In this document: in pieces, positions 1 to 64,000 of the stretch
How positions within the stretch are numbered: the first letter of the stretch is position 1
How the letters are laid out: the number at the start of each line of letters is the position of its first letter
Assembly: GCA_030645915.1 (NCBI GenBank)
Contig: JAUSNO010000017.1
Location: 186,001 to 250,000 of the forward strand
DNA length: 64,000 nt
Reading direction: 5' to 3'
DNA from: Undibacterium sp.
GTDB lineage: Bacteria; Pseudomonadota; Gammaproteobacteria; Burkholderiales; Burkholderiaceae_D
Program-made: the position numbers and the translations under genes
The notes under the pieces: generated by a model
The model's input: only the letters and a program-made list of their open reading frames with translations
Database searches by the model: none
What the model was told of the DNA's origin: nothing

Positions 1-631
1 CTTGCATGAACAGGGTTTTTGCCAGACCTAATTTAGCCCAGGCAACGGCCTTCATTTCAAACAATAATTTATACAATTCTTCCGCCTCAGCGGCTTCACC
101 GAGTATCACATGCAGCTCGGCCCGAAAACGCATGAAGTCGATGGCGTATCTTGGATATTTTGTCTCTCCATCAATGCAGGCAGCAATCGATTCACGTAGC
201 GCACCCTGCTCCATCAATGTGTAAACTTGCATGAAGGCCTTGCGCTTCTCGATGGCCTTCATCACCCGCTCCAGCAGCATATCGGCAGTAAAGGGCTTAA
301 GCAGATAATCGGAAGGGGCCAATTCGGCAGCGCTAACTACCTTGGCGTAGGCGCGCTCGGCGGTCACCATGATGAAGATGGTGGATAGAGGGGTGAGCTT
401 GTGATGCCGTACGTCTTCCAGCAATTGCTGACCGTCCTGCCCGACGCCCAGATCATATTCGCACAAGACAAGATCAAACACCTTGCTCTGGATGGTACGT
501 GCTGCTGTGCCTGCAGTCAGTGCGTGCTCTATTTTTGTAATGCCGCATAAATTGAGCATGTTATGCAAACTGACCCGCATGCCTGAATTTGGCTCAATCA
601 GCAATGCTCTAAGTTCACTCAGATCGCTCAT
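1..631 (-). CDS. Response regulator with divergent receiver and TPR-like C-terminus (partial)
   Basis: The gene starts at the ATG at 631 and runs off the left edge, so the C-terminus is missing. Residues 1-125 form a CheY-like receiver followed by helical, TPR-like sequence. The receiver looks degenerate: the usual acidic pair after strand 1 is E13-P14-N15, and the phospho-acceptor position reads LCEYDLG, with Glu58 where Asp is normal. Thr90 and the LLKPF lysine (Lys112) are kept. It may be a pseudo-receiver that signals without phosphorylation (inference). The next gene is divergent, a CHASE/GGDEF/EAL protein. The family assignment is good; its partner is unknown. Confidence 0.8.
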   Translation of the reverse strand, partial: MSDLSELRALLIEPNSGMRVSLHNMLNLCGITKIEHALTAGTAARTIQSKVFDLVLCEYDLGVGQDGQQLLEDVRHHKLTPLSTIFIMVTAERAYAKVVSAAELAPSDYLLKPFTADMLLERVMKAIEKRKAFMQVYTLMEQGALRESIAACIDGETKYPRYAIDFMRFRAELHVILGEAAEAEELYKLLFEMKAVAWAKLGLAKTLFMQ

Positions 632-1101
632 GTCAGCCTTAGTTATAATAATTATATTTAAACGATTTGTCGTAATTGCAACAAGGTTCTACTTCTTATT
701 TCCGTTTTTCTCATTATAGGCATCTCAACGCCAATCGAGTCGTATTCTTTAACTCCCAAGCTGCCGCCTGCCCTTGCGTATTGATAGATTGACGGTGTCA
801 ATGACATGAAACTTTAACGCATTTAATAAGCGCATTTCACCACACCAGTGTATTGAGGAAAATTTTTTATCCCGTTTGCTTTGGCGCGACGCCAGCAGCG
901 CCTGCCGAGCGGATTGAGACACCTGTCTGTGACAGATCCAGGCCCAGACCTGGGCCACAACCGGCGGCAGCGTGCCGTTCATCCTGACGCATGTTCGGTA
1001 GCGCACATACGCACCGGAATAATCACCTTAGAGTGCTGTCATCCGAACTGTCTGTTCGATCGTCGGGCTGTCCGGGCGAAGGTCATTCCTGGGAGCGTTC
1101 T
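632..1101. other. Intergenic region, divergent promoters
   Basis: This is 470 bp between two divergent signalling genes, with no convincing gene. Two perfect inverted repeats are visible: TTGAC-GGT-GTCAA with flanking A/T (788-802) and GGCCCAG-AC-CTGGGCC (941-956). The first could be an operator, but its spacing is one base short of an FNR box. A minus-strand ORF at 749-1006 has no recognisable domain and no good ribosome binding site. Confidence 0.4.
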
Positions 1102-4029
1102 ATGCAAAAAATATTTCACCGCGTGCGTTTCTCGGTCTCGGTCTCGGCGTTAATTACGCTGTTGATCGGTTTCAGTCTCACTTTGCTCTTGTTCGCCTCG
1201 GTACGCCAGGTAGAATCAACCCGCCAGAACGTGCAGTTTCAGCAAAACGCCAAATTACGGATGATCGCGGTGACAAGTGGTTTGCAAGACGCCGTCGAAC
1301 AAGTGGTAGTACTAAATCAAGTATTTCGCACCGTAGGCGTGATCAGCCGTCAGCAGTTCCATGTCTTCACAACACCTTTGCTGGAACGTTATCCGCAAAT
1401 CCAGGCGCTCAGTTTCCAGCGCGTGATCATGCATGCCGATCGCCAGGCGTACGAAACGCAAATGAAACATCGCCATCCCGACTTCATGATTAGCGAAATC
1501 GTTAACGGTGTACAACAGCGCGCCGCCAATCGCGATCATTACAATGTCGTTGACTATATCGAGCCGATGGCTGGCAACGAAGCCGCGTTGGGGCTCGATA
1601 CCGCCATTGCCAAAGATCAGGTGCCGGCAAGAATTGCATCACGCGCCAGCGGTCAGGTAGCAGCCACGGGCCTGCTTTCACTGGCCCAGAACAAGGGCTG
1701 GCACACGGGGTTCCTGGTACTGGCACCGGTATATCTTCAAGGGGCGCCACTCGACACCGTGGCCGCACGCAATCGCTCTACCATTGGCGAAACTGCTGCG
1801 GTGTTTCGTGTTGAGCATTTGCTCGAAGCCATACTGGGCAAAGCCGGCTTTCTCAATGTCCCTGGCATGACTATCAGTATTTTTTCCAGTCCAGACGCAG
1901 AACCGGCACATCTGGCATTTCGTCATGGCGAACCACTCACTGCGCCGGACAACAGCAAGCTGTTTCCACACTGGTTCTGGTTCGACTCGTCTGCTCCAGC
2001 CAGCGAAACCTTCAGCCTGGCAGGCCGGCCTTGGCATATCGAGGTAAGCCAGGCCGCCAGTCCATTTACGACCGCCAACAACGGCTCGCTCTATGTGTTG
2101 CTAGGCGGGATCTTGTCCAGCATTTTGGCCGCTGCCTATGTGTATGCCGTGGTGTCGCGCAGCGAGACCATCGAACGCGTCACGAATGAACGTACTGCCG
2201 AACGCACTGCTGCCTTGCAATTCGCTAACTTACGTCTGTCCGAAGACCTCGCTTTGCGCGTACGCACTGAAAAATCCTTGCGCTTGCGTGAACGTGTCAT
2301 CGAAGTCTCCGCCAATGCCATCATCATTTGCAGCGCCAGCGCGCCCGAATATGCGATTGAATATGTTAACCCTGCCTTTGAACACATCACCGGCTATAGC
2401 GCCGCAGACGTAGTCGGCCGCCGGCTGGAATCGCTGCAAGGGAACAGCCAGGATCAGCAAAACATCGAAGAGATCCGCACGGCCCTGCGCGAAAAGCGTG
2501 AAGGCCATGCACTCTTGCGCAATTACCGCAAGGACGGCACGGGTTACTGGAACGATCTGTTTATCGCGCCGGTGCAGGGCGACGATGGCGTCATCAGCCA
2601 TTTCGTGGTGGCGCAATATGACATCACGGCGGTGATGCGTTACGAAGCGGAACTGGAATTTCAGGCCAAGCACGACACCCTGACAGGACTCGCCAACCGC
2701 AATCTGCTGCGTGAGCGCCTGACCCATGCCATCGCCGATGCCGAACGCAATGGCCTGCCGGTCTGGGTCTTGTTTGTCGATCTGGATCGCTTTAAATTCA
2801 TCAACGATACACTCGGTCATGAAGCCGGTGACATACTGCTCAAGACGCTGGCGATGCGCCTGCAATCGGTGGCGCGCGATGCAGATACCGTCGCCCGCGT
2901 GGGTGGCGATGAATTCGTCCTGGTCTTGCCGGAATATACGAATGACGCGCCTGGCCTGGCGGTCTTGCAGCAAATCATGGAGGCCGTGGCGCAGCCATTA
3001 ATATTGGAACAACATGAATTCTTCCTCACCTGCAGCATAGGCGTGGCCATATATCCGCGTGACGGGCTGACGGCAGAGGCGCTGACCAAGCACGCCGACA
3101 TCGCCATGTACCGCGCCAAGGAGACCGGGCGCAATACCTTCCAGTTTTATACCGCATCGATGAACGAACGCACGCTGGACCGGCTCTCGATAGAAGCCGA
3201 TTTGCGCCATGCACTGGTGCGACAGGAATTCACTTTGCATTACCAGCCGCAAATCTGCGCCATCAGCGGCAGCATCGTCGGGATGGAAGCGCTGATACGC
3301 TGGAACCATCCGGTGCATGGCATGATTTCGCCAGACCGCTTCATCGGTCTGGCCGAAGAGATGGGCTTGATCATCCCGATCGGTGCCTGGGTTCTTAGCG
3401 AGGCCTGCATCCAGACCAAGGCCTGGCAACAGGCAGGGCTGGGTGATTTGCGGGTCGCCGTCAACCTCTCCGCACGCCAGTTCACGCAAAAGAATCTGGT
3501 GCAATCCATTGCTGATGTGTTGCACGCTACCGGCCTGGAGCCACGCTTTCTCGAACTGGAACTGACCGAGAGCATGGTGATGAATGATGTCGACAACGCC
3601 ATCACGATTTTGCGCAACCTCAAGGGACTAGGCATCCATATCGCCATCGATGATTTTGGCACCGGTTATTCCAGCCTGTCGTATTTGCGCCGCTTCCCTA
3701 TCGATGTCCTGAAAATTGATCAGTCCTTTGTCAACGATCTAATGGTCGATGCCGATGATGCAGCCATCGTCGTGTCTATCATTTCACTGGCACACAGCCT
3801 GCGTCTGCAGGTGGTTGCCGAAGGGGTGGAAAACGCCGAGCAGCTGGCCTTCCTGCGTGCGCATGGCTGTGACCAGATGCAAGGCTATCATTTCAGCCGG
3901 CCGATCGCGGCAGACGAATTTGAGTGCCTGTTACGGGCAGACCAGCCATTTTCGACCACGACCTCATTCACCGCAACGCAGGCAGCCAGTAATGCAAGCG
4001 CGATGAAAGCGCTACTCAAACTCATATGA
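1102..4029 (+). CDS. CHASE-PAS-GGDEF-EAL cyclic-di-GMP signalling protein
   Basis: A 975-aa inner-membrane protein that should make and/or degrade c-di-GMP. A transmembrane helix at about 14-34 is followed by a periplasmic CHASE sensor (about 80-300), a second helix (about 330-352), a short coiled coil, a PAS domain (about 400-510), a GGDEF domain and an EAL domain. The active-site GGDEF (601-605) is intact, with an RxxD inhibitory site just upstream (R592-D595). EAL (729-731), DDFGTGYSSL and the QGYHFSRP end are also intact, so both activities look possible. The in-frame ATG at 991 is rejected because 1102 has a GGGAG Shine-Dalgarno site and begins the membrane anchor. It overlaps the convergent DUF2905 gene by 8 bp. 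Confidence 0.93.
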   Translation: MQKIFHRVRFSVSVSALITLLIGFSLTLLLFASVRQVESTRQNVQFQQNAKLRMIAVTSGLQDAVEQVVVLNQVFRTVGVISRQQFHVFTTPLLERYPQIQALSFQRVIMHADRQAYETQMKHRHPDFMISEIVNGVQQRAANRDHYNVVDYIEPMAGNEAALGLDTAIAKDQVPARIASRASGQVAATGLLSLAQNKGWHTGFLVLAPVYLQGAPLDTVAARNRSTIGETAAVFRVEHLLEAILGKAGFLNVPGMTISIFSSPDAEPAHLAFRHGEPLTAPDNSKLFPHWFWFDSSAPASETFSLAGRPWHIEVSQAASPFTTANNGSLYVLLGGILSSILAAAYVYAVVSRSETIERVTNERTAERTAALQFANLRLSEDLALRVRTEKSLRLRERVIEVSANAIIICSASAPEYAIEYVNPAFEHITGYSAADVVGRRLESLQGNSQDQQNIEEIRTALREKREGHALLRNYRKDGTGYWNDLFIAPVQGDDGVISHFVVAQYDITAVMRYEAELEFQAKHDTLTGLANRNLLRERLTHAIADAERNGLPVWVLFVDLDRFKFINDTLGHEAGDILLKTLAMRLQSVARDADTVARVGGDEFVLVLPEYTNDAPGLAVLQQIMEAVAQPLILEQHEFFLTCSIGVAIYPRDGLTAEALTKHADIAMYRAKETGRNTFQFYTASMNERTLDRLSIEADLRHALVRQEFTLHYQPQICAISGSIVGMEALIRWNHPVHGMISPDRFIGLAEEMGLIIPIGAWVLSEACIQTKAWQQAGLGDLRVAVNLSARQFTQKNLVQSIADVLHATGLEPRFLELELTESMVMNDVDNAITILRNLKGLGIHIAIDDFGTGYSSLSYLRRFPIDVLKIDQSFVNDLMVDADDAAIVVSIISLAHSLRLQVVAEGVENAEQLAFLRAHGCDQMQGYHFSRPIAADEFECLLRADQPFSTTTSFTATQAASNASAMKALLKLI

Positions 4030-4216
4030 ATCGTGCTATCACGAAAACAACCAGCGATATCAAGATAGTCGACGCAAACGGCAAGGTAAAAATGCGCCCG
4101 AACAATTTAAAACGCAGATCACCCGGCAATCTGCCTATACCCAGTTTTTCCAGCCAGGGGAGCAGCGCAGAAAAAACAATGGTGGCGAAAAAAATAACCA
4201 GTACCCAACGTATCAT
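4022..4216 (-). CDS. DUF2905 family small membrane protein
   Basis: A 64-aa protein with two hydrophobic helices (about 4-20 and 45-62) separated by a short polar loop containing GRLPGDLRF, a pattern typical of DUF2905. Such proteins are widespread in proteobacteria and have no known function. An AAGGAA ribosome binding site lies 6 bp before the ATG. The 3' end overlaps the end of the convergent GGDEF/EAL gene. Upstream at 4330 lies the end of a same-strand methyltransferase gene, so the two may be co-transcribed. Confidence 0.85.
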   Translation of the reverse strand: MIRWVLVIFFATIVFSALLPWLEKLGIGRLPGDLRFKLFGRIFTLPFASTILISLVVFVIARFI

Positions 4217-4329
4217 GTGGTTTCCTTAAGTAAATACATCTATATACTCCCCATTAATTTCAGTAAAACTACCCAATCACGCATATAAACAGTGCGTGAC
4301 AAAAAAATACTAGAGCGGAGTATCCATCA

Positions 4330-5529
4330 TTACAGTCGATGACTGCGGTCATGCCGCAGCAATTCTGCTGGCAGCTCAACGCCACAGCCCAGCACCAGCA
4401 CCTTGAACAACTCGCCCATTTCTGCCGGAGAAATCAGCTTCTGCACTGCATTCGCCTTGGGCAAATACTGCATGGGATCATCGGTAGAGGTACGCTGCAA
4501 AAATTGCGCGAGGCCCGCTTCGAGCAAGAATCCGGCCTGGCTGGTGTAGAGCAGCAAATCCAGTCCGGCATCCAACCCCGCCTGCGCCATCGCGGTGAAA
4601 TCCACATGCGCCGTGATGTCTTGCAAACCCGGCAGATAGAAGGGATCGGGGTGCGCGTGATGTCGGTAATGGCACATCAGCGTGCCTTGCTCGCGCTGCT
4701 CCAGATAATATTCCGAACATGGAAAACCATAATCGAGCAAGATCGCCGCAGCCCCTTTGCCATTGGCTTGCCGGCCGGACAACAACATCTGCGCCAGGCT
4801 ACGCATGAAGCCCATCGCAACGGGATGCACCTCGGTCAGATAGCCGACCGGCAGGTTCTCTGCATCCGGAATCTGCGCTACCAACCCGACATCGCAAGCG
4901 CGTTCGCTCAGGACAAAATGTGCGTCAGTATCTTCACCGCTCACACTAACGCCGCATTCCGCCCACGCGTGTTCACCCTTGACGACCAGATGCACCGGCA
5001 TCGCATCGAGCACCTCATTGCCCAGCACCACGCCCGAAAACGCCTCTGGCATGGCTTGCAACCAGCTTACCTGCGGAAAGTCTTTCAGCAAGTCTTCTTG
5101 CCGGGATCTGAGTTCGCCAGACAATTCCACGATAAAATAGCGCTCTATTGATATGCCCGCTTGCTGATATTCAGACAAGATATCAAAAGCTAAACGTCCG
5201 GTGCCGGCGCCAAACTCCATGATGTTGGCCGATGTTTGCGCAAACAGCCTGGCACACACATGGGCCAGCGTGATGCCAAAAAGCGCAGACATTTCCGGTG
5301 CGGTTGTAAAATCGCCGTCTTTACCCAATTTGGCCGCGCCGCCGCTGTAATAGCCCAGGCGTGGCGCATATAAGGCCAGTTCCATATAGCGCGCAAAGCT
5401 GATCCAGCCTGCGTTGGCGGCAATCTCGGCGCGGATGAGTTGCTGTAAGGCGCACGAGGCGGCCAGCGCATCATCGGCAGGGACAGGAAGAGATAATTTG
5501 TTATTCGGTGTGGGATTTAAAAGTCGCAT
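4330..5529 (-). CDS. MidA/NDUFAF7-like SAM-dependent methyltransferase (COG1565)
   Basis: A 399-aa protein of the DUF185/COG1565 class I methyltransferases. Eukaryotic homologues (MidA, NDUFAF7) methylate an arginine of a respiratory complex I subunit; the bacterial substrate is not established. The N-terminal region contains the family pattern FARYMELALYAPRLGYY (45-61), and the SAM-binding glycine motif EFGAGTG is at 105-111. I prefer the ATG at 5529; a GTG at 5556 would add nine residues. It is divergent from the folM-like gene, with 47 bp between the starts, so the promoters are close together. Confidence 0.85.
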   Translation of the reverse strand: MRLLNPTPNNKLSLPVPADDALAASCALQQLIRAEIAANAGWISFARYMELALYAPRLGYYSGGAAKLGKDGDFTTAPEMSALFGITLAHVCARLFAQTSANIMEFGAGTGRLAFDILSEYQQAGISIERYFIVELSGELRSRQEDLLKDFPQVSWLQAMPEAFSGVVLGNEVLDAMPVHLVVKGEHAWAECGVSVSGEDTDAHFVLSERACDVGLVAQIPDAENLPVGYLTEVHPVAMGFMRSLAQMLLSGRQANGKGAAAILLDYGFPCSEYYLEQREQGTLMCHYRHHAHPDPFYLPGLQDITAHVDFTAMAQAGLDAGLDLLLYTSQAGFLLEAGLAQFLQRTSTDDPMQYLPKANAVQKLISPAEMGELFKVLVLGCGVELPAELLRHDRSHRL

Positions 5530-5576
5530 GCCGGTATTGTATAAAAAACGCAGCACTAAAGTTTAAAAACATTCTC

Positions 5577-6395
5577 ATGACGACAGCAGCAAGAACGGAA
5601 GCAAGTTCGAATACCCGCCCGCGGCGCGTGGCCTTGGTCACCGGTGCAGCCAAACGCCTCGGTCGCCACATAGCCCTGAGCATGGCGCAGCGCGGTTGGG
5701 ATGTGGCGGTGCATTTCGGCCACTCGCTTGACGAAGCGGCAACAACGGTCGCCGAGATACAGGCACTGGGCCAACGCGCCGTTGCCTTGCAATGCGATCT
5801 GGCCAACGAAAACGAAGTGCGCGCCCTGCTGCCGCGCGCCATAGCAGCATTGGGGCCGGTGCAATGCCTCGTCAATAACGCCTCCTTGTTTGAGCAGGAC
5901 AGCGCAGAAAATTTTATGCCGCAGACGCTGGATAAGCACATGCAAGTCAACCTGACCGCCCCGCTACTGCTGGCGCAAGCGCTGCACGCCGCCACAGCCG
6001 ATGGTGAGCAAGCCTGCGTGATCAATTTGCTGGATCAAAAACTGTATAACCTCAATCCCGATTTCTTGTCTTACACCTTATCCAAAGCCGCCTTGCACTG
6101 CGCCACCACCACGCTGGCGCAAGCCTTTGCGCCGCGCCTGCGCGTGGTGGGCATTGCACCCGGCATTACGCTGGTGTCTGGCGATCAATCGGAGATTGAC
6201 TTCCAACTTGCGCATCAGCGCACGCCGCTGGGCAAATCGAGCACGCCGGACGACATTGCCAATACGGTATGCTTCGTCGCCGATTCGCCCGCCATCACCG
6301 GCACCACATTACTGGTCGATGGCGGCCAGCACCTGATTCCCTTGCAGCGCGATGTGATGTTTATCGCGACCGCAAACCCTGTTTCATCTAAATAA
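5577..6395 (+). CDS. folM: Pteridine reductase-like short-chain dehydrogenase (FolM type)
   Basis: A 272-aa NAD(P)H-dependent SDR. The cofactor motif TGAAKRLG (22-29) has the TGxxxRxG form typical of pteridine reductases rather than the common TGxxxGxG. NNAS, the catalytic YTLSK pair and a C-terminal DGGQ segment are present. FolM reduces dihydromonapterin/dihydrofolate. The next gene, 9 bp away, is a dihydroneopterin aldolase-like protein, which supports a role in pterin or folate metabolism. The ATG at 5577 was chosen over an earlier in-frame start (5508) that would overlap the divergent methyltransferase. The exact pterin substrate is inferred. Confidence 0.85.
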   Translation: MTTAARTEASSNTRPRRVALVTGAAKRLGRHIALSMAQRGWDVAVHFGHSLDEAATTVAEIQALGQRAVALQCDLANENEVRALLPRAIAALGPVQCLVNNASLFEQDSAENFMPQTLDKHMQVNLTAPLLLAQALHAATADGEQACVINLLDQKLYNLNPDFLSYTLSKAALHCATTTLAQAFAPRLRVVGIAPGITLVSGDQSEIDFQLAHQRTPLGKSSTPDDIANTVCFVADSPAITGTTLLVDGGQHLIPLQRDVMFIATANPVSSK

Positions 6396-6404
6396 AAAAC
6401 CACT

Positions 6405-6803
6405 ATGCTATCTATCCTGCACCATCCTCAGCTCGCCGATTGCCGCCGCCTGTTTTTGCGCAACTATGAAATTTCGATCAATATTGGTGTGCATGAGTTT
6501 GAGAAAAAAGGCGAACAGCGCGTGATCATCAATGTCGATCTCTACATCCCGCTATCACTCTCCACACCAAAAGATGATCAGCTCGATGAAGTGGTCGATT
6601 ATGATTTCATGCGCGGCACCATCGCGGCGCGCGTGGCGCAAGGCCATGTGCATTTGCAAGAGACCTTATGCGACGACGTCGCCCGTATCATGCTGGCCCA
6701 TCCGCGTGTACGTGCCGTGCGCGTCTCCACCATGAAGCCCGACGTCTACCCCGATTGCGAAGGCGTCGGCGTGGAAGTATTTCAGATCAAGAACGAAGCC
6801 TAG
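6405..6803 (+). CDS. folB: Dihydroneopterin aldolase family protein (FolB-like)
   Basis: A 132-aa single-domain protein. It carries the family features [24 protein letters not shown] (broken here: [13 protein letters not shown], then QRVIINVDL), a VVDYDFM segment, the [12 protein letters not shown] helix and the closing VRVSTMKPD. FolB converts 7,8-dihydroneopterin to 6-hydroxymethyl-dihydropterin and glycolaldehyde in folate synthesis, and some members act as epimerases. It sits between folM (9 bp upstream) and ttcA (13 bp downstream), so the three are likely one transcript. Confidence 0.85.
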
Positions 6804-6816
6804 AAACGACACCATC

Positions 6817-7740
6817 ATGCAAGCCACAACAGTAGAACCAAGCGCACTCACGCAAAAATCGCAGGAAAAAATCACCTACGAAAACAATAAACTGCACAAG
6901 CGCCTATGCCGCCAGGTCGGCCAGGCCATCGGCGATTTCAATATGATAGAAGAAGGCGACAAGGTCATGGTCTGCCTCTCCGGCGGCAAGGACAGTTATG
7001 CCCTGCTGGATATTTTAATGACGCTGCGCGAACGCGCACCGATCAATTTTGAAATCGTCGCCGTCAATCTGGATCAGAAGCAACCGAATTTTCCCGATCA
7101 TATTTTGCCCGCGTATTTAGAGAAACTTGGCATCCCGTTTCATATCGAAAACCAGGATACCTACAGCATCGTCAAGCGCCTGATCCCCGAGGGCAAGACC
7201 ACTTGCTCGCTGTGCTCCAGGCTGCGCCGCGGCATCCTGTATCGCGTGGCCGATGAACTCGGGGCCAACAAGATCGCGCTCGGCCATCACCGCGACGACA
7301 TCCTCGAAACCTTCTTCCTGAATATGTTTTTCGGCGGCAAACTCAAGGGCATGCCGGCCAAGCTGCAATCGGATGACGGCAAACACATCGTCATCCGTCC
7401 GATGGCGTATGTGAAGGAAGCCGACTCCGAACGCTATGCCCAGGTCAAGAAATTCCCTATCATCCCCTGCGATTTATGCGGCTCGCAAGAGAATCTGCAG
7501 CGCAAGCAAATCAAGAACCTGATGCGCGATTGGGAGAAGCAATATCCGGGTCGTGTCGAAAGCATTTTCTCTTCGCTATCGACCGTCGTGCCATCGCATT
7601 TGATGGACAAGAATCTGTTCAACTTCAAAGAGCTCAACGCCACCGGCATCGCCGATCCGAATGGCGACATCGCCTTTGACGAAGAGCCATGTGCAGTACC
7701 GACCAGCGTGATCTCTTTGCATTTGGATAGGGACGAGTAA
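6817..7740 (+). CDS. ttcA: tRNA 2-thiocytidine(32) synthetase TtcA
   Basis: A 307-aa cytoplasmic ATP-dependent tRNA thiolase that makes s2C32 in certain tRNAs. The PP-loop SGGKDS (55-60) activates the target base with ATP. Two CxxC pairs, C130/C133 (CSLC) and C218/C221 (CDLC), fit the [4Fe-4S]-dependent group I TtcA. Length and motif spacing are typical. It is the last gene of the folM-folB-ttcA run and converges on a LysR gene, with 21 bp between the ends. Confidence 0.95.
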
Positions 7741-7761
7741 CGCCACCACGACCACAAGCGT

Positions 7762-8727
7762 CTAGCGCAGCGTTGTCACATCAAAATGCTGCGCCAATTT
7801 GGCTATATCCGGCGCGACCCATGCGGGCTCTACGCACTCATGTAAATGTTCGGCCATAAACCGTATTAACTGCATGGCAGCATGCGGCGTACGCCGGTCT
7901 TTTCTGCTGACCAGATACCAATTACTCTCTAGCGGAAAACCATCTACCGGTAAGATCGCCAGCTTCTCGCGCCCCTCTTCCAGCGTGTGTGCTGATATCA
8001 CTGACAAGCCCAAACCCGACGCCACGCTGAGGCGTATCGCTTCGTTGCTTTCGATTTGCATGGTGTTGCCAAGATCAATACCCTGACTACTCAGCCAGGA
8101 TTCAAACATCATCCGGGTAGCCGAACCAGGTTCGCGAATCAAAAATCGTTCTTGCCGCAGATCGGAAAAACTCAACTGTTTGCTTCTGGCCGCCCAGTGA
8201 TCTACCGGCGCAATCAACTGTAGCGGATTTTTAAGGATGCGGGTGGCCTGCACATTGGGTCCGCTAGGTGGATGACTGAACAAATAGAGGTCGTCTTCCT
8301 GCTTGCCGAAGCGCTCCAGAATGTGGGCGCGGTTGCCGACGTTGAGCGTTACACTCACCTGCGGGAACAAACGGTAAAACGCCCCCAATATCCGTGGCAA
8401 CACATATTTGGCGGTGGTGACGATGCCGATATTGATGTGTCCGGAACTGCCACCGCGTGCCTCCTGCAAAAAAACATTGAAATCGTCGAAGCGCCCAAGC
8501 ACGTCGCATGCAGCGCGATACAGTTCATCGCCGATATGGGTAGGCACCATACGACCTTGCCTGCTATCAATCAGCTGTTCACCAACAGCCTCGCTCAATT
8601 TTTTCAATTGTAAAGACACCGTGGGTTGCGTGAGATGCAGAGCACGCGCTGCCGCAGTAATGTTACCGAGGCGCACCACCTGTACATAAACCTGTAGAAG
8701 TCGAAAACTGAGATGGCGGATGTTCAT
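7762..8727 (-). CDS. LysR-type regulator, CbbR/CmpR-like
   Basis: A 321-aa LysR-family regulator. The N-terminal winged helix-turn-helix (about 5-63, with the ITAAARALHLTQPTVSLQLKKL region) is followed by a substrate-binding-like effector domain. The overall type resembles regulators of carbon fixation and bicarbonate uptake. It is transcribed divergently from an SbtA-like bicarbonate transporter gene across an AT-rich gap of about 110 bp. The usual LysR arrangement therefore suggests it controls that transporter and perhaps the following purEK (inference). The effector is unknown. Confidence 0.85.
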   Translation of the reverse strand: MNIRHLSFRLLQVYVQVVRLGNITAAARALHLTQPTVSLQLKKLSEAVGEQLIDSRQGRMVPTHIGDELYRAACDVLGRFDDFNVFLQEARGGSSGHINIGIVTTAKYVLPRILGAFYRLFPQVSVTLNVGNRAHILERFGKQEDDLYLFSHPPSGPNVQATRILKNPLQLIAPVDHWAARSKQLSFSDLRQERFLIREPGSATRMMFESWLSSQGIDLGNTMQIESNEAIRLSVASGLGLSVISAHTLEEGREKLAILPVDGFPLESNWYLVSRKDRRTPHAAMQLIRFMAEHLHECVEPAWVAPDIAKLAQHFDVTTLR

Positions 8728-8835
8728 AAAACCTATGTATAGATAATCATAAATGTTTATATATTATAGTATTTATTATTCAATATACTTAAATATCGAC
8801 ACAATAGCGGCATCTTCTCTCACTTGATCGCGGAC

Positions 8836-9765
8836 ATGCCCGATATCGTTATTACGTTTTTTGCCTTGGGCCTGGTTGCCGGCCTACTTAAATCGGACCT
8901 TAAAGTACCCAAATCGATCTACGAGACATTATCGATATTGCTGATGCTTGTGCTAGGTCTCAAGGGGGGAATGGCTCTTCACGGCAAGTTTGAGGTTGCC
9001 ATGCTTAGCCAGCTACTGCCCATCGCCGCATTGGGATTTATTTTGCCGCTATTTTGCTACCCTATCCTGCGCAGGCTAGTCGGCTTACCACTGGACGATG
9101 CAGCCAGCATCGCTGCGCATTATGGCTCTGTGAGTGCAGGTACGTTTGCCGTGGTGCTGACGATGGTGGAGGAGGCCGGGTTGCCCTTGAATCCAGAAAC
9201 CACGCTGTATCTGGTGCTGCTGGAGCTACCCGCCATCGTTGTTATGCTATGGCTGCATCGTAGTCTCAGCGGGCAAGGCAGCAAGGGCAGTATTTTGCGC
9301 GAAGCGCTGACCAGTCGTGGCGTTTTGTTGCTTGGTGGCGGTGTGCTGATCGGCTATCTGTATGGCCCGATCGGTCTCAAGCCCTTAGCCCCGGTTTTGC
9401 TTGATGGTTTCAAAACCATGCTGGCGCTGTTTCTGCTGGAAATGGGGCTGTGCACAGCAAAAGTATGCTCGCCTCTGCCCTGGCAACACTGGCGCCTGAT
9501 GGCATTTGCCGCACTCATGCCGTTTGTGCTGGCCTGGGTCGGCATCGCGGCGGCACTCGCCCTGAACTTACCTGCAGGCAGCGCATTGGTACTCGCAGGC
9601 ATTACGGCCAGTGCATCCTATATCGCCGCGCCTGCTGCTATCCGCGCTGCCATACCCAATGCCAACATCGGCCTTGCCATGCTGGCCGCGCTGGGCATCA
9701 CCTTCCCCGTCAATGTCCTGATCGGCTTGCCGCTGTATCAGCAATGGGTACAGTTTTTCTATTAA
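8836..9765 (+). CDS. SbtA-like sodium-dependent bicarbonate transporter (DUF897)
   Basis: A hydrophobic protein of about 309 aa with roughly ten transmembrane helices, belonging to the DUF897/SbtA family. The family pattern is a long glycine-rich first half ([11 protein letters not shown], then [15 protein letters not shown]) and a related second half ([20 protein letters not shown]). Cyanobacterial SbtA is a high-affinity Na+/HCO3- symporter. The ATG at 8836 is used; a TTG at 8824 is possible, and neither has a clear ribosome binding site. purE starts 31 bp downstream, and PurK uses bicarbonate, so a functional link is plausible. No PII-like SbtB gene is present. Confidence 0.82.
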
Positions 9766-9796
9766 TTTTTTACATATCAACCTTGAAGGAATCATC

Positions 9797-10291
9797 ATGA
9801 ATAAGAAAATAGCGATCGTCATGGGTTCACAAAGCGACTGGGAAACCATGCGCGGCGCCAGCGAACTGCTCACCGAATTTGGCGTGAGCTGGAAAGCCGA
9901 GGTGGTGTCCGCGCACCGCACGCCAGAGCGACTGTTTAGCTTTGCCAGCAACGCCAAGGCAGACGGGGTCGCGCTCATCATCGCCGGCGCTGGCGGTGCC
10001 GCGCACTTGCCTGGCATGTTGGCGGCTCTCACTCCTTTGCCGGTACTTGGCGTGCCGGTACAGAGCAAGGCACTCAGCGGCCTTGATAGCTTACTGTCTA
10101 TCGTACAGATGCCCAAAGGCGTTGCCGTAGGCACGTTGGCCATTGGCGCTGCGGGTGCGTTTAACGCTGCATTGCTGGCGGTGCAAATGCTGGCACTCAA
10201 CGATGATGCACTGTCGACCCGACTTGATGTATGGCGCGCCAAACAGACGCAGGCGGTTCTGAACGATAGCCAGATCGGCAGCCAGCCATGA
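9797..10291 (+). CDS. purE: N5-carboxyaminoimidazole ribonucleotide mutase PurE
   Basis: A 164-aa protein of the class I PurE type. It moves the carboxyl group of N5-CAIR to give CAIR in purine synthesis. The start [10 protein letters not shown] holds the phosphate-binding loop, and the SAHRTPER and [11 protein letters not shown] segments form the active site. An AAGGAA Shine-Dalgarno site precedes the ATG. Its last four bases overlap the purK start, the usual coupled purEK arrangement. Confidence 0.95.
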
Positions 10292-11352
10292 AAGTGGCCA
10301 TACTCGGCAATGGCCAGTTAGGTGACATGATGCGGCAGGCCGGACAAAGGATAGGTATTGAGGTCAACCTGCTCGACATCGACAATGACGAACTTCCCGG
10401 CGACGATGTCATCATCACGGCCGAGCGCGAGCATTGGCCAGACAACGCCTTCACTTCGGCACTACAAGGCCATCCAGGCTGGCTCAACCGGGCGGCGTTT
10501 GCCGCGCTGACCAACCGGCAAAAGCAAAAGGCGGTACTGGACGAACTCGATTTGCCGACAGCGCCCTGGTGCATCCCCGAAGTGGGCATGACACAAGCAG
10601 ACCTGCACCAGCAATTGGGGCCGGACATTTTTTTGAAAAGTGCCAGCGGGGGCTACGACGGGCGCGGCCAGCAAAGATTGCGATTAAGTGAGCCTAAGCG
10701 ATTACCCGACTGGTTCGAAGATGCAGTTGCAGAACAAGCGATTATCTATGACACTGAAGTCTCCATCATCGGTGCGCGCAATGCCCAAGGCAAAGTGGTG
10801 TGCTACCGGCTGACAGAAAACCGTCACGATCATGGTGTGCTCACGATGAGCTTGAGCATCAACGCATCCGACCGTTTCAGCGCCCTGCAAGCGAAAGCAA
10901 AGCAGATGCTGAACCAGGTTATGGAAGCACTCGACTATATTGGTGTTATGACGATCGAATTCTTTGTGGTAGGTGAGCAATTACTCATCAATGAGATCGC
11001 ACCGAGGGTACACAATTCAGGCCATTGGACACAAGCGGGCGCATCCATCAGTCAGTTTGAGTTACACATACGCGCAGTTTGCAGCCTGCCTTTACCGCAA
11101 CCTGAGCAACCTGGCGCCAGCATGATGATTAATTTGCTGGGTACAAAATATGACCAGAAATGGCTGGACCACAGCGCATCACAGCTGCATTGGTATGGCA
11201 AGAACTGGCGGCCAGGCAGAAAAATGGGACATCTTAATTTTTATCATCAGGAGCGACAGCATCTTGCTCGCTGGCTGGCAGATCTTGACCTTCCTGCTTC
11301 CTATGCGCCAGCAAGAGCATGGGCATTAGCCCGACTGCAGATGACCGAATAA
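10288..11352 (+). CDS. purK: N5-carboxyaminoimidazole ribonucleotide synthase PurK
   Basis: A 354-aa ATP-grasp enzyme that joins AIR and bicarbonate using ATP to make N5-CAIR, the substrate of Pur[14 protein letters not shown] at the N-terminus, the [14 protein letters not shown]-grasp loop and the [15 protein letters not shown] active-site segment are present. ATGA overlap with purE indicates translational coupling. The N-terminal domain is a little shorter than in many PurK proteins, but all core motifs are there. Confidence 0.94.
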
Positions 11353-11775
11353 AATAGGATGCACCGGCAAATCATGTTTTTTCGATACCACTGCGAGGAT
11401 TTACCCCCAAGTTAACATCCGCCGGGCGGGCCAAACTCCCACCTCTTGTTAGGGTCATTTCCTTCAGCCGCTAGTTGTAACTACAATTAAATTTAGGTTT
11501 CATTCTTGCGCAATACGGCAATACGCTTGCGTTTATCATTTCCGTGTCGAGCTGAGAGTCTCGTCGATTCATTTACTAAACACCTTTATCAACTTCCAGG
11601 CCCACTCGGCGCAAGAATTAATCGCCTAGACAATCAAACATTTCGGGCTAATAAATAAAAAAAGCGATCCAGCCGCAAGCGCTGATCGATTTTTCCTTGC
11701 TCCAGTCCAAAGCTATGGCTAAACACCGCCCACCGAATCAGATTTCGATCAAAAGACTGATTCAAAAAACTATGT
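11353..11775. other. Intergenic region between purK and a convergent gene
   Basis: This 423-bp region holds no ORF with coding character or recognisable RNA. The only clear structure is a bidirectional hairpin terminator at 11665-11694. Confidence 0.5.
11665..11694. terminator. Bidirectional intrinsic terminator
   Basis: The stem is CGAT(C)CAGC / GCTGATCG with a 7-base loop and one bulged C (11665-11688). It is followed by ATTTTT on the plus strand and, read from the minus strand, by C and a run of seven T. It lies between the purK end and the convergent binding-protein gene and could serve both. Confidence 0.6.
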
Positions 11776-12546
11776 TTACTTAACTCCAGCAGAGTCGAGT
11801 AGCTTGCGATACCCAGCCGAATTACGCTCTGCTCGGATAGCGGCCCAGATGGCCTTTACCCGTTTAGAATCACGCAAATAAGTATTTTTATTGATTGCCA
11901 GATAGAGAGGCAGCACTGCATATGGCAGATCCGAACTCACGAACATCCCTTTAAATTTCGGATCAAGATTCACCAGATTTTCGGACTCAATTCCTTGAAG
12001 GACCGCTACATCGGCCTGCCCGCTGGCAAGTACTGCCAGGCCTTCTGCGGCGGTCTTAACAGAATCATTGATTGCCACGCCTTGTTCTTGCAAGAGAGTG
12101 GCAACTAAATATCCCCTTTGGACAACAACAGCGCGCTGCGGACTGCTGATTTTTTTGCCATCCCACTTCGCCTTTCCGCCCGAGCGGATGTACACGTTGA
12201 ACCTGTCTTCATAGATGGCGGCGGCGGCATCAACACTACCGTCTGCATGCATAGGAAAAACGCTGTAGCGACGACGCTCGACTGAATCAGCTGCACCGAA
12301 AAAACCATCCGCAATACTCATGCGAACCTCTTCCTGACATCGTTTCCAGGGTTTTGAAATATAGATGAATTGTTCACCAAGAAGGTTTTCGACCCGTTTC
12401 AGAAGAACGATATTGAGCCCGCTACCGTCTGGCTGACTCCACGGCCGCTGGGGTATATCTTCAAAACAAAATGTCAATGGTGCCGCCAGCGTTGCGCCGG
12501 ACATCAGTGCCATAAAAAAAACAAGTGTCAACGCAAAAATTTTCAT
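11776..12546 (-). CDS. Periplasmic substrate-binding protein (SBP_bac_3-like)
   Basis: About 256 aa from the ATG at 12546, which begins a clear signal peptide (MKIFALTLVFFMALMSGATLA, cleavage near 21). An upstream in-frame ATG at 12582 would bury the signal. The mature part has the two-lobe amino-acid-binding fold pattern: GLNIVLLKRV near the start, a KKISSPQRAVVVQRGY linker, and ASGQADVAVLQG typical of family 3 solute-binding proteins. No permease or ATPase genes are adjacent, so it may act as an orphan sensor or partner of a distant transporter. The ligand is unknown. Confidence 0.75.
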   Translation of the reverse strand: MKIFALTLVFFMALMSGATLAAPLTFCFEDIPQRPWSQPDGSGLNIVLLKRVENLLGEQFIYISKPWKRCQEEVRMSIADGFFGAADSVERRRYSVFPMHADGSVDAAAAIYEDRFNVYIRSGGKAKWDGKKISSPQRAVVVQRGYLVATLLQEQGVAINDSVKTAAEGLAVLASGQADVAVLQGIESENLVNLDPKFKGMFVSSDLPYAVLPLYLAINKNTYLRDSKRVKAIWAAIRAERNSAGYRKLLDSAGVK

Positions 12547-12932
12547 CGTCGATGAAGGTGTTCGTGATCGTGCATACCTCATTTATGTCATGACATCCAT
12601 TGTTGATTTTTCCCGTATTTCCACTTTAAAAACATGCATGGAGTCGACCAATGATAAGAAAACCTTATTTTCGTTGAATCGTGGCCGCCCAATGTTAATT
12701 TTTGCAAAATCGCTCGCCATCAACATTTGATCGCCTCAGCTGCGCTTTAATCCGCATTAGTTAGTTTCTCCCCCATTGGTCTGAAATCTGCTGAAGTTAC
12801 CGGATCAAGACCGGCGCCATGTTCGTATATACATCAATTTTATCGATGAATTTATTAACAATAATCGACTAGTCCGATCTATTTGTAGCCACTACTATTG
12901 ATTTCACAGTCAACCACAAAGGAGAAATTGTT
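12547..12932. other. Divergent intergenic region
   Basis: This 386-bp AT-rich spacer lies between a minus-strand binding-protein gene and the plus-strand ribosome hibernation factor. It presumably carries both promoters. I see no gene, RNA fold or clear FNR-type box. An AAGGAG site precedes the hibernation factor start. Confidence 0.4.
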
Positions 12933-13328
12933 ATGCGTATCAATATTCAAGCAAGAGGGTTTGAACTCACTGAAGGTTTGCGCCAACATACCGAGCGCCG
13001 CTTACAGTTTGCAATTGATTGGGCAGGCGATGACGTGAAAACGGTAAAGGTACGGTTTTCAGACATTAACGGCCCACGCGGTGGCAACGACAAGCGCTGC
13101 ACCATACAGATCCCGATTGCCGGGCAGAACGATGTGATGATTGAAGATACAGAAGCGGATTTATATGTTGCCATCGACCGTGCGGCCGATCGTGCGGAAC
13201 AAACCCTGTCGCGCAAACTGGAGCGTACGCGTGAGCATAAGCATCAGCGTTTTAACGTCACAGATATTGATGCTACACGCGATGAAGATTCAACTACCTC
13301 GACGCCGACTGCGTCTTGGTCTAATTAA
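12933..13328 (+). CDS. Ribosome hibernation factor (HPF/RaiA family)
   Basis: A 131-aa protein with the sigma-54 modulation/HPF fold over residues 1-100: MRINIQARGFELTEGLRQH opens the first strand and helix, and DLYVAIDRAADRAEQTLSR forms the second helix. The Ser/Thr-rich tail after residue 105 replaces the long C-terminal dimerisation domain, so this is a short HPF or RaiA-like form. Members bind the 30S decoding region and silence ribosomes under stress. AAAGGAG is placed well before the ATG. It is not in the usual rpoN-hpf-ptsN context. Confidence 0.85.
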   Translation: MRINIQARGFELTEGLRQHTERRLQFAIDWAGDDVKTVKVRFSDINGPRGGNDKRCTIQIPIAGQNDVMIEDTEADLYVAIDRAADRAEQTLSRKLERTREHKHQRFNVTDIDATRDEDSTTSTPTASWSN

Positions 13329-13382
13329 TCATGACAAGCGTCAGCGTTTAAGCTGAGCGCTAAACTCATCAAGGGAATTGAT

Positions 13383-13853
13383 ATGCGAAATTATCCATCA
13401 GACAGCAATGAAGCTATGGCACGCATCCTCGCCTTATCGATGCTTGCCGATGGCGGCTTGGATCGGTCAGAATTAGAAGTCATCGTCACCACCAAAATTC
13501 TGACACGTTTGAATATGACTGAGGCGCAATTTGAAGAAGTCGTACATGCATTATGTCAAGATATGTTGCAATGCATGCGCGGCTTCGATTACGGCAAAAT
13601 AGAACTAGATCGCAAGGTCATCAATCAGCTGCTGGCAGAAATCACCCAACCCCGCTTACAGAAATTACTGCTAAGTGTGATGCTCGCTGTCGTCGACGCC
13701 GATGGCCAAATGAGCGATGGTGAGGCGGTGCTGATATCGCAGGCACTCGATTTTTGGAGTGTTGATCTGGTCGAGGTAAGCCACGTGCATGCCTATCGCG
13801 CATTAAGCGAACACAGACCAGACGCCGTCAATGCCTCCCGGCGCAAGCATTGA
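13383..13853 (+). CDS. TerB-like helical protein of unknown function
   Basis: A 156-aa, mostly helical protein. The start, ARILALSMLADGGLDRSELEV (split: ARILALSMLADGG then LDRSELEV), and a second copy of the pattern, LLSVMLAVVDADGQMSDGEA, resemble the acidic metal-binding helices of TerB/DjlA-like domains. The family is associated with tellurite and stress responses, but no ter genes are nearby and the role is unknown. It begins 54 bp after the HPF gene and may share its transcript. Confidence 0.6.
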   Translation: MRNYPSDSNEAMARILALSMLADGGLDRSELEVIVTTKILTRLNMTEAQFEEVVHALCQDMLQCMRGFDYGKIELDRKVINQLLAEITQPRLQKLLLSVMLAVVDADGQMSDGEAVLISQALDFWSVDLVEVSHVHAYRALSEHRPDAVNASRRKH

Positions 13854-13945
13854 CGGACAGCCTGATCCCTTATTTGGCGAAATAAATTGGCGATGCAATT
13901 CATCGCGAATGTTACAGATAGCCCCTATAACTATGAGCACGATCA

Positions 13946-14542
13946 ATGCATCGCAAACTACTGCGTCGTTTCTTACCTGACCGCGAAACCTTGGGGCAGT
14001 ATGCGCTGACTCGACGTTTCGCGCCCTTTCTTTCACGCCATGAACTTTGGGCGATCAAGCGTAACTTAATCGCTGGTGGTCTGGCGGTAGGTTTGTTTTG
14101 CGGAATGATCCCCGGGCCTCTGCAGATGCTTGCGGCGATGTCGTTTGCCGTCCTGTTGCGTGTCAATCTGCCGGTGGCTATCGTTGGCACCTTCTTAAGC
14201 AACCCGTTGACCATCGTACCGCTGTATCTTGTCGCTTATGCCATTGGACAATGGTGCACTGGCGAAGCTGGCGCGAGCACGCTACCCGCATTGCCTGCAA
14301 CGGATTGGGAACAGCCACGGCTAGCACTCAGCGCATGGTCGGACTGGATGCTGGCATTTGGCACTCCTTTAGTGACTGGCATTGTGATTTTGGCCTGTCT
14401 GCTGGCCATCACTGGATATACTTTGGTCCAGGTTGGCTGGCGCTTGAACGTACGACGTGCAGTGCGCCGGCGCCGTACCAATCGACTCAATCCCGACAGG
14501 ACACAAGCACCCACTTCGGTCTGCAGCGACGAGATCGCTTAA
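13946..14542 (+). CDS. DUF2062 family membrane protein
   Basis: A 198-aa integral membrane protein. The DUF2062 signature is visible: a basic N-terminus, AIKRNLIAGGLAVGLFCGMIPGPLQ, and FLSNPLTIVPLYLVAYAIG (read as separate segments around residues 36-60 and 83-101). A further helix lies near 150-172, and the tail is rich in Arg. The function is unknown. It is followed 20 bp later by an NhaR-type regulator. Confidence 0.85.
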   Translation: MHRKLLRRFLPDRETLGQYALTRRFAPFLSRHELWAIKRNLIAGGLAVGLFCGMIPGPLQMLAAMSFAVLLRVNLPVAIVGTFLSNPLTIVPLYLVAYAIGQWCTGEAGASTLPALPATDWEQPRLALSAWSDWMLAFGTPLVTGIVILACLLAITGYTLVQVGWRLNVRRAVRRRRTNRLNPDRTQAPTSVCSDEIA

Positions 14543-14562
14543 AAAGTAAAGGAATTCCGACC

Positions 14563-15477
14563 ATGGCCGCACTCAACTTCAAGCATCTGCGCTATTACTG
14601 GATGGTAGCCAAAACCGGCAGCATTGCGCGCGCAGCGGAGCAAATGCATCTCACGCCGCATGCCATCAGCGGGCAGCTCAACGAATTCGAACAGACCCTG
14701 GGAGTAGAATTATTTCATAAGGTCGGGCGCAATCTGGAGCTAACCGATGCGGGACGACGCATACTGGGCCATGCCGACACCATTTTCACTACGGGCGATG
14801 AGTTGCTAGACACCTTGCGCGATCAGGTTGCCACCAAAAAGCGCGCCTTTCGGGTTGGCGTCTCTGACGCCGTCTCGAAACCCATCACCTACCGCCTGCT
14901 TGCACCTGCATTAAGTTTGCCAGAGCCCTTGCGCCTGATCTGCAGCGAGGGTCGTTTGTCTGTGCTGCTGGCGGAACTGGCACTGCATCGACTGGACATG
15001 ATCATCGCTGACCGACCGATGGCCACCAATCTCAATGTACGTGGCTACAATCACCTGCTAGGCGAATGTGGTTTAACCGTTTTCGGCGCACCGTCTCTGA
15101 TAAAAAAAATCAATAAACCTTTCCCCGCTCTGCTCAACGAAGGCCCCTTTCTGCTGCCTGGTGAGGACGTCGCGATACGGCCTAAATTATTACACTGGCT
15201 AGAAATCAACAAACTACGGCCAAGCATTGTGGGTGAATTTGACGATGGCGCTTTAATAAAGGCATTCGGTAAAGCAGGCGCCGGTTTTTTTGTCGGATCG
15301 AGCGCGATGAAAGCCGAAATTTGCGCCCAATATGAGGTGCGTGCGATTGGTCAAATCGACGCGATTACGGAGCAAATTTATTTAATTACAACTGAAAGGC
15401 GCTTGATCGATCCGGCCATCATCGCCATCAGTGATGCCGCCAAACGCGATATTTTTGGGGCTAGCGATATCAAATGA
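14563..15477 (+). CDS. nhaR: NhaR-type LysR transcriptional activator
   Basis: A 304-aa LysR-family protein. The N-terminal MAALNFKHLRYYWMVAKTG and helix-turn-helix with MHLTPHAISGQL match NhaR, which responds to sodium and activates the nhaA antiporter and some surface genes. The start at 14563 is supported by an AAAGGA site; a longer frame open from 14098 is only the antisense-free shadow of DUF2062. No antiporter gene is adjacent, so its targets here are unknown. Confidence 0.85.
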   Translation: MAALNFKHLRYYWMVAKTGSIARAAEQMHLTPHAISGQLNEFEQTLGVELFHKVGRNLELTDAGRRILGHADTIFTTGDELLDTLRDQVATKKRAFRVGVSDAVSKPITYRLLAPALSLPEPLRLICSEGRLSVLLAELALHRLDMIIADRPMATNLNVRGYNHLLGECGLTVFGAPSLIKKINKPFPALLNEGPFLLPGEDVAIRPKLLHWLEINKLRPSIVGEFDDGALIKAFGKAGAGFFVGSSAMKAEICAQYEVRAIGQIDAITEQIYLITTERRLIDPAIIAISDAAKRDIFGASDIK

Positions 15478-15552
15478 CTGGACTGTGATGACCTACAATT
15501 TTCAGCTGCAACGCGGGCAGGCAAAGACCCAACGTAGATGTCTTGAACCACT

Positions 15553-16200
15553 TCAGGTTTCGGTACTCACCAGATCCCAATCATTCTCCTCTTCATACTG
15601 GCACATCCAGTTGGCAGCCTGATGCCATTCCCTGACCGTCTCTGCGTTCACGCTGGCGGGGCATGGACGGCCAGTAAGTTGGCTGTGGCGTACTTCCCAG
15701 TGCAGGCGGTAAAGTAGGTCTGACCAATCCATGATGACGTCTTTTCTGCGCAGGCGCATGGCGGCGGCCAGTTTATCGGGCGCTTCCATTTCATGAGGGA
15801 AAAGCTTGAGGATGTTTTTAAGATTGGAGGTCGTTGCCTGCACCGCGATTTTTTCCGTCAGGCCGGCACACCATGCCAGAAAATACAGCGACTCCTGCCG
15901 CGCTGAAAACTGCTGGTATTGCTCTTCTGTCGGTGTCACCGCAAATAGAAAATTCTGCTCTTGCTTCGACAAGAAAGAAGTCATTTGGTGCAGATCGAGG
16001 TAACCGCGAAAACGCGTATTGTCGCGCGCTTGTGCGGCACTGCTTACCGCCCATAAAGCCATCAGCCGCTGAAATAATTCGTCGCCGCTGCGCAGCGTGA
16101 CTTCTTCATCCGACTCGATCACATGCAGCTGCACATTGATGCGGATACCACGTTTATGCAGCTGCAACTCGGAGGCTTCTTTGCGTTGTTCTGGGTTCAT
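15553..16200 (-). CDS. DUF4272 domain-containing protein
   Basis: A 215-aa soluble protein. The C-terminal DWSDLLYRLHWEVRH segment (about 158-172), followed by a WHQAANWM helix and an acidic WDLVSTET end, fits the DUF4272 family, which has no known function. No signal peptide or membrane segment is present. It is transcribed divergently from glmU with about 124 bp between starts and converges on nhaR. Confidence 0.75.
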   Translation of the reverse strand: MNPEQRKEASELQLHKRGIRINVQLHVIESDEEVTLRSGDELFQRLMALWAVSSAAQARDNTRFRGYLDLHQMTSFLSKQEQNFLFAVTPTEEQYQQFSARQESLYFLAWCAGLTEKIAVQATTSNLKNILKLFPHEMEAPDKLAAAMRLRRKDVIMDWSDLLYRLHWEVRHSQLTGRPCPASVNAETVREWHQAANWMCQYEEENDWDLVSTET

Positions 16201-16324
16201 GGTGATTGGTGTCGATCATATCGCTGATTCATCTTGGCGGGCATTATGCCATGCAGCTTTGCAATGCTGACGGCAAGCAACGCGCATGTTAAAATTTCGA
16301 CCATATTTAATCGAAAGAATTCTC

Positions 16325-17692
16325 ATGAACGTTGTCATCCTCGCTGCCGGTATGGGCAAACGCATGCAATCGGCTTTGCCCAAAGTCTTGCACCCTCTGG
16401 CGGGCAAACCCTTGTTGTCACATGTAATCGACACCGCGCGCAGTCTGCATGGCGCAGGCAATGCGAATATCTGCGTGATCTATGGCCACGGTGGCGAGCA
16501 AGTGCCGACTACCGTCGCTGCACCGGATCTGCGTTTCGCCCTGCAAGAACCGCAGCTGGGCACCGGCCACGCCGTCGCCCAGGCTAGCCCTGTATTGGAT
16601 GACAGCGTGCCGACGCTGGTGCTGTATGGCGACGTACCCTTGACTTCCAGCGCCAGCCTGCAACGCTTGATCGCCGCCGCCGGCAGCGACAAGCTCGCGA
16701 TACTGACAGCTGTAATGGCCGACCCGACCGGGCTGGGCCGCATGGTGCGCGAAGGCGGAAAAATCGTGCGCATCGTCGAACAAAAAGATGCCAGCGAAGA
16801 GGAAAAAAAGATCACGGAAATCAATACCGGCATCCTGATCGCGCCGACCGCACAACTCAAACATTGGCTCACCACGCTGTCGAATAACAACGCGCAAGGC
16901 GAATACTATCTGACCGATATCGTCGCCCGCGCCGTGCTTGACGGCGTGCCGGTGGTCTCGGCCCAACCCGATGCGATCTGGGAAACCCTGGGCGTGAACA
17001 GCAAGGTACAACTGGCCGAACTGGAACGCGTCTATCAAGGCACTATCGCCAGACGCTTGCTGGAACAAGGTGTCACCCTGCTTGATCCGGCCCGCATCGA
17101 TGTCCGTGGCACGCTTACGTGCGGGCGCGATGTCAGCATCGATGTAGGCTGCGTGTTTGAAGGTATGGTCACGCTGGAAGACGGCGTCAGCATAGGGCCA
17201 AATTGCGTGCTTAAAGATGCACATATCAAGGCGGGCAGCAACATCAAGGCCTTCTGCCACATCGACGAAGCGATCGTTGGCGCCAAATCGCAGATCGGCC
17301 CTTACGCCAGACTGCGCCCCGGTACCGAGTTGGCGGAAGATGTCCACATCGGTAATTTTGTCGAGGTCAAAAACAGCCAGATCGCCGCCCACAGCAAGGC
17401 CAATCATCTGGCCTACATCGGTGACGCCACAGTCGGCAGCCGCGTGAATATCGGCGCCGGCACCATTACCTGCAACTACGACGGTGCCAACAAGTTCCGT
17501 ACCGTCATCGAAGACGACGCCTTCATCGGCAGCGACAGCCAATTGGTGGCGCCGGTGCGCGTAGGCAAAGGCGCAACCCTGGGTGCCGGTACCACGCTGA
17601 CCAAGGATGCGCCAGATGGCAAGTTGACGGTATCACGCGCCAGACAGATCACGATAGATGGATGGATACGCCCAGTGAAAATCAAAAAGTGA
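16325..17692 (+). CDS. glmU: Bifunctional UDP-GlcNAc pyrophosphorylase/GlcN-1-P acetyltransferase GlmU
   Basis: A 455-aa cytoplasmic enzyme. The N-terminal uridyltransferase domain has [20 protein letters not shown] (5-24), and the C-terminal left-handed beta-helix acetyltransferase has the repeated hexapeptides and [14 protein letters not shown]. It makes UDP-GlcNAc for peptidoglycan and lipopolysaccharide. The ATG at 16325 follows a GAAAGAA sequence and removes 13 upstream codons. A palindromic repeat copy begins directly after the stop codon, and an intrinsic terminator follows. Confidence 0.96.
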
Positions 17693-17771
17693 CCTGCCCG
17701 CTGACGCACTGTTCATGCGGCCTAACAAGGCATCGTGCCCGCAAGCCGCATGGGGATTGCGTGGTGGCAGG
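17693..17771. repeat. Dispersed palindromic element, copy A
   Basis: The left arm CCTGCC...ACGCACTGTTCATGCGGC pairs imperfectly with the right arm GCCGCATGGGGATTGCGT...GGCAGG. It starts one base after the glmU stop and is followed by GTGCCTTTTT. It lies between convergent genes. Four relatives are in this window. Confidence 0.8.
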
Positions 17772-17801
17772 GTGCCTTTTTCAGAAGTAAGCAATAGACG
17801 T

Positions 17802-17830
17802 AAAAAAACCCGCCTGAGCGGGTTTTTTTT
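17802..17830. terminator. Bidirectional intrinsic terminator after glmU
   Basis: A perfect CCCGC-CTGA-GCGGG stem is flanked by seven A on the left and eight T on the right, so it works in both directions. It serves glmU from the left and the convergent PEP-CTERM gene from the right. Confidence 0.92.
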
Positions 17831-17842
17831 GGACGATAAATC

Positions 17843-18460
17843 TTATTTAGCGCTGCGTTTGCGTGCCACTGCCAAACCTGCAAGGCCTAGTGCCAACAAA
17901 ACCAAGGAAGCTGGTTCCGGCACTTGCTGGCCATCGTCGCGGCTGTTGATTCTGGCGGAGAAATACACAGTCTGGAAATCATTGCCGTTATTGCTGACGT
18001 AGTTCCAGATCCAGGTTGGTGAGTTTGCACCGTAACCGCCGCGCAGACCCCATGGGCCAACACCGTTGCTGCCTTCGGCCACCGCTGCGCTAGAGGCATT
18101 ACCAAAACCAGTGGTATTTTGCATCCAGTCGGTCGGATTCGTTAACAAAGTTTGCGTCCCATTGTCGAATGCAAAGGCAGTGTCGCTCAGTGTGAACATG
18201 CCCAGGAAACCGCCAGGGCCACCCTGGTTAGTTGCCACCAGATGGATATATTGCGTGGTGTTCGCTGCCAGCAAAGCGCTCGATGTGTAGGTAGTCGGCC
18301 AGTCGACGCCAGAACCCATCAAAGTACCGAGTGTCGCATCACTGGTAGACACATATAAACGGAAAGTGTTGTCAACGTTGGTCGTTGCGTTCAGGATTGT
18401 CGCATTGGCAGTAGCGATGCTGACAATGGTCAGAAGCAAGGAGGCAAGTAAGTTTTTCAT
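17843..18460 (-). CDS. PEP-CTERM exported protein
   Basis: A 205-aa secreted protein. It has an N-terminal signal peptide (about 1-20), a Thr/Asn/Gly-rich body, and a C-terminal PEP-CTERM sorting tail: VPEPASLVLLALGLAGL followed by a basic ARKR end. Such proteins are processed by exosortase and are often surface or matrix components of biofilm-forming bacteria. No exosortase gene is in this window. The body has no recognised domain. The gene is followed by a bidirectional terminator. Confidence 0.88.
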   Translation of the reverse strand: MKNLLASLLLTIVSIATANATILNATTNVDNTFRLYVSTSDATLGTLMGSGVDWPTTYTSSALLAANTTQYIHLVATNQGGPGGFLGMFTLSDTAFAFDNGTQTLLTNPTDWMQNTTGFGNASSAAVAEGSNGVGPWGLRGGYGANSPTWIWNYVSNNGNDFQTVYFSARINSRDDGQQVPEPASLVLLALGLAGLAVARKRSAK

Positions 18461-18660
18461 GGGATTTGATCTTAAAATGAGATTTGATTCATTACTATAA
18501 GCAATTTTTATACCAAAATAAAATTTCTATAAAAATCATATACTTAAGATATCAACGCGCGTTAACAATAAACCGACTGTAAAAACCTCCGACACTCGCA
18601 TCAGTGCAGATAAGGATATTCATTATCTAATTATTATTGAATGACTTCCCGCCAATGCGC

Positions 18661-20793
18661 TTATGCGGGCGCCATGGGCACAGGATATCCGACCCCATAG
18701 CCTTGCGCAAAATCCACGCCTATGTCGCGCAATATCGCCAGTATTTGCTCGTTTTCGACAAACTCGGCTATCGTCTCCAATCCCATGACGTGCCCGATAT
18801 TGTTAATTGCTGTCACCATGGCAACGTCAACAGTATCGGTCTCGATATCCTTCACAAAACATCCATCGATTTTTAAAAAATTCACCGGAAGATGCTTAAG
18901 ATAGGCAAACGACGACATGCCGCTGCCAAAGTCATCGAGGGCGAATTTACACCCCTTCTCTTTTAACGCGAGAATAAACGCCCGCGCATTTAACAGGTTG
19001 GCAATCGCCGCTGTTTCCGTAATCTCAAAACAGATGCTTTGCGCCGGCACACCTGATGTCGCCAATTGTTCGCAGATGAAGCGCAAGGCTTTTTCGTCGT
19101 TCAGGCTCCCGCCCGACAAATTGATGGAGAAAAGCGAGTTAGCCGCATGCGGTAGCCCTGCAATATGCGCAAACGCCGTGCGGATGACCCAACGGTCTAT
19201 CTCCGGCATCAGGCCATAGCGTTCTGCCGCCGGAATAAACGCCATGGGCGGCACAATTTTCCCATCTTCGTTGACCAGTCTGAGCAGCATTTCTACATGC
19301 TCATGATAGGGTTCGCTGCTATTGAGCGACACTATTTTTTGCACATAGAGCACCAGGCGATTCTGCTCCATGGCGCGGTAGATCCGCGTGTACCAGTCCA
19401 GCTCGCCATGACGCTTGTTCATGGCATTATCATCTGCCTGATACACGTGAATGCGGTTACGTCCCAGATCCTTGGCGGTGTAACAGGCAGAATCGGCGAT
19501 CCTGAGAATTTCAGTCAGGCCCTTGCGTTCCGATGCCTGGCCACCAAAGCTGACCAGACCGATACTGACGCTGATAGGGAAAGTCTTTTCGTCCCAGACA
19601 AAATGAAAATCGCCAATAATATTCCTGAGATTTTCTGCAATTTGCAGCGCGAAATAGGCCGGGCAAGTTTCAAGTAACACACCGAATTCATCACCGCCCA
19701 GACGTGCCAGCGTATCGTTGGCGCGCAATGTCAGCCGCAGTAATCCGGTAATCTGGCGCAACAGTTCATCGCCGGCGCTATGTCCGCAAGTGTCATTGAC
19801 GATCTTGAACTGATCCAGATCCAGATAAGCCAGCGCGTGCTGATGCCCGTGCAAGGTGGCGCTCTGAATCGCTTTTTCCAGGCGCCGCTCGAATTCACGG
19901 CGATTCACCAGATCAGTGAGCGCATCATGTGTGGCCTGATAGGTCATTTCGTCGGCCAGACGGCGCGCATCGCTGACATCATGAAACACCAATACTGCGC
20001 CGATAATCTGGTTGGCACGGTCACGCATGGGCGCAGCCGAATCTTCTATCGAGAACACGGTTCCCTGCCGGTTGATGAGGGCGCTATGGTGTGCCAGGCC
20101 GGTGATCTCGCCGGTGCGCAAGGTCACCTCTATCGGGGAAGGCGCGGTCTGCTGCGTCTCTTCGTTTATCAGCACCAATATTTTCGATATTGGCTGGCCA
20201 CAGGCTTCGGCCATGGTCCAGCCAGTTTTGACCTCGGCTACCGGATTAAGGTAGGTCACGTGACCAAGTTTGTCGGTAGTGATGACACCATCGCCGATGG
20301 AGTTCAAAGTCACCTCCAGGCGCTGCTTTTCTTCAAACAATTCGACCGCCCTGATTTCCAGTTCACGCTTGCCGACTTCCATCTTTGCATAGGCAACGGC
20401 GAGCAGATTCTCGCTGATTCTCAGGCGCGTTTCAACGCCATGTCGCTCCAATGCCATTTGTATGGTTGCATGTAGTTCACGTTCGGAAAATGGTTTCACC
20501 AGATAGCCGTAGGGCTTGGTCGCCTTGGCGCGCTGCAGCGTCTTTTCTTCGGAATAGGCAGTGAGATAAATCACCGGGACATCCAATTTTGCGGCGGTGT
20601 CGATACCGTCTATATCACCAGAAATATTAATATCCATCAGCACGATATCAGGGAACGTATCGTTCACCGCCTTGAGTGCCTGATCATGCGACGCCGCTAC
20701 CCGCGGCACGTCATAACCCAAACGAACCAGACGGCGCTGCAGATCGAGCGCCACGATACTCTCGTCTTCAACTATCAATACGCGTGAGGGCAT
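18661..20793 (-). CDS. REC-PAS-GGDEF-EAL c-di-GMP response regulator
   Basis: A 710-aa soluble regulator. The receiver has E9-D10, phospho-acceptor D54 and K100, so it should be phosphorylated. A coiled coil and PAS domain (about 155-275) lead to a GGDEF domain with intact GGDEF at 366-370 and an RxxD site (R357-D360). The EAL domain has the signature changed to EML (501-503), but ICFEITET, LDDFGSGMSS, LKIDG and AQGYG remain, so hydrolysis may persist. The ATG at 20793 has AAAGGTGA upstream and sits 4 bp after the stop of the histidine kinase gene, its probable partner. Confidence 0.92.
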   Translation of the reverse strand: MPSRVLIVEDESIVALDLQRRLVRLGYDVPRVAASHDQALKAVNDTFPDIVLMDINISGDIDGIDTAAKLDVPVIYLTAYSEEKTLQRAKATKPYGYLVKPFSERELHATIQMALERHGVETRLRISENLLAVAYAKMEVGKRELEIRAVELFEEKQRLEVTLNSIGDGVITTDKLGHVTYLNPVAEVKTGWTMAEACGQPISKILVLINEETQQTAPSPIEVTLRTGEITGLAHHSALINRQGTVFSIEDSAAPMRDRANQIIGAVLVFHDVSDARRLADEMTYQATHDALTDLVNRREFERRLEKAIQSATLHGHQHALAYLDLDQFKIVNDTCGHSAGDELLRQITGLLRLTLRANDTLARLGGDEFGVLLETCPAYFALQIAENLRNIIGDFHFVWDEKTFPISVSIGLVSFGGQASERKGLTEILRIADSACYTAKDLGRNRIHVYQADDNAMNKRHGELDWYTRIYRAMEQNRLVLYVQKIVSLNSSEPYHEHVEMLLRLVNEDGKIVPPMAFIPAAERYGLMPEIDRWVIRTAFAHIAGLPHAANSLFSINLSGGSLNDEKALRFICEQLATSGVPAQSICFEITETAAIANLLNARAFILALKEKGCKFALDDFGSGMSSFAYLKHLPVNFLKIDGCFVKDIETDTVDVAMVTAINNIGHVMGLETIAEFVENEQILAILRDIGVDFAQGYGVGYPVPMAPA

Positions 20794-20797
20794 TTTG

Positions 20798-22579
20798 TCA
20801 CCTTTTTTCGTGATCAATCAATGGAAACTCAAGGGAAAATTGAGTTGGTTGGCGACGTCGTATCGTTAATGTGCCGTCTAGCTGCTGCGATAGCAAACTC
20901 ACCAGACGCAGCCCCAGCGTTTCTATCTGGTCAATATCGAGATCGTCGGGAATACCTGCGCCGGTATCGCTGACCACTAACAGTACCCGGTTATTGTCCT
21001 GTTGCGACAAGCTCACGTTGATCTCGCCTTGCCCGCTATCTTGAAAAGCATGTTTCAATGCGTTGGTAACGAGCTCGTTAATCAGCAAGCCGCAAGGAAT
21101 AGCGGAATTGATCGGCAAATAAACCGATCCCGCATTAATTTTCAAGCTAATTTTCTCTGCATCAATGCCATAAGAATTGACCAGATTCGGTATCAACGCC
21201 TCTAGAAAATCAGCAAAGTCAACACGGGCAAAATTATTTGATTGATACAGTGTCTGATGGATCAACGCCATGGACTGAATGCGGTTCTGGCTATCCATCA
21301 GCATGCCCTTTACAGCGACATCGCTGATCAGTGACGATTGCAGACTCAACAGGCTATGCACCACCTGCAAATTATTTTTGACGCGATGATGAATCTCGCC
21401 CAGCAACAAATCTTTTTCTTTGAGCGCCTCTTGAATCCTTCCCTCTTTTTGCTTACGGTCAGAGATATCGACAATCGACGACAACACCAAGATGCCTTCG
21501 TCTGTTTCTATCGGATTGAGACCTATCTCTATCGGAAATTCACTACCGTCCTTGCGCCGGCCAAACAGATCGCGACCGGCACCCATCGGGCGTGATTGGG
21601 GATCGCCAAAAAACATATCGCGTTTTCCCGGGTGCGCATGGCGGAACCGCTCCGGCACCAGTATCTCTACCATCTGCCCCAGCATCTCGGCACGGGTATA
21701 GTCGAACAGAATCTCTGCCTGCGTGTTGACCATCTCTATCCTGCCCTGCGCGCTAATCATGACCATGGCGTTCGGGGCAGATTCCACTACCCGGCGAAAA
21801 CGTTCTTCCAGTCGCTTGCGTTCAGAGATATCGACAATCGAAGAGAGCACCATCATGCCGTCCTCGGTTTCAATCGGATTAAGGCCAATCTCAACCGGAA
21901 ATTCGCTGCCGTCCTTGCGTCGCCCAAACAGATCGCGCCCCGCGCCCATAGGACGCGACTGCGGGTTCCCCAGAAACATGCCCCGTTTTTCAGGATGCCC
22001 GTGCTGAAAACGTTCCGGTACCAATATTTCGACCATCTGCCCCAGCATTTCGCTACGCGCATAATTAAACAAGCGTTCCGCCTGGGCATTCACCATTTCG
22101 ATCCGGCCACGTGCATTAATCATGACCATGGCATTTGGCGCAGACTCCACCACCCGGCGAAACCGCTCTTCAAGGCGCTTTCGTTCTGTCATGTCCTTGA
22201 TTATCTTGCCGTAGCCGTGCAAGACGCCATTCTGGTCCGACAAGGCAGTAATGACGACATTTGCCCAGAATTCAGAGCCATCCTTGCGCCGTCGCCATCC
22301 TTCATCTTCAAAACGGCCGCCTAAAGCGGCGTGCTCAAGCTCAGCTTCCGGCACTTGATCTCTGATAGCGTCTTCGGTGTAAAAAATTGAAAAGTGCTGG
22401 CCCAGCACCTCTTCTTTGGAATAGCCCTTGATATGTGCGGCGCCCTTGTTCCAGCTGCACACCCTGCCCTGCAAATCAAGCATGAAGATCGCATAATCTC
22501 CTATGCCGTCCACCAGCAGACGGAACCGGCTGTTATCGGAGTCACCCAGTTCCCAGGCATTCGTCGTATCGTCGGCCAT
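20798..22579 (-). CDS. Triple-PAS sensor histidine kinase (HisKA_2 type)
   Basis: A soluble sensor kinase of about 593 aa with no membrane segment. PAS1 (about 20-130) has a PAC end (RRRKDGSEFW). PAS2 (about 134-253) and PAS3 (about 255-374) are near copies with a period of 121 residues. The dimerisation region has the HisKA_2 phospho-site EIHHRVKNNLQ (395-405), and a HATPase domain with NELVTNALKHAF, DTGAGIP and a GLRLV box follows. An ATG at 22636 would add 19 residues; neither start has a strong Shine-Dalgarno. The response regulator starts 4 bp after the stop, so the pair is probably co-expressed. Confidence 0.9.
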   Translation of the reverse strand: MADDTTNAWELGDSDNSRFRLLVDGIGDYAIFMLDLQGRVCSWNKGAAHIKGYSKEEVLGQHFSIFYTEDAIRDQVPEAELEHAALGGRFEDEGWRRRKDGSEFWANVVITALSDQNGVLHGYGKIIKDMTERKRLEERFRRVVESAPNAMVMINARGRIEMVNAQAERLFNYARSEMLGQMVEILVPERFQHGHPEKRGMFLGNPQSRPMGAGRDLFGRRKDGSEFPVEIGLNPIETEDGMMVLSSIVDISERKRLEERFRRVVESAPNAMVMISAQGRIEMVNTQAEILFDYTRAEMLGQMVEILVPERFRHAHPGKRDMFFGDPQSRPMGAGRDLFGRRKDGSEFPIEIGLNPIETDEGILVLSSIVDISDRKQKEGRIQEALKEKDLLLGEIHHRVKNNLQVVHSLLSLQSSLISDVAVKGMLMDSQNRIQSMALIHQTLYQSNNFARVDFADFLEALIPNLVNSYGIDAEKISLKINAGSVYLPINSAIPCGLLINELVTNALKHAFQDSGQGEINVSLSQQDNNRVLLVVSDTGAGIPDDLDIDQIETLGLRLVSLLSQQLDGTLTIRRRQPTQFSLEFPLIDHEKR

Positions 22580-22836
22580 GTTGTCGACCCCAAAAGAGTT
22601 GATATTTATTCTAGCATTGAACTTGATCACTTGCATTGAGCAAATTTTTGTCCACGTGAGTAAATTTTCCCTGCGTTTCTGTATTGATTAGATTGTTTAT
22701 TATCGTAAATAAAGGAGTTCAGGCGCTGATGTGGCCGCACCTGTGTGAGTTGGATTGAACATCGTCAAATGCAGGAAATTGATCTCAGGCGAACGCCCGA
22801 GATCTTAGAATTTAGTCGAAAAATACGCCTGAATCG

Positions 22837-23964
22837 TCAGACCAATTCAGCGATTTTTACACTATCGAGAACGTCTACACTGTTCATCGTCGCGGTTGTC
22901 GCATTAGCGCCCGCGATAAAACCAAACAGATTCTTAGGATTGCTCATCACCGGAATCAGCGACATGCTCTCGCCCATATTCAATTCCAGCGCCACATCGC
23001 GCATGAAACGCAAGGCAGAATAATCTTCCAGCGCAAAACCGACTGAATCAAATACCGTCACCTGCGCGTCTGAAGTGCGGCCTTCTGCGCTGCCCTTCAA
23101 CACCTGCCACAACTCGGTCACTTCAAAGTCAGCAGGCATCTGCTGCATGTCGCCTTCTATGCGCGATTGCGGTTCAAATTCACAGAACACCTTACCGTTT
23201 TTCAATACATCGCCATGCAGTTCTGTCTTGCCCGGGCAATCGCCGCCTACGCCGTTAATGTGCATGCCCGGCTCTATCATGTCCTGCGTAATGATGGTGG
23301 CATTGGTCTTGTCAGCAGTAACGGTGGTGATGATATCGCAGCCCTTTACCGCTTCGCGGGTGCTATTGAAGCGTTTGCACTTCAGGCCCATGCGCGTCAG
23401 GTTAGCGACCAATTTATCGGTCGCCGCCGGGTCAATGTCATACAGGTGGAACATGTCGATGCCGAGCAGGTAATGGAAACCCAATGCCTGGAATTCGCTC
23501 TGCGCGCCATTGCCTATCAGTGCCATGGTCTTGCTGTTGGGGCGGGCCAGCGCGCGCGCCGCAACGGCAGAAGTGGCGGCGGTACGGATAGCCGTGGTCA
23601 GGGTCAGTTCGCTCAACAGTTCAGGGATGCCGGTAGCGACATCGGCGAGCACGCCAAACGCCATCACGGTAGGCAGATTGTAGCGATGATTATTCGGGTG
23701 ACCGTTAACATACTTGAAGGCATACGTCGTCTCATCGGAGATAGGCATCAGCTCGATCACGCCATCGTGCGAGTGGTTGGCCACGCGAGCGCTTTTATCA
23801 AAATCATTCCAGCGTAAAAAATCTTGCTGGATATACGAAGCGACGCCGCTAAGGCAAGCGGCAATACCTTTCTTCTGGATGATTTCGGCAACGCGCTCGG
23901 CGCTCAGATATTGCGTATTTACCTGTTTGGCGGCGTGTTTTTGCGTGTTAGTGTGATTCGACAT
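22837..23964 (-). CDS. Ornithine cyclodeaminase
   Basis: A 375-aa member of the ornithine cyclodeaminase/mu-crystallin family, which converts L-ornithine to L-proline and ammonia with bound NAD+. The Rossmann segment MALIGNGAQSEFQALGF, the KYVNGHP substrate region and DITTVTADK-like sequence (IITTVTADKTNA) are present, and the length fits the long Ocd form. It is divergent from an Lrp-family regulator, the usual arrangement for amino-acid catabolic genes under local control (inference). Confidence 0.9.
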   Translation of the reverse strand: MSNHTNTQKHAAKQVNTQYLSAERVAEIIQKKGIAACLSGVASYIQQDFLRWNDFDKSARVANHSHDGVIELMPISDETTYAFKYVNGHPNNHRYNLPTVMAFGVLADVATGIPELLSELTLTTAIRTAATSAVAARALARPNSKTMALIGNGAQSEFQALGFHYLLGIDMFHLYDIDPAATDKLVANLTRMGLKCKRFNSTREAVKGCDIITTVTADKTNATIITQDMIEPGMHINGVGGDCPGKTELHGDVLKNGKVFCEFEPQSRIEGDMQQMPADFEVTELWQVLKGSAEGRTSDAQVTVFDSVGFALEDYSALRFMRDVALELNMGESMSLIPVMSNPKNLFGFIAGANATTATMNSVDVLDSVKIAELV

Positions 23965-24093
23965 GGCTGTCTCCGTTCTTTATAGTTTGTACTAAGTTCG
24001 AATTAGATGCGTTCGATAAGGCAGCATCTTGCCGGAACTCAGTGTCAAACAGAATCAGCAATTTTGTATCTATTTCGCTATAAATTTAGCATA

Positions 24094-24546
24094 ATGGCAG
24101 ATCAAATTGACGAAATGCACAATATGGATGCTCTAGATCAACAACTTATCGGCCTGTTGCGCAACAATGCGAGGCTCAGTGTTGCCACCCTGGCACACAA
24201 GCTCAAGGTCTCGCGCGGCACCATCACCAACCGCATCACAAGACTGGAAGACAACGGCATCATCGTCGGCTATACCGTGCGCCTGCGGCCGGATGCGCAA
24301 CCGAACGAGATCCGTGCATGGATGAGCATTGCGGTGGAAGGCAACGAAACCCGCGCCGTCATTGCCAGTCTTTTAGGTGAGCCAGGCGTAGCGGAAATTC
24401 ACGACACCAATGGCCGCTGGGACTTGATGGCCAGCCTGCGCGCCTCAAATTTATCGGAGCTGTCTGCGGTGCTGGAAAGGGTGCGCCTGATACGCGGCAT
24501 CCAGAGTACCGAGACGAGCATTCATCTGGCCAGCTATCGGGTTTAG
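24094..24546 (+). CDS. Lrp/AsnC family transcriptional regulator
   Basis: About 150 aa from the ATG at 24094. The N-terminal helix-turn-helix is DALDQQLIGLLRNNARLS with VSRGTITNRITRLE, and the C-terminal half is the RAM ligand-binding domain. Other in-frame ATGs (24115, 24124) are possible because no clear ribosome binding site is visible. Its divergent position to ornithine cyclodeaminase suggests it controls that gene, perhaps in response to arginine, ornithine or proline (inference). Confidence 0.87.
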   Translation: MADQIDEMHNMDALDQQLIGLLRNNARLSVATLAHKLKVSRGTITNRITRLEDNGIIVGYTVRLRPDAQPNEIRAWMSIAVEGNETRAVIASLLGEPGVAEIHDTNGRWDLMASLRASNLSELSAVLERVRLIRGIQSTETSIHLASYRV

Positions 24547-24660
24547 CAAACGACTTGAGCAGTGTCCTATGTATTTTTTACAGAGTCAGGTCGGCATTTG
24601 ATTAGAAGCCTGTCGAAAGCAACTAATTGCCATATCCAGGCTTGCGCGAATGGCTGCGCC

Positions 24661-25035
24661 TCATCTTGCTGCGCATGCGCCAATCTGGCTCTTCATCTCC
24701 ACGAGGATCACGTGGGTCGGTGTCTCTCCATTATTTTTCCCGATGTGCGTTTGCTTATCTGACCACATGACATCACCTGCTTTGAACTGGCGCTGCAAGA
24801 CCTTGCCGTCGGGCAGAATGATAGCGCGCTTGAAGTCGGATAGCGTATAGAGAACGAAGGCCGGGTGCTGGTGCTGCGTGGTTTGATCGCCGGGAAGATC
24901 CTTGTAGTCCAGCACCCGAACGCAGTCATTCTCGAAGATCATCTTGTACTTGTCGCCATCCGTTTGAACCGGGTCCTGGGCATGCGCACTAAAAGACCAT
25001 ATCGCTGCGCTTGCGATGAATAAGATGCGAAGCAT
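24661..25035 (-). CDS. Exported cupin-fold small protein
   Basis: A 124-aa protein. Its signal peptide MLRILFIASAAIWSFSAHA is followed by a compact cupin-like domain with QHQHPAFVLYTLSD (metal-binding histidine pattern) and a KAGDVMWSDKQTH second motif. A GGGGG ribosome site precedes the ATG at 25035; the longer open frame overlaps the upstream gene. It is probably periplasmic. The substrate or ligand is unknown. It reads in the same direction as the DUF4139 gene 98 bp upstream. Confidence 0.7.
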   Translation of the reverse strand: MLRILFIASAAIWSFSAHAQDPVQTDGDKYKMIFENDCVRVLDYKDLPGDQTTQHQHPAFVLYTLSDFKRAIILPDGKVLQRQFKAGDVMWSDKQTHIGKNNGETPTHVILVEMKSQIGACAAR

Positions 25036-25133
25036 TGCGCCCCCTTCTTGATAGTGAACAGTGAATACTATTTTGAACAGAAACCTACAACGCCAAGCAT
25101 CTACCTCCTTCGCGATGAATGACATGCGAAAAA

Positions 25134-26576
25134 TCAATACCGCACCAAGGCCCGGTAAGTCAGCACAGTCTTGCCCTCTGCCGGCACGGTCACGTTCCAC
25201 ACCGCCGTATTGCTGGCACCCTTGACATGCGGATGGCTTGCGCTCATGACACTCCAGTCGCCCGGCATAGGTTCTTGCACTTTGACGGTAACGGCTTCTT
25301 TCTTGGCGTTTTTCAGGACGATTTCGTAAGCGCTTTCAAAGACGTAATTGTATTTACTGGTACCAGCCACTTTCTTGAAATCGGTTTGCTTCTTATCGGC
25401 AGTGACATCGAAGGCATCGCCCAGCTTGAGGCGTACTTTCTCATTTTTTGGAGTGTGATCAATATTGTCTTCGCCAACAAACTGGGCGTTGCCCGCCGCA
25501 TCTTTTTTATATACGCGGATAATCCCTTTGGGCAGCGGCATACCCAGGTGTGAACTCTCTTTATTCTCCAGCTCGATGAAGACACCGATTTTAAGTTTTT
25601 GCCCCAGATCACCGTAGCTGCTTTGGTAGTAATAGTCATTCCCCTTGAGTAAAAACTCCTTGCGTGCCGGCACGTTGGCAGCCGATAACAAAGCGACTTG
25701 TTTGGTTTGATTCTCGGCGATAGTCGTTGGTCTATCCAATGTGTACAGGTGGTATTCGAACAGCGACTCTTCTGACATTTTCGCGGCAGCCGGCGCGGCC
25801 ATTGTCAATGCCTCTGACCTGACTCTGCTCCCCGTCACGTTAACGCGTTGCACCTGATTCACATCGCCCGCCACCAGCTGCAATCTGGCGTTGCGATAAC
25901 TGGCGCCGCTGGTATTGTTCAGCGTGACCCAGCCCGACATGTCGAGCTTGTCGTCAGCCGCGTTGAGCTCCACCACGTAATCAGCTTTCCAGCCCAGGCC
26001 ACCCGTCAGGTAACTGAGCTCTACATTTTGTGCCGCCGCGCCGCTGTTGTTGAGCGACATGACCAGGGTAGGACGGTCGCGCAAATTGGCGGGCAATTCA
26101 CCATACACGATACGGCCGGGAATGCCGGTTTCTATGCGTTCACCTATCTTGAAGACCGTGCCGTTTTGGGCCGACAAGACTTGCGCTTCTTCGCGCGTTT
26201 CGACGCCGGTGGCAGGGTTCATCCTGATGATGCCTACCGTCTTGCCGACATATTTTTCCAGCAATTTTTGCGGCGTGAGCAGATCGAAATCAAAATTCTG
26301 CTCGATCACGGCGAGGCTGCCGGGAGCGCTGACGCTGCGCAGCAAGGCCGTTTCCGGCCGCATCTGCGCACTGACATCACGGAAAGCCAGCGCCACTTGT
26401 CCGCCAGGCAGTTTCAGTTTGCGCTGGTCTTTGACCAGCGCCAGATTATTGTTGTAAATGGTGACGGCAACTTCTTGCTGATCGTTCAGCGTGCTGCGCT
26501 GTTCCACATTATCGGCAAGGGAAAACGTCGAAACCAGCAATAGCGTGAGCGCGGAAAGTGGGGGAAGTTTTTGCAT
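25134..26576 (-). CDS. DUF4139 domain-containing exported protein
   Basis: A 480-aa protein with a signal peptide (about 1-22) from the ATG at 26576, which has a good AGGAAA site. The N-terminal VTIYNNNLALVKDQRKLKL start and the later beta-rich domain with LKIGVFIELENKESSHLG and GIIRVYKKDAAGN match DUF4139 proteins related to the MuiA group. Such proteins are found in the cell envelope and have no established reaction. The end of the protein is a long beta region (TVKVQEPMPGDWSVMSASHP). Confidence 0.82.
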   Translation of the reverse strand: MQKLPPLSALTLLLVSTFSLADNVEQRSTLNDQQEVAVTIYNNNLALVKDQRKLKLPGGQVALAFRDVSAQMRPETALLRSVSAPGSLAVIEQNFDFDLLTPQKLLEKYVGKTVGIIRMNPATGVETREEAQVLSAQNGTVFKIGERIETGIPGRIVYGELPANLRDRPTLVMSLNNSGAAAQNVELSYLTGGLGWKADYVVELNAADDKLDMSGWVTLNNTSGASYRNARLQLVAGDVNQVQRVNVTGSRVRSEALTMAAPAAAKMSEESLFEYHLYTLDRPTTIAENQTKQVALLSAANVPARKEFLLKGNDYYYQSSYGDLGQKLKIGVFIELENKESSHLGMPLPKGIIRVYKKDAAGNAQFVGEDNIDHTPKNEKVRLKLGDAFDVTADKKQTDFKKVAGTSKYNYVFESAYEIVLKNAKKEAVTVKVQEPMPGDWSVMSASHPHVKGASNTAVWNVTVPAEGKTVLTYRALVRY

Positions 26577-26896
26577 AAGATTTCCTGAAAAGTGAAGCGA
26601 TCTGAAAAGACATTCATATTCAATGACTAACACCCTGAGGCTAGCAGTGAAATTGATTTTCTGCAAATGCATGATTGATTTCCAAATGTAAAGTGTGTTG
26701 CAAATAGCCGGACTGGCTGGGGCGGCTAATAAGTTATGCGGACACTTCCCTCATAGCAAATGGTGCAACAGTTTCTGACCGGCCAAAAATTGACAATTCG
26801 CAAGTCCACCTCAAGCTGCTACGGCAAAAATACACTCAACCGGATCTGCTACCCCGGGGTTTTTTGTTCAATCGCAAGTCAACTGGAGTAGGTAAC
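26577..26896. other. Divergent intergenic region
   Basis: This 320-bp spacer lies between the minus-strand DUF4139 gene and the plus-strand HAF-repeat gene. It holds no gene. A CCCCGGGG palindrome followed by six T (26852-26865) is present but has no loop, so it is not a standard terminator. Confidence 0.35.
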
Positions 26897-28075
26897 ATGC
26901 GCAACGCCTCGCCCTTCGCCGTCACCCATACAAGCATCGCCGGCACCTCATCGACAACCGGGCGCCACATGGGATGGCGCAAACCGTTGAGCATGCTGAT
27001 GCTGTCCTTGCTGGCCGCATTCACCACGCCCGGATACGCCATCAGTCTGAATTGGTCGATTACCGACATTGGGAAACTCAGCGGTTCCTATGGCAGCCTG
27101 GCGACCAGCATTAACAATGCTGGCGCAGTGGCCGGTTATAGCGGCTTTGACGACGACAGCAGCAAGGCCTTCATCTACCAGAGCGGCGCGCTCACCAATC
27201 TGGGCACCCTGGGTGGCTTTTCAAGCGTGGCCAATGGCTTCAACAATGCAGGACAGGTAGTGGGCGGGAGCGACCTCGGGCTCATCAGCCATGCGTTCAA
27301 GTACAGCGGCGGCGCCATGACCGACCTTGGTACACTCGGCGGTTTTTTCAGCGTAGCGCACGCCATTAACAATCTTGGCCAAACCGTGGGGAACAGCACG
27401 CTGGCCGATGGCAGCGTGCGCGCATTCATCCACACCGATGGCGGCGGCATGATCGATCTCGGCTTGCCAGGCGGAGATAGCTCGGCCTGGGGAATCAACG
27501 ATGCCGGACAGATAACCGGCGTTTACCATCCGCCGGGCGACACCGGTGCGCGTGCCTTCCTGTATAGCAACGGCAACGTAACGGACCTCGGTACACTCGG
27601 GGGACAATATATTCATGCGGCAGACATCAATGTGGCCGGACATGTGATCGGGCAAAGTTCCGTTAGCGGTGATGCCGGCTATCACGCTTTCCGTTTCAGC
27701 AACGGCAGCATGAGCGACCTTGGCACGCTTGGCGGCCAATACAGCGGCGCCTCCGGGATTAACGCCAGAGGCCAGATAGTGGGCGGCAGTTACACCAGCG
27801 ACAACCTGGGCTACCACGCCTTCATTTATGAGGGCAGCATGATTGACCTCAACGCAATCTCGTCGATACACAGCTCCGGCTGGACGCTCGATTACGCATC
27901 CGATATCAACGACGCGGGGCAGATCATCGGCCAGGGGTTTTTCAATGGTGAGCGCCGCGCTTTTCTCCTGACACCGGTTCCGGAGCCGGCAAGCTACGCC
28001 ATGCTGCTGGCCGGCTTAGGCATACTTGGATTCATGCGACGCGGGCGCGTCAATCCGGGCGTACCACAAAGTTAA
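26897..28075 (+). CDS. HAF-repeat PEP-CTERM surface protein
   Basis: A 392-aa exported protein. After a long basic N-terminus and signal (about 30-48), the body is a series of HAF-type repeats of about 45 aa. The motif DLGTLGG recurs with INNAGQ-like spacers, visible as LGTLGGFSS, LGTLGGFFS, LGLPGGDSS, LGTLGGQYI and LGTLGGQYS. HAF repeats probably fold as a beta-propeller. The C-terminus has the sorting tail VPEPASYAMLLAGLGILGF and a basic end. GGAGTAGG precedes the ATG. It is the second PEP-CTERM protein of the window. A palindromic repeat follows the gene. Confidence 0.85.
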   Translation: MRNASPFAVTHTSIAGTSSTTGRHMGWRKPLSMLMLSLLAAFTTPGYAISLNWSITDIGKLSGSYGSLATSINNAGAVAGYSGFDDDSSKAFIYQSGALTNLGTLGGFSSVANGFNNAGQVVGGSDLGLISHAFKYSGGAMTDLGTLGGFFSVAHAINNLGQTVGNSTLADGSVRAFIHTDGGGMIDLGLPGGDSSAWGINDAGQITGVYHPPGDTGARAFLYSNGNVTDLGTLGGQYIHAADINVAGHVIGQSSVSGDAGYHAFRFSNGSMSDLGTLGGQYSGASGINARGQIVGGSYTSDNLGYHAFIYEGSMIDLNAISSIHSSGWTLDYASDINDAGQIIGQGFFNGERRAFLLTPVPEPASYAMLLAGLGILGFMRRGRVNPGVPQS

Positions 28076-28080
28076 CACGA

Positions 28081-28163
28081 GGCACGGCCAACACGCACTA
28101 TCCATGCGGGTTTCCAGCATGCCTGGCCTGCAAGGCGCATGGATAGTGCGTGCCGGGCCTGCC
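28081..28163. repeat. Dispersed palindromic element, copy B
   Basis: The central arms are CACGCACTATCCATGCG and CGCATGGATAGTGCGTG, perfectly complementary over 17 bp. The outer arms GGCACGGCC and GGGCCTGCC pair partly, and a TGTTTTT follows. It lies between convergent genes. Confidence 0.85.
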
Positions 28164-28213
28164 TGTTTTTACTATTTCTATAAAATTTGCCATACCCAGC
28201 TGGAATGCCGGGC

Positions 28214-29893
28214 TTAATTCGCGATACGCCTTACTTTCGCGCGGACAGCCTTGTCACTCGCCGGCCGCGTTTGCGCAGCCTCGTGTAAGCGATGTATCGA
28301 CGCCGCTGTCGTTGGATGGCGCATGGCGGAGGGCGAGGAGTCTTGTCCCAATCTGAATACCGACACGGTTTGCACCAGCTCGGTTGCCTGCATCTTCAGC
28401 GTGGTCGCTGCCGCAGCCATTTCCTCAACCAGTGCGGCATTTTCCTGCGTTACCTGATCCATCTGCATGACAGCCTGGCCCACTTGCGAGACACCCTGGC
28501 TTTGTTCATGACTGGCGTTGCTGATTTCTCCCATGAGATCGGTAACGCGTTTAATCGCGCTCACCACCTCGGTCATGGTATTGCCCGCGCGATCAACCAG
28601 GTTGGTACCGTGCGTTACTTTATCCACACTGTCACTGATGAGTGCTTTAATCTCTTTGGCCGCCTCGGCAGAACGCCCAGCAAGGCTGCGCACTTCGCTT
28701 GCCACCACCGCAAAGCCGCGACCTTGCTCGCCTGCGCGGGCGGCTTCTACGGCGGCGTTCAAGGCAAGAATATTGGTCTGGAAGGCAATCCCATCGATGA
28801 CGCCGATGATGTCGGATATTTTCCTCGACGAGTCGTTAATGTCGCGCATGGTTTCCACTACTTGGGCGACCACTTCACCGCCGCTGACCGCCACCGAAGA
28901 CGCGCTGACCGCCAGCTCATTTGCCTGCAGCGCGTTGGTCGCATTCTGTTTGACGGTGGAACTGAGCTGTTCCATCGAGGCCGCAGTTTCTTCCAGTGCG
29001 CTGGCCTGATTTTCTGTCCTTTCAGACAGTTCAATATTGCCTTGCGCCAGTTCGGCGCTGGCCGCGGCAACATTTTCAGAACCTACCCTGACATTGGTGA
29101 CGACTGCGGACAAACCGCTCTGCATGCTGGCCATGGATTGCAACAACCTCGCTATCTCATCGCTGCCATTTGGCTCAATCCTGACCGACAGATCTCCTCC
29201 TGACATGGCCTCTACCACCTTAACCGCCTTTGCAATGCCGCGCGCGACCGAGCGGGAAATCACATACGCGATCCATCCGGTAATGAGCACGATCATGAAG
29301 ATGATGATGCCCATGCGGGTGGACTTGGCGATAAACTCATCCCACAAATCATCGGTGTATAAACCTGAACCTACCACCCAGCCCCAGGCTTCAAAACCTT
29401 TCACATAAGAGATCTTTTCCACCGGCTGCTCCTGACCCGGCTTGGGCCATAGATATTGCACAAATCCGGCTTTATCCTTGCGCACTTTTTCTACGAAGGC
29501 ATCAAACACGGCGAGCCCTTTCGGATCGCGGATATTACTACCGCTCTTGCCATCGAGTTCAGGCTTGATCGGATGCATGACGACATTTGCGTTCATGTCA
29601 TTGATCCAGAAATAATCATTTTTTCCATACCGCATCTGTGCGATGGCGGCCTTGGCAAGCGCCTGCGCCTGCTCGCGCGGCATCTTTCCTGATGTCTCAA
29701 GCTGATGCGCCCATGTCAGTATGCTGGACGCTACTTCCACCGTATTAAGAACCAGTTGCTCACGATCCTGCCGGCTCTGCCGGTATTCACTCCACACCAG
29801 ATACGAGGAAGCCGCCAACAAGCCAATAATGCTGATCAGCGTCAGCAATCCCAGTTTGTACATGACGGGAAGCCGGTTCAACAATTTTTTCAT
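28214..29893 (-). CDS. Methyl-accepting chemotaxis protein with single Cache sensor
   Basis: A 559-aa inner-membrane chemoreceptor. Transmembrane helix 1 (about 13-33) precedes a periplasmic sCache_2-type domain (about 45-190) containing [13 protein letters not shown] and a [12 protein letters not shown] end. Helix 2 (about 193-213), HAMP and the cytoplasmic signalling domain follow. The hairpin tip contains the sequence [20 protein letters not shown]. The C-terminus ([10 protein letters not shown]) lacks the NWETF-type CheR/CheB docking pentapeptide. The ligand is unknown; sCache_2 receptors often sense small organic acids. Confidence 0.92.
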
Positions 29894-30218
29894 TCGATTT
29901 CACTCCGAAATTTTCTATTTATTTAAGTTGACGACAAAGATGCACCTGGCGCTTGGAATACGAAAAATCACGTCACAATGCGCATCGTCACTGATTTATT
30001 ATTTTTCGAATTTGATCATAAACGGCAGGAGTGGATTTTCAACATGCAGAATGAGGCTAACCCTATTTAATGAAGGGTTATTAACAATGTTTTACAAATT
30101 GCACGATTTGCAGAGACATTCGCGTGGCGTGTTCACGTATTGAAATCAGGCGAAAGATTTGAACTGGCACGTTCTTGAAGTGATTTGTAAAAATAGCCGG
30201 GCATGCGCTTTTAGAATT
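29894..30218. other. Intergenic region
   Basis: This 325-bp spacer lies upstream of the chemoreceptor and downstream of the CBS gene. I see no gene. A weak hairpin AACCCT/AGGGTT (30059-30079) is present without a T tract. Confidence 0.35.
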
Positions 30219-30659
30219 TCAACCCAGGGCGTCGTTCACCTGATCATGAAACTCGGCCAGATTGACTGCATTGCTGATCTCGCGCGGCAGCGCATCGCGT
30301 ACCGAAAACACGCCGATAATTTTTGATGCAGATGTCACGATGGGCAAATGCCGGAAGCCGCGCTCTATCATGATCAGCACCGCTTCCGAGACCTTGGTTT
30401 CTGGCGTGACGCATTGCGGATTGTGCGTCATCACCTCCGCCACCGTCGTCGTTTGCGGATTGAGCGCCTTGGCCAGCACCCGCGTCATCAGATCGCGCTC
30501 GGTCAGTATGCCCAGCATATTGCCGGTGGTATCGAGTATGAGTACGCTGCCGCAATTGGCCTTGGTCATCACGCAGGCGGCCTCCCACACGCTGGCATGC
30601 GGTTGCAGGCTGAGCACATGACGTTGCGACAGCGATTGGAATACGGTACGTTCAGTCAT
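30219..30659 (-). CDS. Tandem CBS domain protein
   Basis: A 146-aa protein made of two CBS motifs (about 12-68 and 75-135), the pattern of small adenylate-sensing regulators. The first motif ends LGILTERDLMTRVL, and the second has VMTHNPQCVTPETKV and GVFSVRDAL. The ATG at 30659 has AAGGAAG upstream. It starts 41 bp after korB and reads in the same direction, so it may be the last gene of the 2-oxoacid oxidoreductase operon and tune it to energy charge (inference). Confidence 0.85.
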   Translation of the reverse strand: MTERTVFQSLSQRHVLSLQPHASVWEAACVMTKANCGSVLILDTTGNMLGILTERDLMTRVLAKALNPQTTTVAEVMTHNPQCVTPETKVSEAVLIMIERGFRHLPIVTSASKIIGVFSVRDALPREISNAVNLAEFHDQVNDALG

Positions 30660-30700
30660 GATGCACTTCCTTTTTTTCAACAAAAATAACCGGTAAAACG

Positions 30701-31756
30701 CTAGCGCAGTGCAGCGTTGATCTTGTCCAGCGCCTTGGCCCCTGGGCATAGCGCGCCGACACCCAGCGCGTTGAGCGGCGTCTCATTGGTATTGAGCGAG
30801 ACGTGCAAATCATGCGCCACCGGATCGATGTACAGCAGGCCGGTGACGACTTCGCCGCGTGCCTGATGCGCGTTCATGAAGCTGAGCGCGGCGTAGCGGT
30901 CGGTCGGGTCGTAATCGGTATGCAGCTTGCGCAGGCGTAGTAAGGAGCCGTCATGCTGGGCGACCTCGATCACTTCGCCCGGTGGATACTCGGCCGTGAT
31001 TTCGCTATGCTGTTCCATGAAATCGATGCGGCTGACCGCCTCGTTATGCTGGCGCACATAGTCGTAACTCTTGGTACTGCCGCCGTGATTATTGAAGGTG
31101 ACGCAGGGGCTGATGATATCGATAAAGGCTGCGCCGCCGTGCTTGATCGCGCCCTTAATCAGTGGCACCAGCTGCGCCTTGTCGCCGGAAAAACTGCGCG
31201 CCACATAGGTAGCGCCCAGCTGCAAGGCCAGCCCGACCAGATCGATAGGGCTGTCGCTATTGATCACGCCTTTTTTACTCTTGGAACCGCGGTCGGCGGT
31301 GGCGGAAAACTGTCCCTTGGTCAAACCGTACACGCCATTATTCTCGACGATATAAGCCATGTTCACACCGCGCCGCATGGCGTTGGCAAACTGACCCAGA
31401 CCGATAGAAGCGGAATCACCATCGCCCGAAACGCCCAGGTACAGCAGATCGCGATTCGCCAGATTGGCGCCGGTCAGCACCGACGGCATGCGCCCGTGCA
31501 CGGTATTGAAACCATGCGAAGCGCCAAGAAAATAATCCGGCGTCTTCGAGCTACAACCGATGCCTGATAATTTCGCGACACGGTGCGGCTCGATATCGAG
31601 CTCCCAGCAAGCCTGGATAATCGCCGCCGATATCGAATCGTGGCCGCAGCCTGCACACAGGGTAGAGATGCGCCCCTCGTAATCGCGCCGCGTATAGCCA
31701 ACTTTGTTATGTGTCAGCGAGGGATGATGCAGCTTGGGTTTAACGAGGTAAGTCAT
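30701..31756 (-). CDS. 2-oxoacid:acceptor oxidoreductase subunit beta (KorB-like)
   Basis: A 351-aa thiamine-diphosphate subunit. STLCAGCGHDSI and the GIGCSSKTP segment give the cluster and active-site cysteines. SGDGDSASIGL with the later VENNGVYGLTKGQ forms the ThDP-Mg2+ motif. With KorA it decarboxylates a 2-oxoacid, probably 2-oxoglutarate, to the acyl-CoA. It overlaps the korA stop by 4 bp (ATGA), so translation is coupled. Confidence 0.9.
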   Translation of the reverse strand: MTYLVKPKLHHPSLTHNKVGYTRRDYEGRISTLCAGCGHDSISAAIIQACWELDIEPHRVAKLSGIGCSSKTPDYFLGASHGFNTVHGRMPSVLTGANLANRDLLYLGVSGDGDSASIGLGQFANAMRRGVNMAYIVENNGVYGLTKGQFSATADRGSKSKKGVINSDSPIDLVGLALQLGATYVARSFSGDKAQLVPLIKGAIKHGGAAFIDIISPCVTFNNHGGSTKSYDYVRQHNEAVSRIDFMEQHSEITAEYPPGEVIEVAQHDGSLLRLRKLHTDYDPTDRYAALSFMNAHQARGEVVTGLLYIDPVAHDLHVSLNTNETPLNALGVGALCPGAKALDKINAALR

Positions 31757-33606
31757 GCGGCCTCCTTTTGTTCTGGCTTGCTATGCGCCAAGACCTGCAA
31801 GTCTTTGGCTATCGCATTGGTGATCGCATTTGTGATGAAACGCGCGGTAATCGGCGTGCCGTCGTAATGCAAGACCTTGATCATCTTGGCCGGATCAACC
31901 TCCAGTTCATTGACCAGCAGCGCATGCATTTGCGCATCGCGGTTTTGCTCGACCACAAACAGCTTGTCATGGCTGGCAATGAATGCATTCACCGATTCAG
32001 GAAAAGGGAAAGCGCACAGGCGCATCGCATCCAGTGCCACGCCCTGCTCGGTGAGTACATCCAAAGCCTCGCGCATGGCGGGGCTGGTCGAGCCAAAATA
32101 AATCACGCCGACAGCAGTGGGCTGCGCGGCCGCATGCAGCACCGGCTGCGGCACCAGCGTGGCGGCAGTCTTGAACTTGCGCAGCAAGCGCTCCATGTTG
32201 TAGATGTAATCGACACCTTTTTCCGAATAGCGTGCATACGGGTCGCGCGTGGTGCCGCGTGTGAAAAAACTGCCCTTGGTCGGATGCGTGCCGGGCAAGG
32301 TGCGCCACGGTATGCCATCGCCATCGACATCCTTGTAGCGGCCGAAATCCTTGCCCGCTTCCAGCTCGGCGGCAGTCATGACCTTGCCCCTGTCGTACTC
32401 GCGCGCGTCGTCCCAGACGAAGGGTTTGGACAGGCGCTGGTTCATGCCGATATCGAGATCGGTCATCAAAAATATCGGCGTCTGCAAACGCTCCGCCAGA
32501 TCGAGTGCGGCGGCAGCGTGCTCGAAACATTCGTAAGGATCTTCGGGGAACAGCAACACGTGTTTGGTATCGCCATGCGAGGCATACGCGCAGGCCAGCA
32601 AATCGGATTGCTGGGTGCGCGTCGGCATGCCGGTCGATGGCCCGCCGCGCTGCACGTTGATGATGGTGGCGGGGATTTCGGCAAAATAGGCCAGGCCGAT
32701 AAACTCCGTCATCAGCGAAATACCGGGGCCGGAAGTGGCGGTAAAGGCGCGCGCGCCATTCCAGCCTGCGCCTATCACCATGCCGATAGAAGCCAGCTCA
32801 TCTTCGGCCTGCACGATGGCGAAGTTGGATTGCCCGGTGACAGGATCAACGCGGAATTTGTCGCAATATTTCTGGAAGGCTTCCGGCACCGACGATGAAG
32901 GCGTGATCGGATACCAGGCCGCCACCGTGGCGCCGCCATATACGCAGCCCAGCGCCACCGCGCTATTGCCATCGGTGAAGATCTGATCGCCGACCTTGTC
33001 CGCCTTGCGCACCCGTATGCCCAGCGGATACGCCATGTGAGTCTTGACGTAATCGCGCCCCAGATGCAAAGCCTTGACGTTGGAATCGAGCAGCATTTCC
33101 TTGCCCTTGTACTGCTCGGCAAACAGCTTCTCAAACACCTCGGCATCGACATCGAGCAAGACCGATAGCGCGCCGACATAGATGATGTTTTTAAACAGCT
33201 GGCGCTGACGCGGCTCGGCATAGGCGGCGTTGCTGATCTCGGTCAGCGGCACACCGATGACTTCGATATCCTTGCGGAATTTGGATTCAGGTATCGGCCG
33301 CGTGCTGTCGTAAAACAGGTAGCCGCCGCTCTCGATTTCGGCCAGATCGGCATCCCAGGTTTGCGGGTTCATCGCCACCATCATATCGACGCCGCCGCGC
33401 CTGCCGGAATAGCCTTTTTCGCAGACGCGCGCCTCGTACCAGGTCGGCATGCCCTGAATATTGCTGGGGAAAATATTGCGCGGACTAACCGGCACGCCCA
33501 TGCGCAAAATCGCCTTGGCAAACAGCTCATTGGCGGAGGCCGAACCGGAGCCGTTGACATTGGCAAACTTGATGACGAAGTCGTTAATGGCTTCTATGCG
33601 TTTCAT
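31753..33606 (-). CDS. 2-oxoacid:acceptor oxidoreductase subunit alpha with fused gamma domain (KorA-like)
   Basis: A 617-aa protein. The N-terminal gamma domain (about 10-190) with GSGSASANELFAKAI is fused to the alpha pyrimidine-binding part with AWYPITPSSSVPEAF, TSGPGISLMTE and GGPSTGMPTRTQQSD. This fusion is typical of two-subunit KorAB enzymes. A strong AAGGAGA site precedes the ATG at 33606. Overlaps of 4 bp with both the upstream flavoprotein gene and the downstream korB make a tightly coupled operon. The substrate (2-oxoglutarate, indolepyruvate or another acid) cannot be fixed from sequence alone. Confidence 0.9.
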   Translation of the reverse strand: MKRIEAINDFVIKFANVNGSGSASANELFAKAILRMGVPVSPRNIFPSNIQGMPTWYEARVCEKGYSGRRGGVDMMVAMNPQTWDADLAEIESGGYLFYDSTRPIPESKFRKDIEVIGVPLTEISNAAYAEPRQRQLFKNIIYVGALSVLLDVDAEVFEKLFAEQYKGKEMLLDSNVKALHLGRDYVKTHMAYPLGIRVRKADKVGDQIFTDGNSAVALGCVYGGATVAAWYPITPSSSVPEAFQKYCDKFRVDPVTGQSNFAIVQAEDELASIGMVIGAGWNGARAFTATSGPGISLMTEFIGLAYFAEIPATIINVQRGGPSTGMPTRTQQSDLLACAYASHGDTKHVLLFPEDPYECFEHAAAALDLAERLQTPIFLMTDLDIGMNQRLSKPFVWDDAREYDRGKVMTAAELEAGKDFGRYKDVDGDGIPWRTLPGTHPTKGSFFTRGTTRDPYARYSEKGVDYIYNMERLLRKFKTAATLVPQPVLHAAAQPTAVGVIYFGSTSPAMREALDVLTEQGVALDAMRLCAFPFPESVNAFIASHDKLFVVEQNRDAQMHALLVNELEVDPAKMIKVLHYDGTPITARFITNAITNAIAKDLQVLAHSKPEQKEAA

Positions 33607-35444
33607 AGGTTCTCCTTGGCACTCTGGATCAATTGCCCGGCCTTGCCATCCCTGCATCTGGGCCCGGCCTGCGTGGTGTTGAGCAGGAATTTCTGCATGT
33701 CCCACGCGCCGGTCGGGCAGCGCTCGGCGCAGAAGCCGCAGTGCAGGCAGACGTCTTCATCCTTGACCATGATGCGGCCGGTTTTCAGCGCCGCCGAGAC
33801 ATACAGGTCTTGCGTCAGGTTGTTGGCCGGGGCCTGCAAATGCGTACGCAATTCTGCCTCGTCAGCGTTATCAATAAAGCTGATGCAATCCATCGGGCAG
33901 ATATCGACACAGGCATCGCATTCTATGCAAGTGTTGCGGTTAAATACCGTCTGTACATCGCAGTTCAGACAGCGGCTGGCTTCCTTGAAGGCAGTGGCCG
34001 CATCAAAGCCCAGTTCCACCTCTACTCGTATGCTGGCCAGCGCCACTTCTGCCTTGGCCCAGGGCACTTTGAAGCGATCATCGAGCGATATTTCATTATG
34101 GTAGCTCCACTCGTGGATGCCCATCTTCGTCGACATCAGATTGGTCATCGGCGCGGGCCGCAGGCGCACGTCTTCGCCATGCAGAAACTTATCGATAGAG
34201 ACCGCCGCCTCATGCCCATGCGCTACCGCCGTGATGATATTTTTCGGGCCGTAGGCCGAATCGCCGCCAAAAAAAACCTGCGCCAGCGTGGACTGAAAGC
34301 TGTCCTTCTGCAGCACCGGCAAACCCCATTTGTCGAAGTCTATGCCGGCATCGCTCTCTATCCACGGAAAAGCGTTTTCCTGCCCGACCGCGATCAGCAC
34401 CGCATCGCAGGCCACCAGCACATCAGCTTCGCCGGTCGGCACCAGACTGCGCTTGCCTTGCGCGTCATACACCGCCTTGACGACTGCAAAGCGCATACCG
34501 GTGAGCTTGCCATCGCTGTGTTCGTAAGACTTAGGCACATGGAAATTAAGGATGGGGATACCCTCGTGCTGTGCATCTTCTTTTTCCCACGGCGAGGCTT
34601 TCATCTCGTCAAAGCCGCTGCGCACGATGACCTTGACATCAGTACCGCCCAAGCGGCGCGCCGAACGGCAGCAATCCATCGCGGTATTACCACCGCCCAG
34701 CACAATCACGCGCTGGCCTATGCTAGTAATGTGGCCGAAAGAGACCGAGGCCAGCCAATCGATGCCGATATGAATATGTTCGCCAATCTCCTTGCGACCT
34801 GGCAAATCCAGATCGCGCCCGCGCGGCGCACCGCAGCCGACGAACACCGCGTCGTAGCCAGCATCGAGCAAACTGCGCATGGACTCTACTCGCTGGCCGT
34901 TCCTGAAGTTAACCCCCAGATCGAGGATGTAGCCGGTCTCTTCGTCGATCACCGATTCCGGCAAGCGAAAGCGCGGTATCTGCGTGCGAATGAAGCCGCC
35001 CGCCTTGGCCGCGCCATCAAACACCGTCACCTGATAACCGAGCGGAGCCAGATCGCGCGCAACAGTTAACGAAGCAGGCCCGGCGCCGATGCAGGCGACA
35101 CGCTTGCCGTTGGCCGGCGCCACTGTCGGCATGCGATGCCGTACGTCTTCCTTATTGTCGGCCGCCACCCGCTTCAGGCGGCAGATCGCTACCGGCTCTG
35201 GATCAGCGCCATTGCTCTCTTCCACCCGGCCACGCCGGCAGGCCGGCTCGCAAGGGCGGTCACAGGTACGTCCCAAGATGCCGGGAAAAACATTCGAGAC
35301 CCAGTTGACCATATAGGCGTCGCCGTAGCGACCCTGGCCGATCAAGCGTATATATTCTGGCACGGGGGTATGGGCCGGACAGGCCCATTGGCAATCGACG
35401 ACTTTGTGAAAATACGCCGGATCGTTGGTATTGGTCGCTTGCAA
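33603..35444 (-). CDS. GltD-like FAD/NAD(P) oxidoreductase with 2x[4Fe-4S] ferredoxin domain
   Basis: A 613-aa electron-transfer subunit. The N-terminal Cys-rich GltD-like domain has CQWACPAHTPVPEY and GRTCDRPCEPACRRG. A first dinucleotide fold (ACIGAGPASLTVARDL) and a second one (VIVLGGGNTAMDC) follow. The C-terminal ferredoxin domain has CIECDACVDICPMDC and CLHCGFCAERCP. It resembles PadH of phenylglyoxylate oxidoreductase and the NADPH unit of glutamate synthase. It probably passes electrons from the KorAB iron-sulfur centres to NAD(P)+ (inference). It is the first gene of the operon. Confidence 0.88.
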   Translation of the reverse strand: MQATNTNDPAYFHKVVDCQWACPAHTPVPEYIRLIGQGRYGDAYMVNWVSNVFPGILGRTCDRPCEPACRRGRVEESNGADPEPVAICRLKRVAADNKEDVRHRMPTVAPANGKRVACIGAGPASLTVARDLAPLGYQVTVFDGAAKAGGFIRTQIPRFRLPESVIDEETGYILDLGVNFRNGQRVESMRSLLDAGYDAVFVGCGAPRGRDLDLPGRKEIGEHIHIGIDWLASVSFGHITSIGQRVIVLGGGNTAMDCCRSARRLGGTDVKVIVRSGFDEMKASPWEKEDAQHEGIPILNFHVPKSYEHSDGKLTGMRFAVVKAVYDAQGKRSLVPTGEADVLVACDAVLIAVGQENAFPWIESDAGIDFDKWGLPVLQKDSFQSTLAQVFFGGDSAYGPKNIITAVAHGHEAAVSIDKFLHGEDVRLRPAPMTNLMSTKMGIHEWSYHNEISLDDRFKVPWAKAEVALASIRVEVELGFDAATAFKEASRCLNCDVQTVFNRNTCIECDACVDICPMDCISFIDNADEAELRTHLQAPANNLTQDLYVSAALKTGRIMVKDEDVCLHCGFCAERCPTGAWDMQKFLLNTTQAGPRCRDGKAGQLIQSAKENL

Positions 35445-35645
35445 CTGACTCTCCTGGTAATCGCGCGGACCGGCACAGCCATCAGAGAAAAAGACTGTTA
35501 TACGGCCAACGATCTATTCGAAGGGAAAACAAGTTCTTTGCACTACAATAAAAGTATGCGCACATTCAGTGCAATGCACAATCGGATTCCCTCCTGCACT
35601 GCAACACACTTTATTTATGCCGCGTGTTTATTCTCGGCCAATTTT
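35445..35645. promoter_or_regulatory. Likely promoter region of the 2-oxoacid oxidoreductase operon
   Basis: This is a 201-bp AT-rich gap. Several TGCAC/GTGCA half-sites sit between 35538 and 35605, including TTTGCACT and CAGTGCAATGCAC. They resemble loosely spaced dyad elements such as NtrC sites, but the match is not good enough to name a regulator. Confidence 0.35.
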
Positions 35646-36791
35646 CTAGTCCTGAAAATACCAATATCCGGTATTCACCCACAAGGTTAATGCAAGGACA
35701 AACTCGGGCTTGCCTAATCCTGTCGCCAAGCTTGCGTAGTCCAGTGATTCACTATCGCACAGCGCCACCACGGCATCTTTACAGGAGGCGCCAAATTCAT
35801 AGCGTTCGCCATCGATGTAACAGACGCCCTGCGCCACCGTAGCGTCCAGATAAAAACAGCGCAAGCCGCCTATGCGCACCAGAGTTTCCTGTTGTAATAA
35901 TTCCAGCAATTCTGGCGCATCAAACGGATCTTCCAGCGCCTGCAAATCGAGTTGGCATTTTGTCCTGGACAGAAAGCTGCCGGCAAAATCGGCGACCATG
36001 GCATCGTCATCCAGCAAAGCCTGCATCTGCGCCCTGATCATCGAGAAATCGCTGGCGTTGATCTGCCCTTGCTGATGATGCAAGGGTCGCTTTGGGTCGC
36101 TGATCAGCGCATTGCCCAGCTCCTTATCGATCACATAGTCGGCCAGTCCGCTTAACATGTCGCGCGCGGATTTGCTCCTGAAGCCGACCGAAAAGCTCAT
36201 CGAATGTTCCAGCGACACGCCATCGTGCGGGAAGCCGGGCGGAATATATAAAATATCGCCTGGCAGCAATTCCACATCGATAATCGGCTCGAAAGGATCG
36301 GTATGCAGCAAGGCCGCGTGCGCGGCAAATTGCCGGTGATTGCCGATATCGCCAACGCGCCACAAGCGCCGGCCAGAGCCCTGGCAAATGAACACATCGT
36401 ACAAATCAATATGCGGCCCGACACCGCCGCCCGGCGTCGAATAACTGATCATCACGTCATCAAAACGCCACTTGGGAATAAACGAAAAAGGCGCCACCAG
36501 CTCGGCCACTTCCGGCGACCAGTGATTCACCGCCTGCACGATCAGCGTCCAGTCCTGTTCGCCCAAATGTTCATAAGATTCAAACGGCCCGACTTCAGCC
36601 TGCCACTGCCCTGCCTTTTTGTAGACCAGGCGCGATTCCACCTCGGCCTCGAAAGCCAGGCCAGCCAGTTCATCGGGGCTGATCAAGTCTTCAAACTGCC
36701 GGAAACCCTGGCGTATGACGACCGGTTTTTGTTGCCAGTAATGCTGAAGAAAATGCTCGAGAGAAAAATCGTCTAGGTGGAGTGTCAGCAT
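35646..36791 (-). CDS. YcfD/RoxA-type ribosomal protein uL16 arginine hydroxylase
   Basis: A 381-aa JmjC-fold 2-oxoglutarate/Fe(II) oxygenase. The iron triad is H127 and D129 (GPHIDLYDVF) with H189 (PPGFPHDG). The N-terminal LEHFLQHYWQQKPVVIRQ and the C-terminal winged-helix-like region match YcfD. E. coli YcfD hydroxylates an arginine of ribosomal protein L16. It is oxygen-dependent, unlike the neighbouring Kor operon, and reads in the same direction. Confidence 0.88.
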   Translation of the reverse strand: MLTLHLDDFSLEHFLQHYWQQKPVVIRQGFRQFEDLISPDELAGLAFEAEVESRLVYKKAGQWQAEVGPFESYEHLGEQDWTLIVQAVNHWSPEVAELVAPFSFIPKWRFDDVMISYSTPGGGVGPHIDLYDVFICQGSGRRLWRVGDIGNHRQFAAHAALLHTDPFEPIIDVELLPGDILYIPPGFPHDGVSLEHSMSFSVGFRSKSARDMLSGLADYVIDKELGNALISDPKRPLHHQQGQINASDFSMIRAQMQALLDDDAMVADFAGSFLSRTKCQLDLQALEDPFDAPELLELLQQETLVRIGGLRCFYLDATVAQGVCYIDGERYEFGASCKDAVVALCDSESLDYASLATGLGKPEFVLALTLWVNTGYWYFQD

Positions 36792-36913
36792 GTCGTGCGC
36801 AATAACGAAGATAAAAACGCAGTTTTACCACCGATGCGCGAAGGTACATACGATGTAGATCAATGAAATTGGGATTGGCGTAGAAATGTAACGATACGAA
36901 AAATAAAAAACCA

Positions 36914-36993
36914 CCCCTGCCAGCACGCACTGTTCATGCGCCTTAGCAGGCACATGCCGCCACGAGCCGCATGGGGATTGCGTGGCGGGCATG
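36914..36993. repeat. Dispersed palindromic element, copy C
   Basis: The left arm CCTGCCAGCACGCACTGTTC and the right arm GGGGATTGCGTGGCGGGCAT carry the family core. It lies between two same-strand genes, upstream of the YcfD-like gene. The left arm is nearly the same as in copy A. Confidence 0.8.
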
Positions 36994-37063
36994 GTGTATT
37001 TCCAAACAAATTACTTACACGCAGAACTTAGCTTGGCCACGGATATACATGCCTCGCAACTGC

Positions 37064-37885
37064 TTATTTTTCCTGCAATTTTGCACTGCGGCTCACCGAG
37101 CGTATCACCACATATTGCTTCCTGAATTCCAGCCCGCGCTCCGGCCATTTGCTGGCGTAGGTGGTTAGCATTTCTACCGCTGGCGCAAAATCTTCTCCAT
37201 TCACGCGGCAATCGGCGGCGAGCTTGCCTTCGTTGTCGCGCGAGGCGAACAGGCGCACGCCGAGGAATTGATCGGTTTGCAGCAGATCATGAAATGCCGC
37301 CGTGCTCTCGGTGAACAGGCAACAGGGGCAGAACGGATGCTCTTCTTTTTTCTTGGCTGCGGGCAGTGTCGCCAGATGAGAGACAGGGCCCAGCACCACC
37401 TGCCTGAAGCGCGCCAGGCCATCAGCACCAGCCACCACGCTCATCTCGATCACGGTACAGTTTTTTGGCGCATCGCTGGTCGCGTCTAGCAGCGCCACCA
37501 GGTCGGTCTGCACCCAACCGCGAAAGCCTTCGGCTGTCGAGAGCGCCTCGCTCGCGCCCATCGCATGCTGGTATTCGGCTATGCCATCGGGGAAATACTG
37601 CGCATGATGCAAGTGCAACTTGGTACAGGTGCGCACCCTATCCTCCGCCAGGTTAACCGCCTCGATCGCCTCGGCTTCAAGCGACATGCCGTCGGCAAGC
37701 ACCAGACGCGGCAGTTTCCATTCAAAGGCTATCCCTTCGGCCTTCAAGACATCGGCCAGGGTCTGCATCGTGACCGGGTCGCTGTTGATCTGCGATGCTT
37801 TCAACCGAGTGACATTGGCGTCTGCGTTAGTTTCTGATGAAAAAAACTTATTCTTAAGATTCTTGAAAGCGTTGATGAGTGACAT
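37064..37885 (-). CDS. DUF6348-like protein of unknown function
   Basis: A 273-aa soluble protein. It has a mid-region with RGWVQTDLVALLDA and VIEMSVVAG, and a Cys motif HPFCPCCLFT (about 190-199) that may bind a metal. I assign it tentatively to DUF6348 from general resemblance. There is no signal peptide. No neighbour indicates a role. It is separated from the YcfD-like gene by a palindromic repeat. Confidence 0.55.
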   Translation of the reverse strand: MSLINAFKNLKNKFFSSETNADANVTRLKASQINSDPVTMQTLADVLKAEGIAFEWKLPRLVLADGMSLEAEAIEAVNLAEDRVRTCTKLHLHHAQYFPDGIAEYQHAMGASEALSTAEGFRGWVQTDLVALLDATSDAPKNCTVIEMSVVAGADGLARFRQVVLGPVSHLATLPAAKKKEEHPFCPCCLFTESTAAFHDLLQTDQFLGVRLFASRDNEGKLAADCRVNGEDFAPAVEMLTTYASKWPERGLEFRKQYVVIRSVSRSAKLQEK

Positions 37886-38627
37886 AGAAATATGGGCAAG
37901 TAAGGCTAAATTAACGAATGAAAATTAAATGCGGCGAGGCGAACGGCATTGTACGTTTTTAGTCATGGCTAATGTCTCACAACTAAACATTTTAATGATT
38001 TCGTTAAGCAATCGAGACCCAAATCTCAATCTCAATCTCAATCTCACCATCATCTACGTCCGGACAAAATTGACGATCGTAGACCTCGAAGCCGGGCTGA
38101 TGAGCTGAATGATAGCTAGAATGAGGAAGTCATTCTTTTCAGGATTTTTTCCCAAGTATGATTAATTGTAGACAAAGGGCCACAGTGCAAAAAAAACGGC
38201 GTAATGTTGGACTGAAGTACGCATCCGTCCCATATCGCCAGGTAGCTCATCAAAGGACTCGACCTCAACACATGTATTCAATGCCGTTCCGGTCGTGACC
38301 GCACATCACACCATACGCATTGCTACCTAATTGGCCAGGCATGTGGCCTAGCGACTGGAACTATTGCCAATGCTCGACAATCCCTCGCCCTGAATCTACA
38401 AACATATGATTACGCCTTAAATCGGCTGACAACATCGGACGGTCATTCTCATATCGGATTGGTTCAAATTTTTCATGTGACGCTGCATGTACCATAAGGC
38501 GGGGGGAAATTTAACGTATCTCGCCTGCTGTATGACAATACTGTGATTAATTGAAAAACAAAACCGTAAGGTACGCTAAGGCACCTTACATGTTGATATA
38601 AAAGATGAAAAATTGACGTTCCCTATC
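37886..38627. other. Intergenic region with gene remnant
   Basis: This 742-bp stretch holds no intact gene. The part from 38004 to 38476 is a decayed GyrI-like gene, described separately; the rest (37886-38003 and 38477-38627) shows nothing clear. Confidence 0.5.
38004..38476 (-). pseudogene. Decayed GyrI-like/AraC effector-binding domain gene
   Basis: Read on the minus strand in different frames, the segment gives consecutive pieces of the GyrI-like small-molecule-binding fold. The pieces are LGSNAYGVMCGHDRNGIEYM, then (after a shift) EVESFDELPGDMGRMRTSVQ with HYAVFF, and finally HQPGFEVYDRQFCPDVDDGE, ending IWVSIA and a stop. At least two frameshifts and several in-frame stops break it. 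Four copies of GAGATT (38023-38046) extend the final GEIEIW strand. A possible old start is the ATG at 38476, but the N-terminal part is too worn to follow. Confidence 0.72.
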
Positions 38628-39428
38628 TCATCTGGGGATAGATTGAAGATCGCCTGGCTTTGGTTTGAATATAGTGTTCACCCGAATTCTTTCATTCTCT
38701 TCTTCCACCTGCCTCTTAAAAAGTGCATTTGCTACCTCCACTTCTTTATTACTTGCAACAACGAAATCCCCCGTCGCAGATTTCCAAATTTTTTGTTGCT
38801 CCAAAATTTCCGCAGCAAGCTTTTGTGTATCACTTGCAATCATAGAATATATTTTATCCATCAGAAAAATTGCTTTATTCATCTCCTCTTCGTTCATCAG
38901 GAGCGCAAGGTCTTTTGGAATGTCTTTTCCTGCCGGCAATGCAGAATTTAAACGCTCAACAAAACGGTTATAACATCCCATCCAGAAATCAATACCTGCA
39001 GCAACCCGATTAATTTCTTCGTTTGTTTTAGATACAGATGGAATATTTGGACGTGGACAATCAACCGCACTCATCTTAACTTCGCGTCCATCGAATCCTG
39101 ACATATAGTATTCAATCTCGGATTTACGCTTAACTCTCTGGGTCATTACACTTAAAAATTGTTGGGCTTTAAGGTTGCCATTTTCTGCCGCCTTCTTGAA
39201 CCAGAGTTCGGCATTTTTCTCGTCAACCGGAGCACCATCACCATACCAATACATTTCACCAAGAAGAACTTGCGCATCAACGCTACCTGCCATTGCCAGC
39301 CTGCTGTAAATCTGCTTTGCCTGCTGATACTCCTTATTGGAAAAATGACGCGATGCATCTGCCATATCGTCTGCGTGCGAAAATCCGACACATCCGCATA
39401 AAATGAGTAAAAGTAAAAATTTTTGCAT
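38628..39428 (-). CDS. Exported Sel1-like repeat protein
   Basis: A 266-aa protein with a signal peptide (about 1-19). Two Sel1/TPR-like repeats follow (about 28-98), including AQVLLGEMYWYGDGAPVDEK and AELWFKKAAENGNLKAQQFL. The rest is a mainly helical C-terminal region with a pair of Cys (CPRP and CYNRF) that could form a disulfide. AAAGGAG lies before the ATG. Sel1 proteins scaffold protein-protein contacts; the partner is unknown. Base composition is more AT-rich than in the flanking genes. Confidence 0.8.
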   Translation of the reverse strand: MQKFLLLLILCGCVGFSHADDMADASRHFSNKEYQQAKQIYSRLAMAGSVDAQVLLGEMYWYGDGAPVDEKNAELWFKKAAENGNLKAQQFLSVMTQRVKRKSEIEYYMSGFDGREVKMSAVDCPRPNIPSVSKTNEEINRVAAGIDFWMGCYNRFVERLNSALPAGKDIPKDLALLMNEEEMNKAIFLMDKIYSMIASDTQKLAAEILEQQKIWKSATGDFVVASNKEVEVANALFKRQVEEENERIRVNTIFKPKPGDLQSIPR

Positions 39429-39789
39429 TTTTTAAATCTCCTTTTCTTTGTAAGAACGACCCCACTAACAGATTTTGAATGGTATTCATCTATATCGCTA
39501 ACGTGCTGAGGCATAGAGAATTTACGATAAAGTCGCTGAAATGTAAATTATTAAACAATAATCTGACGACTGCATTGCTTCAATATACCGATGTAACGTC
39601 ATACAAAGCTGTCAGATTGAAGGATATCTATGACTTACCTTAATCTTGCACAACCGCTTAATGAGTGAAGCAACAAAATGGAATTAACAGACAAACCGGC
39701 TTTACTCAGACAATCGAACCCTTGATCAGGCACAAATTCTTGCGCATCCGGGATAGCCTGTCATTTCGACCTAAGTTATAATCCGCCCC
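39429..39789. other. Divergent intergenic region
   Basis: This 361-bp AT-rich spacer lies between the Sel1 gene and the copper/nos supercluster. No gene is seen. It contains a consensus -10 box close to the start of the DUF2946 gene. Confidence 0.4.
39777..39782 (+). promoter_or_regulatory. Consensus -10 box, possibly giving a leaderless transcript
   Basis: TATAAT ends 7 bp before the ATG of the DUF2946 gene, so transcription should begin at or next to the start codon. No -35 box is obvious. A degenerate FNR-like sequence TTGATCAGGCACAA (39722-39735) is centred about 61.5 bp before the ATG, the class I activator position. Confidence 0.45.
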
Positions 39790-40179
39790 ATGAAACCACT
39801 TTGGAAGAATAAGTTCGTCACTACCTGGATCGCCATTTTTGCGATCTTGCTGAGTGCGCTTGCTCCTTCCATTTCTTCTGCGTTGACGATGCGTAATGCC
39901 AGCTCGCCCGGCTGGTCAGAGATTTGCAGTGCCTCGAATGTTTATTCTTCAGCCAACAAGATGAGCAAAAAAGCGTCCGGCACATCGGATGCGCACGAAT
40001 CCAAGCATTGCCCGTTTTGCCTGCCGCATGCCGGCAACTTTGCCTTGCCGCCAGCGGTGATGCCTTGCTGCGCTGTGGCTGCCGGCCATGACGCCTTTCC
40101 TCCCCTGTATTATCAAGCGCCGTCCCTGCTGTTTTCCTGGGTAACGGCCAATCCTCGTGGCCCTCCGCAACTGTCCTGA
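39790..40179 (+). CDS. DUF2946 exported protein
   Basis: A 129-aa small protein with an N-terminal signal or anchor (about 10-30), followed by a Cys/His-rich stretch: HESKHCPFCLPHAGNF and VMPCCAVAAGHD. The family often lies beside copper genes and TonB receptors, and CxxC with nearby His could bind Cu(I) (inference). It is the first gene of the plus-strand copper-acquisition block. A TATAAT box so close to the ATG suggests a leaderless mRNA. Confidence 0.8.
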   Translation: MKPLWKNKFVTTWIAIFAILLSALAPSISSALTMRNASSPGWSEICSASNVYSSANKMSKKASGTSDAHESKHCPFCLPHAGNFALPPAVMPCCAVAAGHDAFPPLYYQAPSLLFSWVTANPRGPPQLS

Positions 40180-40335
40180 TTCACTCCAACACCGTTAACG
40201 GTAGGTAGTCTTTACGTTGCGCATTGCAACGCATGACATATATCTACAAGCGGCCCTGAGTCTTTCGTCATAGGAAAAATGTCGCATCACGTCTGCTGAT
40301 TTTTTGCATGTTGTGCTGCGCATTGAAACAACACC
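40180..40335. other. Short gap with inverted repeat
   Basis: A perfect dyad CGTTGC-GCATT-GCAACG lies at 40215-40231. It could be an operator for the TonB gene or an attenuating hairpin; no regulator can be named. Confidence 0.35.
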
Positions 40336-41028
40336 ATGCGTCATCTTGCCTTTGCTCATAGCGACAGCCATCTGCCGTCCATCGTATTGCCACGCTCCGC
40401 CTCCATCCTCAAAGTGATGCTGGTGATCGGCTTGCACGCTGGCTTGCTGGCCGCTGCGCTACATGCCACCGGCGTGATGACGCGCAGCGCCGTGCCGCTG
40501 CCTATGAGCTTGATGACAGTCATGATTGCGGCACCCGCCAAACCCGTTGCGGCGACTGCATCGCCCAAGCCGGCTCAGGTGATACCACGTTTGCCGTCGG
40601 CCCAGCTTGCCTTGCCGGATACGCCGCAACTGAGCCGCAGCTTGCCGGCAGCAGTCAGCGTATCAGTGCCGGCTACAGCGGTTGCGCCTGTGGTGACACC
40701 TGCAATGACACCTGTGATAGCGGCGCAAGCAGTCGTGCCGACCTTAACCGAAGCCAGTTTCGATGCGGCCTACCTGAACAATCCGGCGCCGGCCTATCCC
40801 CTGATGTCGCGCCGCAATGGCGAAGCGGGCAAGGTCTTGCTGCTGGTGCAGGTGAGCAAACAGGGTACGGCGGCGCAGGTCGAGATCAAGCAAAGCTGCG
40901 GCTTTGCCAGGCTTGATGAGGCGGCGCTGGAGGCCGTGCGCAAATGGCGCTTTATACCGGCGCGGCGCGGCGAAGAAGTGATTGCGGCGAGCGTGGTGGT
41001 GCCTTTGACATTCAGACTCAATAGCTAA
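40336..41028 (+). CDS. TonB-type energy transducer
   Basis: A 230-aa protein. It has a basic cytoplasmic start, one membrane helix (about 28-52), an Ala/Pro/Val-rich periplasmic linker, and a C-terminal TonB domain (about 145-230) with NPAPAYPLMSRRNGEAG and ALEAVRKWRFIPARRG. It transmits inner-membrane proton force to outer-membrane receptors. Its receptor gene follows 39 bp later. No exbB or exbD is present here, so it must borrow them. It is likely dedicated to the two receptors of this cluster. Confidence 0.85.
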   Translation: MRHLAFAHSDSHLPSIVLPRSASILKVMLVIGLHAGLLAAALHATGVMTRSAVPLPMSLMTVMIAAPAKPVAATASPKPAQVIPRLPSAQLALPDTPQLSRSLPAAVSVSVPATAVAPVVTPAMTPVIAAQAVVPTLTEASFDAAYLNNPAPAYPLMSRRNGEAGKVLLLVQVSKQGTAAQVEIKQSCGFARLDEAALEAVRKWRFIPARRGEEVIAASVVVPLTFRLNS

Positions 41029-41067
41029 AAATTCACATTAAATATTCTCTTTAAAAAAAGACAAAAA

Positions 41068-43188
41068 ATGAACTTCAAACATAAACCAATTTATCTCGCA
41101 CTTATCTCAATACTCAGCAGCACGAGCTACGCAGCGGAGGTGCAGGTGCTCGATGAAATGGTGGTATCGGGCTCGCGCACCGCCACCAAATTATCCGAAA
41201 CCCCGGTCGCCATCGGCGTCGTCAACGACAACATACTCAAGCGCGACAAACCCAAGACCATGGGCGAGGTGATCAACCGCATCCCCGGCGTCTACTGGAA
41301 CGATCTGGGCAACGAGCAGCACAGCATGGGCATACGCCAGCCGATCAGTACCAATGCGGTGTACCAGTATCTGGAAGACGGCATCCCCATCCGCCCGCTC
41401 GGTGTGTTCAACCATAATTCACTCAATGAAATGAACCTGGCCGGCAGCGAAAGCGTGGAGGTCGTCAAGGGTGCGGCATCGTCTTTATATGGCAGCAATG
41501 CGGTCGGCGGTGCGGTTAACTTTTTGACGGCGCGGCCATCCGCCACGCCATTCGCCAGTGTCAGCGCGCGTGTTGACACTACTGCCGGCTTCAAGCGTGT
41601 GGATACTGCCGCCAGCAATAGCTGGGGCGACCTTGGCCTGCGCTTTTCGCATTACAGCTCACGCCGCGACACCAACAACTGGCAGGATTACAGCAAGGGC
41701 GATAAGGATTCTTTCTCGCTGCGCGGCGACTATGCTCTCAATAATTCTTCCCTGTTGCGCGCCACTCTGGTGCATACCGATCTGGATGCCGCCATGACCG
41801 GCGGTTTGAACGAAACCGATTACCGTAATACGCCGGGCAAGAGCATCAATACCTTCACCTACCGCAAGGATAAAACAACGCGTGCCAATCTGGCCTGGGA
41901 GGCAGAAACGCTACAAAATGGCCTGACCACCGTGACGCTGTTTAGCCGCAAGAACGATCACGGCCAGATCCCGAGTTACACGCTGTCGGGTTGCAATGCT
42001 GCGGCTGCCGTATGCCAAGGCACGCTCAACAATAACCATGTCGATTCGATCGGCCTCGATGCCAAGCATCAGCAGGAATTGAGCTGGCTGTCGTCGCGCC
42101 TGATCGCCGGCGTCTATCTGGACAACAGCGACAACCCTTATTTCAGCAATAATCTGCGCGTAATCCGTGACCCTGTCAGTGGCAAGAATCTCAGTTACAC
42201 ACTGGCCAATAGCACCAATCCAAAAGGCGTGCGCGACTACAGCACAGATATCACCAACACGGCATTTTTTGCGCAGTGGGAATTCACGCCTTTGCCATTG
42301 ACACGCGTCGTGGTCGGTGCGCGATCTGACGCAATCAAATACGATTTCGTGAATCATCTCTCGCCTGCCGGCAGCGCCAATTATGGCGCCGCCAACGAGT
42401 CGCGCAGCTTCTCGCATGTCAGCCCCAAGATAGGCGCGACCTATGCATTGAGCCGCGACAGCAGCGTTTACAGCAATATCAGCCAGGGGTTTACGCCACC
42501 GGAAGTGAGCCAGTTATATGGCAAAACCGGCATCCCGAATCTTGCCCCTGCCACCTACAATAACTACGAGCTGGGCCTGCGCATGGGCTTTCTGGAGGGT
42601 GCGCTGAAACTTGATACCGCCCTGTACCGCCTTGACGGGCGCGACACCATCGTCAGCTACACGATTGCACCGGGCAATAGCGAAAACCGCAATGCCGGCC
42701 GTACCCGCAGCCAGGGTATGGAGCTGGGCTTGAACTACGATGCGGGCATGGTCGATGCGCGCATCGGCACCACGATCGCCACGCACAAGTTCCAGACCTA
42801 TCAAGTCTCGGGCAGCCTCGATTACAGCGGCAAAGAAATGCCTCAGGCACCAAGCGACATCACCACGGCCGAGCTCGGCTACAAGCCGATGGCCGGCGCC
42901 CGGGTGGCACTAGAGCTTGTGCATCAAGGCGACTACTGGATGAACAACGCCAACACCGTGCGCTACGCCGGCCATACCCTGTTGAACCTGCGTGGCAGCT
43001 ACCTCGTTACCAAAGAGTTGGAAGTCTGGTTACAGGCACGTAACCTGGCGGACAAACGCTATGCAGACTCCGCATCAAGCTCGTATTCCGGCGTCGGCGC
43101 CTATGTGCCGGATACGCAAAACTCGTACACGCCGGGTGCGCCGCGCAGCGTCATGCTGGGTTTGACTTATCGTTTTGGCGGCAGATAA
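41068..43188 (+). CDS. TonB-dependent outer-membrane receptor
   Basis: A 706-aa outer-membrane barrel. It has a signal peptide (about 1-22) and a TonB-box-like EMVVSGSRT. The plug (about 35-155) contains INRIPGVYWND and VEVVKGAASSLYGSNAVGG, and a 22-strand-type barrel ends in the aromatic-rich YRFGGR. It lacks the Met-rich CxxxM/HxM pattern of the second receptor in the cluster, so its substrate could be a copper chelate or another metal complex. The start of the next gene is 2 bp after its stop. Confidence 0.88.
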   Translation: MNFKHKPIYLALISILSSTSYAAEVQVLDEMVVSGSRTATKLSETPVAIGVVNDNILKRDKPKTMGEVINRIPGVYWNDLGNEQHSMGIRQPISTNAVYQYLEDGIPIRPLGVFNHNSLNEMNLAGSESVEVVKGAASSLYGSNAVGGAVNFLTARPSATPFASVSARVDTTAGFKRVDTAASNSWGDLGLRFSHYSSRRDTNNWQDYSKGDKDSFSLRGDYALNNSSLLRATLVHTDLDAAMTGGLNETDYRNTPGKSINTFTYRKDKTTRANLAWEAETLQNGLTTVTLFSRKNDHGQIPSYTLSGCNAAAAVCQGTLNNNHVDSIGLDAKHQQELSWLSSRLIAGVYLDNSDNPYFSNNLRVIRDPVSGKNLSYTLANSTNPKGVRDYSTDITNTAFFAQWEFTPLPLTRVVVGARSDAIKYDFVNHLSPAGSANYGAANESRSFSHVSPKIGATYALSRDSSVYSNISQGFTPPEVSQLYGKTGIPNLAPATYNNYELGLRMGFLEGALKLDTALYRLDGRDTIVSYTIAPGNSENRNAGRTRSQGMELGLNYDAGMVDARIGTTIATHKFQTYQVSGSLDYSGKEMPQAPSDITTAELGYKPMAGARVALELVHQGDYWMNNANTVRYAGHTLLNLRGSYLVTKELEVWLQARNLADKRYADSASSSYSGVGAYVPDTQNSYTPGAPRSVMLGLTYRFGGR

Positions 43189-43190
43189 TC

Positions 43191-44465
43191 ATGACAAATT
43201 ATTCGCGACAAAATTATTTTCTACAAATCAGGCGACTGCTTGCAATGGCGGGTTTAGCTGCGATGCTGATGCCAGCCCTGGCACAGCAACAGATCATGAA
43301 GCTGGCCAGCGACAAAAAAACCTTGCCCACCATAGGCAGTGCCTTTGCCCCCGATGGCAGCCTGTGGCTGCTGCAGCAAGATGCGCAGGCACGTCTGACC
43401 CTGCAAGTGAGCAAGGACGACGGCAACAGCTGGCAACCGGCACGCGTGCTGGACACCGGCAGCGATACCGTCAAGACCAGCGGCGAGAGCCCGCCCAGGC
43501 TGCTCTTCGGCTCCGGGGGCGTGGTCATCGTCAGCTACGCCCAGCCGCTGGCGAAAAAATTTACCGCAGAAATACGCCTGCTGCGTTCCACCGATGGCGG
43601 CGCGACTTTTGCCGCACCGGTCACGCTGCATCAGGACCGGCAAGTCATCAGCCACAGTTTTTCCAACATGGCATTTGATGGCAAGGGAGTGCTGCATACA
43701 GTCTGGATAGATTCGCGCGAGAAAGTCGCAACCGTAGCTGCAGCCGCTGCCGCCGCATCTTCAGGCAAGGCCGGCAATGCCAATGTCGCCTATCGCGGCG
43801 TCTCGCTGTATCGCAATGTCTCGCTCGATGGCGGCGCAACTTTCGGGCCGGACACCAAGCTGGCCGACCACAGTTGCGAGTGCTGCAGGCTGGCGCTATC
43901 GGCAACGCCCGACGGCCGGGTTGCTGCAATGTGGCGCCAAGTCCTGGAGCCGAATATCCGCGACCATGCCTTCGCGATTTTGCCAGCGCTGGCTGATTTC
44001 TCAGCGTCAGCAACATCAGCAACACCGGTCAAGCCGGTGCGCGCCAGTCACGACAACTGGGCCATCGACGGTTGCCCGCATCACGGCCCCGGTCTCACCA
44101 TGGCCGCGGGCGGCGGCTACCATGCGGTCTGGTTCGGCGACCGGGCGGGCGTGGCACAAGTACGCTATGGCAAACTCGATCAGACCGGCCAGCCGGTTGG
44201 CGAGGTGCAGCCACTGCCGGACGAGCGCGCCGAACACGCCGACATCATGAGCAGCGGCGGCAAGCTCGTCATCGTCTGGCGCAGCTTTGACGGCCAAGGC
44301 ATGAATATGAAAGCCTGGGTGTCAGACGACGATGGCCGGCACTTCAGGCTCAGGCAACTGGCACGCACCGAGGGCGATAGCGATTACCCGCGCCTGCTGA
44401 ACAAGAACGGACAAATTTTTGTCATCTGGAACACTACCGGGAAACGCCATGTTGAAGCTTTCTAA
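43191..44465 (+). CDS. Exported Asp-box (sialidase-like) propeller with Cys/His motifs
   Basis: A 424-aa periplasmic protein with a signal peptide (about 1-31). Four Asp-box motifs (SKDDGNSW 74-81, STDGGATF 133-140, SLDGGATF 211-218, SDDDGRHF near the end) show a BNR beta-propeller of sialidase shape. The catalytic Arg/Tyr/Glu set of true sialidases is not apparent. Two insertions, HSCECCR (C229, C231, C232) and GCPHHGPG (C295, H297, H298), look like a metal site. Placed between a TonB receptor and a CxxC protein, it may capture or store copper in the periplasm (inference). Confidence 0.75.
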   Translation: MTNYSRQNYFLQIRRLLAMAGLAAMLMPALAQQQIMKLASDKKTLPTIGSAFAPDGSLWLLQQDAQARLTLQVSKDDGNSWQPARVLDTGSDTVKTSGESPPRLLFGSGGVVIVSYAQPLAKKFTAEIRLLRSTDGGATFAAPVTLHQDRQVISHSFSNMAFDGKGVLHTVWIDSREKVATVAAAAAAASSGKAGNANVAYRGVSLYRNVSLDGGATFGPDTKLADHSCECCRLALSATPDGRVAAMWRQVLEPNIRDHAFAILPALADFSASATSATPVKPVRASHDNWAIDGCPHHGPGLTMAAGGGYHAVWFGDRAGVAQVRYGKLDQTGQPVGEVQPLPDERAEHADIMSSGGKLVIVWRSFDGQGMNMKAWVSDDDGRHFRLRQLARTEGDSDYPRLLNKNGQIFVIWNTTGKRHVEAF

Positions 44466-44958
44466 GTTGCAGCTCTCGAATTATCAGCTCTCCAAATACG
44501 CTTGCGCGCTGGCGCTGGCGCTGACCAGCATTCAGGTGCCGGCCGCCGCCAGAAAGATAGAAAATTTCGACGGCCGCACCTGGCCGCGCATGCAAAAAGA
44601 ATTGCCACGCCCTGCGGCGGTAATTTTTTCCACCACCGATTGCGGCCACTGCCCCGCCATCATCGCTGCCATGGCAGAGCAGATAAAAAACCACAAGCCG
44701 CAGATTCCGCTGATCGTCGTCGTGATGGATGGCGATGGCCAAGCCGATCTGCTGCAAGAGCCACACTACCAGGCCGCCAGCCGCCTGTTCGTTTTCAAGG
44801 GACAAACAGCGGCGCTGCAATACGGCATCAACCCCAGCTGGCGCGGCATTACGCCATATGTGGCGCTGCTGCCCAAAGCGGGCGCAGTCAAGCTGGTGCT
44901 GGGCAAGCCATCCGAGCAAGAGCTGGACAACTGGCTGGCAGCCCGTACCAAACCTTAA
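44449..44958 (+). CDS. Exported thioredoxin-like CGHC protein
   Basis: A 169-aa protein from the ATG at 44449. It has an N-terminal signal or anchor (about 17-34) and a thioredoxin-like fold whose active site reads TTDCGHCPA (C65, C68), the CGHC form of protein disulfide isomerases. It overlaps the upstream propeller gene by 17 bp, a sign of coupling. A role in reducing the propeller's cysteines or passing Cu(I) on is possible but not shown. Confidence 0.75.
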   Translation: MLKLSKLQLSNYQLSKYACALALALTSIQVPAAARKIENFDGRTWPRMQKELPRPAAVIFSTTDCGHCPAIIAAMAEQIKNHKPQIPLIVVVMDGDGQADLLQEPHYQAASRLFVFKGQTAALQYGINPSWRGITPYVALLPKAGAVKLVLGKPSEQELDNWLAARTKP

Positions 44959-45020
44959 ACCAAAGTATCAGCGCCATTCATCGAGCGCATTTTCGGCAAC
45001 ACTCATTTCAGAAAGAATTT

Positions 45021-47249
45021 ATGCAGCACTCAGCAAAACCTATCGTAATCGCTATCAGCTTCGCTTTGGCCGCCATGGCACAAACGGCACTAGCGCAGAA
45101 CAATGTCACCACGCCATCTAGCGCAATCAAGGTCTTACCTGAGGCAAGCGTCTATGCATCAAGAATATCCACAATAGAAGCTTCCAGCTCCATTCTTGAT
45201 GCGAGCCAGATTGCAGCGAAACGCACAGCCAATAGCGATACAGCGACGCTCCTTAAAGACATCCCGGGTGTCAGTCTTAATGGTGCTGGTGGCGTGTCCA
45301 GTCTCGCTGCCATTCACGGTTTGGCCGATGACCGGATACGCATACAAGTAGATGGCATGGATTTAATTTCAGCCTGTGCCAACCACATGAATTCACCACT
45401 TTCCTACATTGACCCTAGCAAAGTCTCCACAATCAAGGTGTTCGCCGGTATCGCTCCGGTAAGCGCCGGTGGCGACAGCATTGCAGGCACGATCCAGGTC
45501 AACTCAGCCGCGCCGGAATTCACCAAAGCTGGCGACGACATATTGATCAAGGGAGAAGCTGGCACTTTTTATCGCAGCAATGGTAACGCCCATGGTGCCA
45601 ATCTATCGGCAAGCATTGCCAATGACTCATTGAGCGTCCACTACGCCGCCTCAACCACGCAAGCGGGTAACTATAGTGCGGCAAAAGACTTCAAGGCGGC
45701 GGCACAATCGGTTGGTACCAGTTCCTTCATCAAGGGCGATGAAGTGGCGTCGTCTGCATACAAGTCGGAAAATCAGTCGATCGCCCTGGCCCTGCGCCAT
45801 GAACAACATGTGCTCGAATTGCAACTCGGCTTGCAAAGCTTGCCGTATCAGGGGTTTCCCAATCAGCGCATGGATATGACGGGCAATGACAGCCATCAGA
45901 TCAATATTCACTATGCGGGGCAATATCTGTGGGGTAGCCTGGACGCACGCATCTACAACGAAAATACGCGCCACAAGATGAATTTCCTCGACGACAAAAT
46001 GCCTATAGGTTCCAAAGGCATGCCTATGGATACCGAAGGAAAAACCAGCGGCGCCAAAATCAAAGCCGACCTTGCCCTATCAGAACGCGATACGCTCAGC
46101 GTAGGTGCAGAATACCAACGCTACCGTCTCAATGACTGGTGGGATCCGGTGGCAACTAGCGGCGGTATGGGTGGCGGTGCGTTTATCAATATCAATAACG
46201 GCCAACGCGACCGCAGTGATATTTTTGCTGAATGGTCGGCAGCCTGGAGCGCCCGGTGGCAGTCTCAATTGGGAATGCGTAGCAGCACTATGAGCATGAA
46301 CACCGATACGGTAAAAGGCTACAACCCAGTCAATTACCCGATAGCCAGCTACGCGGCGTTCAACGCGGCTGATCGAAACAAGACAGATCACAATCTTGAT
46401 CTGACAGCATCGCTGCGATTTCTTCCAAGTGCAGAAATGACACTGGAAGGCGGTTATGCGCGCAAAACCAGATCGCCCAATTTATATGAGCGCTTTGCCT
46501 GGTCGACCAACAACAAGATGGTCATGAACATGATCAACTGGACCGGCGACGCCAATGGCTATGTCGGCAATCTGGACTTGAAACCAGAAACCGCCAACAC
46601 CCTCAGCGCGACCGCAAACTGGCACGATGCTTCCAATGAAGTATGGAAGCTGAGCATGACGCCCTACTTTACCCATGTGGAAAACTTTATCGATGCCGCA
46701 CGTTGTCCAATCGCCGCCGGCACACCTTGTACGCTGGCAAATAGCACCGCCAATACCGGCTTTGTCTACCTTCAGTTTATCAATCAGACGGCCCGGCTAT
46801 ATGGTGCCGATATTTCCGGCTTTGCCACACTGGCAAAAAACGCGCAATTCGGCAATGTCACTGCCAGCGGTTTGCTGAACTACACCAAAGGCAAAAACCA
46901 GACTACCGGCGACCAGCTCTACAACATCATGCCGCTCAATGCCAAACTAGCACTCATACAACATATGGGTAACTGGACCAATACGATAGAAACGCAGTTT
47001 GTCGGTGCAAAAACGCACACTTCACAGGTGCGCAATGAACTTGCGACTAGCGGGTATAGCTTACTCAATCTGCGTAGTGCTTATCAATGGAAGCAATACC
47101 GTGTTGAGGTCGGGGTCGATAACGCCTTGAACAAGTTCTATGCATCCCCTACCGGTGGCGCTTACGTGGGTCAACGGCCGATGAACTACGGCATGCCCGT
47201 TCCCGGCATCGGGCGCTCTTTGTATGCGGCCCTAAGCATGAAGCTATAA
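45021..47249 (+). CDS. OprC/NosA-like TonB-dependent copper receptor
   Basis: A 742-aa outer-membrane receptor with a signal peptide (about 1-25), plug and barrel. CANHM (C119-M123) in the plug and HKM (H318-M320) in a loop match the CxxxM and HxM copper ligands known from OprC of Pseudomonas aeruginosa. Other Met-rich patches include MDMTGND, KMPIGSKGMPMD and NKMVMNMINW. NosA/OprC proteins import copper for nitrous oxide reductase. The longer open frame from 44502 is ignored because the signal starts at 45021. It is followed by a strong hairpin and then a PCuAC chaperone gene. Confidence 0.9.
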   Translation: MQHSAKPIVIAISFALAAMAQTALAQNNVTTPSSAIKVLPEASVYASRISTIEASSSILDASQIAAKRTANSDTATLLKDIPGVSLNGAGGVSSLAAIHGLADDRIRIQVDGMDLISACANHMNSPLSYIDPSKVSTIKVFAGIAPVSAGGDSIAGTIQVNSAAPEFTKAGDDILIKGEAGTFYRSNGNAHGANLSASIANDSLSVHYAASTTQAGNYSAAKDFKAAAQSVGTSSFIKGDEVASSAYKSENQSIALALRHEQHVLELQLGLQSLPYQGFPNQRMDMTGNDSHQINIHYAGQYLWGSLDARIYNENTRHKMNFLDDKMPIGSKGMPMDTEGKTSGAKIKADLALSERDTLSVGAEYQRYRLNDWWDPVATSGGMGGGAFININNGQRDRSDIFAEWSAAWSARWQSQLGMRSSTMSMNTDTVKGYNPVNYPIASYAAFNAADRNKTDHNLDLTASLRFLPSAEMTLEGGYARKTRSPNLYERFAWSTNNKMVMNMINWTGDANGYVGNLDLKPETANTLSATANWHDASNEVWKLSMTPYFTHVENFIDAARCPIAAGTPCTLANSTANTGFVYLQFINQTARLYGADISGFATLAKNAQFGNVTASGLLNYTKGKNQTTGDQLYNIMPLNAKLALIQHMGNWTNTIETQFVGAKTHTSQVRNELATSGYSLLNLRSAYQWKQYRVEVGVDNALNKFYASPTGGAYVGQRPMNYGMPVPGIGRSLYAALSMKL

Positions 47250-47264
47250 GGGCATTTTTCGATG

Positions 47265-47288
47265 TTGAAGAGTGGGCACACTCTTCAA
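47265..47288 (+). terminator. Strong hairpin after the copper receptor gene
   Basis: A perfect 10-bp stem, TTGAAGAGTG and CACTCTTCAA with a GGCA loop, begins 15 bp after the receptor stop codon. There is no T tract, so it may stabilise or process the mRNA rather than terminate it. Confidence 0.5.
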
Positions 47289-47301
47289 ACGAAATATTGA
47301 T

Positions 47302-47383
47302 GGCACGCCCAACACGCAATGTCCATGCACCCTGCAGGCCAGAGTGGCTGGAAACCCCCATGGACATTGCGTGTCAGGCATGG
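47302..47383. repeat. Dispersed palindromic element, copy D
   Basis: The core arms CACGCAATGTCCATG and CATGGACATTGCGTG are perfectly complementary and differ from copy B at paired positions. The outer arms are TGGCACGCC and GGCATGGCA, and CTTTTT follows. It lies between two same-strand genes. Confidence 0.85.
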
Positions 47384-47466
47384 CACTTTTTGGTTTTTAC
47401 AGAAATACAGCGCAACCATATCGCATTACAAGCGCATCATCCACACATCAAACAAAAGGAAACACC

Positions 47467-47925
47467 ATGAAAAAGAACCTGCTCGCTACCCTGCTCGCGC
47501 TTTGCCTTTCATCGATGGCGCAAGCCCAGGTCACGGTGAAAGACGCCTGGGTGCGCGCCACCGTCGCGCAACAAAAAGCCACCGGCGCCTTCATGCAAAT
47601 CCATTCAGCCAAAGACACGCGCCTGATCGAGGTGCGCTCAAGCGCAGCGGCAGTGGTTGAATTGCATAAAATGGAGTTGGTCGACAATGTCATGAAAATG
47701 CGTGCCATCGATGCGCTCGATTTGACAGCAGGAAAGACAGTGGAATTGAAACCGGGCGGTTATCACGTCATGTTGATGGAGCTCAAGGCGCAGGTGAAGG
47801 AAGGCGATATCATCCCGCTTAGCCTGGTAATAGAAGGCAAGGACAAGAAGCGCGAGACGATAGAATTGAAAGCCGTCGCCAGATCCATGAATCAGGCCGC
47901 TGCGCCCGCCATGCAGCATCATTAA
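47467..47925 (+). CDS. Periplasmic copper chaperone PCu(A)C
   Basis: A 152-aa exported chaperone. After the signal peptide (about 1-20), the family copper site H(M)X10MX21HXM is visible as LHKMEL, VMKM, and GGYHVMLM. PCuAC proteins deliver Cu(I) to CuA sites of cytochrome oxidase and related enzymes. Here the CuA of NosZ is a likely client because of the location. A good AAAGGAAAC site precedes the ATG at 47467. The His-rich end (MQHH) may also bind copper. Confidence 0.88.
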   Translation: MKKNLLATLLALCLSSMAQAQVTVKDAWVRATVAQQKATGAFMQIHSAKDTRLIEVRSSAAAVVELHKMELVDNVMKMRAIDALDLTAGKTVELKPGGYHVMLMELKAQVKEGDIIPLSLVIEGKDKKRETIELKAVARSMNQAAAPAMQHH

Positions 47926-47967
47926 TCCACATCATCAAACTTCATTCTCAGCAACACGGAGCCATCT

Positions 47968-48168
47968 ATGCAGACCAATAAATTCGATTACGCCATGGCG
48001 ATGAGCGTCGCGCGTTGTTTCAATGTCGCCGCCATCTGTGCGCTGGCGATCTGGCACGGCTATGCGTTTTACCTGAACCAGGCGATAGCCCGCAGCCCGG
48101 CATCGCAGACCATTGAATTGAAATTGCAAGAAACCCCGGCTGCTGTTACCGCAAGAAATGGTATCTGA
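47968..48168 (+). CDS. Small membrane protein of unknown function
   Basis: A 66-aa protein with one predicted helix (about 17-37, ARCFNVAAICALAIWHGYAF) and a polar C-terminus. A GGAG site lies before the ATG. It starts 42 bp after the PCuAC gene, so it is probably in the same transcript. I recognise no family. The single Cys and His in the membrane segment are worth noting in a copper context. The stop abuts palindromic copy E. Confidence 0.6.
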   Translation: MQTNKFDYAMAMSVARCFNVAAICALAIWHGYAFYLNQAIARSPASQTIELKLQETPAAVTARNGI

Positions 48169-48254
48169 TGGCGGGCATGCCCTGTCACGCAGTATCCATG
48201 GGCCTTTCCAGCCGGTCTGGCCTGTAAGGCGCACGGGGATTGCGTGCTGGCGAT
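48169..48254. repeat. Dispersed palindromic element, copy E
   Basis: The left arm TCACGCAGTATCCATGGGC and the right arm GCACGGGGATTGCGTGCTGG carry the family core, with outer pieces GGCGGGCATG and GGCGATGG. It starts at the base after a stop codon and lies between convergent genes. Confidence 0.75.
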
Positions 48255-48269
48255 GGGGCAGATTGAACT

Positions 48270-48806
48270 CTACTTCATCGCCGATTTCAGCTTGATTCGC
48301 TCACCGGCCAGCATGAAATTGCCATGACCCTGATGATGGATGGTCCTGGGATTTTTGACCGCCGGATCGAGCCAGGCTTTGACTACCTCGATCACGAACA
48401 TGCCATATTTGGCAACAAGGCCGGTATCGACTACGCGGCACTCCAGGCTGGCGAAGCATTCATCGATGAGCGGCGCTGTTACCAGGCTTGCCGGTTTTTG
48501 GGTCAGGCCGAACTGTTCAAATTTATTGATCTTCGCGCCAGAAGTATTGCCGCAGCCAACGACCTTTTCAGCGATCTCTGCGGTGGGAATATTGATCACA
48601 CACTGCTTGCTGGCCTTGAGCATCTCGAACGAATGATTGCGGTTGCTGATCACGCAGCCGATCAACGGCGGCTCGAATTCGATCATGGTCTGCCACGACA
48701 TCGTCATGACATTGGCGACGCCATCATGAAAGGTGGTCAGCAAGAGCACCGGGCCCGGCTCCAGCAAGCCATAGACCTTGGATAATGGATAGGATTTTTT
48801 TGTCAT
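48270..48806 (-). CDS. Flavin reductase family protein
   Basis: A 178-aa FMN-binding split-barrel protein. PLSKVYGLLEPGPVLLLTT begins the fold, with MSWQTMIEFEPPLIG and NRNHSFEMLK following, as in flavin reductase-like proteins that bind FMN and NAD(P)H. The start at 48806 is preceded by a GATAGT -10 box and an FNR-type site and has no ribosome binding site. It stands in the same direction as apbE and the cytochrome gene and may supply reduced flavin or FMN for NosR flavinylation (inference). Confidence 0.82.
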   Translation of the reverse strand: MTKKSYPLSKVYGLLEPGPVLLLTTFHDGVANVMTMSWQTMIEFEPPLIGCVISNRNHSFEMLKASKQCVINIPTAEIAEKVVGCGNTSGAKINKFEQFGLTQKPASLVTAPLIDECFASLECRVVDTGLVAKYGMFVIEVVKAWLDPAVKNPRTIHHQGHGNFMLAGERIKLKSAMK

Positions 48807-48815
48807 CGTGGTGCC

Positions 48816-48857
48816 ACTATCCGCTACCTGCCCCCTGACGAGCTTGAGATTGATCAA
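48816..48857 (-). promoter_or_regulatory. FNR/Dnr-type promoter of the flavin reductase gene
   Basis: TTGAGATTGATCAA (48844-48857) matches TTGA-N6-TCAA. A -10-like GATAGT lies at 48816-48821. With the box centred at 48850.5, a class II (-41.5) start falls at about 48809, three bases before the ATG at 48806, so the mRNA would be leaderless. Confidence 0.65.
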
Positions 48858-48891
48858 CTCAACAGACAGATGCGAAGCGGGAGCGAAAAAT

Positions 48892-49932
48892 TTAGCTGCG
48901 CACCCAGCGCTGGTGCATACCGGGAGACGACCAGAGCTGGCTATCGGCATCGACAATCAGCGCATCCACGCCGGCCATCTGCCTGAGCCTGGCGCGGCCG
49001 GCATCAGCACCCGCCACCATGATCGCGGCACCCAGGCCATTGATCACGTCCAGCCGCTCGCTGATCAGCGTCAAGCCATGCGGCCCCTGTGTCGGATAGC
49101 CGGTTTTGGGATCGAGAATATGGTGCAGGCGCTTACCCTCGTGCATGACAAAGCGCTCGTAATCGCCAGAGGCGGCAACAAATCCTTTGTGTAAGGCGAC
49201 CACACCCAGCAGCTGATCTGGCTGGCGCGGGTCACGCACACCGATACGCCAGTCGCGCCCGTTAAGCTGGCCATTGACCAGTACATCGCCGCCGCCGTTG
49301 ATCATGGCGTTTTTTACGCCGTGTGATTGCAGTTGATGCATGCCTGCCTGCAAGATCGGCAGTTTGGCGATACCGCCCAGATCGAGCCGCATACCGCGCT
49401 TGCTCAGGTAGGCCGTGCCCAGGCGTTCGTTGAGGATGAGGCCTTTGCCATCGACCAGTGGCAATTGCGCCGCGATTTGCTGCGCAGTGGGAATGGACGG
49501 ATGGGCCGCATCAAAATCCCAATCGCGCAAGGAGCCGACCGTCACATCAAAAGCGCCAACGCTGGCGAGCGAAGCCTGGCGCGCCATCTTCAGCACTTGC
49601 AGCATTTCTGGCGGCACAGTGACAGGCTGCACACCGGCAGACAGGTTGATGGCATTGAGCACGCTGGTGCTGCGATAGCGGCTCATCATGTCGGCCAGCC
49701 TGGCCATTTCGGCAAACGCGGCGTCGGCGGCACTTGCCAGCGCCTGAGTGTCGCTGCCCTGCAAGGTCAGGTCGACCCGCGTCCCCATCAATATTCTTGC
49801 AGACTGATGAATGTCGGCCTTGGCCTGCACCGGTGCCACCACCAGACCACAGGCAAGGAAAGGCAGCGTAAACGCCAGACGGCGGCGGTTTAGCTGGATA
49901 GATACGACAGGATCGATAGGGCGGGAAGACAT
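48892..49932 (-). CDS. nosX: FAD:protein FMN transferase ApbE family (NosX-like)
   Basis: A 346-aa protein with a Tat-like signal (NRRRLAFTLPFL, about 15-26). ApbE family features include ARILMGTRVDLTL, GAFDVTVGSLRDW, DLGGIAKLPIL and INGGGDVLVNG with HHILDPKTGYP. ApbE attaches FMN to a Thr of flavoproteins such as NosR, whose DAISGAT motif is nearby. It is 19 bp downstream of the cytochrome c gene. The region after DLGGIAK departs from the usual GYAVD. Confidence 0.88.
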   Translation of the reverse strand: MSSRPIDPVVSIQLNRRRLAFTLPFLACGLVVAPVQAKADIHQSARILMGTRVDLTLQGSDTQALASAADAAFAEMARLADMMSRYRSTSVLNAINLSAGVQPVTVPPEMLQVLKMARQASLASVGAFDVTVGSLRDWDFDAAHPSIPTAQQIAAQLPLVDGKGLILNERLGTAYLSKRGMRLDLGGIAKLPILQAGMHQLQSHGVKNAMINGGGDVLVNGQLNGRDWRIGVRDPRQPDQLLGVVALHKGFVAASGDYERFVMHEGKRLHHILDPKTGYPTQGPHGLTLISERLDVINGLGAAIMVAGADAGRARLRQMAGVDALIVDADSQLWSSPGMHQRWVRS

Positions 49933-49951
49933 GATTTTTCCAAAGGACAGA

Positions 49952-50344
49952 TTAACGCGACTGATCAACCATATAAGCGACAGTTGCCTTGATTTCGTCG
50001 TCAGTGAGCGCCGGGTTACCGCCACGCGCCGGCATCTGGCCCTTGGCGCCGGTGAAACCTTCGATCGCATGCTTATTGAGCATATCCATGCCCTGGGCAA
50101 TACGCGGACCCCAGTCAGCCTTGTCGCCTGGCTTAGGTGCGCCCGCTACATTGGCGGCGTGGCACAGCGAACAGGTCTTGCCGTAGATGCCTTTGCCTAT
50201 GGTATTTTCAGGAACCGCCGGTGCAGCCACCACTACCGCGCTGGCAGAGGCGACGGCGGCGGAAGGTGCGGCCGTTTCTTTTTGGCCGCAGGCGCTGAGC
50301 AGGGCGAGACTGAACAGACTTAATAACAGAGCGGACGATTTCAT
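49952..50344 (-). CDS. Lipoprotein cytochrome c (c5-like)
   Basis: A 130-aa exported cytochrome with lipobox LLSAC (C19), an Ala/Val-rich linker and one haem motif CSLCH (58-62). The probable axial Met is in GQMPARGG near 107. It is of the small class I/c5 type. It is divergent from nosZ across an FNR box and is probably an electron donor to NosZ (inference). AAGGAAAA precedes the ATG. Confidence 0.87.
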   Translation of the reverse strand: MKSSALLLSLFSLALLSACGQKETAAPSAAVASASAVVVAAPAVPENTIGKGIYGKTCSLCHAANVAGAPKPGDKADWGPRIAQGMDMLNKHAIEGFTGAKGQMPARGGNPALTDDEIKATVAYMVDQSR

Positions 50345-50475
50345 AGTAATTTTCCTTGGTAATAAATAGCTAGGGTAGCGCACGCGCGCGAAATAATTCA
50401 ACAGCGAGAGTGTCGCATATCAAGGTTTGAGGCAGCGCAAACCCGACACATAAATGAGCTGCTTTTTTGAATTTC

Positions 50476-50489
50476 TTGACGTTGGTCAA
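50476..50489. promoter_or_regulatory. FNR/Dnr-type box between nosZ and cytochrome c
   Basis: TTGACGTTGGTCAA is a perfect TTGAC-N4-GTCAA dyad of the FNR/CRP family. It lies 112 bp before nosZ and 131 bp before the divergent cytochrome gene. On the plus strand, a -41.5 spacing would put the start near 50524 with a weak CACCAT -10. Which regulator binds (FNR, Dnr, NnrR) cannot be told from sequence. Confidence 0.75.
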
Positions 50490-50601
50490 TTGAAATTCTT
50501 TATTGATCGCGCACCATCGCATCCGTTGTCATATTTATTAACCACGGCCCGCCAATTCTGAATTCTGACCTCCGAAAAGACCAGCCAATAAGGATCACAT
50601 C

Positions 50602-52533
50602 ATGAGCCAAGATAAAACCAAAGAAATCGAAGCAGCACCCGCTCTAGGACGTCGCAAGTTTCTCAATACTGCAGCCATCGCCGGCTTAGGCACACTGGTG
50701 GCATGTAACGAAAAACCAGGCACTGCCGGTTCGGCCCCTGCCGCCGCATCAGCGGGGTCGGCACCGGCTGCCAGTCACGCCGGTAGCAATGCCACGCACC
50801 TGAAACCGGGTGAACTTGATACCTATTACGGTCTATGGAGCGGCGGTCATACCGGCGACATGCGCGTGCTGGGCTTACCTTCCGGCCGCGAGCTGCATCG
50901 TATTCCCTGCTTCGTACCCGATGCGCTGGTAGGCTGGGGCGTAACCAACGAATCCAAGAAGATCATGGGCACCAAGGCTGACGGCAGCCTGAAGTACACC
51001 GTGGCCGATACGCATCACACGCACGCCTCCTACAAGGACGGCAATTACGATGGCCGCTACGCCTGGATCAACGATAAGATCAACAGCCGCATCGCGCGTG
51101 TCCGCCTCGATTATTTTGTCTGCGACAAGATCACGCAGCTGCCGAATGTGCAGGGTTTCCACGGTATTTTCCCGGATAAACGCGATCCTATTGATGAAAA
51201 AATCAACTACACCACCCGGGTTTTCTGCGGTGGCGAATTTGCTATCCCGATGCCAAATACCGGTAGTGAAGACAGCAGCAAATACCGCTCCATGTTTAGC
51301 TGCGTCGATGCAGAAACGATGGAAGTGCGCTGGCAGGTGCTGATCGATGGTAACTGCGACTTGGTCGCTACCTCGTATGACGGCAAACTGGCTGCAACCA
51401 ATCAGTACAACACCGAGATGGGTGCGCATTACGAAGACATGATGTCGGCTGAACGTGATGCCTGCCTGTTCTACAATGTGGCGCGCATCGAAGCGGCAGT
51501 GAAGGCTGGTAAATTCAAGACCATCGGCGACTCCAAGGTGCCGGTCGTAGACGGTACCCACGAGGCGAACAAAGATCCGAAGACTGCACTCACAGCCTAT
51601 GTGTCTGTGCCAAAAAATCCGCATGGCGTGAATGCCAGCCCAGACGGCAAATACTTCATTTGCGCAGGCAAACTCTCGCCTACCGGTACCGTTATCGATT
51701 TATCGAAAGTGCTGGATTGGTTTGACGGAAAACTAGAGAAACTCGATGCCGTCATCGTCGCTGAAGTTGAGTTGGGTCTAGGCCCTTTGCATACGGCGTT
51801 TGACGGTCGCGGCAATGCTTATACCACGCTGTTCCTGGACAGCCAGATGGTGAAGTGGAATGTCGACGCGGCGATCAAGTTCCACGCTGGCGACAAGACG
51901 GCAAAATATGTGGTTGATCGTCTGGATGTACAGTACCAGCCAGGCCACGTCAATGCGTCGCAATCCGAGACCAAAGCGGCTGACGGTAAATATATGGCCG
52001 TCGGCTGTAAATTCTCTAAAGACCGTTTCCTTCCGGTCGGTCCTTTGCATCCAGAAAATGAGCAATTGGTCGACATCTCTGGCGACAAAATGGTCTTGAT
52101 GGCTGACCATCCTGTGCGCGGCGAACCGCATGACTTCATCATTTTCAAACGCGATCTGGTGCGTCCAAAACAGGTCTATGACTTGAACGACTTCCCGTTG
52201 GCGGTGAAAGATCCGAAAGAGTCAGGCGTGGTACGCAATGGCAAAAAAGTCACCGTAAAACTGACCTCACAAGCGCCGGCCTTTAGTTTGCGCGAATTCA
52301 AAGTCAAGAAAGGTGACGAAGTCACTTTAATTTTGACCAACCTCGACAAAATTGAAGATCTGACACACGGCTTCGCTATTCCTAATCACAACGTTAACTT
52401 TATCGTTAATCCACAAGAAACCGCCTCGGTTACCTTCATCGCCGGCAACCCAGGTGTGTACTGGTGCTATTGCACCCATTTCTGCCACGCATTGCATCTG
52501 GAAATGCGCACCCGCATGATTGTGGAAGCATGA
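50602..52533 (+). CDS. nosZ: Nitrous oxide reductase NosZ (Tat type)
   Basis: A 643-aa periplasmic multicopper enzyme that reduces N2O to N2. It has a Tat signal (GRRKFLNTAAIAG, R17-R18), an Ala/Ser-rich linker and a seven-bladed propeller carrying CuZ. The DTHHTH motif (H138, H139, H141) fits clade I. The cupredoxin domain holds CuA, with HGF upstream and the C-terminal segment C624-T-H-F-C628-H-A-L-H632-L-E-M635. The usual Trp between the two CuA cysteines is His626 here, and Cys622 replaces an aromatic residue. AAGGATC precedes the ATG. Confidence 0.95.
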   Translation: MSQDKTKEIEAAPALGRRKFLNTAAIAGLGTLVACNEKPGTAGSAPAAASAGSAPAASHAGSNATHLKPGELDTYYGLWSGGHTGDMRVLGLPSGRELHRIPCFVPDALVGWGVTNESKKIMGTKADGSLKYTVADTHHTHASYKDGNYDGRYAWINDKINSRIARVRLDYFVCDKITQLPNVQGFHGIFPDKRDPIDEKINYTTRVFCGGEFAIPMPNTGSEDSSKYRSMFSCVDAETMEVRWQVLIDGNCDLVATSYDGKLAATNQYNTEMGAHYEDMMSAERDACLFYNVARIEAAVKAGKFKTIGDSKVPVVDGTHEANKDPKTALTAYVSVPKNPHGVNASPDGKYFICAGKLSPTGTVIDLSKVLDWFDGKLEKLDAVIVAEVELGLGPLHTAFDGRGNAYTTLFLDSQMVKWNVDAAIKFHAGDKTAKYVVDRLDVQYQPGHVNASQSETKAADGKYMAVGCKFSKDRFLPVGPLHPENEQLVDISGDKMVLMADHPVRGEPHDFIIFKRDLVRPKQVYDLNDFPLAVKDPKESGVVRNGKKVTVKLTSQAPAFSLREFKVKKGDEVTLILTNLDKIEDLTHGFAIPNHNVNFIVNPQETASVTFIAGNPGVYWCYCTHFCHALHLEMRTRMIVEA

Positions 52534-52538
52534 GAAAT

Positions 52539-52574
52539 CGCCAGGAAATAAACTGAACTTACTATTTCCTGGCG
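52539..52574 (+). terminator. Strong hairpin after nosZ
   Basis: CGCCAGGAAATA and TATTTCCTGGCG form a perfect 12-bp stem with a 12-base loop, starting 6 bp after the nosZ stop. There is no T tract. It may stabilise nosZ mRNA or partly stop reading into nosR. Confidence 0.6.
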
Positions 52575-52738
52575 AGCCCTAACCCGGTAGTTGCAGCTCC
52601 GGTGGCGTCTGGAATTTCTCCGGGCGCCACCAAACAAGCGCGGCGTCATTTGATGACGCGCTTGCTAAGCAGCCTGCCAGGCTTAGGAGTTGTCGGCTGC
52701 AAAATCATCTGGACGGTGCATATTTCACCGGATTTTTG

Positions 52739-52758
52739 GTCAATATCTCGATATTGAC
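52739..52758. promoter_or_regulatory. Perfect 20-bp palindrome upstream of nosR
   Basis: GTCAATATCT and its exact complement face each other at 52739-52758, 86 bp before the nosR ATG. The half-site order (TCAA first, TTGA last) is the reverse of an FNR box, so it may be a site for a different dimeric regulator. No T tract follows. Confidence 0.5.
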
Positions 52759-52844
52759 ACTGCAAATCCGGCAAAATCCTCCCTCGCCCAGCCGATTTTT
52801 CGCTTCGACACCCTAAGCCCGACAGGCTGCGTATAGGAATAAAA

Positions 52845-55487
52845 ATGGCTTTAATACGTAAACACTTGGCGACCAGAGTAGATTTCTGCCTGGTCGCATT
52901 TTTTCTGCTTTTGCTGACCTGTATCGCCTGGTCCGGCAATGCCCGCGCAAGCGCCTACGAGGCCGCGCTGCCGCCTGAACTGAAAACCGCAAAGGACATG
53001 TGCACGCTGGTCGCCTGTGCCGAGGTTTTTCCGGGTGCAAAAAGTTTTTCTGAACGCATGGGGCAACCACCCTATGTCGAAGCCTATGGCGATCCGGTAG
53101 CAGGCAAAAAGCCGCTGCTCGGTTACGTCATGCTGTCGACCGATATCACCGACACGCCGGCATACTCTGGCAAGCCTGTCGTCACCCTGATGGGCATGGA
53201 TATCAAGGGGCGCTTTGTCGGCATCAAGGTGCTCAAGCATTCCGAGCCAATTTTATTGCTGGGCATCCCGGAATCGGCACTGCTCAATTTCAACAAGCAG
53301 TATCTGGGCAAGTCGGTCGCCGACAAGATAGAAGTCGGCCAATCGCGCCCGGATGAAGGCGTACTCGGCGTCGATGCGATCTCCGGCGCCACGGTCACGG
53401 TGATCGTGCAAAACCAGGTGATGATGAGCTCCGGCATGGCAGTCGCCAGACAAGTCGGCATCATCGCCCCCACGGTGCGCGCGCCAGCCAAATACGCGGT
53501 GACGGGCAAGCGTCTGTCCTGGGATCAACTGGTCAAGCAAGGCAGCGTACAGCGCCTGCTGGTCAAGCCGGAACAGGTTGGCCTGGAAAAAAATGCCGTG
53601 CCTTTTATCGAACTCTGGTTTGGTGACCTGAATCATCCGGATGTCGGCATGAGTTTGCTGGGCGAAAATAGTTTCAACAACCTGCATGCGCAACTCAAGG
53701 ACAGTGAACACGCGCTGTTCGTCATCCGTACCGACGGCATAGAATCCTTCAAGGGATCTGGCTTCGTGCGCGGCGGCATGTATGACCGGATACAGGTCAA
53801 GCAGGATGCCGACTCGTATACTTTCCGCGATCTCGATTACCTCAACTTGTATGGGATAGAAGCGGCCAGTGCGCCTTCCTACAATGAATCAGCGATCTTC
53901 ATCATCCGCTCCAAGGCATTTTCTACCGCGTATCCGTGGAAGCTTTCTTTCCTCGGCAACCGGGTAGACCGCGCCACCGGCACGCGTAGCTTTGCCACTT
54001 TCGATACCAAGTACTGGCTGGCAGATGAACTCTTGCAGGGCGGCAGACCGGTAGTCGAGGAAGCGGCGGCACCGTATGTACGCATCTGGACCTCGCGGGC
54101 GATCGAGATAGCCTTGTTCGGCCTGCTGCTCATCATGGTCACGGTGGTGTATGCCTTGCGCGAAAAGCTCACGCGCCTGTCCACCCACAAGAACAAGTGG
54201 CCGGTGAACATATTCAAATACAGCGCCTGGGCGCTCAGCATCGGCTTTGTCGGCTTCGGCGCGATGGCGCAACCGTCGATCACGCAGGTGCTGACTTGGT
54301 TTCACTCGCTGCTGTTCCAGTGGACCTGGTCATTATTTTTGACCGACCCGTTCATCTTCCTGTTCTGGATTTTCATCATCGTCACCGTGTTCCTGTTCGG
54401 GCGCGGCCTGTTCTGCGGCTGGATGTGTCCGTTCGGCTCGCTGTCCGAAGCGATTTACAAGGTTGGCGAAAAGATCGGCCTGAAGCGCTTTCAGGGTCAT
54501 CTGCCGCGCGCCCTGCATGACAAGCTGAAGTGGCTCAAGTACGCGATTTTCTTTGGCTTGCTGACGGTCTCGATGTTCTCCATGGGGCTGGCCGAAAAAC
54601 TGGCCGAGGTCGAACCCTTCAAGACCACTTTTCTGGTCGGCATCACCAATCGCGCCTGGCCTTACGGCTTGTTTGTCAGCCTTATCCTCGGGGTTTCCTT
54701 ATTCATCGAGCGCCCCTACTGCAAATACATTTGCCCGCTGGGCGCAGCCTTGGCGATGCCTAGCACCTTCCGCTGGTTTGGCCTGAAGCGCAAGCAGGAC
54801 TGCAATAGCTGTAAAGCCTGCGCGGTCGGTTGCGGCTCGCTGGCGATTGATGCGGCAGGCCGTATCGACCATCGCGAATGTCTGCACTGCCTCGATTGCA
54901 TGGTGCTGTACACCGACGTCAAGGGTTGTCCGCCTTTGTCCAAAGAACGCAAACGGAGTGAACGCGATGGCCTGGAAATCAAGGCGATAGGCCGCGATGG
55001 TTATTTCATCCCGATTTATCCCGTGCCTGCCACGCCGGCATCGGAGGCTGTCAAGGCTGGCCCTGATCCGCGCATGCCGACCGACCCTGTCATGCCGCGT
55101 CATAAAATTGGCACGAGCGGCCTGCGCTGGGTATGGCTGGAACTGGTCGATCATTTATGGCCATGGAGCGCTGAAGGCTGGGCATCGCAACGTGCTTTGC
55201 AGGTCGCAGGCTTTGCGCTGGCGATTGCGGCCAGCCTGGCCTGGGTATTTACCGCCATCGGCCAGCTGTCTTCCGCCGCCATCATAGGCTGGTGGTTTGG
55301 CTGGAGCGTGTATGAAGTGCTGATACGCCTGTCAGGCCGCCGCTACGTCAAGGATGGCCCGTGGTGGCAAGATAATTACCGTTACGCCAGCGTGATGGAC
55401 ATGATCAGCTATGTCAGTTTCAAGAATCTGCTGATAGGCGCAGCGCTGTTCCTGACGCTGAAAACGCTAGGATTATTGTTGGTATGA
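52845..55487 (+). CDS. nosR: NosR regulatory/electron-transfer flavoprotein
   Basis: An 880-aa polytopic membrane protein required for nosZ expression and electron supply. A signal or anchor (about 14-35) is followed by a periplasmic FMN-binding domain with DAISGAT (T183, the expected flavinylation site of ApbE). Membrane helices (from about 415) follow, with CxxxCP motifs (FCGWMCPFG and YCKYICPLG) and a C-terminal ferredoxin-like pattern CNSCKACAVGC and CLHCLDCM. It overlaps nosD by 4 bp. A palindrome upstream suggests independent control from nosZ. Confidence 0.94.
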   Translation: MALIRKHLATRVDFCLVAFFLLLLTCIAWSGNARASAYEAALPPELKTAKDMCTLVACAEVFPGAKSFSERMGQPPYVEAYGDPVAGKKPLLGYVMLSTDITDTPAYSGKPVVTLMGMDIKGRFVGIKVLKHSEPILLLGIPESALLNFNKQYLGKSVADKIEVGQSRPDEGVLGVDAISGATVTVIVQNQVMMSSGMAVARQVGIIAPTVRAPAKYAVTGKRLSWDQLVKQGSVQRLLVKPEQVGLEKNAVPFIELWFGDLNHPDVGMSLLGENSFNNLHAQLKDSEHALFVIRTDGIESFKGSGFVRGGMYDRIQVKQDADSYTFRDLDYLNLYGIEAASAPSYNESAIFIIRSKAFSTAYPWKLSFLGNRVDRATGTRSFATFDTKYWLADELLQGGRPVVEEAAAPYVRIWTSRAIEIALFGLLLIMVTVVYALREKLTRLSTHKNKWPVNIFKYSAWALSIGFVGFGAMAQPSITQVLTWFHSLLFQWTWSLFLTDPFIFLFWIFIIVTVFLFGRGLFCGWMCPFGSLSEAIYKVGEKIGLKRFQGHLPRALHDKLKWLKYAIFFGLLTVSMFSMGLAEKLAEVEPFKTTFLVGITNRAWPYGLFVSLILGVSLFIERPYCKYICPLGAALAMPSTFRWFGLKRKQDCNSCKACAVGCGSLAIDAAGRIDHRECLHCLDCMVLYTDVKGCPPLSKERKRSERDGLEIKAIGRDGYFIPIYPVPATPASEAVKAGPDPRMPTDPVMPRHKIGTSGLRWVWLELVDHLWPWSAEGWASQRALQVAGFALAIAASLAWVFTAIGQLSSAAIIGWWFGWSVYEVLIRLSGRRYVKDGPWWQDNYRYASVMDMISYVSFKNLLIGAALFLTLKTLGLLLV

Positions 55488-56743
55488 GGAGATTCTTGCC
55501 CTTACTGCTAATCGCCCTGCCCGCCTATTTTCAAGCGGCCACCGTGCGGGTCAAGCCGGGTGATTCGCTGCAGCAAGCCATCGCCAGCGCGCATGCCGGC
55601 GATACGCTGGAGATTGCACGCGGCAAGTATGAGGGCAACTTCCTGATCGACAAGAAGCTCACGCTACGCGGCATCAATCGCCCGACCTTGAGCGGTGCGC
55701 AAAAGGGTGACACCATCCGCGTGACCGCGCCGGATGTGGTGCTGGAAGGCCTGATCGTGCGCGATTCCGGCGACAGCCTGAAGGACCAGAATGCCGGCAT
55801 CTATATCTATCCGGGCTCACACCGCGCCATCGTCAAAAACTGCGATCTCTCGTACAACCTGTTCGGCCTGTGGATAGAGAAATCCAACGATGTCTTGATC
55901 GAGGGCAATCTGATCACCGGCAAGCGCGAATACAATTCATCCCAACGCGGCAACGGTGTGCAACTCTACAATACCAAGGGCGCGCGCATCATAGCCAACA
56001 ACATCAGTTTCGTGCGCGACGCCTTGTATGTCGATGTCTCGCACCATGCAGTATTCAAATCTAATAAATTGCATCACAGCCGCTACGGCAGCCACTACAT
56101 GAACTCTTACTACAATCTGTGGGAAGACAATGACAGTTACTACAATCGCGGTGGCCTGGCCCTGATGGAAGTGCGCGATCAGGTGGTGCGCAACAACCGC
56201 ACCTGGGGCAACTCTGACCACGGCATCATGCTGCGCACCATGCAGGATTCAATAGTCGAAAACAACATCATCGCCGGCAATAATCGCGGCCTGTTCATCT
56301 ACGATGTGGAGTATGTCACGCTGAAAAATAATCTGGTGGTGGACAACCATGTCGGCGTCCATCTGTCGGCTGGCTCTACCCGCAATCAGGTCGAGGGCAA
56401 TGACTTCATCGGCAACCGCGAGCAGGTGCGCTATGTCGGCGCCAGGGATGAAAAGTGGGGCGAAAAAAGCGGCAACCACTGGAGCAATTATCTGGGCTGG
56501 GACAGGAATGGCGACGGCATCGGCGACGTGATGTACGAAGCGAATGACATGGTAGATAGATTAACCTGGCGCTACCCCAGCACCAAGTTATTACTGGCTA
56601 GCCCGGCGGTGCAGGCGCTGCGTCTGGTATCTCAGCAATTCCCGGTGTTACGCGTACCTAGCGTGGTCGATCCCAAGCCGCGCATGCAACCCAATCACAA
56701 GCAATGGAGGCTATGGCATGGCAAGCATTACCCTGGCCAATAA
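55484..56743 (+). CDS. nosD: NosD periplasmic copper-site maturation protein
   Basis: A 419-aa exported protein with a signal peptide (about 1-19). The body is a right-handed beta-helix of CASH repeats: GDSLQQAIASAHAGDTLEIA near the start, then many short repeats such as VLIEGNLITGK and SIVENNIIAGNNRGLFIYD. It works with the NosFY ABC transporter to assemble the CuZ cluster of NosZ. It starts inside the end of nosR (ATGA) and overlaps nosF by 26 bp, so translation is coupled. Confidence 0.93.
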   Translation: MRRFLPLLLIALPAYFQAATVRVKPGDSLQQAIASAHAGDTLEIARGKYEGNFLIDKKLTLRGINRPTLSGAQKGDTIRVTAPDVVLEGLIVRDSGDSLKDQNAGIYIYPGSHRAIVKNCDLSYNLFGLWIEKSNDVLIEGNLITGKREYNSSQRGNGVQLYNTKGARIIANNISFVRDALYVDVSHHAVFKSNKLHHSRYGSHYMNSYYNLWEDNDSYYNRGGLALMEVRDQVVRNNRTWGNSDHGIMLRTMQDSIVENNIIAGNNRGLFIYDVEYVTLKNNLVVDNHVGVHLSAGSTRNQVEGNDFIGNREQVRYVGARDEKWGEKSGNHWSNYLGWDRNGDGIGDVMYEANDMVDRLTWRYPSTKLLLASPAVQALRLVSQQFPVLRVPSVVDPKPRMQPNHKQWRLWHGKHYPGQ

Positions 56744-57665
56744 AGAATTACCAGCGGCTGAAATTGCCATACAGGTGCGTGGCGTCAGCAAGCATTACGG
56801 CGCACTGCATGCGGTCGATGGCGTTGACCTAAACGTGCAGCGCGGCGAAATTTTCGGCCTGATCGGCCACAACGGCGCAGGCAAAAGCACGCTGTTCAAG
56901 ATGATGCTGGGCTTAACTGAACCGAGCGCTGGCGAGATCCTGATCAATGGCACGGCGGTGACCGGACGCGCGTTCCGCCAGACCCGCCGCCAGCTCGGCT
57001 ATCTGCCTGAAAACGTGGTGCTGTACGACAATCTCAGTGGCCTTGAAACTTTAAAGTTTTTCGCCAAACTGAAAGGCGCGCCGCAGGCACAATGCGCCCC
57101 CATGCTGGAACGCGTAGGCCTGGCACATGCGGTGAACCGCCCCTTGCGCGAGTATTCCAAAGGCATGCGCCAGCGCCTGGGTTTTGCCCAGGCCTTGCTC
57201 GGCGATCCGCGCGTCCTGTTTCTGGATGAACCGACCAATGGCCTCGATCCGCAGGCGATACGCGACTTCTACGCCACCCTGCGTGATCTGCGCGACAGCG
57301 GCGTCACCATCATCATCACCTCACATATTCTGGCCGAACTGCAAGAGCGGGTTGACCGCCTAGCCATCATGTCGGCCGGCAAAATACAGGCGCTGGGCAG
57401 CGTGGCCCAGTTGCGCGAGCAGATGCACATGCCGCTGACAATCACGCTGCGCCTGGCTCAACAAGATATCGCGTTGGCGCAAGATGCGCTGGGCCATCTC
57501 GCCGGCGTGGGCTGCACGCTGATCCCGGAAGGCTTGTCGGTCAGCTGCCCGCGCACCAGCAAGATGGCAGTGCTGGCGGCGCTCAATATTCTGGGCAGCA
57601 AGCTACGCGACTTGAGCATACAAGAGCCTTCGCTGGAAGACGTATTTTTTGGATTTTCGGATTAA
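56718..57665 (+). CDS. nosF: NosF ABC transporter ATPase
   Basis: A 315-aa cytoplasmic ATPase. Walker A is GHNGAGKST (50-58), the signature is YSKGMRQRLG, and Walker B is VLFLDEPTNGLDP. The C-terminal part is longer than the core ATPase and may contact NosY. It energises transport of a sulfur species for CuZ assembly with NosD and NosY. Confidence 0.94.
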   Translation: MASITLANKELPAAEIAIQVRGVSKHYGALHAVDGVDLNVQRGEIFGLIGHNGAGKSTLFKMMLGLTEPSAGEILINGTAVTGRAFRQTRRQLGYLPENVVLYDNLSGLETLKFFAKLKGAPQAQCAPMLERVGLAHAVNRPLREYSKGMRQRLGFAQALLGDPRVLFLDEPTNGLDPQAIRDFYATLRDLRDSGVTIIITSHILAELQERVDRLAIMSAGKIQALGSVAQLREQMHMPLTITLRLAQQDIALAQDALGHLAGVGCTLIPEGLSVSCPRTSKMAVLAALNILGSKLRDLSIQEPSLEDVFFGFSD

Positions 57666-57674
57666 GGTCGGATC

Positions 57675-58499
57675 ATGGAACTGAGCCAAATTTTTACCCT
57701 GGCCGCGAAAGAATTTCGCGACCGCATCCGCAACCGCTGGGTGCTGGCGGTGGCGCTGGTGTTCACGGTATTTTCCCTCGTCATCACTTATCTGGGCGGT
57801 GCGCAGCAAGGCCAGATCGGCCTCAAATCGATAGAGCTGACCATCACCAGCCTGGTCAGCCTGGTGATTTATCTGATCCCGCTGATCGCCTTGCTGCTAG
57901 GCTTTGATGCCATCGTCGGCGAGCGCGAACGCGGCTCGCTGGATTTGTTGCTGGCGCTGCCGATCACGCGCATGGAAATTTTGCTCGGCAAATATCTGGG
58001 CCTGGCGGGCGCGCTGACGCTATCGACCATCGCGGGTTTTTCACTGGTGGCGGTGCTCTTGTATCAGCAATTTAGCTGGGCCGGATTATTCCACTATCTG
58101 GGCTTCATGCTCAGCTCGGTATTGCTGGGGCTGGCGTTTTTAAGTCTGGCGGTTTTCATGTCGGTGGTGGCGCGTGAACGCACCCGCGCTTCCGGCATGG
58201 CGATTGCGCTTTGGTTCTTCTTTGTGCTGGTGTTTGACCTGCTCTTGCTCGGTGCGCTGGTTGGCACCAGCGGCAACTTCGGAAACTACGGCAGCGACAT
58301 CTTCGCCTATTTGCTGTTGCTCAATCCGGCCGACGTGTTCCGTATTCTGAACGTTTTTTCTATGGATGATGTGCGCACCCTGTATGGGCTGGCCAGCATC
58401 ATTCCCCCGGCGCTGGCCCAACCCTGGATGATGGGCAGCGTCATGTTTGCCTGGATAATTGTGCCGCTCGCGCTGGCACGCTGGAGATTTACCTCATGA
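57675..58499 (+). CDS. nosY: NosY ABC transporter permease
   Basis: A 274-aa membrane protein with six helices. The short cytoplasmic N-terminus AAKEFRDRIRNRW and the GERERGSLDLLLALP segment are typical of NosY/ABC-2 permeases. It starts 9 bp after nosF and overlaps nosL by 4 bp. Confidence 0.93.
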   Translation: MELSQIFTLAAKEFRDRIRNRWVLAVALVFTVFSLVITYLGGAQQGQIGLKSIELTITSLVSLVIYLIPLIALLLGFDAIVGERERGSLDLLLALPITRMEILLGKYLGLAGALTLSTIAGFSLVAVLLYQQFSWAGLFHYLGFMLSSVLLGLAFLSLAVFMSVVARERTRASGMAIALWFFFVLVFDLLLLGALVGTSGNFGNYGSDIFAYLLLLNPADVFRILNVFSMDDVRTLYGLASIIPPALAQPWMMGSVMFAWIIVPLALARWRFTS

Positions 58500-59023
58500 C
58501 TATGCTAATCACCCGCCGTACTTTTATCCTCAGCGCCATCGTCGGTGGCGCCTTGCTGGGCTGCGGCCAAACAGGTTCAAGCAAGCCTGTCACGCCAGTG
58601 GAAATAGACCCGCACACCACCTGCGATCTCGATGGCATGCTGCTGGCCGATTACCCGGGGCCGAAGGCGCAAATTTTTTACACGGGACAAGAGACGCCGA
58701 CTTTTTTCTGCGATACGGTAGAGATGTTCCATACCGTGCTGGCACCGGAGCAAGTCAAGGCGATTAACGCCGTGTATGTACAAGACATGGGCAAGGCCGA
58801 CTGGGAACAGCCGCGCGGCAACTGGTTCGATGCCAAGACCGGTTTTTATGTTTTGGGCAGCAAAAAACACGGTTCCATGGGCCCGACCATCGCCAGCTTT
58901 GCGCAGGAAGCCGACGCCAAAAAATTTGTCGCGCAATGGGGCGGCAAGCTCTTGCGTTATGCAGAAATCAAGCCGGACATGGTCGATCTGAGCGGCGGCG
59001 CGCTGCATGACACCAGGATGTAA
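58496..59023 (+). CDS. nosL: NosL copper chaperone lipoprotein
   Basis: A 175-aa lipoprotein (lipobox GALLGC, C23) that delivers Cu(I) to apo-NosZ. The metal motif is TCDLDGM instead of the more common CPVCGM, so one of the two cysteines is missing while Met is kept. The remaining NosL pattern is clear: AQIFYTGQETPTFFCDT, KHGSMGPTIASFA and FVAQWGGKLL. The following gene has the complete CPVCGM but is frameshifted. Confidence 0.9.
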   Translation: MTMLITRRTFILSAIVGGALLGCGQTGSSKPVTPVEIDPHTTCDLDGMLLADYPGPKAQIFYTGQETPTFFCDTVEMFHTVLAPEQVKAINAVYVQDMGKADWEQPRGNWFDAKTGFYVLGSKKHGSMGPTIASFAQEADAKKFVAQWGGKLLRYAEIKPDMVDLSGGALHDTRM

Positions 59024-59026
59024 GCC

Positions 59027-59658
59027 ATGAGGCTGCGCCTGCCCGATGTGAAGCTCTACACTTGGGCGGTGCTCACGCTGTTAAGCGCCCTCGTCTTTAT
59101 AAAACTGCTGCCGTGGCATGCCGCTTCGTCAGAATCAGAGCGCCTGGCGGTGATCGGCGAAATCTGTGTTGTCGCCCCCGCCACACCCTATGCCCCAGCT
59201 GGGGCATAGGCCTGCACGCACCGCGCACTGTACCGATCGATGCGCGCTGCCCGGTCTGTGGCATGTATCCGGCGCGCGCGCGCGACTGGGCCGCGCAAGT
59301 CATCTTCAGCAACGGCGACACGCAGTTTTTCGACTCGCCCCTGACATTATTTATCTACCTGCAAGACCCGGGGCGCTACAGTATCGGCCGCCGCGCCAGC
59401 GAGGTCGCGGTCAGCTATGTGAGCGATACCGCCGACGGCAAATGGATCAAGGCCAGTGACGCCTTCTATGTCAGCGGCTCCAGCGCGATGGGCCCTATGC
59501 GCGCCGGCAACCTGCCGGCTTTTTCCAGCATGACAGCGGCGCAGCGATTTGCCGACAGCCGTGGCGGTGTCATCTTGCAGGCGAATAAAATCAGTCCGCA
59601 GCAACTGCAAAACCTCAACGGCGCACGCCGGCATAAGCATACAGAACCTGGCCGCTGA
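59027..59658 (+). pseudogene. Second nosL-like gene, frameshifted
   Basis: The first frame (59027-59209) encodes MRLRLPDVKL, a membrane anchor and a short linker, then stops. A second frame (from about 59203) continues with RTVPIDARCPVCGMYPARAR, DTQFFDSPL, GSSAMGPM and FADSRGG, which is the conserved NosL/CPVCGM core. The frames differ by one missing base (or two extra) at a G run inside a 22-bp perfect palindrome (CTATGCCCCAG and its complement, 59188-59209). Adding one G would restore one ORF of about 210 codons. It may be a real mutation, a sequencing error at the hairpin, or a programmed shift. Confidence 0.8.
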
Positions 59659-59710
59659 ACAAATCGCGCTTTCATGTAATACTCTTTGCTTCACAGGAGA
59701 CCACGCCATC

Positions 59711-60826
59711 ATGACAACAGCGATAGAATTCATCGTCAATAAAGCCCAGCTACGCGACTGCAAATTTGCCCCGCTGCTGATCCCCAATCAAGCCGATTTG
59801 GCAGAGGGGCACGTGGTCATGAAGATCCACAAATTCGCCTTCACTTCCAACAATGTCACTTACGCCGCCTTTGGCACACCCATGAAGTACTGGAACTTTT
59901 TTCCTACCGAAGAGGGTTGGGGCAATATTCCGGTCTGGGGTTTTGGCGAAGTCACGCATTCCAAGGTCGATGGCATCGAGGCGGGCGAACGTTTCTACGG
60001 GTATTTTCCGATGGCGTCGCATGTTTGCGTGACGCCGGTGCGGGTCTCGGAAACCGGCTTTGTCGATGGCGCAGAACATCGCCAGCCCATGCACGGCCTG
60101 TACAACCAGTATGTACGCACCACGACCGACCCTGGTTACACGGCGGAATCTGAAGATGCGCAAGTGCTGCTGCGCCCGCTGTTCATCACCTCGTTCATGA
60201 TCGACGATTTTTTGCATGACAACGACTTCTTCGGCGCCAGCACGGTGCTCATTTCCAGCGCCTCCAGCAAGACTTCTTATGGCCTGGCATTCATGCTGTC
60301 TCTGCGCGCCGACAAACGCTATCAGGTCATCGGCCTTACCTCTGCCGGCAACCGGGGTTTCGTCGAAAGCCTGGGCGTCTACGATGACGTCATCAGCTAT
60401 GATCAAATAGGCACACTCGCACAAGACCGGGCGGTGGTGTATGTGGATATGGCAGGCAACGGCCAGCTGCGCAGCAGCCTGCACCATCACTACAACGACA
60501 ACATGAAATACAGCTGTGCCGTGGGTGGCACGCATTGGGATGAATTGAGCGGTGCAGGCAATCTGCCCGGTGCCAGACCGACACTGTTTTTTGCACCTGC
60601 ACAAATCAAGAAGCGCAGCATAGACTGGGGGCCGGGTGGTGTGCAAACCCGGTTGGCAACTGCCTGGCATCAATTCATGCAACCGGTGATGTCCAGCCAG
60701 GCACCCGAAAAGGCCTGGATGCACATCACGCATGGCGTCGGCGAGGCGGCGGTGCGGCAGGTGTATCTGGACATGCTCGATGGTGGCAGCGCGCCCAATG
60801 AAGGGCATGTGCTGACACTGTCTTAG
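59711..60826 (+). CDS. DUF2855 family protein
   Basis: A 371-aa soluble protein of the DUF2855 family, distantly related to medium-chain dehydrogenases. Visible features are HKFAFTSNNVTYAAFGTPM near residue 40 and VLISSASSKTSYGLAFML near 180, followed by an LTSAGNRGFVESLGVYD pseudo-cofactor region. No activity is known. An AGGAGA site precedes the ATG at 59711. It is probably outside the nos operon in function although only 52 bp away. Confidence 0.85.
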   Translation: MTTAIEFIVNKAQLRDCKFAPLLIPNQADLAEGHVVMKIHKFAFTSNNVTYAAFGTPMKYWNFFPTEEGWGNIPVWGFGEVTHSKVDGIEAGERFYGYFPMASHVCVTPVRVSETGFVDGAEHRQPMHGLYNQYVRTTTDPGYTAESEDAQVLLRPLFITSFMIDDFLHDNDFFGASTVLISSASSKTSYGLAFMLSLRADKRYQVIGLTSAGNRGFVESLGVYDDVISYDQIGTLAQDRAVVYVDMAGNGQLRSSLHHHYNDNMKYSCAVGGTHWDELSGAGNLPGARPTLFFAPAQIKKRSIDWGPGGVQTRLATAWHQFMQPVMSSQAPEKAWMHITHGVGEAAVRQVYLDMLDGGSAPNEGHVLTLS

Positions 60827-61207
60827 CCTTCATTGCCAGCATGTGGCGGCGATGCTGAATCGCGCATGCCGCGCTCCGCATGCCCAAGCAAGACAGCATT
60901 CAACCCAGATTTTCCATTAGGATTTGCGCTGATGACGGATGCACTTTTCGAGATGGTTTTGATGCGAATGAGGCGCCAATAGCGAGCTATTGGCAACGAA
61001 GAGCAGCAAAAGTAGCCGAAAATGCGCCGTCAGCACGCAAATAGCACCGCAGGTGCGCCTAGGAAAATCTGGGTTTAATATGGGTGCTGACTTTGTCGTT
61101 GCTTGTATTATCCATAGATAATACAAGCGGCACAGATATTTTTTTTGGGCTTTGTTTGATATTTTGTTAATATTTTTCTCGTAAAATTTCCTTAAAAATA
61201 CTTGTCA
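60827..61207. other. Intergenic region with MITE-like element
   Basis: This 381-bp region has no coding gene. It is mostly the palindromic element at 60902-61075, with an AT-rich stretch downstream that probably holds the promoter for the FliL-like gene. Confidence 0.5.
60902..61075. mobile_element. MITE-like element with 14-bp terminal inverted repeats
   Basis: The ends are AACCCAGATTTTCC and its exact complement, 174 bp apart. Inside are further dyads: CCAATAGC-GA-GCTATTGG (60976-60993) and GCACC-GCA-GGTGC (61045-61057). No ORF is present. The structure is that of a non-autonomous transposable element. No target-site duplication was clear, and no second copy was seen in this window. Confidence 0.65.
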
Positions 61208-61888
61208 ATGGCGAACGATAAATCAAAAGATAAATCGAAAGGGAGTTTACTCACTTCAACGCTCGATTTTGAAGGCATGGATGATTTGCTAGCAAATTCA
61301 TCGTCCAGTAAATTACCTGATCCCTTGTCTGATTTGGTTTTTGATTCTCCGCAGTCACAAGCGCGAAAGCCCGAAGTGACGCGTCCGCAGGCCGGCAAAT
61401 CAGCTGCGGCTCGTCAATCAGAAAATCGAAAAAAATCCTTTGAACCCCCTCGTTTGCAAGTTAAGAAAAAAGGACCTGCGGCGCCAGTAAAGCAAGATCG
61501 ATTTACCTTGTATGCGGCAATTATTGTTCTCGTCGGTTTGATGGTTATTTCTATAGGTATTTACCTCGCTAAAGTGGGAGAGCAAAATTCCGCCGGGCTC
61601 AGCTATATCGTGCTTCCGCAAAGTATTGTCAATGTTGATGGTTTGGTCGCCAGAGTGCAGGCAACTATTCAGGTGAGTGTGGATGACAAGGCGTGGTTAA
61701 CAGAAAACAAGGCTACTTTGAGTGGTAGTTTTAATAAAGCGATGACCACTTTAGATCTTGAAGAATTGCGTAATCCCGACGGCATAGCGGCAGCACAATT
61801 GGAATTGAAAGAGTTGCTCAATCTTGAATTGAAGACGGATAAAGTTGAAGCTGTCCTGCTAACGGAGCTACTTGTTCAGGACCAATGA
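61208..61888 (+). CDS. FliL-like membrane protein
   Basis: A 226-aa protein: a long charged cytoplasmic N-terminus (1-95), one membrane helix (about 100-122) and a periplasmic C-terminal domain. The end of that domain (LDLEELRNPDGIAAAQLELK and VLLTELLVQDQ) matches the closing helix and strand of FliL, the stator-associated flagellar protein. No other flagellar genes are here, so it may be a stray paralogue. It is more AT-rich than the nos region. Confidence 0.65.
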   Translation: MANDKSKDKSKGSLLTSTLDFEGMDDLLANSSSSKLPDPLSDLVFDSPQSQARKPEVTRPQAGKSAAARQSENRKKSFEPPRLQVKKKGPAAPVKQDRFTLYAAIIVLVGLMVISIGIYLAKVGEQNSAGLSYIVLPQSIVNVDGLVARVQATIQVSVDDKAWLTENKATLSGSFNKAMTTLDLEELRNPDGIAAAQLELKELLNLELKTDKVEAVLLTELLVQDQ

Positions 61889-62468
61889 TGAGAAAAATAT
61901 CAGGTGACTTTCAATCAGCAAGAAAATATCTTGGTAGTAGGGATTTTTAGTCAACAATTTTTTATGGATAGGCGTTAATACCCAATGAATAGTCAACAGG
62001 GACTGGCATCATGGGTCATTACTATCATCCTAGCAAGGAACAGGTTCGCGCTTATCTGCAACGGCGCTTGGCAGAGCATTCCCCACCGCCGAGCCCCAAA
62101 GAAATCCGACGCCAGCTTGGATTTGAATTATTCGAAGCACAGCGGCAAAAACTTCCCAAATGATTGTTAAGCGGATTGATAAAAATAGCGCGCAGTAGCT
62201 GAACTCCGTCGAGTTCACCTAGGTGTCGTCACTTTATTGTCAGCTTTTTTATTGTCTGATGTGCTGTTTTGCAATCTACTCCTTCTTCTAAAATCACGCC
62301 TTTTCCCTGATTTTGGCATGTCACAAGTGATGCGAATATATTGTTTTTTTGCATCCAAACATGTGTTAATGTATTACTACTTATTTAATTCTTGCCATTT
62401 TATTTTGTTGAGATTTGAATGCGCCCTCCCACATGTACTTCAATGCATGCTAATCAGGTATCGTCCTC
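61889..62468. other. Intergenic region with one small ORF
   Basis: This 580-bp AT-rich region has one credible short gene (62011-62163). The remainder shows no gene, RNA fold or terminator that I can support. Confidence 0.4.
62011..62163 (+). CDS. Small basic protein of unknown function (50 aa)
   Basis: A 50-aa ORF beginning MGHYYHPSKEQVRAYLQRR and containing PPPSPKEIRRQLG. The AGGGA site 9 bp upstream and its amphipathic helix character argue for a real gene. I do not recognise the family. It could be a DNA-binding or regulatory peptide, but nothing shows this. Confidence 0.5.
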   Translation: MGHYYHPSKEQVRAYLQRRLAEHSPPPSPKEIRRQLGFELFEAQRQKLPK

Positions 62469-63329
62469 ATGACAACGGTAGAAAATTCACGCGATTTTGA
62501 GTTTATTCAAGGTCTGACTGCTGAACTTTCATCGAAAGAATTGATATTCCCGACCTCGCTTAACGCCACGATGAAGATTCGTCATGCGCTGAATGATCCT
62601 GATATTTCCAACGATAACGTAGCGCGTATTGTCGGCGCGGAGCCCGTGTTGTCTGCGCAAATACTTCGGTTGAGCAATACCGTGTCGAACAATCCAGGTG
62701 GTAAGCGAATTTCCGAGTTACGTAATGCAACGAGATTACTGGGTTTCTCGGCAGTCCGTAATGTTGCCATTTCGGTGGGCATGAAGCAGTTGATGGAACA
62801 TAAAGCGAATGGCCAACCGTCTCAGCTGATAGAGGGTTTATGGAGTAGAAGTTTGCGGGTAGCGGTTTTATCTTTCATGATTGCAAAAAAAATGAGCAAG
62901 TTAAGCCCGGATAAAGCAATGATGGCAGGCTTGTTGCATGATGTTGGCAAGTTCTACATTCTTAACCGGGCGCGCCATTATCGGGATCTGTTTGTCTCGG
63001 AGGCCGCTTTGTGGGAATTAGTCGATCAGTGGCATGCAAGCATAGGCGCAGTCATTCTTGAAAACTGGGAGATAGACGATGATATTCGGGTGGCGGTGAT
63101 GGATCACCGCTCTTCAGATTTGTCGTTGACCAGCAAGCCTAGTCTCACCGATGTGGTCGCTACTGCCAATTTTTTGGATGCGCATTTTGTCGATAACACA
63201 TTGATTGACTTGGATTGGAGCGCTATTCCTGTGGCGCTGCAAAATCTGCATCTTGATCTGGAGAAAAGTGAAGTACTGCTAAGTGAGACCAAAGATGAGT
63301 TGGTTTTGATTTTACAAGCGATCGCTTAA
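62469..63329 (+). CDS. HDOD domain protein
   Basis: A 286-aa protein dominated by an HDOD domain (about 15-215). The helices FPTSLNATMKIRHALNDPD, ISELRNATRLLGFSAVRN and MAGLLHDVGKFYILN are visible. HDOD proteins lack full HD phosphohydrolase activity and act in signalling, often with c-di-GMP proteins. The GLLHDVGK motif keeps the HD pair. It is convergent with a second HDOD gene 44 bp away. Confidence 0.88.
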   Translation: MTTVENSRDFEFIQGLTAELSSKELIFPTSLNATMKIRHALNDPDISNDNVARIVGAEPVLSAQILRLSNTVSNNPGGKRISELRNATRLLGFSAVRNVAISVGMKQLMEHKANGQPSQLIEGLWSRSLRVAVLSFMIAKKMSKLSPDKAMMAGLLHDVGKFYILNRARHYRDLFVSEAALWELVDQWHASIGAVILENWEIDDDIRVAVMDHRSSDLSLTSKPSLTDVVATANFLDAHFVDNTLIDLDWSAIPVALQNLHLDLEKSEVLLSETKDELVLILQAIA

Positions 63330-63373
63330 CCAAACCTTCAGCGCGAATAATTTTACACATTGCCCGCTATTGA

Positions 63374-64000
63374 TCATTCATCGCTGTCTAATTTCACCAA
63401 TTCTTCAGCCGTGTCTTCCAGCAGCTGATCCATTGACGCCTGATCTAAGTTCAGGCTTGTCCACGAAAGCGCGGAGACTTCAACCGCTTGACTGTCTGGA
63501 GTGGTGGTGGTGCCGAGCACATGTGCTATACCATCCGCTACATGAATAATCGTGGCGAGAAAACCGAGTCCTGGTTTTTCCGGATGATGGTGGCCAGCAA
63601 TCGCATTTTTCATCGTGTCAGAAAAATTCCACTCGACTGCCAATGCCTCACCAACTGCGGCATGGTCAATACCCAATACCTTGCGTTCGGCTTCAAACTG
63701 ACTTATCTGATGTTCATTTCTATAGTCGATGGTGCTGGCATATTGCTCAGGGAATTGTGTCACCAGAACCAGGGTGCCAAGATCATGTAAAAGACCCGCA
63801 GTAAACGCAATATCAACATTGAAATTAAGTCGCTTGGCAATGAGTTTGGCGGCGATGCCGACGGCATTGGAATGACGCCAGAAGGCCTTGTGACTGAAAC
63901 CTCTGCAATTATTTTCAGGAAAACACCCTGACAATGCCGCCATCATGATGATTTTTTTGACGGTAGAAAGTCCCATCAGGGATATTGCCTGCTGGATCGT
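63374..64000 (-). CDS. HDOD domain protein (partial, 5' end outside window)
   Basis: The reading frame stays open through the right edge, so the N-terminus is missing. The visible part has the HDOD core: TIQQAISLMGLSTVKKI at the edge, AFWRHSNAVGIAAKLIAKR, FTAGLLHDLGTLVLV and HAAVGEALAVEWNF, then an acidic tail (LVKLDSDE). A separate internal start at 63976 is not the true start. It is a paralogue of the convergent neighbour only in fold. Confidence 0.87.
   Translation of the reverse strand, partial: TIQQAISLMGLSTVKKIIMMAALSGCFPENNCRGFSHKAFWRHSNAVGIAAKLIAKRLNFNVDIAFTAGLLHDLGTLVLVTQFPEQYASTIDYRNEHQISQFEAERKVLGIDHAAVGEALAVEWNFSDTMKNAIAGHHHPEKPGLGFLATIIHVADGIAHVLGTTTTPDSQAVEVSALSWTSLNLDQASMDQLLEDTAEELVKLDSDE

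What the first reader, a model, noticed from the sequence alone, without database searches (positions are those of the whole stretch)
39790..48168. Possible new copper-acquisition module attached to nos genes
DUF2946, TonB, a TonB-dependent receptor, a secreted Asp-box propeller with CxCC and CPHH motifs, a CGHC thioredoxin-like protein, an OprC/NosA-like receptor, PCuAC and a 66-aa membrane protein are all on one strand next to nosRZDFYL. The last receptor and PCuAC are known copper proteins; the propeller, CGHC protein, DUF2946 protein and 66-aa protein have no described copper role. The gene overlaps (2 bp gap, then a 17-bp overlap) suggest they work together, perhaps as an extraction and hand-over chain for Cu(I).
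Basis: partly seen in the sequence, partly recalled or inferred. Interest (0 to 1): 0.75.

Follow-up and report, generated by a model that had tools for sequence, protein, structure and literature searches.

The report
CruR-led copper import operon with propeller
Beside its N2O reductase genes this bacterium carries a likely copper-uptake operon, led by a known type of copper-sensing leader gene, that contains a recurring pair (a four-cysteine propeller protein and a thioredoxin-like partner) for which we found no description and which may catch and pass on imported copper.

Summary
The genes are real and lie where stated, but three opposite-strand genes separate them from nosZ and the 66-aa ORF is an orphan. 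DUF2946 does have a described copper role: it matches CruR, the copper-sensing leader ORF of Bordetella pertussis (CxxC, 45-residue spacing, RGPP three residues from the C terminus, 156-bp gap). The core is leader - TonB-dependent receptor - propeller - thioredoxin-like protein, not a nos accessory. In 31 family-survey loci: receptor upstream 26/29, DUF2946 23/26, thioredoxin-like gene downstream 28/31; nosZ occurs in 0 of 136 other loci. Propeller C229/C231/C232/C295 are invariant (133/133) and the only cysteines in 123; H297 is in 128, H298 in 120. The partner's CxxC is invariant (122/122); CGHC is not (2/122). In one unnamed genus the pair sits in some copies of a pcuABCDE-like copper operon and is missing from others. 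Across loci the receptor is swapped while the pair stays together (r 0.80 against 0.41). Best reading: a copper-starvation importer whose periplasmic propeller, kept reduced by its partner, passes copper on. No metal was measured. None of 17 same-class, other-order genomes has DUF2946 beside the propeller.

The parts
39790..40179 (+). DUF2946 leader ORF of the CruR type (C74xxC77, R123-G-P-P, three residues before the stop)
   Evidence: PF11162 73 bits; only DUF2946 match in this genome; motif spacing 45 and tail 3 as in B. pertussis CruR
40180..40335 (+). 156-bp leader-to-operon gap (B. pertussis: 162 bp)
   Evidence: coordinates; PMC9426467
40336..41028 (+). TonB, probably dedicated; no exbB/exbD in the block
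   Evidence: PF03544 71 bits; TonB within 5 kb in 5 of 25 family, 4 of 21 class+phylum and 9 of 48 named loci
41068..43188 (+). TonB-dependent receptor 1, nearest solved relative YncD/PqqU
43191..44465 (+). exported seven-bladed-type Asp-box propeller with invariant C229, C231, C232, C295
44449..44958 (+). thioredoxin-like partner, C65xxC68, 17-bp overlap with the propeller gene
45021..47249 (+). TonB-dependent receptor 2, OprC-like, CxxxM at 119-123 and HxM at 318-320
47295..47395 (.). interspersed palindromic repeat, terminator-like on the plus strand, between receptor 2 and PCuAC
   Evidence: 43 matches in the genome
47467..47925 (+). PCuAC copper chaperone, with the H-X10-M-X21-H-X-M letters
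   Evidence: PF04314 121 bits; motif read from the sequence, definition
47968..48168 (+). 66-aa ORF with one hydrophobic stretch; orphan, not a conserved part of the module

Best explanation
A copper-starvation import operon of the CruR-led kind with an extra, recurring two-gene unit (propeller plus thioredoxin-like protein). Steps: (1) When copper is scarce the ribosome stalls on the nascent leader at R-G-P-P and the genes behind it are transcribed; copper at its CxxC ends this (shown in B. pertussis by others; inferred here from matching hallmarks). (2) The receptors, driven by TonB, bring a copper species into the periplasm (inferred). (3) The exported propeller takes the copper at a site of C229/C231/C232, C295, H297 and perhaps H259 on one face of adjacent blades (conservation shown; site and metal inferred). 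(4) The thioredoxin-like partner keeps those cysteines reduced, as TlpA does for ScoI and CoxB (inferred from fold, CxxC, gene coupling and co-inheritance). (5) Copper passes to PCuAC where that is encoded, and on to heme-copper oxidases or, here, possibly NosZ (inferred).
For: CruR hallmarks. Synteny: receptor 26/29, DUF2946 23/26, thioredoxin-like 28/31 in the family survey; 58/64, 51/58, 75/76 in 76 named loci. Four Cys invariant in 133/133 and the only ones in 123/133; the three motifs fall on loops of one face by strand order. Thioredoxin fold with invariant CxxC, hits to ResA, TlpA, CcmG and Sco chains. Propeller and thioredoxin co-vary (r 0.80) while receptors are swapped (r 0.41). In genus g330 the pair sits between receptor and PCuAC-YcnI-CopC/D in 6 of 6 fetched carriers. 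A distant propeller is followed by CopC.
Against: No metal binding or copper response measured for propeller or partner. Of 24 class and phylum genomes with a propeller, 14 have no DUF2946 match, two more only weak distant ones, one an unlinked one, and 11 have no PCuAC: hand-over to PCuAC cannot be general and copper is unproven there. PCuAC is near in only 3 of 25 family loci. Receptor 1 is nearest to a PQQ transporter, and its column H298 is His in only 54 and Met in 27 of 103. A B. japonicum receptor deletion (PcuB) had no phenotype (passage). Eighteen of 86 leaders have 41-42 residues between the motifs, outside the published one-to-two-residue range.
Confidence: 0.58

Rival explanations
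1. The propeller is the client, not the carrier: a copper-dependent periplasmic enzyme on a propeller scaffold, with the thioredoxin-like protein preparing its Cys site and the receptor feeding it.
For: Invariant Cys, His, Asp, Arg and Trp look like an active site; NosZ shows that propellers can carry copper clusters (recalled); some loci have no other copper protein nearby.
Against: A CruR-type leader expresses its operon when copper is scarce, an odd time to make a copper enzyme. The pair occurs inside an importer-chaperone operon.
Confidence: 0.16
2. The module imports another ligand or metal, or a metallophore, in part of its range; the propeller handles that ligand (for example strips or cuts a chelator), and the copper link holds only where a CruR leader was added.
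For: No DUF2946 beside the propeller in 17 of 17 same-class, other-order genomes, and neither DUF2946 nor PCuAC anywhere in 10 of 24 class and phylum genomes. Receptor types differ widely. Lectin- and glycosidase-like fold.
Against: The same invariant residues in both groups; CruR, PCuAC, YcnI and CopC/D association in the others.
Confidence: 0.17
3. A module dedicated to loading NosZ.
For: Adjacent here; propeller and nosZ co-occur across family genomes (12 of 31 against 7 of 114, p 2e-5; by genus p 3e-4).
Against: NosZ in 0 of 136 other loci; 19 of 31 propeller genomes lack nosZ; two same-genus genomes have nosZ without the propeller.
Confidence: 0.05
4. Copper protection rather than acquisition: the propeller is a Cys-rich copper trap.
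For: CopC/CopD-type genes occur beside it in some genomes.
Against: CruR-type leaders shut their operons off in copper, and an outer-membrane receptor stands beside the propeller in 26 of 29 family loci.
Confidence: 0.04

Closest known systems
cruR-crtA-crpH operon of Bordetella pertussis (PMC9426467, PMC12914433, PMC13038864)
   Same: DUF2946 leader with CxxC and RAPP-type tail, long gap, then a TonB-dependent receptor; PCuAC, TonB or AhpC_TSA genes are reported in such operons.
   Different: No PepSY_TM gene found in the block; receptor 1 is not CrtA-like; propeller and its partner are not named in the texts searched.
pcuABCDE copper-starvation operon of Bradyrhizobium japonicum (passages; exact gene order recalled)
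   Same: DUF2946-type leader, receptor, PCuAC; in genus g330 the same operon exists with and without the pair.
   Different: The window has no YcnI or CopC/D in the block; the operon as recalled has no propeller or thioredoxin-like gene.
OprC/NosA copper receptors (PMC8610252, passages)
   Same: Receptor 2 keeps CxxxM and HxM; five other loci keep them too.
   Different: 100 bits against a TIGR01778 cut-off of 472; only part of the chain aligns to OprC in the PDB search.
TlpA/ScoI-type periplasmic thiol reductants
   Same: Thioredoxin fold, CxxC, profile hits to ResA and TlpA.
   Different: Own family next to a propeller; no reductase activity known; no Sco-type CxxxC.
Asp-box propellers (PLL lectins, sialidases)
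   Different: Invariant Cys/His set; FRIP-like motif in only 5 of 133 (motif recalled); no NCBIfam match.

Membership tests
CruR (DUF2946 leader ORF) | CxxC motif | tested here: met
   C74-P-F-C77 in the window; pattern in 89 of 91 linked leaders
CruR (DUF2946 leader ORF) | RAPP-type arrest motif three residues from the C terminus | tested here: met
   RGPP + QLS; R.PP in 87 of 91 linked leaders, tail of 3 in 68 of 86
CruR (DUF2946 leader ORF) | about 45 residues between the motifs | tested here: met
   45 in the window; 45 in 38 of 86, 43-47 in 66 of 86, 41-47 in 84 of 86 linked leaders
CruR (DUF2946 leader ORF) | first gene of the operon, long gap behind it | tested here: met
   156 bp, upstream neighbour on the other strand; median 114 bp over 90 loci
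CruR (DUF2946 leader ORF) | copper-controlled stalling and Rho termination | not testable with these tools
   needs reporter fusions
OprC/NosA (TIGR01778) | score over the curated cut-off | tested here: not met
   100.3 of 472.45 bits
OprC/NosA (TIGR01778) | CxxxM-HxM copper ligands | tested here: met
   C119/M123 align with the OprC pair; HxM at 318-320 by pattern, both kept in 5 relatives
CrtA (BfrG) receptors | closest to CrtA among receptors | tested here: not met
   receptor 1: YncD 102.5 bits, CrtA structure 9RVQ 47.4 bits, partial
CrtA (BfrG) receptors | invariant His358 | tested here: inconclusive
   no residue-level alignment to 9RVQ over that region was made
PCuAC | PF04314 match and H-X10-M-X21-H-X-M | tested here: met
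   120.7 bits; letters read from the sequence against the definition
GH33 sialidase | FRIP-type motif (recalled) | tested here: not met
   pattern in 5 of 133 propellers
GH33 sialidase | Asp-box propeller fold | tested here: met
Sco copper chaperone | CxxxC(P) motif | tested here: not met
   invariant pair is CxxC, C65/C68, 122 of 122
TlpA/ResA-like thiol reductants | thioredoxin fold with CxxC, exported | tested here: met
TlpA/ResA-like thiol reductants | reduces a copper protein | not testable with these tools
   needs purified proteins
pcuABCDE operon | leader - receptor - PCuAC - YcnI - CopC/D | tested here: not met
   window block has no YcnI or CopC/D among its Pfam-scanned proteins; order met in genus g330 loci

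The most novel reading that the evidence does not exclude
The propeller is a new kind of periplasmic copper-accepting hub: an Asp-box propeller turned into a thiolate/His copper site, recharged by its own thioredoxin-like reductase and able to serve many different outer-membrane receptors. It would be the missing step between TonB-dependent copper uptake and the periplasmic chaperones, moving as a two-gene cassette through CruR- and pcu-type operons.
Probability: 0.35. Interest if true: 0.8.

Novelty: new variant of a known kind. Interest (0 to 1): 0.6.

Why it matters
How copper gets from a TonB-dependent receptor to periplasmic chaperones is an open step; the receptor papers seen here (CrtA, OprC, TccA) name no periplasmic acceptor in the passages read. 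A conserved propeller with its own putative reductase, next to the receptor in most family loci, makes that step testable with one deletion and one metal-binding assay. It would also give a role to a protein family known only as BNR/Asp-box, present in 31 of 145 sampled genomes of this bacterial family.

Tried and rejected
Considered and rejected: DUF2946 as a cargo chaperone of unknown role (CruR hallmarks); propeller as a sialidase; thioredoxin-like protein as Sco; nos-dedicated module; 66-aa ORF as a conserved part; receptor 1 as OprC- or CrtA-type.

Led nowhere or limited: the propeller profile against PDB sequences gave only weak sialidase-like hits. The receptor found without the pair in genus g330 gave no PDB sequence hit at 1e-12. 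Promoter-like sites were no more than in shuffles (5 against 7.4); terminator-like sites were more (24 against 13.3, sd 3.5), one of them at the repeat 47371-47386. Paper searches for a propeller or sialidase in copper import listed nothing that by title or abstract describes this pair; most subscription papers are not held. A first greedy gene caller failed on GC-rich loci and was replaced. A first six-frame count mis-scored extended frames; the counts used are those. The profiles used for labels were trained partly on the same loci, so labels are not independent; positions are. The structure tool gave no coordinates, so metal-site geometry is deduced from strand order only.

Selection and rows dropped: the 80 named loci were found with two patterns that contain the motifs and are the best 80 of at least 568, so motif conservation there is partly by construction; the family, class and phylum sets did not require the motifs. 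Four duplicate loci (L054, L055, L084, L096) were left out of the counts. Weak match G016 was dropped from the 32 hits. nosZ counts are 18 genomes over the cut-off plus the split gene of G021. In genus g330 I fetched 14 of 16 DUF1775-positive non-carriers and 6 of 23 carriers. The nosZ tests ignore phylogeny beyond genus. Class and genus names are not given by the tool.

Full report
WHAT IS THERE. The eight reported plus-strand ORFs exist at the stated places, with the 2-bp gap and the 17-bp overlap. Pfam names DUF2946, TonB, two TonB-dependent receptors, BNR/Asp-box repeats, a thioredoxin match below its cut-off, and PCuAC; the 66-aa ORF has no family. Between this block and nosZ (TIGR04244, 1000.6 bits) lie three minus-strand genes: flavin-reductase-like, ApbE and cytochrome c. 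After nosZ come nosR-like (below its cut-off), nosD-like (above it), and nosF-, nosY- and nosL-like ORFs named by position and sequence. The closest named locus by identity is an Undibacterium MAG (L052: receptor 1 85%, propeller 70%); the window's own taxon is not given.

LEADER. The DUF2946 protein is the only match in this genome. It has C74xxC77 and ends RGPPQLS. In B. [quoted passage not shown] changing RAPP abolishes expression of the genes behind it and changing CxxC impairs copper control (PMC9426467). Here the spacing is 45 and the tail 3. Among 91 DUF2946 proteins upstream of propellers, aligned C46 and C74 are in 91, C77 and R123 in 89. Of 86 with both motifs readable, spacing is 45 in 38, 43-47 in 66, 41-47 in 84, and the tail is 3 in 68. 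The gap is 156 bp here, median 114 bp over 90 loci, 162 bp in B. pertussis. So the copper role of DUF2946 is known, and it is regulation.

NEIGHBOURHOODS (denominators are loci with enough flank). Family survey, 31 loci: receptor within 500 bp upstream 26/29, DUF2946 within 6 kb 23/26, thioredoxin-like within 400 bp downstream 28/31, PCuAC within 5 kb 3/25. Class and phylum samples, 26 loci: 16/23, 8/23, 17/25, PCuAC 6/21. Named set, 76 loci: 58/64, 51/58, 75/76, PCuAC 22/48. Against my reading: of the 24 genomes behind the class and phylum sets, 14 have no DUF2946 at E 0.01, G266 and G386 only weak distant matches, G616 an unlinked one, and 11 have no PCuAC; 10 have neither. All 17 same-class, other-order genomes lack a DUF2946 beside the propeller. 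In L170 and L171 a Phenol_MetA_deg outer-membrane protein stands where the receptor usually is.

CASSETTE BEHAVIOUR. In 83 receptor-propeller-thioredoxin triples, pairwise identities correlate at 0.80 for propeller and thioredoxin and 0.41 for propeller and receptor. Of 899 pairs with propellers over 55% identical, 461 have receptors under 30% and 54 have thioredoxins under 30%. In one unnamed genus (g330, 5-10 Mb; Bradyrhizobium-like is my guess) 23 of 40 genomes carry the propeller. Eighteen of these have a YcnI (DUF1775) gene, 17 of them within 5 kb of the propeller. Six of six fetched carriers read receptor - propeller - thioredoxin - PCuAC - YcnI - CopC/D, with DUF2946 detected ahead in five. 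Fourteen of 14 fetched non-carriers read DUF2946 - PCuAC - YcnI - CopC/D without the pair. A full-length receptor was recognised in 12 of the 14, of two types 19-23% identical to each other and 22-28% to the carriers' type. So here the pair comes with one receptor type, in an operon that resembles pcuABCDE (passages; exact order recalled). A distant propeller (L172) is followed by CopC.

NOS LINK. NosZ is in 0 of 136 other loci. In the family survey nosZ is in 19 of 145 genomes, 12 of them with the propeller: odds ratio 9.7, p 2e-5; without genus g13 p 0.002; by genus p 3e-4; DUF2946 shows no such link, p 0.76. In the 11 other genomes with both they are on different contigs or 637 kb apart. 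Copper demand or lifestyle may explain the enrichment.

RECEPTORS AND PCuAC. Receptor 2 carries the OprC site letters (PMC8610252 passages) but is far below the TIGR01778 cut-off. Receptor 1 is nearest to YncD/PqqU. In L052 PCuAC follows the thioredoxin-like gene directly; in the window receptor 2 and a repeat stand between them.

PAPERS SEEN. PMC9426467: abstract, first part (of three) of the results, sections on motifs and synteny, discussion, find passages. PMC12914433: abstract, first part (of three) of the results, structure section, discussion, find passages. PMC8610252, PMC13038864, PMC12617631, PMC6769254, PMC8424229: find passages only. Others: listings and abstract starts only. The words sialidase, BNR and propeller do not occur in the main texts of PMC9426467 and PMC12914433.

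VERDICT. A new variant of a known kind: a CruR-led copper import operon with a recurring propeller-thioredoxin pair for which I found no description. Copper acquisition is well supported where CruR or pcu-type genes are present and open elsewhere; the hand-over mechanism is inference.

Noticed in passing
window 47295-47395 and 48181-48250: Interspersed palindromic repeat of about 80-100 bases, 43 matches in this genome; the two copies here are inverted and flank PCuAC plus the 66-aa ORF.
   Followed up: partly
window 48273-50401: Minus-strand flavin-reductase-like, ApbE and cytochrome c genes between the copper block and nosZ; ApbE may be the NosX-type flavinyltransferase (recalled) for NosR.
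   Followed up: no
window 59062-59658: A second ORF after nosL that by eye resembles NosL (CPVCGM motif); NCBIfam gave no match at 1e-5.
   Followed up: no
L196-L215 (genus g330): One operon slot between a DUF2946 leader and PCuAC holds three unrelated receptor types; only one type comes with the propeller pair.
   Followed up: partly
L170, L171 upstream of the propeller; L162 downstream: Phenol_MetA_deg outer-membrane proteins beside the propeller, in L170 and L171 in the place of the TonB-dependent receptor.
   Followed up: partly
L172 and L184 (genomes G280, G591): Second, distant propellers (about 110 bits) in genomes that also carry a closer one; the one in L172 is followed by CopC.
   Followed up: partly
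L095, L103, L126: An OprC-like receptor, a DUF2946 gene and PCuAC lie downstream of the propeller pair, suggesting a second copper unit side by side.
   Followed up: no
L181, 7072-7512: A transposase-like ORF stands behind PCuAC where its relative L180 has YcnI and CopC/D (named by eye).
   Followed up: no
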